Below, piece by piece: positions 1-40,333 of a stretch of 40,333 nucleotides of DNA. Position 1 is the stretch's first letter, and every line of letters starts with the position of its first letter. The position numbers were made by a program, and so were the translations under genes. This DNA is from Kiritimatiellota bacterium. Its GTDB lineage: Bacteria > Verrucomicrobiota > Lentisphaeria > Oligosphaerales > JAADHN01. The notes under the pieces were generated by a model. The model made no database searches. It was not told where the DNA came from and worked only from the letters and a program-made list of their open reading frames with translations. Location: positions 1-40,333 of the forward strand of contig JAADHN010000019.1 of assembly GCA_013151865.1 (NCBI GenBank), written 5' to 3'.

Positions 1-714
1 GCACTCAGACTCACGCCGCGCAGCCTGACCGACCTGAAGCCTTCCACGGGCCCAGACGGCGGAATCGTGTTCGATCTGACGGACGTACGCCTCGCCGAAG
101 TACTGCTGATCTCACGCAGGCGGGAAGTCCTCGAAGGCGTTCGCAACCGGTGGCAGGGATTCACGGAGCGTCTCGCGGCCGTTGATAAGATCTCATTTGC
201 GGAATACGCAGCGGAACGAAAGCGGGCGGCCGCGGCCCGGAAAAAACGCGAGGTTACCGAACGGCGGGCCCTCTTCGAAAAGTACGCGACACTCTCGGCT
301 TGGCGCGTCGCAGCAAGCGAGGCCCTCGGCGCCTATGGCGTGACCGCACCCGAGCTGTGGAATCCGACCGGCGAAAAGTACAACGCCCGAACTTGGTGGG
401 CCGCGCGGGGCAAGCACAAGCCGGAGGATATCAAAGGATTGCGCTGGAAAGCGCCGCGCTCCGGTCCGGTCGTGGTGGCGATCAACTACGTGCCGCACAA
501 CCGGTATCGCCTGCGACTCCGCGACAGCGACGGCAAACTCCTCCGGGAAGACATCCTCCCCGAAAGATACCCGTCCCGTTCGACCGTCACCCAGTGGAAA
601 GTGGACCTTCCCGAGGACGCTGCGGTCGAATTCGTCGAATTGGGCCGCGATGCGGCCGGCGGTGAGATGTGGGGCCGCGTGTCGCCCCAAGCCTATTTTC
701 TTCCGGCCCAGTAA
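1..714 (+). CDS. C-terminal part of a protein cut by the window edge, function unknown
   Basis: The frame is open from base 1 to a TAA at 712-714, so this is the 3' end of a longer gene; a GTG at 67 is unlikely to be the true start because the reading is continuous upstream of it. About 237 residues are visible. The first 40 (including VFDLTDVRLAEVLLISRR) resemble the last beta-strands of a glycosidase-type C-terminal sandwich. A charged helical stretch rich in K, R, A and E follows at about residues 60-105. The end is a small beta-rich domain (VVVAINYVPHNRYRLRLRD). I cannot assign a family. The following gene is on the same strand after 224 bases and has its own promoter-like sequence, so this protein is probably not in that operon. 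The carbohydrate-active context nearby makes a secreted glycosidase possible, but this is only inference. Confidence 0.7.
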   Translation, partial: ALRLTPRSLTDLKPSTGPDGGIVFDLTDVRLAEVLLISRRREVLEGVRNRWQGFTERLAAVDKISFAEYAAERKRAAAARKKREVTERRALFEKYATLSAWRVAASEALGAYGVTAPELWNPTGEKYNARTWWAARGKHKPEDIKGLRWKAPRSGPVVVAINYVPHNRYRLRLRDSDGKLLREDILPERYPSRSTVTQWKVDLPEDAAVEFVELGRDAAGGEMWGRVSPQAYFLPAQ

Positions 715-832
715 TCCTTGCCCCGCCGGCCGCAAAACGGGAAACAGACCACCGCCTCGCGGCAAGTCCGTCCGTCGTCGCTTCCGTGTTGCCGGCCCGC
801 CGTCAATTCCCGGCCGTTTCGTTCTCCGGCGC

Positions 833-880
833 TTGACGAATACAAAAACCGCGGAACATTAATTGATATTCTCATATTAA
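833..880 (+). promoter_or_regulatory. Promoter and operator-like dyad upstream of the ArsR gene
   Basis: This is an AT-rich island in GC-rich DNA. TTGACG at 833-838 is a good -35 match. The -10 is less clear: ATTAAT at 858-863 would need a 19-base spacer. Directly downstream, TTGATAT (863-869), TCTC, ATATTAA (874-880) forms an inverted repeat matching at 6 of 7 pairs. ArsR/SmtB-family repressors typically bind such AT-rich dyads overlapping their own promoter, so autoregulation by the adjacent repressor is the natural reading. The promoter and operator assignments are inferences from position and symmetry. Confidence 0.45.
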
Positions 881-938
881 CCAATGACAATACATCGAAC
901 CGGCGAGACGACACGGACGCGAAGGGAGGGACCGAAAT

Positions 939-1301
939 ATGAGAAACCTGGATCTGAGAGGGAAGGCCGACATGCTGCGCCTCCTGGGCCATCCGACGCG
1001 ATTGGCCATTTTGGCGGAACTGAGTGGCGGCGTCAAATGCGTCTCCGACATCCAAGATTTGCTGGACGTACCCCAGAGCAACGTGTCGCAACACCTGAGC
1101 GCCCTGCGTCGCGAGCGGATCGTCGATTACCATGAGGACGGCAAGCTACGCTGTTACTACATCACACGCCCGGCGCTGGTGAGCGCGTTACAGGAGTTCC
1201 TGTCCGGGGAGTATCCGGAGATTCGGCGTTCCGCCGAGTCCGTGCGGGCGGAAGGCCGATTGCGCGAAAAGAAATGTCCGGCCCGGCCCGGGCGATTGTG
1301 A
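939..1301 (+). CDS. ArsR/SmtB-family winged-helix transcriptional repressor
   Basis: A 120-residue cytoplasmic DNA-binding protein of typical ArsR-family length. Residues 10-30 (ADMLRLLGHPTRLAILAEL) are the hallmark first helices. SDIQDLLDVPQSNVSQHLSAL (about 36-56) is the helix-turn-helix, and IVDYHEDGKLRCYYI (about 61-75) is the beta wing. The metal-sensing ELCVCDL box is degenerate here: only one cysteine (C34) remains and a second sits near the C-terminus (about C113). Classical arsenic/zinc sensing at the alpha-3 site is therefore not supported, and the ligand could be a non-metal. The start is chosen because GGAGGG lies 8 bases upstream of the ATG. It is first in a three-gene strand run with a nucleoside phosphorylase and a methyltransferase. 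Some ArsR members (SahR) sense S-adenosylhomocysteine, which would suit this context but is not shown by the sequence. Confidence 0.88.
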   Translation: MRNLDLRGKADMLRLLGHPTRLAILAELSGGVKCVSDIQDLLDVPQSNVSQHLSALRRERIVDYHEDGKLRCYYITRPALVSALQEFLSGEYPEIRRSAESVRAEGRLREKKCPARPGRL

Positions 1302-1380
1302 ACGTTTGTCTGCACTGGGATCGTTCCCGCGTCGGGCCCACAGCGGAACGCCGCCGCCGGAGAATCGATGAGACAAACAT
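1302..1380 (+). promoter_or_regulatory. Folded intercistronic element before the nucleoside phosphorylase
   Basis: The spacer between the repressor and the next gene is almost entirely self-complementary. The outer arms are ACGTTTGTCT (1302-1311) and AGACAAACAT (1371-1380), with 9 of 10 pairs and 8 contiguous. Nested inside are CGTTCCCGC (1322-1330) and GCGGAACG (1343-1350), an 8-pair stem with one bulge and a 12-base loop. The structure ends a few bases before the GAGG ribosome-binding site (about 1384-1387) of the downstream gene. It could tune translation, act as an attenuator, or protect a processed mRNA. I do not recognise a known riboswitch core. Confidence 0.45.
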
Positions 1381-1395
1381 TGCGAGGCCGACTTC

Positions 1396-2226
1396 ATGAC
1401 GACATCTCCCGTCCCGATCCTCGATCATCCCACGGCGGACGAGGCGGTATTCCGACCTGAGAATCTATTGGCACGTGCCGCGGCAATGTCCGGCAGGCAG
1501 CGAAGCACGATCCCGCGCTGCTGTTTGCTGGACTTCGACGGGGAATTGGTCCCTGTGGCCGAGGAGCGGTTCGGGGCAAAACCGAGCCCCGCCTGGCCGT
1601 GTTTCCATACGAAACTGATGATTGTCGAGGACGGCGGGGTCGAAATGGGGTTGATCGGCGGGACCGTCGGCGCCCCGTTCGCCGTACTGGTCGCCGAGCA
1701 ACTCATTGCCTCCGGGTGTCGTCACGTCATCGGCTACAGTTCGGCCGGAGCCGTCGCGACCGATTTGTTGTTGCCGTGTCTGGTGGTGCCCGACCGAGCC
1801 TTGCGTGACGAAGGCACGTCGTACCATTACTTGCCTCCACGGCCGTGGGCCGAAGCACGGGGCCGACTCCCCGGCGTTTTGGCCCGGCTGGCCGGGGACT
1901 GCGGACTCCGCGTTCATCGCGGGAGTACCTGGACAACGGATGCGCCTTACAGGGAAACCAATACCCAGATAACCCGGCACCGCGCCAGCGGAATCCTGAC
2001 CGTGGAGATGGAGGCGGCGGCGCTCATGACGCTGGCGCAGGTTCGCGCTGTCGAAATTGCCTCGCTCCTGCACGTCACCAACTCGTTCGCCACGGCGGAG
2101 AACGATTTCCACAAGGGGCCCGCGGACATCAACGAGAAGGTCATTCTCTGCTGCCTGAACACCTTCTCGGAAGTGCTCGGCGAAGGGGGCGGCCGCGGCG
2201 CGGAGGGCAGTCATGAAGGTGCGTGA
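1396..2226 (+). CDS. Nucleoside phosphorylase, uridine-phosphorylase-like (PNP_UDP family)
   Basis: A 276-residue cytoplasmic enzyme of the PNP/UDP family. Family members cleave the N-glycosidic bond of nucleosides with phosphate, or with water in MTA/SAH nucleosidases. Visible hallmarks are LIGGTVGAP (about 86-94, phosphate-loop region), HVIGYSSAGA (110-119), the pair RDEGTSYHY (137-145) and PYRET (184-188) typical of uridine-phosphorylase-like members, and GILTVEMEAAALMTLA (199-214), where the Met-Glu pair binds ribose. Length and motif order are normal for the family. The ATG has GAGG about 9 bases upstream. Its 3' end overlaps the following methyltransferase by 14 bases, indicating translational coupling. 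It is probably part of nucleoside salvage or removal of a nucleoside by-product. Exact base specificity cannot be read from the sequence. Confidence 0.9.
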   Translation: MTTSPVPILDHPTADEAVFRPENLLARAAAMSGRQRSTIPRCCLLDFDGELVPVAEERFGAKPSPAWPCFHTKLMIVEDGGVEMGLIGGTVGAPFAVLVAEQLIASGCRHVIGYSSAGAVATDLLLPCLVVPDRALRDEGTSYHYLPPRPWAEARGRLPGVLARLAGDCGLRVHRGSTWTTDAPYRETNTQITRHRASGILTVEMEAAALMTLAQVRAVEIASLLHVTNSFATAENDFHKGPADINEKVILCCLNTFSEVLGEGGGRGAEGSHEGA

Positions 2227-2809
2227 AAGCGGCATGCCCGACGAGGAGATGTGGGCGAGTTTTTTCGATCCCCCCGCCATCCTTTCGGCACTCCAACTCA
2301 CGGCGACCTGTCGCGACATCGTCGAGTTCGGTTGCGGCTACGGCACCTTCACGATCCCTGCCGCGCGGATTGTCTCGGGCATGGTCCATGCCTTGGATGT
2401 CGAGCCGGAAATGGTCGCCGCTTCCCGGGCAAAGGCGCGTGCCGCGGGCCTGACCAACGTGAACACCCGCCGGCGGGATTTTGCGGATCGGGGAACCGGC
2501 CTGCCCGACAACAGTGTGGACTACGCCATGCTGTTCAACATCCTGCACGCCGCGCGGCCCGTCGCCCTTCTTCGTGAAGCGTACCGCGTCTTGATTCCGG
2601 GCGGCAAGGTCGGGATCATACACTGGAACTGCGACGCGGACACTCCCCGGGGGCCTCCCATGGATATCCGGCCGTCACCCGAGCTGTGCTGTGCCTGGGG
2701 CGAGGAAGCCGGTTTCGATGTGGTGGGGGCCGGGACGATCGACCTGCCGCCCTATCACTACGGCATCGTACTCCGACGCCCGATCCCGGTCCCGGAGAAC
2801 CGACCGTGA
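2213..2809 (+). CDS. Class I SAM-dependent methyltransferase
   Basis: A 198-residue cytoplasmic Rossmann-fold methyltransferase. Motif I is VEFGCGYGTFT (about 37-47), followed by an acidic strand end HALDVEP (SAM ribose), then YAMLFNILHA and RVLIPGGKVGIIHW, which are motif IV and post-motif elements of the UbiE-like Methyltransf_11 group. PSPELCCAWGEEAGF near the C-terminus is the usual last helix. The substrate is unknown. The ATG at 2213 has GGAGGG 6 bases upstream and lies inside the end of the nucleoside phosphorylase gene (14-base overlap), so the two proteins are co-translated. Three cysteines occur, but not in the ArsM arrangement, so arsenite methylation is not supported despite the ArsR neighbour. 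The stop is followed at 110 bases by a convergent gene. Confidence 0.88.
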   Translation: MKVRESGMPDEEMWASFFDPPAILSALQLTATCRDIVEFGCGYGTFTIPAARIVSGMVHALDVEPEMVAASRAKARAAGLTNVNTRRRDFADRGTGLPDNSVDYAMLFNILHAARPVALLREAYRVLIPGGKVGIIHWNCDADTPRGPPMDIRPSPELCCAWGEEAGFDVVGAGTIDLPPYHYGIVLRRPIPVPENRP

Positions 2810-2918
2810 GCGAGCCGGGCGGTCCCGGCGGCGTTCTCTGCGTTTCTTGTCTCTCCCGTCGCAGTTTGCCTGCGGAGCCCGACCGCCGGGGCCGAGGCGA
2901 GGGGCGAGAGCTTCCCGC

Positions 2919-5900
2919 TTATCGCGAAACGCGCGCGTTGGCCCACGTGCCGAGATCGTCGAAATTAGAATCCCCGGCGTCGTCCACTTTCAGGGCCAGG
3001 ATATGCACGCCGGATATATCCACGTCGATTGTGCGCGCACCGTCCTTTTCCCCCAGGACCGGGGACTGAAAGAGGATGCGGTCGTCCCCGAGCACGACGA
3101 ACCGGACGCTGCCGTGGGGCCAGCCGGACTTGCGTTTGGCAGGCGGGATGGGGTGTAGGCCGATCTCGGCCCGAAAGCGCCGATACGCACCGTCAATGAA
3201 GAACTCGAACCCGCCGGGAGCATGAACGCCGAGGCCCCTGGCGTAGGTCTTGTCGCCGATGCGGAGGGTCGGTTCGGCCTCCCAGCAACTTCGGTCCCAA
3301 CCGATCCTGCCCCAACCGGTGGTGGCGCGAATGCAGCGGGCCCGCAGGTCTGCAAGGTCCGCGTCTCCCGGCGGCAGCGGCGGGAAATGACCGGCAATCA
3401 CCGGCGCCAGAATGCGGCGGGTATGGCGCAATTCGGCCGGCGTGCGCGCCGGGAAAAGTCCTTCCGGCGCGGGGATTCCGGTGCTCCGGAAACGGCGCTT
3501 CATGTGTTGTTCGAGCCAAGCCTCGATGCGGACCGGGACCGGACAATCGATGTCCAGGCGCACGGTATGGTTGCCGGGCGGAAGCGACATCAGGCCCCAG
3601 GCATCCTGGGACTTCGGCCGCCCTCCCCGATCTCGGAAATGGACCGCCGCCGGGGCCGCTGCATCGTCGATGCGGCCGGCGGCCCGGACGGTCCGGGTCC
3701 CTGGGGGCAGGTCCAGACGCACCTGGAGTTCCGCCCGCGTGCCCGCCGGGATTTCCAGTCGACCATGAATGCCCGGTTTCCCGGGGGCGATGAGGCGAAG
3801 CCCGCCGCCGGGCGCAGGTATTTCGGGATCGGGGCCTGCGGCGGAGATTCGGTCGTTTTCTACGGTCCAGCGTCCGTCGGGAAGATTCGGCAGGACCCGC
3901 TGCGGACTCCGCACTTCGAACAGCGCCACGGCAAACCCCGGGAGGGGAATGCGCAGGGGTACACCGCCCCGAACGCCGGACCACGTATAGCGGAAGGGAT
4001 ACACCTGGGTGACCTGATACGGACCGGGGGCGTTCAGGTGAAAGTCGCCGGCAATGCTCAGGGAAAACGTCTGGGAACGAATGACGGGATTACGTAATCC
4101 CACCAGGGCGCGACCGTGCCCGTCTCCGTGTACGTAGCCGTACGGTTCCCGGCGCGCCGGGTCGCCGCCGATGAGCGCGAAATGGCGGTAAATCGGCGCG
4201 TTGGCGCGGACCCAGTTGCCGACGTTGCCGAGGAACCGCAGGCCGTTTCGGGTCCCGGCCAGCACGTGCAGGTCGCAACAGACGATGTAGGCGCTGATCG
4301 TGCCGCGAACAGCGAGGGCCATGACGTATTCGTCTTCCCAGCGCGCACCCATGGATTCGCCCCGGACCTGAATGCCGTCGATAAGGTGATCGGCCCGCAC
4401 CTGGTTGCCATAGAGGTCTTCAGCCCACAACGGAAACTGGCGACGGTGACGGCGGTGTTCGCTCCAGACCTGCATGTCCCGCACGGTAATCAATTCATCG
4501 CGGAGCCACGGGGAGGGGATGCCCGCGGCCACCGTATCTCCTGGCACGGTGTGCACCCCGTCCACGAATTGCAGCCACCACGGGCTGGCCCACTCGCCAC
4601 AGACGAACAGGTCCAGGCAGATGGTCGGCTTGAGTCTCCGCAGGCGGCGGAAGATGCGCAGTTCGCGCCGGACCACGGCGTCGGTGCCGTACACCCCTGC
4701 CTCGTCGCTCTCCCCCACCAAGTGGCCGTGCCCGGACTGATTGCAGCCGAAACCCTGGCCCCAGTGCATACCATCAAAATTGATGCTGTGCATATCATAG
4801 CGGGTGACGATCTTCACGAGGCGCTGTTCAATGGCCCGGGCGTACTTCTCCTGGGCGAGGCAGTAGGCATGGGGGTTCTGGAGCGCGAACCCCTGGGTCC
4901 TGCCCCAGGCCTGGGTGGGCGTGCAGTAGATGCAGGAGAAACTGGTCCAGAACCCAAGGTGCGTTCCGGTCCCTTCAAGCGCGGCCCGGCTCCGGGGCCA
5001 GAGGTCTTTTTCCCACGGCACGAACAGACCGTCAGGCCGGTACATCCGATTACCGGCGTCATAGGTCCAGGAATCGAAGGCGAACCCGGTCAACCTCTTC
5101 ATTTCCCGGGCGCGTTCGATCATCTTGAGCCCCTGGCCCAGACGATCAGGGGGCTTGATGACGCGGAACCCGTTCCAGTAGATGAACGGGCGCGGCGCGT
5201 TGGGGGAGAACGGCGAGAGGGTGGCGATGTATTCAAAGAACGCAGAAGCCACGGAGGCGTGGCTGCCGCCGCAACCCAGCACGCCGGGGTCGGAGGTCCA
5301 GGACGCTCCCGGGGCGATGGTGACACCGGGGTACTCCCGTAACTGCAGGGCGCCGTCGGGCCGGGTGGTCGAACGCGCGGCGGGGAATTCGACACCGAAA
5401 AAAAAGTCGGTGGTGTACACCGGCTGGCCCCAGTCCCCGAGGCGCGGAAACCGCGCGGAGACTGCGTACTCCGCGGGCTGCCGGGGGCGACAGGACTCGA
5501 TTTCGATCCAGCGTAGCAGCACCGGTACGGCGCCGGGCGGGCAGACCACGGTCAGGACCTTGCGCACCACCTTTACCGCCGGGTCCGGGATATAACGGAC
5601 ACGGACGTTCGGACCGGGACCGGTGCACAGGAACTCCCCTGCGCCGAGCGGACGCGCCCGGTAGGATTCACTCGAGACGATGGTGGGACGTTCACCGATG
5701 CAGAGCCGGAATTCCGGGCCTTCCACGGCCACCGGCGCTTTCTCGCCGGCCTGGAGAGACACGGTGCGGAGCACGCCTGCCTCGATGGCGACAGTGCGTT
5801 TCACAGGGCCGGCGGTGAATGTCCACGACCCGGGGGGAACCGGTCCCCCAGCCGCGGCAAACGCACCCGAAGCCACGAACAATGCAAGGGACAATTGCAT
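2919..5900 (-). CDS. Secreted glycosidase-like TIM-barrel protein with C-terminal NPCBM domain
   Basis: A 993-residue protein. The frame extends further upstream, but ATG at 5900 is preferred: it begins a signal peptide (MQLSLALFVASGAFAAAGG) and has AAAGG about 8 bases upstream. Residues 20-230 form a beta-rich N-terminal domain. A catalytic-type barrel like GH27/GH31/GH36 alpha-galactosidases follows at about 235-640. It includes YWNGFRVI, FAFDSWTYD (274-281), HLGFWTSFSC and SINFDGMHWG (372-381), where D376 is the likely nucleophile by analogy. A beta domain comes next. The C-terminal ~110 residues (RGLGVHAPGGFEFFIDGAYR onward) are an NPCBM/NEW2 carbohydrate-binding module. It probably acts outside the cytoplasm on a complex glycan; the family number is uncertain. 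It is divergent from the GH42-like gene, with 360 bases between them. Confidence 0.75.
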   Translation of the reverse strand: MQLSLALFVASGAFAAAGGPVPPGSWTFTAGPVKRTVAIEAGVLRTVSLQAGEKAPVAVEGPEFRLCIGERPTIVSSESYRARPLGAGEFLCTGPGPNVRVRYIPDPAVKVVRKVLTVVCPPGAVPVLLRWIEIESCRPRQPAEYAVSARFPRLGDWGQPVYTTDFFFGVEFPAARSTTRPDGALQLREYPGVTIAPGASWTSDPGVLGCGGSHASVASAFFEYIATLSPFSPNAPRPFIYWNGFRVIKPPDRLGQGLKMIERAREMKRLTGFAFDSWTYDAGNRMYRPDGLFVPWEKDLWPRSRAALEGTGTHLGFWTSFSCIYCTPTQAWGRTQGFALQNPHAYCLAQEKYARAIEQRLVKIVTRYDMHSINFDGMHWGQGFGCNQSGHGHLVGESDEAGVYGTDAVVRRELRIFRRLRRLKPTICLDLFVCGEWASPWWLQFVDGVHTVPGDTVAAGIPSPWLRDELITVRDMQVWSEHRRHRRQFPLWAEDLYGNQVRADHLIDGIQVRGESMGARWEDEYVMALAVRGTISAYIVCCDLHVLAGTRNGLRFLGNVGNWVRANAPIYRHFALIGGDPARREPYGYVHGDGHGRALVGLRNPVIRSQTFSLSIAGDFHLNAPGPYQVTQVYPFRYTWSGVRGGVPLRIPLPGFAVALFEVRSPQRVLPNLPDGRWTVENDRISAAGPDPEIPAPGGGLRLIAPGKPGIHGRLEIPAGTRAELQVRLDLPPGTRTVRAAGRIDDAAAPAAVHFRDRGGRPKSQDAWGLMSLPPGNHTVRLDIDCPVPVRIEAWLEQHMKRRFRSTGIPAPEGLFPARTPAELRHTRRILAPVIAGHFPPLPPGDADLADLRARCIRATTGWGRIGWDRSCWEAEPTLRIGDKTYARGLGVHAPGGFEFFIDGAYRRFRAEIGLHPIPPAKRKSGWPHGSVRFVVLGDDRILFQSPVLGEKDGARTIDVDISGVHILALKVDDAGDSNFDDLGTWANARVSR

Positions 5901-6038
5901 GACATGACCTTTCGTCGTATTCTTGTCGTCAGTGTTTTTTGGGAGGCTCCCGAGACCCGGCATGTACGGCCGCGGCCCAGGCAGATGTTTGGTCGGCCCC
6001 ATCTCGACATCACGACGGGAACGGGACCGCCGTGCTTT

Positions 6039-6068
6039 GCTGTTACCAGATAACGAGTAACTTACAGC
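6039..6068. promoter_or_regulatory. Inverted repeat in the divergent promoter region 5901-6260
   Basis: In the 360-base gap between two divergently transcribed secreted-enzyme genes, the only AT-rich patch carries GTTAC (6042-6046) and GTAAC (6057-6061) ten bases apart. They are flanked by GCTGT (6039-6043) and ACAGC (6064-6068), also complementary. This is a plausible operator for joint control of both genes. A weak plus-strand promoter could overlap it (TTGCTG at 6037-6042), but the -10 is poor. The rest of the gap shows no gene. Confidence 0.35.
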
Positions 6069-6260
6069 GCGCTTCGCGATTGTCCGGACGAACCTGGCGA
6101 GGCTCGGGAGGCTCTGCGCCCGGGGCGGACGGGCAGGCCTCTCGTCCATTCCTTGCCTCCCTGCCGAGGACCGAGTACTTTTGCCCGGAACGAGCGCACG
6201 TGCGACGCAGCTCGGCGCCGCCTGTCCGCTTGCCGCCCGAACCCAGGGGAAACGGCTGCC

Positions 6261-9080
6261 ATGAAATGGACCATGCCTGTCAAGCTTTTCGCTGCCCTAT
6301 GGGTCGGAGTGTCGCAACCGTCCCGTGCCGCAACGGTTGCCGCCAACCTCCTGGCCAATCCCGGATTTGAAAGCGACCCCCGGCAACCCGCCGGCTGGGT
6401 ATTCAAGGCCGAAGGCGGCGCGCAAGGCGCCGCCGCCGTTGTGGCCGCTCCGGTGCACGCCGGCGCGCACGCCTTCCGGGTGCAGAAGACCGGCGGCCGC
6501 GGTTTCTTCACATTGACCTTGCGAAGACGGGTGCCGGTGACGCCCGGACAGCAGTACGAGGCCCGGGCGCGCCTGCACGTAGCTGAGGCGTTCTTCGGCG
6601 CCAAGGCCTACCTGATGGTGCGTCAATTCCCGAAAGACGGCGTCAAGTACCTTCCCCCAAACATGTTCAGCCCAAACGATCAGCGCCCGGCCATTCGCTG
6701 TCGGCCGGGCGAATGGGTCCTTCGCTCCCAGATCTTCACCGCTCGCCCGCGGGCAACGACCGCGGATGTCACCCTGGTGGTTTCCGGCAATCCAAGTACT
6801 GTGGTCTGGGACGACCTTTACCTCGGCCCGCCCTTGCCCTGGCCGCGCAAAACACTGCCGCTGTCCCCCCCCGAATTGACGTCGGAAACCGAAGTGCTCG
6901 CCCGCTTGGCGGCACGGCCCGCCGCCGTCGCCGGACTCCGCACTGAAAGCGGCCGACCCGTACTGCGAATCAACGGCAAACCGGTTGCCCCGCTCTTCCA
7001 CCTCATGTGCTTCTGGCGACCGTTCACCAGTTACAACCGGGACTTTGCGCGGGCCGGGGTCCATGTGCACGTGTGTCCCATTCCCCTGGCGCCGTACACG
7101 AGAGACGGCACGCACTTGTGGAAAGGCCCCGGTCAATACGATTTCCGCCCGGCGGACGCCGTGCTCATGCACGCCCTGCGGGGCGACCCGGATGGGTATC
7201 TCGTTCCCGATCTCTGCCTCATCGGGGCTTGGCCGGGCTGGGGCGACGCCCATCCCGACGAGATCTGTCAGGACAGCCGCGGTCTGCGCGCTATCGGCAA
7301 GTTCGTGCACAATACCCGGTACGGCAAGAAGCTCAAAGACCCGATGGAATTCTGGTGCCCCTCGTATTATTCGACCGTGTATCGACGGGACGGCGCCGAG
7401 GTCGTCCGCGCCTACGTCGAACATCTCCGCACTACACCGTTCTTCAAAGCGGTCGTCGGGTTCAGCATCACGGGCGGCGACGATGGACAGTTCTCGCTCT
7501 GGCGCCGCTCGGGTCCGGCTCATGAGCCGGACTACAGTCCCGCGGCCCGTCACGCGTTCCGGGCCTGGCTGAAAGCGCGGTACGGCGCCGAGGACGCGCT
7601 CCGCCGCGCCTGGCGGCAGCCGACCGTCACTTTCGCGCAAGCACGCCTGCCGACACCCGAGGAACGCCGCGCTCCGGGACGGGTGTTCCGCGACCCGCTC
7701 CGGGACACGCCCGTCGTCGACTACGCAAGATTCCTCTCGGAAGGTACGTGCGACTTGGTCCGCGCTTTTGCGGGCGCGGCCAAAAAGGCCGCGGGCAAAC
7801 CGGTTTTCTGCACCACGTACTGGGGAGCGCATCTCATGGGCGCCTCGCTGAATCATGCCGCATCGCGTCGACTCATGCGAACCCCGGAGATCGACATTAT
7901 CCACGCCCCGGCAGGCTACGGTCCATGGCGCCGGCCCGGTATGCCCGGCGCCTGCAACACCACGCCCGGCTCGCTGCGCCTGCACAACAAGCTGTTCCTC
8001 CAGGAACTCGATCTGCGGACGTTCACCCGCTCCTGTCGCAGCGCGGCCTCGGCGTGGTTCCTGGCTCAGGCCCGCGACCTGGACGAGTTCAGGGCGATTC
8101 ACCGGCGCGAGACCGGCATGATGTACACCGCGGGAATGGGGGCCTGGTACTACGATATGGCCGGCGGCTGGTTTCACGATCCCGGCATCATGCGGGACAT
8201 CGCCGAAGTCCGCAACTGGTTTGCCCGCAGTCCGGACGGGCATGACGACCGCCACTCCGGCCTGGCTGTGATCGCCGACGAAGAAAGTACCCATTGGATC
8301 TGCGACAGCGCCCGCAGCATCCTTTACACCGCGCTTAGCCGCAACCGCGAGGCCTTGGCCTTGTCGGGTGTGCCGTACACCCTCTTCGAGTTGGGCGACC
8401 TCGAACGCCCCGAACTGCGACGGTTTCGTGTGATTCTCTTCTTGAACGCCTGGCGCCTGACCGACCGCCAATTGCGCTTCATCGAGTCCAACCTGAAACG
8501 GGACGGGCGCACCCTGGTCTGGATGTTCGCCCCCGGTTACATCGGCGACAACGGACTCTCGATCGAACAGACCCAGCGCCTGGTCGGTATGCGCCTGGAT
8601 CTCTCGCCGGCCCCCACTACACTCGAGTGCGAAGCCGTGCCGGGCGACCATCCTTTGACGCGCGGACTGCTCCCCCGGCAAGGGGTCAGCGCCCGGGCCT
8701 GTAAGTTTTGGATCACGGACCGGCGTGTCGTGCCCCTGGCCCGATACGCCGGCAGCGGCGAACTCGCCACAGCGGCCCGTGCCTTCGACCAGTGGCGCAG
8801 CGTTTACATCGCTTCGCCCGGCGGACTGGGCCCCGTGCTGCTGAATAACGTAGCGCGTTGGGCTGGGGCCTACGTCTGCACCACGCCCGGGGACGCCGTT
8901 TATCTCAGTGGCCGCCTGCTGTGCGTTCATGGGGTTCGGGGGGGACGCCGCACCTTCCGCCTGCCGCGTCGTGCGACGGTGATCGATCTGCCGGCCCAAA
9001 AGACGCTTGCCCGGGACACCGACCGCTTCGAGGCCGACATTCCCCTGCAAAAAACCCGCTGGTTCGAACTCCGGTGGTAA
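6261..9080 (+). CDS. Secreted GH42-like (clan GH-A) beta-galactosidase-family protein with N-terminal carbohydrate-binding domain
   Basis: A 939-residue protein. The ATG at 6261 is chosen over upstream in-frame codons because it starts a signal peptide (MKWTMPVKLFAALWVGVSQ, ending SRA-A) and has AGGGGA about 11 bases upstream. Residues 28-190 are a jelly-roll module of the type NLLANPGFESDP...VVWDDLYLG. Residues about 230-690 are a TIM barrel of the GH42-like type common in PVC bacteria. DYSPAARHAFRAWLKARYG (424-442) and LFLQELDLRTF (578-588, E582 the likely nucleophile) are visible. A Rossmann-like trimerisation-type domain and a small beta end domain follow. The acid/base position, normally a Glu in a G-x-T-G-E-W-type motif as I recall the family, reads GGDDGQF with Q410. 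The enzyme may therefore be inactive or changed in mechanism. The promoter region is shared with the divergent gene. Confidence 0.78.
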   Translation: MKWTMPVKLFAALWVGVSQPSRAATVAANLLANPGFESDPRQPAGWVFKAEGGAQGAAAVVAAPVHAGAHAFRVQKTGGRGFFTLTLRRRVPVTPGQQYEARARLHVAEAFFGAKAYLMVRQFPKDGVKYLPPNMFSPNDQRPAIRCRPGEWVLRSQIFTARPRATTADVTLVVSGNPSTVVWDDLYLGPPLPWPRKTLPLSPPELTSETEVLARLAARPAAVAGLRTESGRPVLRINGKPVAPLFHLMCFWRPFTSYNRDFARAGVHVHVCPIPLAPYTRDGTHLWKGPGQYDFRPADAVLMHALRGDPDGYLVPDLCLIGAWPGWGDAHPDEICQDSRGLRAIGKFVHNTRYGKKLKDPMEFWCPSYYSTVYRRDGAEVVRAYVEHLRTTPFFKAVVGFSITGGDDGQFSLWRRSGPAHEPDYSPAARHAFRAWLKARYGAEDALRRAWRQPTVTFAQARLPTPEERRAPGRVFRDPLRDTPVVDYARFLSEGTCDLVRAFAGAAKKAAGKPVFCTTYWGAHLMGASLNHAASRRLMRTPEIDIIHAPAGYGPWRRPGMPGACNTTPGSLRLHNKLFLQELDLRTFTRSCRSAASAWFLAQARDLDEFRAIHRRETGMMYTAGMGAWYYDMAGGWFHDPGIMRDIAEVRNWFARSPDGHDDRHSGLAVIADEESTHWICDSARSILYTALSRNREALALSGVPYTLFELGDLERPELRRFRVILFLNAWRLTDRQLRFIESNLKRDGRTLVWMFAPGYIGDNGLSIEQTQRLVGMRLDLSPAPTTLECEAVPGDHPLTRGLLPRQGVSARACKFWITDRRVVPLARYAGSGELATAARAFDQWRSVYIASPGGLGPVLLNNVARWAGAYVCTTPGDAVYLSGRLLCVHGVRGGRRTFRLPRRATVIDLPAQKTLARDTDRFEADIPLQKTRWFELRW

Positions 9081-9109
9081 TCCCCTCGGTTCGCGGGGGC
9101 GGTGGTTCG

Positions 9110-9379
9110 TGAAATGCTCTTCCCGGGCGTTTCCAGCAACCGGTCGAGGAGGACCGGGTCCGGGGCTTCTTGCGGGAACGGGGCGCACAGGGATGTGTTC
9201 GCCCAGTGCCGGTCGATCATGTCGGCGACGAGTTCCGGGACGCCCAGTCCCACCGCGTTCTCCGCGCAGAAGAACCAAGCGGAGACAATGGCCGCACCTC
9301 GATGTCCGTCCGCGAAGTAATCGAGCGTGCATGCCCGACACAAGGCATCGAGTCCGCAGATCAGGTATGTCCTCTCCAT
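9110..9379 (-). pseudogene. Truncated 5' remnant of a conserved hypothetical gene
   Basis: Translation from the ATG at 9379 gives about 90 residues that look genuinely coding: acidic and hydrophobic helices with DYFADGHRGAAIVSAW, VADMIDRHWANTSLCAPFPQ and EAPDPVLLDRLLETPG. The start has a textbook GGAGG 9 bases upstream. After about residue 86 the reading turns into low-complexity, antisense-like sequence that runs through the 3' end of the GH42-like gene. From memory, full-length relatives continue with a Gly-His-Asn-rich helical second half. That half is absent, and there is no room for it before 9080. I therefore call it a 5' fragment left by a deletion. The surrounding gap (9081-9109 and 9380-9640) shows nothing else. 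Family function is unknown to me. Confidence 0.5.
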
Positions 9380-9640
9380 GATCCCCGGCCTCCGGACCCA
9401 AGCTCGGAAGTCGGTGGAACGGCAAAGCCGAACGCCGACCCCAGGCGGCTCACAGGAGCACCCGCCGGCAGGGGGCCGGCCTGAATCGGGAGCGCCGGAA
9501 AGCAACTCCTGCCACAGAGGCCCCGTACAGAGACAAGGAAGCCGGGGGTGCGGCATACGCGGTTGCCGCACGCTCGCTCTCCCCTCTCCCGCCGCAGGAA
9601 TGGGAATTCGGCGGCGTTCGCAAAGCGGGGCCCGCTCAAC

Positions 9641-12600
9641 TCACTGAGACGCCTCCCGGACAATGGCCGCCGACCATTCCCCCGGCAGACGAAGCTCGAC
9701 CCGACTCTTTCCGTCTCGAAGTAAGATCGGCGCCTTGAACCCCTTGACTTCGCGGCCCGTGTGGTCGAATACGTGTACCTGCATCTTCGAGTCGTCGCCC
9801 CAGCCGAACAGCCCGCTCTTTTTCGTCACGATTCGCTCGCGACCGATGATGTACCCGGCGTGCAACTCGAGGGGCGTGATCGGAAACATGTACCGCGTCA
9901 GGTGGTGGTGCGTCGGGATGACGGTCATGTCGTTGTACCAGTGGTAGACGCAACCGTAATCCAGGGCTGCGAGCATCGTGCCGTAAGCGTCCTGCTCGCT
10001 ACGCTCGGTGAGATGGTCGCCCAGGGCGATCGGCGAGTACAGATGGGCGCGGGCGCAGTTGGTGATGCTGCCCGTTTCCACAAAGCACGGAAAATCGAGC
10101 GCTGCCATGGCCCGGGTAAGGGGGGGACCGTTCCCAATGAGCGGCCCCCGAGCCAGAATCCGTTTGGCCAGGGCAACGCGCCATTTCTCACTCAATAACG
10201 TAACGGAAGACTTGAGCCGCGTAACCGTCATGCGTTTGGGGTCGATATCGCAGGAAAAGCCGTCCCACGGTTTGCCGTAATGGTAGCGGTAGGCGCTGTA
10301 TTCGTGTTCGTCCCAGTACACGCCGTCGGCGCCGATGTCGTCCAGAATGATGTCCACATTCCGCGCGATTGCCGGTCCGTACGAATTGGTGGTCGACGGG
10401 AAGAACAGTCGTTGCCACGGCCGGCCGTAATCGGCTTGGCTGCCGTCCGGCCGAAGCACGCGTGCGTCGGCAAAACGTTGGGGTGCCTCGTCGGTCACAT
10501 CGAGAAAACAGTGAAAGTAGACCAGGTTCTTGACCGTGGGAACGAGTTTGCGGCGGCGCGCAAAAGCCTTTCTCCAGGTATCGTGCGGGACTTTTTGGAA
10601 GGCGGTTCCATGCAGGTATCTCCCCTTGTAACGAGGATAAGAGATGGAGGCGCACGCGTAGCGGACGTCCTTGAGAATCAAGAAATCTCGCGTCTGCGCA
10701 TCGCTCCACTTGCCGGTCAGGCGGGGATCGGCCCGGAAAAAGGCAAAAGCGCCGTCAATGGTAAAGTTCGCGCCCACCAACCGTCGGGCTGCGTTGATGA
10801 AACGCCAGTAGTCGCCGTTGTCCGTGGGCACAATCGCCCATTCGACCGTATACCGGGCGCGTGGGGCCAAGGCCAGGTTGTTGTCGGCCAGCCCGACCAT
10901 GTTGCCCACCAGATAGTTCAAGGTATGCAGTCGGAACACGTCGTTCAGCGGCAGGAGGCCGATCCCGGCGCCGTCCGCGCCGGCAAACGTGGTGGGATTG
11001 GCCGGCTGCGAGACCTTGGCCGCGGCCGCGGTCCGACGCAGCCCGGCGAGCCACACGTTGTCCGGGCGTTTCTCGAACCGAATCTCATACCGATGCATGA
11101 GTGCGAGCGGTTCGTCCGTCAGGTTCGTAAACGTGTCGTGCACGATGAGCGCCTCGTCTTTTCTCTCGATTCGGCGCTCGAGACGAAACCAAGGGTTGTC
11201 GCCGCCCCGAATCCAGCCGGGACGGGGCGTGGAGAACCGACTCTGGATGATAAACGTGCGGCCCGACACCCCGATTTCGAGACGATTCTCCGCCAGCTTC
11301 CGCACTGAGAAAACCGTACGGAGCGGCGTGCGAACTTCGCACACGGGCAAAGGTCCGGAAGGCGCGGGCGCACGCTGTTTCGCAGGGGGGGGCGGCGGCC
11401 GGAATTCGAGCCGGGCGTGGCCGGCCACCAAAGTCCGCTGCACCCGCGGGTCCGCGGCGTTCCGGACCTCGAGCGTATTACGACCGGCCCGCAGCAAGTC
11501 CGTGACCCGCAACTCGAAAAGGCAGGCCTTGACACCATTGAGCAGGCCGTAGTGCGGGTGATTGTCCGGGCTCTTGAAGTCGGGCGTGTAATAGGTGGTG
11601 AAGCGGTCGCCTGCGACCATCGAATACACCTGTCCGCCGCGGGAAGGCGCCCGGCGCGGCTTGTTCAGCAACCGGTCTCCGGCCAGCGGCTTCCCGTTCA
11701 GAACCAGCCGGAGGGCCGGCGTGTGCCCGGCGACTCTCGGTGTATCGAGCCGGGCTTCGAGCACAAGCACGGCGTCCCGGCCTTCGGGCGTCGCCGGCGC
11801 CTCGAAAGAGAGCGACCGGCGTTGTCCCTGCGCAAGCCGCACCTCGTCGAACACCGGTGTCCGGCGCACCACCACCGGGGGCTTGCCGTCGCTGCCGGCG
11901 AGCACTGCGGGAACAAAGCGGTCGCGCGAAATCGCCCAGCTCGCTGTCGAGGTCGTGATCATAGACTCCTGCTTTGGTTCGGGCGTGTCCGTGTCGGAAA
12001 TCCCGACTTCATAACTGAGTGCATATCCGCGTGCGGGGACTTCCACCCCGAGCAAGGCCCACGGGATGGCCGCCTCGAGCGTCCAGCCCTGCTCGGTCCG
12101 CCGGGCGCCGACACGCACGCCCTCGACAGTCGTGCCCGACGGGCGATAGCAGTACGCCTCGGGCCGGCAATCCACGAGCGCGTCCCCCGTATTTCGGAAG
12201 TTGCCCGGACTGAACGCAAACTGGAACTGACCGGCCCCGAGCGACTTTCGGGTCGGGTCGGAGTCCGGCCGGACATCGAGATAAAGTTCGATGTGGTCCC
12301 CGCGCCAGATGCCGTCTCCTTGCTGCGTCTGGCGGAGCTGGTCGTCGGTGACGGACGCCGCCAGGAACAGGTGCTCGCGGCGCCAGGCAAGCCAAATCTT
12401 CCCGCTGAGGTCCGCGGCGGATTGCCAGGCGCCTCGACCCCAAACAACCTGTTCCGCTCGATCCAATACCAGCGGATTGGGGACGTCGGCCCAGTCGCTC
12501 AGCTCGCCGTCCACGGCAAACGGCGGGTCGGGTTTGAGCGGAATGCCCCGGGGCGCAGGCGCAGCCGAAGAGGGAGCGACCGGGACTGCCCCGTGAACCG

Positions 12601-12664
12601 CCAGACTGCCCTGCAAACACAACAGGAAGGCGGCCGCGGCGCCCAAGATAGACGGTGACTTCAT
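9641..12664 (-). CDS. Secreted CBM9-containing multidomain glycosidase-like protein
   Basis: A 1007-residue protein with a clear signal peptide (MKSPSILGAAAAFLLCLQGS). GGAGGGAG stands just upstream of the ATG at 12664. Residues about 40-265 are a family-9-type carbohydrate-binding/DOMON-like domain. It begins FAVDGELSDWADVP, with HLFLAASVTDDQL, DHIELYLDVRPDSD and GWTLEAAIPWALLG. A beta-sandwich of about 300 residues with a proline-rich linker (PPPPPAKQRAPAPSGP) follows. The C-terminal third looks like a TIM barrel: VRYACASISYPRYKG, TVKNLVYFHCFLD, ADGVYWDEHEYS (about residue 780, candidate catalytic acids), CFVETGSITNCARAH and GYIIGRERIVTKKSGLFGWG. No exact glycoside hydrolase family is recognised. 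The protein is likely extracellular or periplasmic, binding and perhaps cleaving glycans. The nearest same-strand gene ends 414 bases upstream. Confidence 0.72.
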   Translation of the reverse strand: MKSPSILGAAAAFLLCLQGSLAVHGAVPVAPSSAAPAPRGIPLKPDPPFAVDGELSDWADVPNPLVLDRAEQVVWGRGAWQSAADLSGKIWLAWRREHLFLAASVTDDQLRQTQQGDGIWRGDHIELYLDVRPDSDPTRKSLGAGQFQFAFSPGNFRNTGDALVDCRPEAYCYRPSGTTVEGVRVGARRTEQGWTLEAAIPWALLGVEVPARGYALSYEVGISDTDTPEPKQESMITTSTASWAISRDRFVPAVLAGSDGKPPVVVRRTPVFDEVRLAQGQRRSLSFEAPATPEGRDAVLVLEARLDTPRVAGHTPALRLVLNGKPLAGDRLLNKPRRAPSRGGQVYSMVAGDRFTTYYTPDFKSPDNHPHYGLLNGVKACLFELRVTDLLRAGRNTLEVRNAADPRVQRTLVAGHARLEFRPPPPPAKQRAPAPSGPLPVCEVRTPLRTVFSVRKLAENRLEIGVSGRTFIIQSRFSTPRPGWIRGGDNPWFRLERRIERKDEALIVHDTFTNLTDEPLALMHRYEIRFEKRPDNVWLAGLRRTAAAAKVSQPANPTTFAGADGAGIGLLPLNDVFRLHTLNYLVGNMVGLADNNLALAPRARYTVEWAIVPTDNGDYWRFINAARRLVGANFTIDGAFAFFRADPRLTGKWSDAQTRDFLILKDVRYACASISYPRYKGRYLHGTAFQKVPHDTWRKAFARRRKLVPTVKNLVYFHCFLDVTDEAPQRFADARVLRPDGSQADYGRPWQRLFFPSTTNSYGPAIARNVDIILDDIGADGVYWDEHEYSAYRYHYGKPWDGFSCDIDPKRMTVTRLKSSVTLLSEKWRVALAKRILARGPLIGNGPPLTRAMAALDFPCFVETGSITNCARAHLYSPIALGDHLTERSEQDAYGTMLAALDYGCVYHWYNDMTVIPTHHHLTRYMFPITPLELHAGYIIGRERIVTKKSGLFGWGDDSKMQVHVFDHTGREVKGFKAPILLRDGKSRVELRLPGEWSAAIVREASQ

Positions 12665-13078
12665 TCAAACTCCCTCCGGATCGAGTCGTGTTGTCAGGCG
12701 TCGCGATCAAGACCTCGAAAGATCGCGGTTGAGCGGCAGCGATTCGTTACGGGCGGAGAGCGACAACTTCCGCGGCTCGCGCGCCCTCTTTTTTTCGGGT
12801 AGCCCCCCTGGCTGTCGTCGGCGAGTGCCCCAAGGGTTTCTCCCCAGGGATGTCGCGCCGATCCTTTTCGAGAATCAGGACAGCCGAAAGCCGAATGGCG
12901 CTTCCCCGCAAATCTATACTGGATTGGGGACGCGGCAACACTGTCCATCACGTTAACCGAACGCGTATTGCTCCAGGGCTTCCACTGGAACGCACCGGCC
13001 CTGCGCCGCATCTCGGAAAACCCGATGAACGCGGGTCGAAACAGTGCAATGCTCCCGGCGTTGTATCGGCTGTGTCGC
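12665..13078. other. 414-base intergenic region upstream of the CBM9 gene
   Basis: No gene is credible here; the overlapping open frames are short, arginine/proline-rich and lack family signals. On the minus strand TATAGA (12913-12918) is a good -10, with a poor -35 (GTGTTG, 12936-12941) 17 bases away. This would give a long leader of about 240 bases for the CBM9 gene. A run of T (12790-12795) occurs without a clear stem. Confidence 0.3.
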
Positions 13079-16000
13079 CTACTTTGGGCGTTCCGAAGCC
13101 ACATTGGTCAGTACGAGCCGGAGAATTGCGGGGTTCGGCGCCAAGCCTTCGAGGCGGACTTCGCAGGGGCCCGTCGGCAGGGCGGACGACCCCAAAGGCA
13201 GCCACGTCGCCGTTCCGGTGCGCACGTCTCGGGCCAGGGGCTTTCCGTTGACGACCACCCGTGCGAAGTTCGCACCGGCGGCCACCCGCGCCCAAAGTTC
13301 CCAACGGTCGTTCGAGGGGATGTTCACGCGCCAAACCGCACTGCCGGGGCCCGCCAGCCATGGGGCATCGCGGAAATCGGGATTCGGGCGCAACGTCGCT
13401 CCGTCTTCCAGGCGGGCGCCGGGTGGGTCGAGACGCAGTACCGCGGGCGCGCTCGGCGCCGGCGTCTTCACCGGGGTAAGGTGTATGTCGTCCAGGTACA
13501 GCTCCGCATCAATGGCTTTCCGCGAGTTCGTGTTCAGCGCGATGTAATTCCGCGTATTCCACTTGGGGACCTTGAATCGAACCGACAGGCGCTGCCAGGT
13601 TTCCCGGCGGGCCAGATCATAGGCATTCGTCGTCGCGGCTTCCCGCGTGCCCATGGCATCGCGGAACGCAATGCGCAGGCTGGGCCGGGGGGCGGTGGGT
13701 GTGATACGGTCCACCCGCAGCCAGGCGCTCAACTCGTATTCCCCACCCGGACGCAGCCAAGTGATTTCGTCTGGGGAGCCGGTGGTATCGTAGGACGTGT
13801 TCACGTACTCATTCTGCCCGTCGCAGGTTCCCGAGATGCGGAGAGCGCCGCTTCCCCCGTGCCGGACGGTCGTGCTGCGCTCGATCTGCCAGCCTCGGGT
13901 CGGCCAGCCGCGGATGCTTTCCTCGAAATCCGGGTTGGGCACGAGGGTTGGGAGCGCACGACGAACCGGAGACCGGAGGATGGCTTGGCGGTGCAGCAGG
14001 TACCCGCGGAACGACGGCCCCGGCAGGCGCGCCGCTTGTTCAAGGCCGCGGGCGGAATTGCAGTAAACGTACCCGGCGCTCTTTGCCCGGGTGGGCATGG
14101 CGCTCCAGGCGGCGGCCAGGGCGCGGCGGCACACCGAGTTCATCCGCGCATCATGGAGATGCCGCGCGCCGAACGCGAGACCCTCGAGCATGATCCAGGC
14201 GCTTGTCGTCGTGGGGCGGGTCCGGGGGCAGGAAGTGTACCGGAATCCCTCGACATCCGGGTCCCACATGGTGTCCACGATGAATCGTGCCGTGTTCGCA
14301 ATGTCCGTGGCGACGGCGTCCTCATGGGTGACATCCCAGACCATTTTCATGCCGGTCATGAGGACGCCGAGCATGAACCCGGCCTCGCCTTTGTGACGCG
14401 CGCCGGCCGGGCAATTGCAGTGACCGCGCGGGAGCGGATGATAATAGAACCCGTGTCCGCCGGTCGCTTCAGACTTGCGGTGCACTTCCCGGATCATGAT
14501 CCGCGCGGCGTTCAGGTAGAAGGGATCGTCGGTGGCGGCATACGCACTCATGACCAATTTCAGCATCCAGCCCGGTTCGCGAGCGTTGCCGAACGTGAAA
14601 TTGGTGGTCTGCGGCCCGGCGGCCCAATCGGCAATCAGACGGGCCGTCGCCCACGAACGCGCGTCGCCGCCCAGGAGATAGTCTTCGAACATGCCCTGGG
14701 CCCAGATGTGCCCGCGGTTGTCGCTCCAGCCGTCCCCGGCGTAGCGTTTCATGTGCTTGTAATCGTTCGTGTAGTAACCGGCGGTATGTCCCATGCTGTG
14801 AATCCACTGCTGTCCCACACGGCGCGGGTCCCCGGCATAATGACGGGTATCCACGTCGCGCTGGTGGCGGATGATCTCCGCGGCGCGGCGTCGGAAGGGC
14901 GCGTACCCCGTGCGCATGAATTGAGTCAGAAGTGCGTGGCCGAGGTCGTATTCGAGGTTCCCCCAGTTCCAGCGTCGCTCGCCGTACCAGTCGCCGAAGT
15001 TCATCATGCCGTACTCCCGCATTCGCGCCCGGCTCTTTTCGTACCCGTCGATCATATGCGCCATGGTCTCGTCATAGCCCGGGAACCGACCGCGGACGGC
15101 GACGGCCATGGGGCCGAACACATCGGTTTTTTCGATCCATTCCGGCGGAAGCGCGGCCACGGGCATTTCACCGGCCAACCCGACGACCCCAGCCGCGGCC
15201 GCGGCGCCGGAGACTTCCCAAAGCGTCCAGGTCCGCGACCAGCCCTGGCGCACGGTGTGCCGGCCATCGCGGATGTGGTAGTAGAGTTTGTCTTCGTCCG
15301 GACGATTCGCGTAGAACTTCGGCGGCAGGCGCGGGCAAAACCCGATCACCAGAGCATCGTTCGTTCGGGACACCGCGGCAGGCCAGCTCTGCCAGAAATA
15401 CCGAAGAACCTGCGATTTGTCCGGTGCGGTCCGGACGATGCCGTCGATATGCCCGCGCCGGGGTTTGCCGCCCGGTTCGACGATCCACTCAAAATCTTCG
15501 CGCTGAAACACCCGGGCGCCGGCATCGAGCCGTACCTGCGCCGACTTCCGTCCGACAACCACCGGGCCGTCACGGTGCGGAATTCGCAACTGAAACGAAC
15601 GGAACGCCGTCATTTCCGGCTTGGTGCGATCGTTTTCGAGGGTGACGTCCCAGCGACGCCAGGGCTGCCCCGGCCAGGAGATGCCGCGCAACACGACCCG
15701 GAAAAAACGCCGGCCGTCGGCTGACCGTAACGGGCCGACGGCACGGACCACCCGGCGCACCGGCCCGAATTCTTCCCACTCGACGGACTCCGGACGAAAC
15801 GCGTAGGATCTGCCGTCCGAATCGGTCAACACGAGCCCGGCAGTCCATTGGGCGAGTGCGGTCCGAGGGGCGGGCGCCGCCGCGGAAGAAGCGCCCGGGA
15901 CCGGCGGCGAGCCAAGACCGTACTCGACCCGGAAACTGTGCGTCCCGCGCGGAACCAGCGTATCGAGACGCAGCCATTTCAGCGAGCCATCCTTTCGTCG

Positions 16001-16597
16001 GCGTGTAACCGCCCGTGTCTGGACCGGCAGCGCGGTCCGACCGGCAACGAGGCGTATCCGTGCGGAGTCCGCAAGGGCGCCCGGGGGCAGCGGCAAACCG
16101 AAAGTGACCGGAACGGGGTCGTACGGCCAGTCCCCGGCGTCGACGGTAACTGTTACCGCACCCGACTCGCTCCGGTCCCTGCCTGCTGGGGTCGGGGCCG
16201 GAATGCTCCGGACCGGGGACATCAGTTCTTTGCCTTCCCGGGATTGCGCGCGAATGCGGAAGAAGAGCGCGGCAGCAACGTCCTTCGGGATGGCGAAGTC
16301 CGCACGATGATTGTTGGCCCAGCCGCGGCCAGAGTCCCGGTTGTTCGTTGTCCCCCGGAGGCAGGACGGATCTTCTTCGACCTGGCGGTCGAGGCGGTCT
16401 CGAGCCATGCCCCACTCGAGGGTCCCTCGGGTCGGTTCGGTGGTCGTCCAACGGGCATTGCCGCGGCCGTCGGCGTCGATCCAGGCCTCCAAGTCCTGGA
16501 TTGCCGACCGTGCCGGTAAAGCGGTGAGACAAGACAAGAGCAAAAACAGAACCGGCCGACACCGGACCTGCGAAAAACGGGGAGATTGATGATTCAT
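13079..16597 (-). CDS. Secreted exo-rhamnogalacturonan-lyase-like (alpha/alpha) toroid protein with C-terminal binding modules
   Basis: A 1172-residue protein. The ATG at 16597 is chosen because it precedes the signal peptide (hydrophobic VLFLLLSCLTALPARSA) and has AGGA about 9 bases upstream; an in-frame ATG 13 codons earlier has neither. Residues about 40-110 are fibronectin-like. Next comes a beta domain with PVTFGLPLPPGALADSARIR and DGSLKWLRLDTLVPRG, signatures I associate with exo-rhamnogalacturonan-lyase-family proteins. Residues about 480-870 form a helical toroid (GDWYGERRWNWGNLEYDLGH, HSMGHTAGYYTNDYKHMKRY). Two galactose-binding-like modules (from NPDFEESIRGWPTRGW, about 895) and a last small domain end the protein. 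It probably cleaves an acidic pectin-like polymer outside the cell. The precise substrate is inference. Confidence 0.75.
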   Translation of the reverse strand: MNHQSPRFSQVRCRPVLFLLLSCLTALPARSAIQDLEAWIDADGRGNARWTTTEPTRGTLEWGMARDRLDRQVEEDPSCLRGTTNNRDSGRGWANNHRADFAIPKDVAAALFFRIRAQSREGKELMSPVRSIPAPTPAGRDRSESGAVTVTVDAGDWPYDPVPVTFGLPLPPGALADSARIRLVAGRTALPVQTRAVTRRRKDGSLKWLRLDTLVPRGTHSFRVEYGLGSPPVPGASSAAAPAPRTALAQWTAGLVLTDSDGRSYAFRPESVEWEEFGPVRRVVRAVGPLRSADGRRFFRVVLRGISWPGQPWRRWDVTLENDRTKPEMTAFRSFQLRIPHRDGPVVVGRKSAQVRLDAGARVFQREDFEWIVEPGGKPRRGHIDGIVRTAPDKSQVLRYFWQSWPAAVSRTNDALVIGFCPRLPPKFYANRPDEDKLYYHIRDGRHTVRQGWSRTWTLWEVSGAAAAAGVVGLAGEMPVAALPPEWIEKTDVFGPMAVAVRGRFPGYDETMAHMIDGYEKSRARMREYGMMNFGDWYGERRWNWGNLEYDLGHALLTQFMRTGYAPFRRRAAEIIRHQRDVDTRHYAGDPRRVGQQWIHSMGHTAGYYTNDYKHMKRYAGDGWSDNRGHIWAQGMFEDYLLGGDARSWATARLIADWAAGPQTTNFTFGNAREPGWMLKLVMSAYAATDDPFYLNAARIMIREVHRKSEATGGHGFYYHPLPRGHCNCPAGARHKGEAGFMLGVLMTGMKMVWDVTHEDAVATDIANTARFIVDTMWDPDVEGFRYTSCPRTRPTTTSAWIMLEGLAFGARHLHDARMNSVCRRALAAAWSAMPTRAKSAGYVYCNSARGLEQAARLPGPSFRGYLLHRQAILRSPVRRALPTLVPNPDFEESIRGWPTRGWQIERSTTVRHGGSGALRISGTCDGQNEYVNTSYDTTGSPDEITWLRPGGEYELSAWLRVDRITPTAPRPSLRIAFRDAMGTREAATTNAYDLARRETWQRLSVRFKVPKWNTRNYIALNTNSRKAIDAELYLDDIHLTPVKTPAPSAPAVLRLDPPGARLEDGATLRPNPDFRDAPWLAGPGSAVWRVNIPSNDRWELWARVAAGANFARVVVNGKPLARDVRTGTATWLPLGSSALPTGPCEVRLEGLAPNPAILRLVLTNVASERPK

Positions 16598-16696
16598 GAT
16601 GGGGTTCCTGTTGGGGTAAGCGTCTCGTTGCCGCACTCGACCGAATCGTCATGTTTCAGCCACGGCACATGGAGCACCCGGCGCCGCCCCGACCGG

Positions 16697-16738
16697 TCGG
16701 ATTCGTCCGATCCGGCAGACCGGACCGATCCTGCCGGA
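16697..16738. terminator. Tandem hairpins between two large secreted-protein genes
   Basis: TCGGA-TTCG-TCCGA (16697-16710) is a short stem with a TTCG loop. It abuts TCCGGCAG (16711-16718) and CTGCCGGA (16731-16738), a perfect 8-base stem. The pair lies 130 bases after the stop of the minus-strand gene ending at 16870 and before the start of the next one. There is no T-run, so intrinsic termination is uncertain; it may be an mRNA end-protecting structure. Confidence 0.35.
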
Positions 16739-16869
16739 ACATCCACTGCACGTTCCGCAGCGCCATGGCTTCCAGTGACCGGGACGCGCGTTCCCTGCCG
16801 GCTGCGAAGCTCGCAACGGTCTCCTCCTGCTCCGGGAAACGACGGTGCGCGGGGACAAGCCGTCAACGA

Positions 16870-19800
16870 TTACGGGCGCGATTCCAGGGGGGCCAGGGTC
16901 ACGGTCTCACCAAACACGGTGGCCGTGGCCCGGGCGCGACCGAGATTGACCACGACAGTCCGCCCGTCGCCAAGCCGGACGGCGAGGATACCGTTCCCTG
17001 CGTTCTCGAGCCTGAAGCGCTCGTTTGCGGTCTCCGCAGCGGGCTGACCGGGAACAATCAGGATCGCGCCGGTGTGGAAAACAGCGCCTTGCGCCACACG
17101 GCCGACCCCGGTTTCGACCAGGGGCCAAAGCACTTCCTCGAGGCGGGAGCGACGATACCGGTTCGCATCGTGGTACTGCATGATGCGTCCGGTGCCGATT
17201 ACGCCCAGACGTCCGTCGATGTTGATCCAGGCCGAGCGGATGTCGAGCGTGCGTTCGGGTTGTTTCGAAGCACCGACGACCGTCACGGCGCCGGCGGCGG
17301 CAATGAGAGTATGACGGTTTTCGGAAATGCCGGGGGCGTCTTCGTTGAGGAACCCCAGTGCGCCGCTGCCCACCCACTCGACCTCGATGGGGCGTAGAGC
17401 GCGCCATTGCTCGATCCACACCACGGGACGGTCTTGGAAAGACAGGAGGGCCACACTCTGTTCGATTGCGCCGTCGCAGCGCGAGATTCGGGCCGTGACC
17501 GTCAGGCGGCCGTCGGTCGCCGCGGCCCGGTGTTCCGTGACCCGGGGGCGACTGTCCGGCAGCCCGGTGCAGCGGATGGAACCTGTCAGACCCCGCTCGT
17601 AGGGAGAGGTGAACCAGGTGTCGTCCCCGGTAAAGATCAGGCCCATGGCCCCATTCACCCAAGCAAAGGAGACGAACTTTTCCGGGGTCCTTTGCGTGGC
17701 GAAGCCACCGGTTTCGTAGATGTACACGCCGGTCCGGCGGCGAAGGAATTCGGCGCGACTGAGCGGAGTCGGGCCGTCCCCGAACGCGCGGTGCAACAGA
17801 AACAGTTCCGCATAGCGCGCGATCATCTCTTCTTCCGCGTTGGCGTAGTTGTATTCACGCGTATCCCAGGCCCGGCCGTCTTCGAACCGGGCGTGCATCC
17901 GTCCGAAGGATTCCAGGCAGGCCCGCTCGAGGAACGCCGCCTCCGGATCGTTGCTGAGGACGCTGCTGCAGGCTGATACGAGCAGCGGTACGTCGATTCG
18001 ATGCGGCCACCAGTCTTGTCCGTTGACGTAGAAGCAGGAGCCGTTGGCCGCGGTCAGGCGTTTCACCACCTCGTAGGTTTCCGGCATGTTGAAGAACATG
18101 CTTTGCGGAAGCGGCATGTCTCCGGCGTGGTAGAGCAGGGCGTTGCGCAGGAGGAGCGAGCCGCAGGCGAGGTAGTCGGGATGGACCCGCTCGTGGTTTT
18201 CGAGCGTGAAATCGGGGTAAATGGTGACGGCCGTCAGCCGTTGGTTCAGGGGCTTGCCGTCCACAATTCGGTTCGAAACGAGGTCGGACTTGCGCACGAA
18301 CGAGTTCAGCATGTAGACAATCGCGCGCTCCTGCCAAAGGCCGTGACGGGGGTGGTTCGGGAACATGCACGCAGCCAGGGCGATCACCTCCGAATTCCAG
18401 GCGTTTTCCTCCGCCTTGGTGTCGCCGCGATAGCCGGAGTCCGGCGGACGCGTGTTGAAGCGGTCCGCCTCGTGCTCGATCATCCGGGCGGTCATGATGC
18501 GCACATCGTCGGGCAGTCGGTCCCACACGAGCCAGGCGGCTTGACCGGCGATACCGGCCCAGAATGCCGACTGCCATTGATCGCCCCACGGATTCCCGTC
18601 CCCGGTAGGCAGGAAATTGGCCCTGTGCGTCAGCGCGAGAGTCCGCAGCAGGCCGATCAGGTCCGCCGCGATTCTTTCGCGGGGCACGCCGCTCACTGTC
18701 GGCTCGTACGGTCCGCGCAACAGAGCGGCATATCCGAGCGCCACGGTCGCGTTTTGGCGCACGTCCCATTCGAGATGCCCTTCGCGTTTGTGAAATCGGC
18801 AGCCCGGTGCATAGGACCAGTCGCGAAAGCGCGGGGCTGTGAGGCGTACGTACCGCAACAGGCGGCCGTAGCATTCCCGGGCGAGGGCCGTTTCCCGCGG
18901 GCCGACCGCGGCCTGGCGGGGGCGGTACTGGCTTTCGAGGGTTGGGGCGAGTGCCTCGAGGACTCGCTGCCGGGCGGTCTCCAGGGATTTGGTCTGCGCA
19001 CTCCGCAACGCCGCGATTCGGTCCGGACCCGGCAATGGATCGAGGTCCAGAGCACTCGGGGCCGGAGCATCGATCTCGACTTTCGCAGCACTTGCGCAGG
19101 CCGCGGTCATCTTCCAGGCGGTTGTCAGCCGGTTGCGGGCCCGGGCAAGCCAGTCCAGGTTCCGGGCATAAACCTGGGGTTCGGGCAGGTCCGACGGTAC
19201 AAGGGCCAGCCAATCGAGGTTGAGACCGCCCTTCCGGTTGACCATGGTCAAGAGCACGGGCGATCCATCTGTTTCGACCGGGATCGCGACAAAAGCCCAC
19301 CTTTCCCAGCCGCCCGTGCTGGGAAAGGTGTGCTCGACGGCGGTCCGTCCGCACCGAATAAGACGAACGGCACCGGGACGGGCCACGGCGAACTTGAGCA
19401 GGAGTAGTGCCTTGCCGTCGGCCGGGGGCTTGACAAGCCAGGTGAGGCTGTGACCGGTGTTGTCCCAGTGCGTCACGGCCTGCCCGACGGCGCCGGCTTT
19501 CCGTTGCACACGGACCGCGGCGCCTTCGGGGGCGGCGGCCTGCAGAAAGAAATCTTCGGCCTGCACCAGCGGCGGTGCGTCCGAGGGGGGCGCGGGCCGG
19601 ACGCGGACGTCGTCGTACCAGCCGGTGCTGGCATCCCAGAAACTGCCGATGAACAGGGAGCGAACGGCGCCCAAACGGTTGTCGGCGGCGATCCGTCGGC
19701 CGTCGATGAAAGCGGTGGTGCGGCGGCCGTCGATCTCCCAGGCGAACCGGTGCCAGCCTTTGGAACGCGGTACCGGGGTGTCGTAATACGTCTTGCCGAT

Positions 19801-20172
19801 TCGGTACCGGTAATGCGTTCCACCGGTGCAGGCGATACCGAGCAACTCGTTCCCGGCGTCGCCCACTCCGGCCATCTGGTTCTTGGCCGGGGCCATGTCG
19901 TCGAAAAAACGCAATTCTATGCGACCCGTCACCGGGAAGGCGAAATCGTGGCGGGCGACCCGACATTTTCCGGGGGGGCCGGAATACGCGCACTGGTTGG
20001 CCGGGGCGACCGGATCTCGACGCAGGAGGAGTGGGGCTTTGCCCGGCCAATCGCAGGTCCAGGCGCGCAGACCGTCCTCGAAATCGTCCGCAAATGCCGG
20101 TGCGGCGACCGCGGTCAGGGGGGCGGCGGCCGGCCCGGCCAGGAACAGAACGAGGGAAAGTGATTTTGACAT
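16870..20172 (-). CDS. Secreted polysaccharide-lyase-like alpha/alpha-toroid protein
   Basis: A 1100-residue protein with a signal peptide (MSKSLSLVLFLAGPAAAPLT). GAGGA lies 7 bases upstream of the ATG. Residues about 28-190 are a LamG/jelly-roll domain (FADDFEDGLRAWTCDW, then GWHRFAWEIDGRRTTAFIDG). Residues 200-335 are a second sugar-binding-like sandwich (VQAEDFFLQ, LNLDWLALVP). Residues about 370-860 are a helical toroid with conserved aromatic and acidic clusters: NPWGDQWQSAFWAG, KAEENAWNSEVIALAACM, NHERVHPDYLACG and WDTREYNYANAEEEMIARY. These resemble heparinase/alginate-lyase-type folds. Residues 870-1100 are a beta-sandwich end domain like those of such lyases. Catalytic residues cannot be assigned safely. 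Heparinase II/III-type or other uronate lyase activity is the likeliest guess; it is probably secreted together with the neighbouring glycan enzymes. Confidence 0.68.
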   Translation of the reverse strand: MSKSLSLVLFLAGPAAAPLTAVAAPAFADDFEDGLRAWTCDWPGKAPLLLRRDPVAPANQCAYSGPPGKCRVARHDFAFPVTGRIELRFFDDMAPAKNQMAGVGDAGNELLGIACTGGTHYRYRIGKTYYDTPVPRSKGWHRFAWEIDGRRTTAFIDGRRIAADNRLGAVRSLFIGSFWDASTGWYDDVRVRPAPPSDAPPLVQAEDFFLQAAAPEGAAVRVQRKAGAVGQAVTHWDNTGHSLTWLVKPPADGKALLLLKFAVARPGAVRLIRCGRTAVEHTFPSTGGWERWAFVAIPVETDGSPVLLTMVNRKGGLNLDWLALVPSDLPEPQVYARNLDWLARARNRLTTAWKMTAACASAAKVEIDAPAPSALDLDPLPGPDRIAALRSAQTKSLETARQRVLEALAPTLESQYRPRQAAVGPRETALARECYGRLLRYVRLTAPRFRDWSYAPGCRFHKREGHLEWDVRQNATVALGYAALLRGPYEPTVSGVPRERIAADLIGLLRTLALTHRANFLPTGDGNPWGDQWQSAFWAGIAGQAAWLVWDRLPDDVRIMTARMIEHEADRFNTRPPDSGYRGDTKAEENAWNSEVIALAACMFPNHPRHGLWQERAIVYMLNSFVRKSDLVSNRIVDGKPLNQRLTAVTIYPDFTLENHERVHPDYLACGSLLLRNALLYHAGDMPLPQSMFFNMPETYEVVKRLTAANGSCFYVNGQDWWPHRIDVPLLVSACSSVLSNDPEAAFLERACLESFGRMHARFEDGRAWDTREYNYANAEEEMIARYAELFLLHRAFGDGPTPLSRAEFLRRRTGVYIYETGGFATQRTPEKFVSFAWVNGAMGLIFTGDDTWFTSPYERGLTGSIRCTGLPDSRPRVTEHRAAATDGRLTVTARISRCDGAIEQSVALLSFQDRPVVWIEQWRALRPIEVEWVGSGALGFLNEDAPGISENRHTLIAAAGAVTVVGASKQPERTLDIRSAWINIDGRLGVIGTGRIMQYHDANRYRRSRLEEVLWPLVETGVGRVAQGAVFHTGAILIVPGQPAAETANERFRLENAGNGILAVRLGDGRTVVVNLGRARATATVFGETVTLAPLESRP

Positions 20173-20319
20173 CGTGCTTCCTCGGGGCGCCCACTCGTGG
20201 CGGCTTCTTTACGCGCGGTATGAGGTCGAGGACGGGAGTGCGGGGGACCTTCAGCCGGGCAGCGAGGTCGCGACACAATGCTGCCGCCCGACGGCCGCAC
20301 AGTCCTTCCGCTTCCGGTC

Positions 20320-20349
20320 CCGCCTCCGACGCCGAGCGGCGGGAGGCGG
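20320..20349 (-). terminator. Strong hairpin downstream of the polyol dehydrogenase gene
   Basis: CCGCCTCC (20320-20327), a two-base bulge, CGCC, loop GAGC, GGCG, then GGAGGCGG (20342-20349) give a 12-pair stem. It ends 24 bases beyond the stop of the minus-strand dehydrogenase gene at 20373. No T-run follows, so it is a terminator-like or 3'-stabilising hairpin. Confidence 0.45.
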
Positions 20350-20372
20350 CCGTGGCGCCGGCGTACCGGATA

Positions 20373-21443
20373 TCACCCGACTTCGACCATGACCTTCATG
20401 GAACTGGCCTTGTTCGTGTCGGCGAATTCGAGGGCGTCGCGGACCGCATCCAAGGGAAAACGGTGGGTGACGAGCGAGCGGACGTCCACCCGTCCCTCCA
20501 GGGTCAAAGCAATGCCGGTGGGATAGCGATTGGCGTAGCGGAACATGCCGCGGATGTCGATCTCTTTGCTCGCGGCCTCGACAATGTCCAGCTCGACCAT
20601 GGGCTCGGGCGGCAGACCGACCAGCACGGCCACGCCGCCGCGGCGGGTGGCGGCGAGGGTGTTCCGTGTGGTGGGGATGGCCCCGGCCGTCTCGAAGGCG
20701 ACGTCCACGCCGACGCATTCCGGGAAGTCCGGTCGGACTTGCCTGGAAATCTCGAGGACCTGTTCGAGGGCGTTGCCGTCGCGGTCGTTGACGGTGTGGG
20801 TCGCGCCGATTTTTCGGGCGAAATCGAGACGGAATTCGTCGATGTCCACTGCGATCAACGTGGCGGCGCCGGCGACTTTTGCGGCCTGCAGTGCGAGCAA
20901 TCCAATGGGGCCGCTGCCGAACACGGCCACACAGTCGCCGGTCTTGACGCCGCCCCTGTGCACGGCCCACAGACCGCAGACCAGCGGCTCCATCATGGCG
21001 CCGTCTTCGAACGTCATGGCGTCGGGAAGAGCGAAAACGAAATCCTCCGGCCAAACCACGTATTCGCAGAAAGCGCCGTCTACCGGCGGCGTGCCCATGA
21101 AAGCGACGTCACCGCAGAGATTGTAGCTGCCCGACTTGCAGTAGAAACACGTGCGGCAGGTGCTTCCGGGTTCGACGGCCACGCGGTCGCCGGGCTGGAA
21201 CCGGCCGGTATCGGGCCCCGTGGCCTGGATCATACCGGCGCATTCGTGCCCCAAAACCAGGGGGTCGGTGATCACGAAATCGCCGATGCGGCCATGGGTG
21301 AAGTAGTGGACATCGCTCCCGCAGACCCCGACTCGCATGATCTTGATCAGGACTTCGCCCGATCCGGGCACGGGGACCGGGCGTTCTTCGATCCGGACGT
21401 CCCCGACGCCGTGCAACACGGCGCATTTCATTGTATCGGCCAT
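20373..21443 (-). CDS. Zinc-dependent sorbitol/xylitol-type polyol dehydrogenase (MDR family)
   Basis: A 356-residue cytoplasmic NAD(P)-dependent medium-chain dehydrogenase. The catalytic zinc ligands are visible as C41 (VGVCGSDVH), H66-E67 (GHECAG) and E152 (MMEPL). The structural zinc lobe has C96, C99, C102 and C110 with the C-x2-C-x2-C-x7-C spacing. The Rossmann motif is GSGPIG (176-181), followed by the acidic VDIDEFR that suggests NAD preference. The overall pattern fits L-iditol/sorbitol or xylitol dehydrogenases, oxidising a polyol to a ketose. GGAGGA lies ahead of the ATG at 21443. It follows the Gfo/Idh/MocA gene on the same strand after 275 bases, so co-regulation is possible but a single transcript is not certain. 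It likely feeds sugars or polyols freed by the secreted enzymes into central metabolism. Confidence 0.9.
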   Translation of the reverse strand: MADTMKCAVLHGVGDVRIEERPVPVPGSGEVLIKIMRVGVCGSDVHYFTHGRIGDFVITDPLVLGHECAGMIQATGPDTGRFQPGDRVAVEPGSTCRTCFYCKSGSYNLCGDVAFMGTPPVDGAFCEYVVWPEDFVFALPDAMTFEDGAMMEPLVCGLWAVHRGGVKTGDCVAVFGSGPIGLLALQAAKVAGAATLIAVDIDEFRLDFARKIGATHTVNDRDGNALEQVLEISRQVRPDFPECVGVDVAFETAGAIPTTRNTLAATRRGGVAVLVGLPPEPMVELDIVEAASKEIDIRGMFRYANRYPTGIALTLEGRVDVRSLVTHRFPLDAVRDALEFADTNKASSMKVMVEVG

Positions 21444-21718
21444 GATACGGTCCTCCCTGTTTTTTCGTGAGTCGGCGCATCGTACGGCGGTATACGGTCG
21501 TGTTTCCGGGGCCTCGCCGGGAAGTTGAGACCGGCCCCTTCCGTGCGTCCCGAGGCCCCTGAGAGGGACGCCTTACCCAGTCTGGGGCGAACCCCGGGGG
21601 GACCGTCCGGCCCTCCCCGTTTGTCGCTCCCCGGCGGGGATGTCTGTGAAGCCTTGCCCGGTTCGTCTCCGGCCGGCGCATTCCCTGCCGGCAGGGGGGA
21701 TCGACCTGTTTGGGGGGC

Positions 21719-22891
21719 TTACACCTCCGCCAGATCCACGTACCGGCGTTCCCGGGCGGAGCGGACGGCGGCAAAGGCCACGCGTGTGGCCACGACGGCG
21801 TCGTCGACGCCGCAGACCACCGGGCCCGTGCCGCGGATTTCGTCCACGAACCGGTCGAGGGCGTGGGCGTGTCCCTTGTCCGGTTCCGCCGTAAAGAGTT
21901 TCATTGGATCGCCGGTTTGCTCGACTTCGGTGCAGGCGGCCCGTTTCTTGGCGAGCCACCCGGACACACCGCCCTCGCGCCCGATCTCGGGGTGCCGGTC
22001 CTCGAGCATGGGATACAGGATTCGGCGGGGCGCACCGGCGATTCCCGCCGTGCGGACCTCGAGCATATGGTCCACCACGACGATCCCGCCGTTGCCCATG
22101 GCCTCGTACAATTCCTTCGGGTATCCGAAGGTCCCGTTGGCGCACAGGTTGATCGTGGCGAGTTCGCCCGTCTCGTACCGAATAATGACCGCGTGGTTGA
22201 GCATTCCGGTCTCCATGGCGGCGACCTGGACCGGTCGGCTCGCCAGAAACCAGTTGCAGAGATCGGTGAAATGGGTCATCTCGAAGAGCATGGGGCCGTG
22301 CGGCGCCTGCGTTTTGTCGAAGACCCAGGCCTTCCACGAGTACCAGTCGTCGTTGATGCGGCAGTTGAACGAGGCCACGCCGTCTTCGGACAGGTCGGGT
22401 TTGAGTTCCGGCTCGCGGTCCCAGCGCCAGGGACAGGGGTCCGGGTGTTCCATGTGACGACGGAAGATGGCGTGCGCCTCGATCATGGCGGGAGCGTTCC
22501 GCCGATTGTGTCCGGCGCAAAAAGGAATGCCGGCATCGCGGACCGCGTTTTGGATCTGGTAGAGGGTCTCGAGGTCTTTGGCAATGGGTTTTTCTACGTA
22601 AATGGGTTTTCCCAGTTCGGCCGCGAGCCGAATGACGGGCAGGCGGAGCTTCTCCGTGGTGGCCAGAACCACGGCATCCACCTCCGGGTCCCGGAGGGTT
22701 TCCCGCCAGTCGGTGCGGGTCCGGGGCACGTCCCATGTGTCCGCGCACGCCTTTAAGGCGACTTCCGAGATGTCGCAACAGGTGTGGAGCACGGCCTTTT
22801 TCGACCGAGCGATGTTCGGGATGTGCCGACTCCGGGCCAACGCCCCGCAACCGACGACGGCAAAACGCAACGGTCTCTCTTGCTGTGCCAC
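21719..22891 (-). CDS. Gfo/Idh/MocA-family NAD(P)-dependent oxidoreductase
   Basis: A 390-residue cytoplasmic oxidoreductase. The start is GTG at 22891, supported by GGAGGAGG about 8 bases upstream. The N-terminal Rossmann domain has RFAVVGCGALARSRHIPNI (GxGxxA at 14-19), and the family hallmark EKP lies at 100-102 (YVEKPIAKDLETL). The C-terminal alpha/beta domain contains LFEMTHFTDLCNWFL, where the His is at the usual catalytic position, and GYPKELYEAMGNGG. Members oxidise, reduce or epimerise sugars, inositols and amino sugars; the substrate cannot be read here. There is no Tat signal, unlike many PVC paralogues, so it acts in the cytoplasm. It starts 21 bases after the GH172 gene on the same strand, so the two are very probably co-transcribed and may process the same released sugar. 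Confidence 0.9.
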   Translation of the reverse strand: MAQQERPLRFAVVGCGALARSRHIPNIARSKKAVLHTCCDISEVALKACADTWDVPRTRTDWRETLRDPEVDAVVLATTEKLRLPVIRLAAELGKPIYVEKPIAKDLETLYQIQNAVRDAGIPFCAGHNRRNAPAMIEAHAIFRRHMEHPDPCPWRWDREPELKPDLSEDGVASFNCRINDDWYSWKAWVFDKTQAPHGPMLFEMTHFTDLCNWFLASRPVQVAAMETGMLNHAVIIRYETGELATINLCANGTFGYPKELYEAMGNGGIVVVDHMLEVRTAGIAGAPRRILYPMLEDRHPEIGREGGVSGWLAKKRAACTEVEQTGDPMKLFTAEPDKGHAHALDRFVDEIRGTGPVVCGVDDAVVATRVAFAAVRSARERRYVDLAEV

Positions 22892-22912
22892 GGCGGCGGC
22901 CTCCTCCAGTCC

Positions 22913-23959
22913 TCAGATCACTTCCCGGTCGTTGCGGGCGGGCATGGGTGCGAAAGGAACGTGCGGCAGGGTCTGGTACCAGTAAACCACCGAGGCAAGA
23001 TCGTCCTGCAAGGGCAGGAACCGTCCTTCCCCTCGCCAGCCCAGGGCCTGCATGGTCACTTTCAGTTCCTGTTGGAAAAACACGGGGTCTTGCACGTGAA
23101 AGCGGTAGAGCGTCATCCGGCAACCGGGTTCCCCGGACTTGCCCGTGACCTGTTGGAAACCGAAGTACGGCGCCGAGTAGTTCTCGCCCCCGAACCCCCA
23201 GGCGCCGCCGAAGTAGTCTTCCGTACCGGTGCCGCAGATCGTGGGAAACTCGCCGTCGCCGTCCAGGAACATCTTGATTTCGCCTTCACCCCACCAGCCG
23301 GCGCTGTTCTGCTGCCAGCACATGAAAGTCCCCACGTATTGGCCGCGGCCGCGGACGCCGTCGATCATGAGGTATTCCTCGGCATACGGCGTCGGGTTGC
23401 TGCGCCGCCAGAAGGCGTGGAAATACAGGGCGTCCCCCGGCACTTCTTCGAGCGTATAGTTGATGGTGTAGAAAAAACCGCCCAGATCGGCAGGCGAATC
23501 GTTTTCGACCGTGATCCGGGCATGTTTGCGGAAGGGCATGGGAAAGAAGATGTTCATGCCTCCGGACGGATTGACGTTGATGGGCAGGGCCAGAATATTC
23601 TGGCGTTTCTTCCAGCCGTTGCACAAGAAGTCGCCGAGCGGCGCCTGGACTGACGGCGCCTCACTGCCGTCCCAGTAGATACGGATGATGACGTCCCGGT
23701 AGAATTCGGTCCGGAACGTAAACCACATGTGCCGGATTACGCCGGGGCCGTCCACGTCCATGATCGTGACGGTTTCGCCGGCCTTGAGCGTGATGCAGGG
23801 ACGAACCTTCCAACCGGTTCCCAGTTCCCGGGCCGGGCCCTCGCTTTTGGGGTCGACCGTGGCGCCCGCGCTGCGTTCTCCGTTCGGGTTTTCGGCGCTG
23901 ATGGAACGCGATTCGCAGTCCCGCATTCGATACACGTTACCGAGGTGAATGTCCTGCAT
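22913..23959 (-). CDS. GH172 (DUF2961) glycosidase family protein
   Basis: A 348-residue protein. ATG at 23959 (MQDIHLGNVY) is preferred over an ATG 19 codons upstream because AGGAGA stands about 8 bases before it and DUF2961 proteins begin about here. Hallmarks are VDGPGVIRHMWFTF (69-82), YWDGSEAPSVQAPLGDFLC (95-113), FYTINYTLEE (163-172) and the core GWWGEGEIKMFLDGDGEFP (221-239), followed by TICGTGTEDYFGGAWGF (240-256). E225/E227 and E247 are the candidates for the paired catalytic glutamates. Characterised GH172 enzymes act on alpha-D-fructofuranosides, difructose anhydride I and D-arabinofuranosides and work as oligomers of beta-jelly-roll domains. No signal peptide is seen, so it may act intracellularly on imported oligosaccharides. 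It is first in an operon with the Gfo/Idh/MocA gene. Confidence 0.88.
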   Translation of the reverse strand: MQDIHLGNVYRMRDCESRSISAENPNGERSAGATVDPKSEGPARELGTGWKVRPCITLKAGETVTIMDVDGPGVIRHMWFTFRTEFYRDVIIRIYWDGSEAPSVQAPLGDFLCNGWKKRQNILALPINVNPSGGMNIFFPMPFRKHARITVENDSPADLGGFFYTINYTLEEVPGDALYFHAFWRRSNPTPYAEEYLMIDGVRGRGQYVGTFMCWQQNSAGWWGEGEIKMFLDGDGEFPTICGTGTEDYFGGAWGFGGENYSAPYFGFQQVTGKSGEPGCRMTLYRFHVQDPVFFQQELKVTMQALGWRGEGRFLPLQDDLASVVYWYQTLPHVPFAPMPARNDREVI

Positions 23960-24247
23960 GGCCGGGATCTCCTGTCTTGCCAACCGTCTCGGGATTGTTC
24001 GGACGATTTCATGCAACGCGGGCCGCCCCAGGCGCCCAAGACCGGCGGGGGTTCACGGCGGGAACTGCCGACTCCGCGAACGCCCTTTTGCAACCCGCCG
24101 TCCGCGGCGGCAGATGTCGCGCCGATCGCGGGCAACGGAAAACGTACGGCTCCCGAGAACGTTTGCCCTCCAGCGTCGAGTTCGCGATTCGTGCGGCTGG
24201 CGGGCGAAATTCCCGCCGGGTCGAGCCGAGCGACGCACCCGGTTCAG

Positions 24248-24275
24248 ACGATAGACAGTAATCGGCCCGCGTCAA
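24248..24275 (-). promoter_or_regulatory. Candidate sigma-70-type promoter for the GH172 operon
   Basis: On the minus strand TTGACG (24270-24275) and TATCGT (24248-24253) are 16 bases apart (5 of 6 and 4 of 6 consensus matches). They read toward the GH172 gene with a leader of roughly 285 bases. They stand about 70 bases from a divergent plus-strand promoter candidate. The gap 23960-24476 contains no credible gene. Confidence 0.4.
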
Positions 24276-24342
24276 GAGATTCGGGGCGGTTTTTTGGGGC
24301 TCGGCCCGGGGGCGGTCCGGGACTTTCCGCCGTCGCACCCCA

Positions 24343-24387
24343 TTGTCCGGCGCCTTTCGACAGTCTATGGTATCCCGGGGGCCGGAC
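24343..24387 (+). promoter_or_regulatory. Candidate promoter with inverted repeat for the Mod-remnant/MNT/HEPN genes
   Basis: TTGTCC (24343-24348) and TATGGT (24366-24371) are separated by 17 bases. GTCCGGC (24345-24351) and GCCGGAC (24381-24387) form a perfect 7-base inverted repeat that brackets the -10 box. This is a suitable place for autoregulation by the toxin-antitoxin proteins. The leader to the first start would be about 100 bases. Confidence 0.4.
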
Positions 24388-24476
24388 GGGGGCGCTCGGT
24401 GCGCAAAAAGTCCCCTGGCCGCCGGACGATTGCCGGGCGGCGCTCGCCACGTGGCGAGATGATGGGCTTGGAGAGC

Positions 24477-24866
24477 ATGAAACCAACAGGGTCGGGATGG
24501 CGCATGGCGAAGCGAATGCACGAGATGGTGTCCAGAGAATCCGCGAATCCCGCGGCACAGCGCGTGAAAGAGCTGAAACGGCTTTTCCCCGAGGCCGTGA
24601 CCGAGGGGCGGCTCGACTTCGACAAACTGCGCGAATCCTTGGGCGATCAGGTCGATGACCGACCCGAGCGCTATGCCTTCACCTGGGCCGGCAAACGCGA
24701 CGCCATCCGGCTGCTGTCCGTGCCCAGCCGCGCCACGCTCGTACCGGACCGGGAGCAATCGGTCGAGTTCGACACCACGAAGAACCTGTTCATCTGCCGC
24801 GATTGCGCCCTTGACGACGACACCGCCGCGAACCTCGCGCTCCAGTGCCGGCTGAAGACGATTTGA
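24477..24866 (+). pseudogene. mod: Internally deleted Type III restriction-modification methyltransferase (Mod) remnant
   Basis: A 129-residue frame. Residues about 22-106 match the conserved N-terminus of Type III Mod proteins: NPAAQRVKELKRLFPEAVTE, DQVDDRPERYAFTW, GKRDAIRLL and VEFDTTKNLFI. In full Mod proteins (usually 500-700 residues) this leads to the catalytic DPPY and SAM-binding motifs. Here the frame instead jumps after about residue 106 (near base 24795) to CRDCALDDDTAANLALQCRL, which looks like the C-terminal tail of the same or a related methyltransferase, and then stops. An in-frame internal deletion is the simplest explanation, and no catalytic residue survives. The start is uncertain: ATG at 24477 has GGAG close by, ATG at 24504 is also possible. 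The stop overlaps the ribosome-binding site of the MNT gene 14 bases away. Confidence 0.7.
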
Positions 24867-24880
24867 AGGAGACCGGCGCC

Positions 24881-25180
24881 ATGCCTTCGCGTATCGATGT
24901 CGATCAGGAAAGAATCGCCGAATTCTGCCGGCGGCGCCATGTCCGCAGACTCTCGCTGTTCGGTTCGGTACTGCGGGACGACTTCGGTCCGGACAGCGAT
25001 GTGGACGTACTCGTCGAGTTCGAGCCCGGACATACGCCCGGCATGTTCGGAATCGTCGCGATGGAGGACGAACTCAGCGGGATCGTGGGACGCCCCGTCG
25101 ATCTGCGCACCCCCGGGGACCTCAGCCGCCTGTTTCGTGACGATGTGCTCGCCAACGCGGAGGAATGCTATGCCGCCTGA
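24881..25180 (+). CDS. mntA: MNT-type nucleotidyltransferase antitoxin (MntA-like)
   Basis: A 99-residue minimal nucleotidyltransferase. ATG at 24881 is chosen over an in-frame ATG 12 codons upstream because AAGGAGA lies 9 bases before it. Residues about 25-45 carry LFGSVLRDDFGPDSDVDVLV with exact GS-x10-D-x-D spacing, the nucleotidyltransferase active site. VEFEPGHTPGMFG and the Val-Asp-Leu-Arg strand near residue 70 (third metal-binding Asp) complete the fold. Length is normal. MntA-type antitoxins inactivate HepT toxins by adding AMP groups to a tyrosine in the HEPN R-X4-H-X-Y motif. The gene overlaps the following HEPN gene by 11 bases, the usual coupled arrangement. It looks intact, unlike its partner. 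Its position between mod and res remnants is a known placement for such pairs. Confidence 0.9.
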   Translation: MPSRIDVDQERIAEFCRRRHVRRLSLFGSVLRDDFGPDSDVDVLVEFEPGHTPGMFGIVAMEDELSGIVGRPVDLRTPGDLSRLFRDDVLANAEECYAA

Positions 25181-25418
25181 CCCAGATTTGGTCCGACTTT
25201 TTCACATTTGGGAGGCTGCGCGCGAAGCGATGGACCATACCGAGGGACGAAGCCGGGCAGACCTCGATACGGACCGACTCCTGCAACACGCACTCGTTCG
25301 CCTGCTCGAGATCGTCGGCGAGGGCGCGGCAGGCTGTTCCCCCGCTTTCCGGTCGGACCATCCCCAGATTCCGTGGAAGGCCATGGTGGGAATGCGAAAC
25401 CGCCTGATTCACGCCTAG
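25170..25418 (+). CDS. hepT: HEPN (HepT-like, DUF86) toxin, truncated by an in-frame TAG
   Basis: The readable frame gives 82 residues of a HEPN ribonuclease-type toxin: RLFHIWEAAREAMDHTEGRS, LLQHALVRLLEIVGEGA and IPWKAMVGMRNRLIHA. The family catalytic motif R-X4-H-X-Y is present as R76-NRLI-H81-A, but the next codon is TAG (25416-25418) instead of a tyrosine codon. The frame beyond it stays open for 33 codons to TAA at 25518-25520 and reads FDIDLDVVWRTIREDL, exactly the expected HepT C-terminus. A single-base change from TAC or TAT would restore a normal 116-residue protein. The lost tyrosine is the residue AMPylated by MntA. The product is most likely a dead or truncated toxin, although R76 and H81 themselves remain. 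The start overlaps the MNT gene end by 11 bases. Confidence 0.85.
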   Translation: MPPDPDLVRLFHIWEAAREAMDHTEGRSRADLDTDRLLQHALVRLLEIVGEGAAGCSPAFRSDHPQIPWKAMVGMRNRLIHA

Positions 25419-25520
25419 TTCGACATAGATCTCGATGTCGTCTGGCGGACGATCCGGGAAGATCTGCCAAACCTGTGCCGAATCATCAAGCCGGTTCTCG
25501 GTTCCGCCGGAATGCTCTAA
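25416..25520 (+). other. Orphaned 3' end of the HEPN gene after the nonsense codon
   Basis: This segment contains the premature TAG, 33 intact sense codons of HepT C-terminal sequence and the ancestral TAA. The ancestral stop overlaps the ATG of the next gene (TAATG at 25518-25522), so that gene was once translationally coupled to full-length HEPN. With the TAG in place, ribosomes stop about 100 bases short of that junction. Confidence 0.75.
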
Positions 25521-25813
25521 TGAAGCTCCGCACGAAACTGTCCGTCTACGTCAAGCTGCCGGGCTGGTTCACGGTGCCCACGCCCATCGGCGAGTACAAT
25601 CCGGACTGGGCCGTGGTCATCGAACCCCGCGACGCGTTCGGCGAACCGACGGGAGACGAGCGACTCTATTTGGTGAGCGAAACCAAGGACACAGCCGAGT
25701 TGGACAAACTCCGACCGGACGAGGTCCGCCGGATTCATTGCGGTCGCCGGCATTTCGAGGACGCCCTCGGCGTTCCGTACAAAGTGGTGACGCGTGCCGC
25801 GGAATTGCCGTGA
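25520..25813 (+). CDS. res: Stand-alone C-terminal nuclease domain of a Type III restriction endonuclease (Res fragment)
   Basis: A 97-residue frame equal to the last ~100 residues of Type III Res proteins, which normally exceed 900 residues and carry a DEAD-type helicase first. VYVKLPGWFTVPTPIGEYNP is the typical entry. NPDWAVVIEP supplies the Pro-Asp of the nuclease motif, and LYLVSETK supplies Glu-x-Lys, so the PD-(D/E)XK triad is intact. LRPDEVRRIHCGRRHFEDA and the ending VPYKVVTRAAELP are also characteristic. The helicase part is absent; the ATG at 25520 lies directly at the junction with the HEPN gene. No good ribosome-binding site is present, so expression probably relied on coupling through TAATG, now broken by the upstream TAG. 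Whether a free nuclease domain has any activity is unknown; I regard it as a deletion relic. Confidence 0.72.
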   Translation: MKLRTKLSVYVKLPGWFTVPTPIGEYNPDWAVVIEPRDAFGEPTGDERLYLVSETKDTAELDKLRPDEVRRIHCGRRHFEDALGVPYKVVTRAAELP

Positions 25814-26309
25814 ACGACCGTCTTACCGGAAAACGAATGAGTCAGCCGACCGGTGTTCGCGTGGATCGGGGAGAACCGCCGGCAACCGGACGTCTTGGTG
25901 GGACTGACCGACCTCCGCCCCGTGCCGCCGCCGAAGCGCCCGGCTTTTGCCGTGGTCCGGGTCGTGCCGGACCGGTCGAGGTCGAGCCGTCCCGGGGCCG
26001 GATTGTCGGACTCCCCGGTCCGGGATCGGCGTTTGGATGCGCCGATCGCCAAGCCCCAGCCCGACAGCCCTCCGGCTCGCCGCCGGCCGGGACTGCCGAC
26101 TGGCCGTTCTCGAAGTGGTGGCCGGCGCGGCCGGAGGATAACCCTGGTCCGGGCCGCTCCCCGACTGCTCTCGCCGTGCCCGTTCAGGCGTGCCGCACCG
26201 AGTCGTGTCGTGCCGACGTGTGCGGGGGAGGGTTGTCGCGCGCGCTCCATGCGTTACTTTTCGAAGCGTGCGAGAGTGAACACACAAGGTCGACGGAAAG
26301 GATGTTCCC
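25814..26309. other. 496-base gap between the restriction remnant and the esterase gene
   Basis: No gene is supported. A GTG-started frame from 25853 reads VFAWIGENRRQPDVLVGL and for about 40 codons has plausible codon use. It then becomes arginine/proline/serine-rich and matches nothing I know; it could be a further gene relic of the decayed locus. No clear promoter for the esterase was found. Confidence 0.3.
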
Positions 26310-28514
26310 ATGAGACGGACGATGCAAAAGCTGCGACTCGGTTTGGGGTGGGTTGCCGTGTGGTGTTTCTCGAGTGCGGTCGCCGAGGTGCGGCTGCCGT
26401 CGCTTTTTGCGGACCACATGGTGTTTCAACGGCAGGCGGATGCCCCGGTGTGGGGTTGGGCCGACCCCGGGGAAAAGGTCGAGGTATCCGCGAGTTGGGG
26501 TGCGAAGTCCGCAACCGCGGCGGACGCGGACGGGAAGTGGCGCGTCGACCTGAAGACGCCCGAAGCCGGCGGGCCGTTCACGGTCGCCGTTGCGGGGCGG
26601 AACACCATTCGGCTCACGGATGTTCTCGTCGGTGAGGTTTGGCTGTGTTCCGGACAATCGAACATGCAGATGTCGGTTTCCAGGGCCCGCAATGCAAAGG
26701 AAGAGATTGCAGCGGCCGTGTTTCCAGACATCCGCCTGCTCAAGGTCAACTTGCAGACTGCCGAAAGTCCGCAGACTGACTGCAGCGTTCGGGCGTGGAC
26801 GCCCTGTTCGCCGGAGAGCGTTGGGTCGTTTTCCGCGGCGGCGTATTTCTTCGGCCGCAAGCTGTATCAAGAGCTGGGAATACCGATCGGCCTGATCCAT
26901 TCGTCGTGGGGCGGCACATGCATCGAGGCGTGGACGCCCTGGGAAAGTCAGAAAGACGATCCCGTCGTGTTGAGTCGGAAAGAGTCGTATGACAAGCGAG
27001 AGAGAATCTACGACCCGGAGAAGGCGAAGGCGCGGTACGAGAAGGACCGGGCGGCGTGGCGCGCTTGGGTCCGCGGCGGTCGCAAGGGGAAACAACCGCG
27101 TCGGCCGCGAGCCCCCGTCCAACCGCGCAAGGACCGCAACCATCCCTCGAATCTGTACAATGCCATGATTCATCCTCTGGCTCCGTTCGCGATCCGTGGG
27201 GCGATCTGGTACCAGGGCGAAGCGAACGCCGGTCGCGGGGCCCACTATCGGGTCCAGCTCGAGCGCCTGATCACGTCCTGGCGGCAACTGTGGGGGAAGG
27301 AGTTTCCGTTCTATTTCGTGCAACTCCCGAATTTTCGGAAGCCTTGGGAAGCCCCGGTCGAGGACGGGGGCTGGCCGGAGATCCGCGAGTCGTTCATGAA
27401 AACAGCACTGGAAGTACCGAAAACCGGTATGGCCATCACCATCGACATCGGCGAAGCGGGCAACATTCACCCGAAGAACAAGCAGGACGTCGGTGACCGC
27501 TTGGCGCGGTTGGCCTTGCACGATGTTTACGGCAAGACCGGTTTTGCCTGGTGCGGCCCCATCTTCAAGGCCTGCGAATTCCGCGACGGGAAGGCAACGG
27601 TCACGTTTGATACCGGGGGGGCTCCGCTGGCGGTGCGCGGCGACGGTCCGTTGAAGGGCTTTGCATTGGTGGGTGAGGACGGGGTCCCCGTGGCGGCGGA
27701 GGCCGTGATTCAGGGGCCGGACAAAGTGATTGTGAGTTCTCCGAAAGTGCCGCGACCCGCCATGGTCTATTACGCCTGGGCCAATAACCCGGTGGGAGTG
27801 AACTTGATCAATGCCGGCGGACTGCCCGCCTCGCCGTTCCGTTTTGGAGAAATCCCCAAGTTCGAAGTCTTTGCCAAGTATCTTCCGGAGGAGGCCAAGA
27901 CGTATCGAGTGGTGTATGCCTTCGATCCTTTGAAGGCGCGACTGACGGCGGGCAACACCCAGTTCGTGTACGAGCAAGACCATTCGGCCGAGATCAAGGG
28001 ACCGTTTCGAAAGGTTGCCTATTTCCTCGCGTTGCAGGATCGGAAGGGAAAAGTGACCTATGCCTTTGTGAGCATGGACCCGTTCACGCAGGATGTCCGC
28101 CGCATCGGTGTGCCCGCCAAGGCCACGGGGGCGCGCTTCCAGGTGAAAGTGAGCAATGCAACCGTCAAGAGCAATGCGCCCGGGGTTGCGGTCGGAGAAT
28201 ACCCGGAAGGCTGCAACATCGAATTCTGGGACTGCAATTACGGGCCGGGCAACGAAGCGAAAATCCCCAATGCGGACGACAAGCTGTTCGACTTCGGAGA
28301 CCGAATGGGCCCGGAGAAGTCGCCGGGATACGGCTGCATGCAGATTCACAACTGGAAAGCGAAACAGTCCATCATCTGTTTCAACCGGTTCGGATCCGGG
28401 GGAAGCAATGATGTGGGAATCGGCAATTCTCCGGGGAAGACCCGTGACTGGACCTTCACCGCGAGTGCCCGGGAGTACGCCCGGGGAGAATTCAAGGTAT
28501 TGGTCCTGCCGTAG
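26310..28514 (+). CDS. Secreted sialate O-acetylesterase (SASA/SGNH family) with C-terminal accessory domain
   Basis: A 734-residue protein. The signal peptide is MRRTMQKLRL... ending SSAVA before EVRLPSLF, and AAGGA lies about 9 bases before the ATG. LPSLFADHMVFQRQADAPVW is the classic start of this family. The SGNH-type esterase core has VWLCSGQSNMQ with S117 as nucleophile, IHSSWGGTCIEAW (196-208), IWYQGEANAG (299-308) and IDIGEAGNIHPKNK (378-391), where H387 with the nearby Asp completes the triad. An insertion rich in K and R (about 225-275) is unusual. Residues about 545-734 form an extra beta domain (VSMDPFTQDVRRIGVPA, IEFWDCNYGPGNEAKIPNA) that I recall from PVC-type esterases. It probably removes O-acetyl groups from sialic acid or other acetylated glycans outside the cytoplasm, opening them to the neighbouring hydrolases and lyases. 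Confidence 0.88.
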   Translation: MRRTMQKLRLGLGWVAVWCFSSAVAEVRLPSLFADHMVFQRQADAPVWGWADPGEKVEVSASWGAKSATAADADGKWRVDLKTPEAGGPFTVAVAGRNTIRLTDVLVGEVWLCSGQSNMQMSVSRARNAKEEIAAAVFPDIRLLKVNLQTAESPQTDCSVRAWTPCSPESVGSFSAAAYFFGRKLYQELGIPIGLIHSSWGGTCIEAWTPWESQKDDPVVLSRKESYDKRERIYDPEKAKARYEKDRAAWRAWVRGGRKGKQPRRPRAPVQPRKDRNHPSNLYNAMIHPLAPFAIRGAIWYQGEANAGRGAHYRVQLERLITSWRQLWGKEFPFYFVQLPNFRKPWEAPVEDGGWPEIRESFMKTALEVPKTGMAITIDIGEAGNIHPKNKQDVGDRLARLALHDVYGKTGFAWCGPIFKACEFRDGKATVTFDTGGAPLAVRGDGPLKGFALVGEDGVPVAAEAVIQGPDKVIVSSPKVPRPAMVYYAWANNPVGVNLINAGGLPASPFRFGEIPKFEVFAKYLPEEAKTYRVVYAFDPLKARLTAGNTQFVYEQDHSAEIKGPFRKVAYFLALQDRKGKVTYAFVSMDPFTQDVRRIGVPAKATGARFQVKVSNATVKSNAPGVAVGEYPEGCNIEFWDCNYGPGNEAKIPNADDKLFDFGDRMGPEKSPGYGCMQIHNWKAKQSIICFNRFGSGGSNDVGIGNSPGKTRDWTFTASAREYARGEFKVLVLP

Positions 28515-28533
28515 GGCCCGGCAGCACCCGTCG

Positions 28534-28574
28534 GCAAAGGGTACATGGCCGAACGCGGCCGTGGGTCCCTTTGC
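28534..28574 (+). terminator. Long hairpin just after the esterase gene
   Basis: GCAAAGGG (28534-28541) pairs perfectly with CCCTTTGC (28567-28574). Inside, GGCCG (28547-28551) pairs with CGGCC (28556-28560) around loop AACG, with partial pairing between. It begins 20 bases after the esterase stop. There is no T-run after the stem, so it is terminator-like or 3'-stabilising. Confidence 0.4.
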
Positions 28575-28581
28575 GGGCGTC

Positions 28582-28603
28582 CCGCCTGCGTGCGGGCAGG
28601 CGG
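28582..28603. repeat. Perfect 8-base hairpin
   Basis: CCGCCTGC (28582-28589) and GCAGGCGG (28596-28603) enclose a 6-base loop. It follows the previous hairpin by 8 bases in the 146-base gap before the dehydrogenase gene and could form a tandem 3' end structure with it. Confidence 0.4.
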
Positions 28604-28660
28604 AAATATATGGAAATCTGACTGGACGGGGTCCCGCCCGCAAAAGGAGCACATTCATCC

Positions 28661-29662
28661 ATGCAGGCACAGGCAGTTGTTTTCACGGCGCCGGGTCGGG
28701 TCGAGTTCGGCACGGTGACTTGTCCGGACCCCGGTCCGGACGACGCCGTGGTGCGCGTGACCCATTCCTGGATCAGCAACGGCACGGAGGGTTCGTTTCT
28801 CCGGGGCGAACGGATCGCGGGCGACACGGCCCGGCGGCAGGGCGATCCCATGCCTTTTCCGATCGTGGCGGGATACCAAAAGATCGGGGTCGTCGAGCAC
28901 GTGGGCGCCCACATTGACGACCTTGAAGTCGGGGAGACCGTTTTTGCGGCCATGGGCCGCGTGGACGGCATGTTCCAGCCCTGGGGCGGTCAGCTGTCGC
29001 CGAGCGTCAGTCCCCGCGCCCAGATCTGGAAACTGCCCAACGGCGGTCCCGAGCCGCTGGCGTACGCGGCCCTGGTCCTGACCCAGGTGGGCTACAATTG
29101 CGGGTCGCGACCGCCCCTCGCGGTGGGGGACGGCGCCGTGGTCATCGGCGACGGCATGGTCGGCCACTGGGCCGCGCAGACCCTGGGTTGGCGGGGAGCC
29201 GAAGTGATCCTGGTCGGACGGCATGAGGATCGCCTGGCGCGATTCCAGACCGGGCCGACCCGCCATACCGCGAACGCCCGCGAAGAGGACTGGCTCGATC
29301 TCCTGAAGCGTGCGCTGCCCGGCGGTGCGCGCGTAATCGTGGATACGGTGGGATCGATCCGGGCCGTCGAGCAGTGCCTGCCGCTCCTGGTCCGGGAAGG
29401 ACACATCGTTTCGGCGGGGTTTTACGGCACGGAAGACCGGTTGGCGCTTCAACCGCTTCGGAGCTGGGAGGCGTCCGTCGATACGGTTTCCGGATGGACC
29501 AGACCGCGAATGGACGCCACCCGCGCCTTGATTGCCGGCAACCAGCTCCAGACCCTTCCCCTCATCACCCATCGTTTTCCCGCCCGTCGTGCCGCCGAGG
29601 CCTGGGCGCTTATCGAGCAAAAAACCGAACCGGTGCTCGGGGTCATTCTCGATTGGGACTGA
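28661..29662 (+). CDS. Zinc-less medium-chain dehydrogenase (BchC/Zn-MDR-like oxidoreductase)
   Basis: A 333-residue cytoplasmic MDR-superfamily protein. VVFTAPGRVEF and SWISNGTEGSFLRGE (36-50) resemble the N-terminus of BchC-like dehydrogenases, where Ser/Asn-Gly-Thr-Glu replaces the Cys-Gly-Ser-Asp zinc site. FPIVAGYQKIGVVEHVG is the family's beta-barrel strand pair. The structural zinc cysteines are absent. The nucleotide-binding motif is VIGDGMVGHW (161-170), followed by VILVGRHEDRL, whose basic end could favour NADPH. The substrate is unknown; as there are no photosynthesis genes, a chlorophyllide role is not implied. AAAGGAG lies about 11 bases before the ATG. The MFS transporter gene begins 12 bases after its stop, so these two form an operon, possibly import or export and oxidation of one compound. 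Confidence 0.82.
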   Translation: MQAQAVVFTAPGRVEFGTVTCPDPGPDDAVVRVTHSWISNGTEGSFLRGERIAGDTARRQGDPMPFPIVAGYQKIGVVEHVGAHIDDLEVGETVFAAMGRVDGMFQPWGGQLSPSVSPRAQIWKLPNGGPEPLAYAALVLTQVGYNCGSRPPLAVGDGAVVIGDGMVGHWAAQTLGWRGAEVILVGRHEDRLARFQTGPTRHTANAREEDWLDLLKRALPGGARVIVDTVGSIRAVEQCLPLLVREGHIVSAGFYGTEDRLALQPLRSWEASVDTVSGWTRPRMDATRALIAGNQLQTLPLITHRFPARRAAEAWALIEQKTEPVLGVILDWD

Positions 29663-29674
29663 GGTCCGAAAACG

Positions 29675-30886
29675 ATGCCCCACTGGCGCCGAAATCTCGC
29701 GGTCGTTTGGACGGCCCAATTCGTGTCGATCATGGGCTTCAGTCTGGCGCTGCCGTTTGTCCCCTATTACATCCAGGAATTGGGGGTGACGGACCCGAAA
29801 GCCGTAAAGTTCTGGGCCGCCCTGGCCGCATCGAGCAGCGCTTTCAGCTTTGCGCTCACGGCGCCGTTTTGGGGGATGCTGGCAGACCGGTACGGGCGCA
29901 AACCCATGATGTTGAGGGCCAACCTTGCTGCGGCGCTTGTGGTGGGACTGATGGCGTTCGTGCCCAATGTCCGGGTCCTGGTGCTGCTCCGCTTCATTCA
30001 GGGCGCGTTGACCGGGACCGTCACCGCCTCCACAACCCTGGTGGCCGGGAACACCCCCGAACACCGGCAGGGAACGGCGCTGGGCGCCCTGAGCGCCGCA
30101 GTGTTCAGCGGGGCCACCATCGGCATCGGGTGCGGCGGCCTGGCCGCCGATCTGATCGGGTACCGGCAGACGTTCCTCATCGCCGCCTGCCTGTTGCTGG
30201 CCGCATCCCTGATCATCTGGCTTGGGGTTCGGGAGCAGTTCGTGCGCCCGGCGCCGGCGCCGGCTCTTTTGCCCCGAAAACTTTTCCGTCTCCCGGTCAT
30301 CGGCGCCGGCGCGCCCATTTTCGTGCTCCTCGGCATTGCGGCCATGGCCCGGCGGTTTGACGGTCCGTTCTTCCCGCTGCTCGTTCAACAGCTCAACGGC
30401 GGGATCCAGGGCGCCGCCAAGTGGACCGGCGGGATCGGCGCCGCGGCCGGCGCCGGCGCCATGCTGGCCGCCGTGGTGCTCGGACGCCTGAGCGACCGGC
30501 TCCCGGCACGGGCCGTGGCCGGGCTCTCGGCAACCGGCGCAGGTCTGTTCATGTTCCTGACCGGTCTGGTCACATCCCTGGTCATGCTTCTCCCGGTGCG
30601 GTTCCTGACGGTCTTTTTCGCGGCCGGGCTCGATCCGGTCCTGAACGCCTGGCTGTCCCGGGCCACGCCGGCCGAGCGGCGGGGGGTAGTCTTCGGGTGG
30701 TCCGTCACGGTGAAATCGAGCGGCTGGATGGTGGCCCCGCTGTTGAGCGGACTCCTTGCGGTGCACTATGGTTTGCAGAGCATTTTCTTCGTGGGCCCGG
30801 TAAGCTATCTGGCCCTGCTGGTCGCCCTGCATCTGTTGCGCCGTCGTCTGCCGGGCAAATCCGTCCCGGGCGACCTCCGTCAATGA
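29675..30886 (+). CDS. Major facilitator superfamily transporter
   Basis: A 403-residue inner-membrane protein with about 12 hydrophobic segments. Motif A between helices 2 and 3 is FWGMLADRYGRKPMM (about 66-80). The second helix-3/4 region has LRFIQGALTGTVTASTTLVA, similar to motif B/C of drug:H+ antiporter-type (DHA1) or sugar-efflux carriers. The repeat in the second half is VLGRLSDRLPAR. Length is normal. It is co-transcribed with the upstream dehydrogenase (12-base gap). The cargo cannot be predicted; the gene pair suggests a small organic compound or sugar derivative. The stop is followed after 39 bases by the end of a convergent gene. Confidence 0.9.
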   Translation: MPHWRRNLAVVWTAQFVSIMGFSLALPFVPYYIQELGVTDPKAVKFWAALAASSSAFSFALTAPFWGMLADRYGRKPMMLRANLAAALVVGLMAFVPNVRVLVLLRFIQGALTGTVTASTTLVAGNTPEHRQGTALGALSAAVFSGATIGIGCGGLAADLIGYRQTFLIAACLLLAASLIIWLGVREQFVRPAPAPALLPRKLFRLPVIGAGAPIFVLLGIAAMARRFDGPFFPLLVQQLNGGIQGAAKWTGGIGAAAGAGAMLAAVVLGRLSDRLPARAVAGLSATGAGLFMFLTGLVTSLVMLLPVRFLTVFFAAGLDPVLNAWLSRATPAERRGVVFGWSVTVKSSGWMVAPLLSGLLAVHYGLQSIFFVGPVSYLALLVALHLLRRRLPGKSVPGDLRQ

Positions 30887-30904
30887 CGCGGACAACTACC
30901 GAGT

Positions 30905-30918
30905 CTCCCGGCTGGGAG
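30905..30918. terminator. Short hairpin between convergent genes
   Basis: CTCCC (30905-30909), loop GGCT, GGGAG (30914-30918) sits in the 39-base gap between the converging MFS and kinase genes and could serve both. The stem is short and no T-run is present. Confidence 0.3.
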
Positions 30919-30925
30919 CGGGGCT

Positions 30926-31897
30926 TCAGGGCCCGAAAGCCTGTCGCACCACGTTCCTGACTTGCGCCTTCGCCACGGATGCGGCGCGAGGGTCGTGATT
31001 CCGACCTTGCCGAATCACGATGTATTTCTGCATTTCGTACAGCAGGTAGAACGCGTGGCGCACCCGGGCTTCGGGAGAGATGTCCCGCCGCCGGCCGTAT
31101 CCCTCCCAGAAGGCCGGGACAGAAACGCCGCAATAGTCCAGCACAGCGAATTCGATTTCAGGGTCGCCCCACAGCGCGCGGTCCCAATCGATCAACCCCA
31201 CGACACGCCCCGAGCCCTCGACAAGAATGTTTTGGTTCCATACATCCATATGCAGCAAAGCCGCCGGGACCGGGCGGTCGAACACGGACACGTGTCGCTC
31301 CAGCAGGTCGCGCATGGCCGCCTCTTCGGCCGTGTCGTACAAGCCCACGCGTGTGATATCCGCAACCAGTTTTCCCCACATGACCTTGAACGCCTCGGCC
31401 CAGCGGTCGCAAGGCGGCATGGGACGGTGCGCGCCCAGGTAACCGTAGTTGGGTGCTGCCAGGGCATGGACCTCGGCCAAGTATCGGCCGACCTGGCGGT
31501 ACACGCCGTCGACATCGACCCCGCGAAGTTCCGTCAGGGGCCGCCCCGGCAGACGTTCCATGATCAGGAAATCACGGTCCACAAACCGCCGGGAATCGTC
31601 GTACGCCAGGATGCGGGGGACCGGGACCGAAGTCTTCTCTCGGAGCAGACAGTGAAGCTCCGGTTCCTGGCGCATCATGTCCCGCTCGTAGAACACGAAC
31701 TCGGTATCGTCCGGCGGTGCGATCCGCAGCACCAGTTCGCGCCCGGTCCCGTCCCGAACGAACCAAGACGTGTTGAACTTGCCCGTGGGGACGCGACGGA
31801 ACTCGAGGGAGCCCCGCACCTCGGGCACGTTTTCTCGCACGGCGCGTTCAAGTCCCGCATGGGATGGACTTGCGCTCCACCGGGGCGTTTCTTGCAT
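30926..31897 (-). CDS. Aminoglycoside-phosphotransferase-fold small-molecule kinase
   Basis: A 323-residue cytoplasmic APH/choline-kinase-like protein. The N-lobe carries VPTGKFNTSWFVRD and ELVLRIAPP, where R58 occupies the usual lysine strand. FLIMERLPGRPL (110-121) is the hinge. The catalytic Brenner motif is LLHMDVWNQNILV (214-226) with D218 and N223, and GLIDWDRALWGDPE (234-247) gives the metal-binding D237. Such kinases phosphorylate sugars, amino alcohols, homoserine, fructosamines or antibiotics. Nothing here points to antibiotic resistance, and a metabolic kinase is more likely. The start ATG at 31897 has only a weak purine stretch upstream. It is divergent from the amidohydrolase gene across a 465-base gap that contains an unusual inverted-repeat element. 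Confidence 0.85.
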   Translation of the reverse strand: MQETPRWSASPSHAGLERAVRENVPEVRGSLEFRRVPTGKFNTSWFVRDGTGRELVLRIAPPDDTEFVFYERDMMRQEPELHCLLREKTSVPVPRILAYDDSRRFVDRDFLIMERLPGRPLTELRGVDVDGVYRQVGRYLAEVHALAAPNYGYLGAHRPMPPCDRWAEAFKVMWGKLVADITRVGLYDTAEEAAMRDLLERHVSVFDRPVPAALLHMDVWNQNILVEGSGRVVGLIDWDRALWGDPEIEFAVLDYCGVSVPAFWEGYGRRRDISPEARVRHAFYLLYEMQKYIVIRQGRNHDPRAASVAKAQVRNVVRQAFGP

Positions 31898-31988
31898 CGT
31901 CGTTCCCGTTGTCTTGCTCGTCCTCGATGCGGCAACCGCCGAACGACGTGGCCCCTTTTCCGGACAACCTTCCCCCGTTGTCTCCTGC

Positions 31989-32065
31989 CGTCAAACGGGA
32001 TTGCCCGGAGAGCGGCGTACCGCCTCCCCGTGCGGGGCACGCGCACAGGCGGATCCCGTTTGACG
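31989..32065. repeat. 77-base element with perfect 13-base terminal inverted repeats
   Basis: CGTCAAACGGGAT (31989-32001) and ATCCCGTTTGACG (32053-32065) are exact inverse complements separated by 51 bases. Between them are two smaller hairpins: GGCG-TAC-CGCC around 32013-32023, and CCCC-GTGC-GGGG at 32026-32037. The whole could fold as a three-way structure. It lies in the 5' leader region of the kinase gene (minus strand), about 90 bases above its start. It may be a regulatory RNA leader, a pair of operator half-sites, or a small MITE-like insertion; no target duplication was recognised. Confidence 0.5.
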
Positions 32066-32245
32066 CGATCGCCCTCCATGGCTGAATTCTCGACCTGCAC
32101 GCCTGGGGGAGAGCGGCCTCGCGACCCCGGATTAAGCGAGGGGCCTCTCGTCGACACGTACACCAGGACAAAGTGTCGGGCCTCGATGCGCGAGTTTCAA
32201 GTCCGAGTTTGTCGTTCGTCCAAGGTCGCAAGAAGTCCATCGCCG

Positions 32246-32276
32246 CGTTGTCAACGGCGGCATGAGGAGGTATTCT
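32246..32276 (+). promoter_or_regulatory. Promoter with overlapping palindrome for the nitrilase-family gene
   Basis: TTGTCA (32248-32253) and TATTCT (32271-32276) stand exactly 17 bases apart, reading toward the gene at 32363 with a leader of about 80 bases. The palindrome CGTTG-T-CAACG (32246-32256) covers the -35 box, so a repressor bound there would block transcription. The rest of 31898-32362 holds the 77-base inverted-repeat element and no gene. Confidence 0.5.
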
Positions 32277-32362
32277 CAGCCACCGACAAACGCGATCCGA
32301 GTGGCGCGGGACTTGCGTGTGAGGTCCCGGTCGTTGCGATCCGACACGAGGAGGTCCGTTCG

Positions 32363-33688
32363 ATGGAGTTCAGCCTGGTTCGATCCGAGGTTTGGGCCCC
32401 GCACAAGGATGCGGCGCCGAACAGTCGAGCCGAAGGGGACGGTTTTGTTTCTTCGGCCAACGGCACGCGGTTCTGCTGTGGTGGTTGGCAGCATGTTTAT
32501 TCGGGCCTTGTGCCCGGGCATGCGTACCGAATCTCTTGGCGGGCGACGTGGGACGGGATACGGGAGCCGACCGACATGCTGGTGGGTCATGTATACTGGG
32601 CCGAGATGGCCCCGGACTGCAGCGTCCCGGGTACGGCGATCATTTGGGATTATGTCTGTGCCGAACCCGGGGGCGGTCCGGCGGTGTTCAGCGCCGACCT
32701 GGTGGCTCCGGCCGGCACTGAGTGCATGACGATTCGGGCCACGTTGCGCTGGACCGCCGAGGGCCGGGTCGTCTGGTCCATGCCGACAATCGAGGACCTG
32801 GGGAAGCCGGTTGTCCGTCCGCCGGTGCGTGTGGCTGTGGCGACCGGACCGCAGGACGCCCCGGCCGAAGGGCGTCGTACGGTCGCAGGCGGCACGGAGT
32901 ACTACGCCCGCCTCGCGGAGGCGGCCTGTTCGGAGGGTGGGGCGAGGCTCGTGGCTCTGCCTGAAATCGGCATTCAGTGGCTTGTCCCGGGGCACGCGTA
33001 TGAGAAAGCCGTCCCCGTGCCCGGCCCCGAAACGGACCGCTTTGCGGACATCGCCAGGCGGCACGGCGCAGTGATCGTCCTCGGATTGCTCGAGAAGGCG
33101 GGGGACGCGGTCCACAACAGCGCCGTGATCATCGATGCGGGCGGGACCGTTGCGGGAACGTATCGCAAGGTCCATCTTGCCTCCAGCGAGGCCATGTCCG
33201 GGATCCTGCCGGGCGACGGTTTCCCGGTCGTGGACACGGCGGTGGGGCGTGTCGGCTGCAACATCTGTATGGACAGCTCGGCAACTGAATCGTCGCGCCT
33301 GGTGGGGTTGAACGGGGCGGATTTCCTGGTGCTCCCCATTATGGGAGACCATCGCGCCTGCCGCTGGACGCCGGGCCGCCCGTACCTGGACGAGGCGCGG
33401 TGGCGGTGCATCCACCGGACCCGGGCCATGGACAACCAGTTGTGCATGGTCGTTGCCCGGAACCGTTCCGCCGGGAGCTGCATCATTGATCGTAGCGGCG
33501 AGGTCCTGGCTTACAACGACGGCAACCGGGATTGGATTGTCGCGGACGTCAGATTCGATGACCGGTATCGCAAATGGAGCGGCGGGTGTTTCCGTCAGGT
33601 CAACTGGCGCCAGCGGCGGCCGCGCCTCTACAGGGCATTTACCGAACCGGACCCCGCGGCCCTCCGTCGCCTGCGTCCCCGATCCTGA
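32363..33688 (+). CDS. Nitrilase-superfamily carbon-nitrogen hydrolase with N-terminal beta domain
   Basis: A 441-residue protein. ATG at 32363 is chosen from a much longer open frame because GAGGAGG lies 8 bases upstream and the nitrilase-type architecture starts here. Residues 1-150 are a beta-sandwich-like domain (HVYSGLVPGHAYRISWRATW). Residues about 155-430 are the C-N hydrolase domain with all three catalytic residues: E201 (LVALPEIGIQ), K269 (GTYRKVHLAS) and C302 (GCNICMDSS). It hydrolyses an amide, nitrile or carbamoyl bond; the substrate is unknown. No signal peptide is apparent, so it is probably cytoplasmic, although the N-terminal sandwich is more usual in PVC secreted proteins. 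It converges with the LanC-like gene 232 bases downstream. Confidence 0.87.
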   Translation: MEFSLVRSEVWAPHKDAAPNSRAEGDGFVSSANGTRFCCGGWQHVYSGLVPGHAYRISWRATWDGIREPTDMLVGHVYWAEMAPDCSVPGTAIIWDYVCAEPGGGPAVFSADLVAPAGTECMTIRATLRWTAEGRVVWSMPTIEDLGKPVVRPPVRVAVATGPQDAPAEGRRTVAGGTEYYARLAEAACSEGGARLVALPEIGIQWLVPGHAYEKAVPVPGPETDRFADIARRHGAVIVLGLLEKAGDAVHNSAVIIDAGGTVAGTYRKVHLASSEAMSGILPGDGFPVVDTAVGRVGCNICMDSSATESSRLVGLNGADFLVLPIMGDHRACRWTPGRPYLDEARWRCIHRTRAMDNQLCMVVARNRSAGSCIIDRSGEVLAYNDGNRDWIVADVRFDDRYRKWSGGCFRQVNWRQRRPRLYRAFTEPDPAALRRLRPRS

Positions 33689-33877
33689 TCGACTCGTTTC
33701 GTCGGCGGGTCGGTCCGCCACACCGATTCCGGGCGCTCCGCGCGCCTATGGAACGGCCTCGGGGGTTGCGGCCTTCTTCTGCGGCGGCGAGGGGATCGAC
33801 CACGAGCATTATCGTCCGGTTCGGCGTGACTGACCGCGGGCACGGCGGCGCCGAAATCCGACCCCGTTGCCGCTGCG

Positions 33878-33933
33878 GCGGCGGGATTCAGGGGGACTGC
33901 TTCCGCTCCTGAATCGCCGCTCACTGCGGAAGC
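33878..33933. terminator. Two interlocked inverted repeats (H-type pseudoknot geometry) at the LanC-like gene end
   Basis: Stem 1 pairs 33878-33892 with 33908-33920: GCGGCG and ATTCAGG arms with a two-base bulge, 13 pairs. Stem 2 pairs GCTTCCGC (33899-33906) with GCGGAAGC (33926-33933), 8 perfect pairs. The left arm of stem 2 lies in the loop of stem 1, the topology of an H-type pseudoknot or of two exclusive hairpins. It overlaps the stop codon (33921-33923) of the minus-strand gene and lies between convergent genes, so a bidirectional end signal is the modest interpretation. The rest of 33689-33877 shows nothing. Confidence 0.45.
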
Positions 33934-35384
33934 GGGTGAAACTGGGCGAACTTGTAGCCGCCTCCCGCAGGTACGGCGCACTGAACGATATAGTCGGCCA
34001 CTTGCTTCGCAGCGCCGATCAATTCGTCGTTATCGAGATACTTGCCGGCAACGGCAAGCCCCAACACGATACCCGTTTGTCCGTAATCCAAGGCTAGATT
34101 GACTCGCTTGAAATGAGTGCGGTCGGGGCAGACGAGCGTCCCGTTGGTTCGGATCGCCGAGGCAATGACCAGCTTGCCGATTTTCTCGATAGAGATCCGG
34201 AGCCGCCTGGCGAACGCAGGTTCCTTCTTGCCAACGACCTTCGCGGTTTCGATCAGCAAGAACCCGCCCCCGCTCGCGCCGCCGCAGACGCCGAACCCGG
34301 CGTCCCCGCCCGGCGACCGGAGGCGCCGGGGCACTTTCGGCCCCGACAGCAAATTGACAGCATACACCGCGGCCCCCCGGGCGTATTTCAGACACTCGGT
34401 CGCGAATTCCGGATCAAACTCGCGATTCACTTGAAAACCGCGCAAGAACGCCCAACCGATTCCGGCCGTGCCGCTGCCGAAGCCGATGTTCTTGGAGGAC
34501 CGCGTGTGACGCATGTACGGCCACACATAGCCGCCGCGAGTCTGCCGCGCCGCACGCATCAAGTACCGCAAACTTCCATTCGCCAACGACCGGGGTGTTG
34601 TTCCGTCTTTCAGCTTGAGGTCGGGCCGGAGTTCGGCGAGTCGCAACAGCGGCAGGACTACACCCGCCTGGCCGTAACAGTAGCCGGTTTCGACGACATT
34701 CGGGTTCTTCAATGTCGGCCACGCGACCAGCGTCGCAGCACCCTGCTTTCTTAGCGTCGCACGCAAGCGCAGATTGATCAAAAGGCCTTCAAGTGCATTC
34801 TCCAACTCTGCCTTCAAAGCGTCGTCCGGCTTCGCCTCGTATCCGTCCAGCAGCGTATCAATCAGATTCCCCAGCCCATGAGAATGCCCGGCGAGCAGAC
34901 CGGGCGACCGGTCGTTCGGGCGGTACGAGTGCGACCAGGCATAGGAGACGCCGAGGCGGGTTCGGCGGGTGCGTGCGAAACGTTCCAGGAGCGTCCGTAC
35001 GGCCGTCAGACCGGTATCCCGGTATCGCCCGTCGCCGCAACGGCGATAACCGGCAAAGAACATCCGGATTACGTGACACATACTGGGAATGCCGATCCGG
35101 TGACTCGGGTGCCCCTTGGGGGCGGTCGTGGAAACATACCAGTAAAGGGCGCCCTGCCGGTCGTGTTGGGCCACGGAAATCAACCAATTCAAGGCCCCTT
35201 GCCAGTACTTGTCGTATTCCGGGGCCGCTTCCGACAATTCCAGGAAGGCCTGCACGACCCCTGAGGCGCCATGCGAGTCGGTCAAATATGCAGGACCCTT
35301 CTCCGGCTCGATCCCCCACGCCGAACTCAGTAGACCCGCAATGAGAATAACCGGAACCGCGGCGCCCCGCTTGAAGACTTGCAT
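33921..35384 (-). CDS. Secreted LanC-like (lanthionine-synthetase C-like) toroid protein
   Basis: A 487-residue protein. ATG at 35384 is chosen because it starts a signal peptide (MQVFKRGAAVPVILIAGLLS, then SAWG) and has AAAAGG 10 bases upstream; the frame extends 93 codons further without either. Six G-x-x-G repeats typical of the LanC alpha/alpha barrel are present: DSHGASG (36-42), HSHGLGN (167-173), GYCYGQAG (234-241), GFGSGTAG (301-308), GVCGGASG (365-372) and LDYGQTG (432-438). LanC zinc is bound by Cys, Cys and His; C236 and C367 match the cysteines, but the expected Cys-His reads C-G, so a complete zinc site is doubtful. It may instead be a glycan-processing toroid of similar shape. 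No lantibiotic precursor or LanB gene is visible. The next gene upstream on the strand ends 214 bases away. Confidence 0.7.
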   Translation of the reverse strand: MQVFKRGAAVPVILIAGLLSSAWGIEPEKGPAYLTDSHGASGVVQAFLELSEAAPEYDKYWQGALNWLISVAQHDRQGALYWYVSTTAPKGHPSHRIGIPSMCHVIRMFFAGYRRCGDGRYRDTGLTAVRTLLERFARTRRTRLGVSYAWSHSYRPNDRSPGLLAGHSHGLGNLIDTLLDGYEAKPDDALKAELENALEGLLINLRLRATLRKQGAATLVAWPTLKNPNVVETGYCYGQAGVVLPLLRLAELRPDLKLKDGTTPRSLANGSLRYLMRAARQTRGGYVWPYMRHTRSSKNIGFGSGTAGIGWAFLRGFQVNREFDPEFATECLKYARGAAVYAVNLLSGPKVPRRLRSPGGDAGFGVCGGASGGGFLLIETAKVVGKKEPAFARRLRISIEKIGKLVIASAIRTNGTLVCPDRTHFKRVNLALDYGQTGIVLGLAVAGKYLDNDELIGAAKQVADYIVQCAVPAGGGYKFAQFHPLPQ

Positions 35385-35598
35385 CGTTTTCTTGCCTTTT
35401 CCGAATTCCAAACCTGAAAGGCCTTGTTTGCGGCTCTCGCGACCGGTGAGGACTGGTCGGGCGGCGGCCCCGCAAGGCGGTGATTCCCGTTCTCCCGCCG
35501 TCACGTCCAAAGCGCATCCTCTCGGGAGTCGCCCCCCACTCCGAACCCGGTTGAAGACGTGAGTCCGCAACCGCGCAGCCGCGCGTCCACTGTCCTGC

Positions 35599-37623
35599 TC
35601 ACTGCGCCGTTGGTCTCGCCGCATGCGTGAGCCGTTGCAGGGCGGCATACACGACCGGAGCATCCGCGACCCCTCGGAAGTGAAAAGGAAACCTCTGGTT
35701 GACCTCCCATTGCATCAGGCCCCAAGACGTCTGGTGCGCCACGCAGGCTTCTGCGGCCCGGGCGCCTCGGGCGCCGACTTTGGCGTCTTCGTTGCAGACG
35801 ATGGGCTTGCCGTACGGCCGAAGGGCGGCAATCCGTTTGGGAATGGCGGCGATCCGGGTGTTGTTGAAATGAATGAGCAGGAAGTCGGACGCGCGCGCCA
35901 CCGCCTCGGGCAGCACGCCGCTGCCGCCGACGCTCGCCGAAACCAGAAGGTTCGGGGCGGCGCGTTTTGCCACTCGAATCAATTCTACCTGTCCTGCCGA
36001 GGTCTTCAGCAGTCGGTGGTCGAAACCGGCGTGCCCGAACTCGTTCGCGATTTCGAGGAGTACGTGGGTCCAACCGCCCTCCCTCAACCACGCAACCACG
36101 TGCTCGACGCCCGCCCGCACAGCCGCGCCGTCCCGCAATACCTGATCCTGCCGCTGGTAGTAACACCCGAGGATGACCGCCGCACCGTGTCGGTCGCACG
36201 CCTCGATGACGCGACGGACGCGGCGCATGTACCCCTGACGCAAAGAACCGTCCGGGTTGAACGCCGAACAGAGGGCCCCCTCGTACCCCGGCCAGCCGCC
36301 TTGCAGATTGATGGTGAACGCTCGGACCCCGTTCGCCACATATTCAGGGATTCGAGCGATGAATTCCGAGGTGTTCGCATCGGCGTCGAACCCGGGACGG
36401 TTCGCATCCTCGAACACTGCGTTCACCATGCGCACGTTCATCAGCAGGCCTTCCGCCGGAGTGCCGGGATAGGTGACGCGTCCGTTCAGCCGCCATCGGC
36501 GTCCGTCGATGGAAATGCGGGTGCGGGGGGTGCCCGTTGAAGACCAAGGCGCATCCCGGACCGCAGCCACGAGCTTCGTCAGCGCTCGGTTTTCCATGGC
36601 CGGGCCCTGGACAATGCTGTCGTTCCAACTGACGATCAGGTCGAAACTGGGGATGACGATCATGACGCGCCGGCCGCCGTGGCCCAACGCCCCGTATGTG
36701 TCGTACGGAGCGCCCGGCCAATGACGCTTCCCGGAGCGGTCGACCCCGTTCGTCCACCAGAGCCAACTGTAACTTCCAAAGTGATCGGTCTGATTGTCCG
36801 GGATGCGCCGACTGCCGATCGTCCGCTGCCCGGGGATCATTTCGGCCGGTTGCATCCCCGCGCGTGGAAGGGAGTTCGGCAAAGTGCTCGATACCGCCAT
36901 TCTTGCGTGCTGAATGCTGATGAGGCGCCGCCCCTTCCAAATCCCATTGCGCAGGTAGAGCAGTCCGAACCGCGCGAAATCCCGCGGGGAGATGCTCAGG
37001 CGGCCGGGCCGATCTTTGAGGCCGAACGCCAGGAAAGTGGGGTTGTCCTCGCATTGGATCGGGTCGGTGAGGAACGGGTGCAAGACTTCGGCGTCGACTC
37101 CTGCGAGATCGGCGCGGTAGACTTTCAGGAAGAGCGTGTCCCAAAACAGCGCCATCTGCCAGTCGTTGTAGCAGAAAGCCGAGCCGGGCTTCTCCGCAAC
37201 GCCGTAGCACGAGGTTTGATTCGCCAAGTGACGCCAAGTGATCAGACGGTCTTTGTGGTCCAGGCTCGCGTTGATCGCGGCAAGCCGCGGCTCATACTTC
37301 GCGACGCGCTCGTCGAGGCTGGCGATCCGTCCGTCTTCCAGTGCCTCGAACAGGAAATGTGCGTACACCGGTTTTGCCGCGGAGGCCACGTCCCCACGAC
37401 GCTTGTAGTCGCCCCAGGTATAAACCAGGCGTCCGTGCCGCACGATGCAACCCCGGCCGCGAACGTAGTCACTGAACGTTTTCAACCGTGCGGCGTCGAG
37501 GCCCGCCTCGGCCGGCTTCCGGGTCGCCCAGGTCTTGCCGGGCCAGACCGGCGCACCCAACGCCGCAGTGGCCAGAGGCATCGTCACGGCGAGCGTCAAC
37601 AGGGATGAACAACTCATCAACAT
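35599..37623 (-). CDS. Secreted fusion: serine beta-lactamase-fold hydrolase plus GH5-like glycosidase domain
   Basis: A 674-residue protein with a signal peptide (MLMSCSSLLTLAVTMPLATA) and GAGGTGA just before the ATG. Residues about 35-355 are a class C beta-lactamase/DD-peptidase-fold domain: S81-A-A-K84 (S-x-x-K nucleophile), Y152-N-D (Y-x-N position) and LGHGGRR with H315-G-G (K-T-G position). Such domains are often esterases or transesterases. Residues about 366-674 are a TIM barrel of clan GH-A, GH5-like type: RISIDGRRWRLNGRVTYPG, YVANGVRAFTINLQGGWPGY, VLLEIANEFGHAGF with acid/base E528, and KPIVCNEDAKVG with candidate nucleophile E612. Both active sites look intact. The fusion suggests coupled de-esterification and glycoside cleavage on one substrate, which is inference. 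Confidence 0.82.
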   Translation of the reverse strand: MLMSCSSLLTLAVTMPLATAALGAPVWPGKTWATRKPAEAGLDAARLKTFSDYVRGRGCIVRHGRLVYTWGDYKRRGDVASAAKPVYAHFLFEALEDGRIASLDERVAKYEPRLAAINASLDHKDRLITWRHLANQTSCYGVAEKPGSAFCYNDWQMALFWDTLFLKVYRADLAGVDAEVLHPFLTDPIQCEDNPTFLAFGLKDRPGRLSISPRDFARFGLLYLRNGIWKGRRLISIQHARMAVSSTLPNSLPRAGMQPAEMIPGQRTIGSRRIPDNQTDHFGSYSWLWWTNGVDRSGKRHWPGAPYDTYGALGHGGRRVMIVIPSFDLIVSWNDSIVQGPAMENRALTKLVAAVRDAPWSSTGTPRTRISIDGRRWRLNGRVTYPGTPAEGLLMNVRMVNAVFEDANRPGFDADANTSEFIARIPEYVANGVRAFTINLQGGWPGYEGALCSAFNPDGSLRQGYMRRVRRVIEACDRHGAAVILGCYYQRQDQVLRDGAAVRAGVEHVVAWLREGGWTHVLLEIANEFGHAGFDHRLLKTSAGQVELIRVAKRAAPNLLVSASVGGSGVLPEAVARASDFLLIHFNNTRIAAIPKRIAALRPYGKPIVCNEDAKVGARGARAAEACVAHQTSWGLMQWEVNQRFPFHFRGVADAPVVYAALQRLTHAARPTAQ

Positions 37624-37746
37624 GCGTCACCTCGTGTTGGGGCGAACCGTCCGGGTTCGTGCCCTTTGCCGGAGCGGGCCGTGCTGCGGAATCTGCCGGT
37701 CCGTCGGTGCCGGTTCGGCTCGGCGTTTCGGTCCGCCCGACTGTAC

Positions 37747-37767
37747 TCGCGAACAAGCGATGTTCGC
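37747..37767. promoter_or_regulatory. Perfect 8-base palindrome between minus-strand genes
   Basis: CGCGAACA (37747-37754), AGCGA, TGTTCGCG (37760-37767). It lies 17 bases beyond the stop of the pseudopilin-containing gene and about 125 bases before the start of the fusion gene. It is therefore either a 3' hairpin of the former or an operator for the latter. The spacing does not fit the CGAAC-N4-GTTCG LexA box. Confidence 0.4.
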
Positions 37768-37784
37768 GTAGGCCCCTTCGCGAT

Positions 37785-39563
37785 CTACTGTTCCGGCAGG
37801 AGCCATCGATGCTGGCGAACAGCCTCTTCAAGGCTGGCGGCATGGACCGCCTGAACGTGTCCATCGGCGAACAAGAAGCACATCGTGCCGTCCGGATGAT
37901 TGCCAGGCTTGTCGTACATAATGACCGTCCGGCTCGGTTTGAGAATGTCTCGCTGCCTCAATCCGGCGGCAAGATAAACGTAATCGCTGTGCTCCGCCTC
38001 CGTCGCGGGATTCGGTCGGGCCGGGCATCCCCAGACAACGTCTGTTTTCAATGATTCCAAATAGGGTGCAATAAGCTTCAGATCAGGGGGGAACTGCCCG
38101 TCGAAATCGTTGGCATACATTATCAATCCCAGGCCGATCCGTTTCAGATTGCTCATGCACTTGCCCTGTGTGGCTTTAGTGCGTGCCTGCGCGAATGCCG
38201 GCACGGTGCCGGCCACGAGCATGGTGAGCGGGAAACCGATGAGCTGGGTCCCGGCCATTGTGCTGGCGCTCATTGTCGAATTGCCGATCGTGACTCTGCC
38301 GTCCGCCTCCATCTGCGTCACTTTGTACACGGCCAGTTTCTTTTTGCCCGCCATCGCGGCTTGCATGATCGTCATGGGCCCAAAAGCCCTTGCCGCGTTC
38401 TTGGGACCGGCCGTCATCCTGGCCTGCATCATCGCGGTGGTGATTCTGCTCCAGACTTCGATGAAAGTCGGGTCGAGGTACTGGAAGGCCACGCCCCGGA
38501 CCGGCACGTCGCGGCTGAGCTTCCGGAAGGCGTCGCTCTGCGTCAGGCCGGTCGTCGTGCCGGCGAGCACGCCCAGGGCATCGCGCACCAGGCGGTCGGT
38601 AGATGCAAGAAAGAAATAACCGTTGGCCTGTGCCACTGTGGGGCGCACCGTGATCGGCATGGGACTGTGCACCGGTATGGTGAGCATCTTCAGGGCGGCT
38701 TCGTCGACCCGCACCACTCTGGGGTTCGCGGCAAATGAGCGCTGCACGATTTGGTAGAGAGCGTCGTTCTTGACTTTCACCACAAGCATCACGGCCGGGT
38801 CCGGTACCTGGATGGGCCGCCCGGTCGCACTCGGAATGGCGGCGGACTTCTCCGGATCCAGGGTCACGACGACTCCCACCGGCCCCTCGAGTGAAGCCAG
38901 GAGGGCATCGAGGTCCGCACCCATCCCCGCGAGCATTTGCGGCAATCGGACCGTGCTCTGCTCTAGGTTGGGAAAGTCGGACCCGGCCGCCAAATCCTTC
39001 CACCAGCTCCAAGCCAGCTTGAAGTCAACCCGGAAAAAGCTCGCGACGACAGTCTGGCTGGGGAGAAGCTTCAATTCGTCCAGAGGGGCCGGTCCCCGTC
39101 CGAACATGCGCCATATTAATCCCTTGTTGTTCCCGGGGCGGTGATAAAGAATCGCACGCTGATGATAGAGGCCCGGCTCGCGAGCCACAGAGCTGAGGCC
39201 AAAGGCATCGACCTCGAGCAAACCCAGGTCCCGCACGATCCGGTCCGCCAGTCGAAAGCCGGCCTCGATCTTCTTCCGGGCCGCCGGGGCCCGGGCGGTA
39301 TCCAGGAACACCTTTTTCAGCCCCTCGCCCCGGTCGATCAGCATCTGCCCCCACTCGGTCGTGCTCATGTAGATATACGCGTCCCCGCCCTGATTCAAGT
39401 GCCGAACCACCTCCTGAAACGAGGTCTTTTCCCGAGGCTGAATCTCCGGTGCCTGACCCCAAACCCGTCCGGGCACAACGGTCAGGACAAAGGCGGTCCC
39501 AAAAACCGCAGCCCGGGATGCGAGCCGAGGTCGGAGCGAACGGAGGTGTGTTGCGATTCTCAT
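37785..39563 (-). CDS. Exported protein with DUF3352-like region and internal pseudopilin segment
   Basis: A 592-residue protein. ATG at 39563 is chosen because a signal sequence follows (RLASRAAVFGTAFVLTVVPG, ending WGQA) and AGGA lies 6 bases upstream. Residues about 45-430 are a mixed alpha/beta region (FQEVVRHLNQGGDAYIYMST, LLPSQTVVASFFRVDFKLAW, GVAFQYLDPTFIEVW) resembling DUF3352-type proteins of PVC bacteria. At 436-459 a hydrophobic helix (LIGFPLTMLVAGTVPAFAQ) is followed by ARTKATQGKCMSNLKRIGLG, the usual pseudopilin (DUF1559-like) entry. The end has FLFADGHVQAVH preceded by His at the H-X(9-10)-DG position. The pseudopilin module therefore sits in the middle of a larger chain rather than at an N-terminal cleavage site. 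Function is unknown; it is probably anchored in the inner membrane facing the periplasm. Confidence 0.75.
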   Translation of the reverse strand: MRIATHLRSLRPRLASRAAVFGTAFVLTVVPGRVWGQAPEIQPREKTSFQEVVRHLNQGGDAYIYMSTTEWGQMLIDRGEGLKKVFLDTARAPAARKKIEAGFRLADRIVRDLGLLEVDAFGLSSVAREPGLYHQRAILYHRPGNNKGLIWRMFGRGPAPLDELKLLPSQTVVASFFRVDFKLAWSWWKDLAAGSDFPNLEQSTVRLPQMLAGMGADLDALLASLEGPVGVVVTLDPEKSAAIPSATGRPIQVPDPAVMLVVKVKNDALYQIVQRSFAANPRVVRVDEAALKMLTIPVHSPMPITVRPTVAQANGYFFLASTDRLVRDALGVLAGTTTGLTQSDAFRKLSRDVPVRGVAFQYLDPTFIEVWSRITTAMMQARMTAGPKNAARAFGPMTIMQAAMAGKKKLAVYKVTQMEADGRVTIGNSTMSASTMAGTQLIGFPLTMLVAGTVPAFAQARTKATQGKCMSNLKRIGLGLIMYANDFDGQFPPDLKLIAPYLESLKTDVVWGCPARPNPATEAEHSDYVYLAAGLRQRDILKPSRTVIMYDKPGNHPDGTMCFLFADGHVQAVHAASLEEAVRQHRWLLPEQ

Positions 39564-39685
39564 GGGGTCCTGCCTCTCCTTTGCAGCCCGGGGGAGGGAG
39601 GCCCGGCGTGGCGTCGAGCCTCCTCTCGAAGAATGGGCCTTTCCACCCGTGTGTGCACCCGCTTTGTGCGAGGCCGCCGTTCGTG

Positions 39686-39714
39686 AATATAGATACATTC
39701 GAACTCGAACGCAA
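39686..39714 (-). promoter_or_regulatory. Candidate sigma-70-type promoter for the pseudopilin-containing gene
   Basis: On the minus strand TTGCGT (39709-39714) and TATATT (39686-39691, 5 of 6 matches) are separated by exactly 17 bases. They lie in the only AT-rich stretch upstream of the gene and imply a leader of about 115 bases. Confidence 0.5.
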
Positions 39715-40333
39715 ATTCAGCCAGTGCTCGCAGCGCCTCTCGAAGCAGGAGAAGGGGAAAGGCCCTGTTGTTGTCTTTAATCTGACCAATTCATGAAGCC
39801 GACAGTATTGTGTCGATCCACACTCAGCGGAAAACGGTTGCGAACGGTGCTGCGACAGTACTCGATTCCTGACGCTTGCGTCGGAAGAGCGGCAATGCGC
39901 TTCACCCTCCGGGCGGGCCGCCTGCCTGTCGGGCCGTAGCCTTGGCGAAGGCCGGCACTGCACCTGATTTCACAACTGCAACTTGGAGCGGTCACACCAC
40001 ACCGGCATCTTACCGCGAAACCATATGCGGCGCAACTGGGCCATGTTGCCTCTGTGCTACAGGCGGAGGTACAATACGGAGCAAAGCCGAACAGGGCCAG
40101 GCGCCCGGACAGACCGGGCTTGGTCTGATTCCTGCCTGCCGAGATGGCGCCCTGCTCTCGTCGCGGGGCGATGCCGGTGTGGCGCTTGCGCGGAAGTCTG
40201 CCGGGTGGAGTGAGAACTCGGGCGGTGGCGGATCGGGGCCGGGTTCAGCGGTAGTACCGGACCGCGGGCGTCCCCGTTCGGTTCGACCCGTTTGTCGCCG
40301 TAGTACGCCCGCCACCGTCTCTTGATCTCCCCG
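39715..40333. other. Right-edge region without a convincing gene
   Basis: Open frames on both strands are rich in R, P, G and S and match nothing. CGACAGTA occurs twice (about 39802 and 39853). At the extreme right, a minus-strand frame entering from outside reads EIKRRWRAYYGDKRVEPNGD for about 30 plausible codons before becoming low-complexity; it could be the 3' end of an outside gene. No tRNA fold was found. Confidence 0.25.

Follow-up and report, generated by a model that had tools for sequence, protein, structure and literature searches.

What kind of enzyme is encoded when a β-lactamase fold and a glycosidase barrel share one chain, and is such a chain a genuine protein? Both questions are raised by an ORF in a stretch of 40,333 nucleotides from a Kiritimatiellota bacterium (contig JAADHN010000019.1), which we call the window. 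An earlier note had read this ORF as a single secreted chain fusing a β-lactamase-fold hydrolase to a GH5-like glycosidase. We refer to the two parts as the BL half (β-lactamase-fold, esterase-like) and the GH half (clan GH-A barrel). The features are as follows.

35599–37623, minus strand: complete fusion ORF of 674 aa from an ATG; uninterrupted by stops, even third-position GC (GC3), architecture common to L026 and L027
37549–37623, minus strand: probable Sec signal peptide, residues ~1–25; hydrophobic stretch to near ALGA, read from the sequence
36544–37554, minus strand: BL domain, residues ~24–360; HMM built from relatives, 512 bits
36517–36543, minus strand: linker, residues ~361–369; low confidence at 361–363, variable among BL-GH relatives
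35623–36522, minus strand: GH domain, residues 368–667; HMM, 506 bits

The frameshift or assembly joint that could have undone the earlier reading was not found. GC3 lies between 0.73 and 0.84 in all 75-codon blocks of the ORF, and this evenness gives no compositional hint of a frameshift or joint. Furthermore, two whole-length relatives (L026 and L027, 54% and 53% identity) show the identical domain order across the junction. The intact ORF, the even GC3 and the L026/L027 architecture together rule out a frameshift or chimera. The full-length AlphaFold2 model (104 aligned sequences, mean pLDDT 92.5, pTM 0.74) comprises two well-defined domains whose relative orientation is uncertain, with low confidence at linker residues 361–363. 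A single chain with two confidently modelled domains is thus what this 674-aa ORF encodes. Residues 1–21 have a pLDDT below 50, and the N-terminus (residues ~1–25) is probably a Sec signal. Family profiles say little about the protein. The only Pfam match is PF00150 (Cellulase; 14.1 bits where the cut-off is 23.5, E 0.034), the NCBIfam scan gave no useful match, and a direct search of PDB sequences returned weak matches only, three of them S12-type (E 0.21–0.34).

Same-strand ORFs flank the fusion, one of them 161 bases upstream and the downstream one 214 bases away if started at its MQVFKRG methionine. Directly downstream lies a secreted-looking LanC-like protein (33921–35663, minus strand; PF05147, 8e-11). 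A 637-aa protein at 37785–39698 (minus strand) carries, late in the chain, a short DUF1559-type stretch whose match (SBP_bac_10, E 9.7e-05) is just below cut-off. Neither type of neighbour was found beside the fusion relatives, save for one weak DUF1559 match in L094. The window is rich in glycan-degrading genes: it holds a DUF2961/GH172-type protein (22916–24052, minus strand; PF11175, 3.9e-89) as well as GH42-like, CBM9, NPCBM, PcRGLX-like and SASA carbohydrate-esterase proteins. A Fructosamine-kinase/APH-like protein is encoded at 30926–31897 (minus strand; PF01636 1.2e-29, PF03881 5.4e-15).

Both halves keep the catalytic signatures claimed for them: all five motifs are in place, and the catalytic residues are invariant among the aligned relatives. 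In the BL half the motifs are S-A-A-K (81–84), Y-N-D (152–154) and H-G-G (315–317). To follow them we use an alignment of 65 BL domains plus the window protein (A1), drawn from 92 ORFs with BL matches and filtered at no less than 240 bits and 290 residues, which left out weaker or cut domains (e.g. L080, L091 and L098). S81, K84 and Y152 are identical in 66/66 rows. H315 (41/66), N153 (41/66) and D154 (45/66) are only partly kept, which identifies YND and HGG as traits of a subfamily; at position 154 the alignment has D in 45 rows, T in 15, N in 4 and S and A in one each, the window protein having Asp. The corresponding motif of S12 enzymes and family VIII esterases is Y-x-N, and the third motif of class C β-lactamases is K-T-G. 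In the window protein the Asn of Y-x-N is replaced by Asp, for which reason we claim the BL half as a fold relative of family VIII and not as a strict member. Its third motif is HGG, not KTG.

Among solved folds, those nearest to the BL half belong to esterases (EstG, family VIII carboxylesterase, EH7, Lsa45), not to β-lactamases. The A1 profile has 167 matches to PDB sequences at E ≤ 0.001, and the best 60 of these are esterases, DD-peptidases, amide hydrolases and β-lactamases, topped by Lsa45 (8dc1, 5e-36). Foldseek, run with the BL-half model, also places Lsa45 first (6.7e-14). Among the structures compared with VIA, the EstG structure 7u1c scores Z 28.0 (291 aligned residues, rmsd 2.8), the family VIII carboxylesterase 4ivi 27.9 and the macrolactin acyltransferase 6kjh 27.4, which is a tie; EstCE1 (7atl) scores 23.8. 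The three EstG structures (7u1b, 7u1c, 7uda) span Z 27.6–28.0 and are thus the closest fold jointly with others, at ~21% identity over 290–293 residues. PF00144, the Pfam β-lactamase profile, has no match to the window protein at E ≤ 1, and it matches seven of the eight BL-bearing relatives scanned (six above cut-off, L030 below; L032 unmatched). As to the chemistry, the esterase folds and HGG in place of KTG favour an esterase-type enzyme. Of the serine esterase or transesterase proposed earlier, ester chemistry is the best reading on the modelled fold, and the transesterase is kept only as a rather improbable rival.

The GH half carries N-E (527–528) and C-N-E-D (610–613). AlphaFold2 predicts it with high confidence (pLDDT 94.0, pTM 0.93) as a TIM barrel. 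In the numbering of this model, which becomes that of the window protein (N527, E528, E612) on adding 354, a strand at 167–172 is followed by N173-E174, and a strand at 254–258 ends at E258. E528, preceded by N527, thus sits where strand 4 ends and E612 where strand 7 ends, the arrangement that characterises clan GH-A. By analogy with this clan, E528 would be the acid/base and E612 the nucleophile. A second alignment (A2), of 47 GH domains plus the window protein, was drawn from 53 ORFs with GH matches at thresholds of at least 250 bits and at least 270 residues, leaving out for example L100, L103 and L104. N527, E528, N611, E612, D613, R398, H585 and N587 are invariant in its 48 rows.

Against PDB sequences the A2 profile finds only two weak glycosidase matches (E 0.041 and 0.26), so that in sequence the barrel stands apart. 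Foldseek gives GH5 mannanases as best (top E 2.5e-9). Of the structures compared with VIA, the top ones are nearly tied at 8–14% identity: the putative glycoside hydrolase 4n0r (BVU_0362; Z 24.1, rmsd 3.4, 284 aligned), the GH140 apiosidase 8t9w (23.9, 2.9, 268) and the GH5 mannanase 3wfl (23.1, 3.0, 262). These share the TIM barrel with the GH half, at Z 23–24, and differ from it by their low identity and by its score below the PF00150 cut-off. PF00150 also stays below 23.5 bits in relatives (L074 19.4, L065 17.7, L057 16.3). GH5 typically shows a His-x-Tyr signature near strand 6; the GH half has a possible counterpart in His585-Phe-Asn587, whose His and Asn do not vary across the 48 rows. 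Membership of GH5 was dropped for the sub-cut-off score of 14.1 bits. The resemblance in fold, which is how far the 'GH5-like' of the earlier note holds, stands (Z 23.1 to 3wfl), and 'clan GH-A', with no family assigned, is the better name. Passing no Pfam cut-off and having a confident structural model, the barrel is a candidate new GH family.

How general is the fusion? A contig search gave 113 matched stretches, including 103 relatives, the best 80 of which were used as loci. With the profiles built here, 27 of these 80 carry BL and GH in one ORF, so the absence from relatives that would have counted against the fusion is not what is observed. Both orders occur: BL comes first in eight (L026, L027, L029, L038, L046, L062, L085, L103), GH in 18, and L057 is mixed. 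Among the fused loci, the contig ends within L080, and an extra partial GH is present in L086 and L098. In L069 the two domains are adjacent separate genes.

The picture depends on which half leads to the locus. All but one of the ten loci matched by both halves are fused, the other being the neighbouring genes of L069. The GH half alone led to 36 loci, 17 of them fused to BL, with BL nearby in L068 and L104. The aligned BL domains of the GH-BL type are only ~22–26% identical to that of the window, so these loci were not found through the window BL half. By contrast, one of the 34 loci found by the BL half alone is fused to GH (L057) and 13 to another domain, X, which suggests a partner other than GH as the usual one for this BL subfamily.

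In a sample drawn evenly from the phylum, 16 of 387 genomes have a GH-profile match at E ≤ 1e-20; BL lies on that ORF or locus in one of them, the genome of the window, each locus there covering only 2.5–3.9 kb. Fourteen of the other 15 GH loci form a more distant branch (143–305 bits against 440–530 for the close branch). The remaining one, L109, belongs to the close branch (472 bits) and has M23 peptidase and PKD domains instead of BL. A comparison with 98 relatives, one of them the own genome, gave matches at E ≤ 0.001 in 18, and the own genome alone has one that spans both halves. The fusion is confirmed as real, conserved and recurrent. It is a trait that belongs to the close GH branch, occurs here and there in several phyla and does not extend to the phylum as a whole. 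A search by title and abstract, covering open-licence papers, found no report on this exact fusion.

Recurrence could reflect one old fusion or several. BL domains joined to GH form several separate clusters in the BL tree. A 65-row tree, prepared by dropping 19 long or distant rows of an earlier 84, rejects a single origin for 26 of them (p-AU 8.2e-13) and shows at least six changes of GH joining. The two domain orders likewise speak for more than one fusion event. The closest relatives of the window BL domain, at up to 69% identity, are lone BL domains and those of BL-X proteins, not those of L026 and L027. On a 42-row BL tree the test leaves standing a common origin for the BL domains of the window protein, L026 and L027 (p-AU 0.056) and rejects the wider set that adds L095 and L057 (p-AU 5.4e-6). 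Resolution near the window is poor (14 of 39 inner branches open on the 42-row BL tree, 25 of 47 on the glycosidase tree), so the change counts of the first trees (BL 9, GH 13) are not to be leaned on.

The partners of the BL domain in relatives bear on its likely substrate. The genome of the window holds a paralogue (L002, on C37; 1447–3612, plus strand), a 722-aa protein that combines BL with a DUF4185-like domain (23.4 bits, with the fused proteins at 23.4–25, below the cut-off of 39.5). The same pairing occurs in L020, L053, L075 and L085. L085 has the order BL-DUF4185-GH, and L074 combines DUF4185 with GH in that order. Sde182-like domains accompany BL and/or GH in L029, L057, L070, L100 and L104, and in L032 BL is followed by DUF5060. 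BL-X loci number 13, one of them cut. Profile searches found no solved relative of the X family. One protein, L075:5313–6860, scores above the PF13204 cut-off and also reaches 52 bits with the X profile, and X may be apiosidase-like by this transitive link only.

Longer chains also exist. M23 peptidase and PKD domains occur on the L029 and L109 chains, and the first of these (2715–8825, plus strand, 2037 aa) runs M23, PKD, PKD, BL, GH, Sde182-like, Sde0182_C and BL. L057 (6861–12422, plus strand, 1854 aa) is composed of a partial GH, BL, an Sde182-like domain, a glucuronyl-esterase-like stretch and GH. That stretch, α/β esterase-like, scores below cut-off; given its presence, BL may not necessarily be the esterase in L057. 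A separate case is L088 (354–2165, plus strand), where GH is joined to a metallo-β-lactamase-superfamily domain (PF13483, 4.4e-13). This fold is unrelated to BL and shares the name only.

Several known systems offer comparisons. One study reports a cyclic hexamer of glucose as the EstG substrate in Caulobacter and counts EstG, along with BglX, among OPG metabolic enzymes (PMC11389396). The solved EstG chain has no glycosidase domain, unlike the window fusion, and the Caulobacter substrate need not apply here. Family VIII carboxylesterases (4ivi, EH7 7pp3, EstB 1ci8) and Lsa45 (8dc1) resemble the BL half in the fold, S-x-x-K, the invariant Tyr and a G-G-type third motif, and differ in that the window protein has YND for Y-x-N, carries a glycosidase and is unmatched by PF00144. 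RmNag3 of Rhodothermus marinus, a GH3 N-acetylglucosaminidase with a signal peptide and a C-terminal β-lactamase domain (PMC6987092), likewise places a glycosidase and a β-lactamase-type domain on one chain. In contrast to the window fusion it is of family GH3, not clan GH-A, and its glycosidase comes first. A chain of glycosidase plus β-lactamase domain is therefore already published, and the clan GH-A version described here would be a further form of it. Lastly, DUF4185 and DUF2961 correspond to GH183 and GH172, families that degrade D-arabinan (PMC10115798). The GH183-like domain is joined to BL in L002 and in relatives, not in the window fusion, and the GH172-type protein of the window is a separate protein. 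Reading the substrate of the fusion from these families would be guesswork.

We read the fusion, with confidence only just above even, as a secreted bifunctional carbohydrate-active enzyme that combines removal of a glycan ester with cleavage of the glycan on one chain. S81, K84 and Y152 would form an acyl-enzyme as in family VIII esterases, and the BL half would take off an ester substituent (acetyl or other acyl) from a glycan. The clan GH-A barrel would then cut a glycosidic bond of the same glycan by a retaining mechanism with two glutamates (E528, E612), the fusion placing deacylation and cleavage on a single chain. Here we infer all four elements, namely secretion, ester chemistry, the retaining mechanism and the coupling of the two steps. 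The proposal builds on the esterase folds, HGG instead of KTG, the invariant catalytic sets and the glycan-degrading partners. In its favour are the recurrent pairing of BL and GH in both orders, the joining of BL to X, DUF4185-like and Sde182-like domains, the other glycan-related genes of the window and the EstG parallel; against it stand the sub-cut-off PF00150 score, the unmatched PF00144, the Asp in Y-x-N, the single fusion among 387 genomes of the even sample, the rarity of GH among loci reached by the BL half alone, the esterase-like stretch of L057 and flanking genes that relatives do not share.

The earlier note had left the target as an acylated polysaccharide or peptidoglycan. Partners that appear apiosidase-like, DUF4185-like and Sde182-like tilt the balance towards a decorated poly- or oligosaccharide, and the M23 domain on L029 and L109 keeps peptidoglycan alive as a target. 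Were the protein a cell-wall enzyme, the BL half would act as a DD-peptidase or amidase on peptide stems while the barrel cut the glycan strand. The M23 peptidase sharing the chain in those two loci is the best evidence for this, and the RmNag3 authors tie their GH3 enzyme with its β-lactamase domain to peptidoglycan turnover (PMC6987092). However, the BL half has esterases as its nearest folds, the barrel has mannanases, the GH140 apiosidase and other polysaccharide enzymes, and the remaining partner domains, too, are of a polysaccharide kind. Moreover, clan GH-A is not known to include a peptidoglycan-cleaving family, and we consider a cell-wall role unlikely, if still deserving some weight.

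Ester chemistry could also run towards transfer, with BL as an acyltransferase or transesterase that moves a group and so tailors the product of the glycosidase. Close folds include the macrolactin acyltransferase 6kjh (Z 27.4) and EstCE1 (7atl, Z 23.8), a hydrolase with promiscuous acyltransferase activity; yet 6kjh lies within 1 Z of EstG and 4ivi and not above plain esterases, and outside the cell water would be the commonest acceptor, which makes transfer rather improbable. We give similarly low credence to the idea that the halves are functionally unrelated and merely share a chain, or that BL is a binding or scaffolding module. It would suit the promiscuity of BL, which stands alone or beside X, DUF4185, Sde182 and GH domains in widely varying order, but a mere scaffold would hardly need S81, K84 and Y152 in 66 of 66 rows, and the partners that can be named are mostly of glycan type. 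Antibiotic protection by a secreted serine β-lactamase can draw on the fold and the SxxK motif; with HGG for KTG, YND for YxN, esterases as nearest folds and repeated joining to glycosidases, we regard it as very improbable indeed.

Beyond this single protein, the deacylate-and-cut reading suggests a broader proposal, which we advance tentatively and with less than even confidence. The BL domain would represent an unrecognised class of carbohydrate esterase, an EstG-like cassette repeatedly joined to different glycosidase types (the clan GH-A family, apiosidase-like, DUF4185/GH183-like and Sde182-like) across phyla that include Planctomycetota, Verrucomicrobiota and Armatimonadota; the barrel would be the founder of a new GH family. 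If true, it would imply a widespread, not yet recognised acylated glycan as substrate. Annotation readily casts proteins with a β-lactamase fold as potential resistance or cell-wall enzymes; their repeated joining to glycosidases, with the catalytic residues kept, points instead to a role in dismantling decorated glycans.
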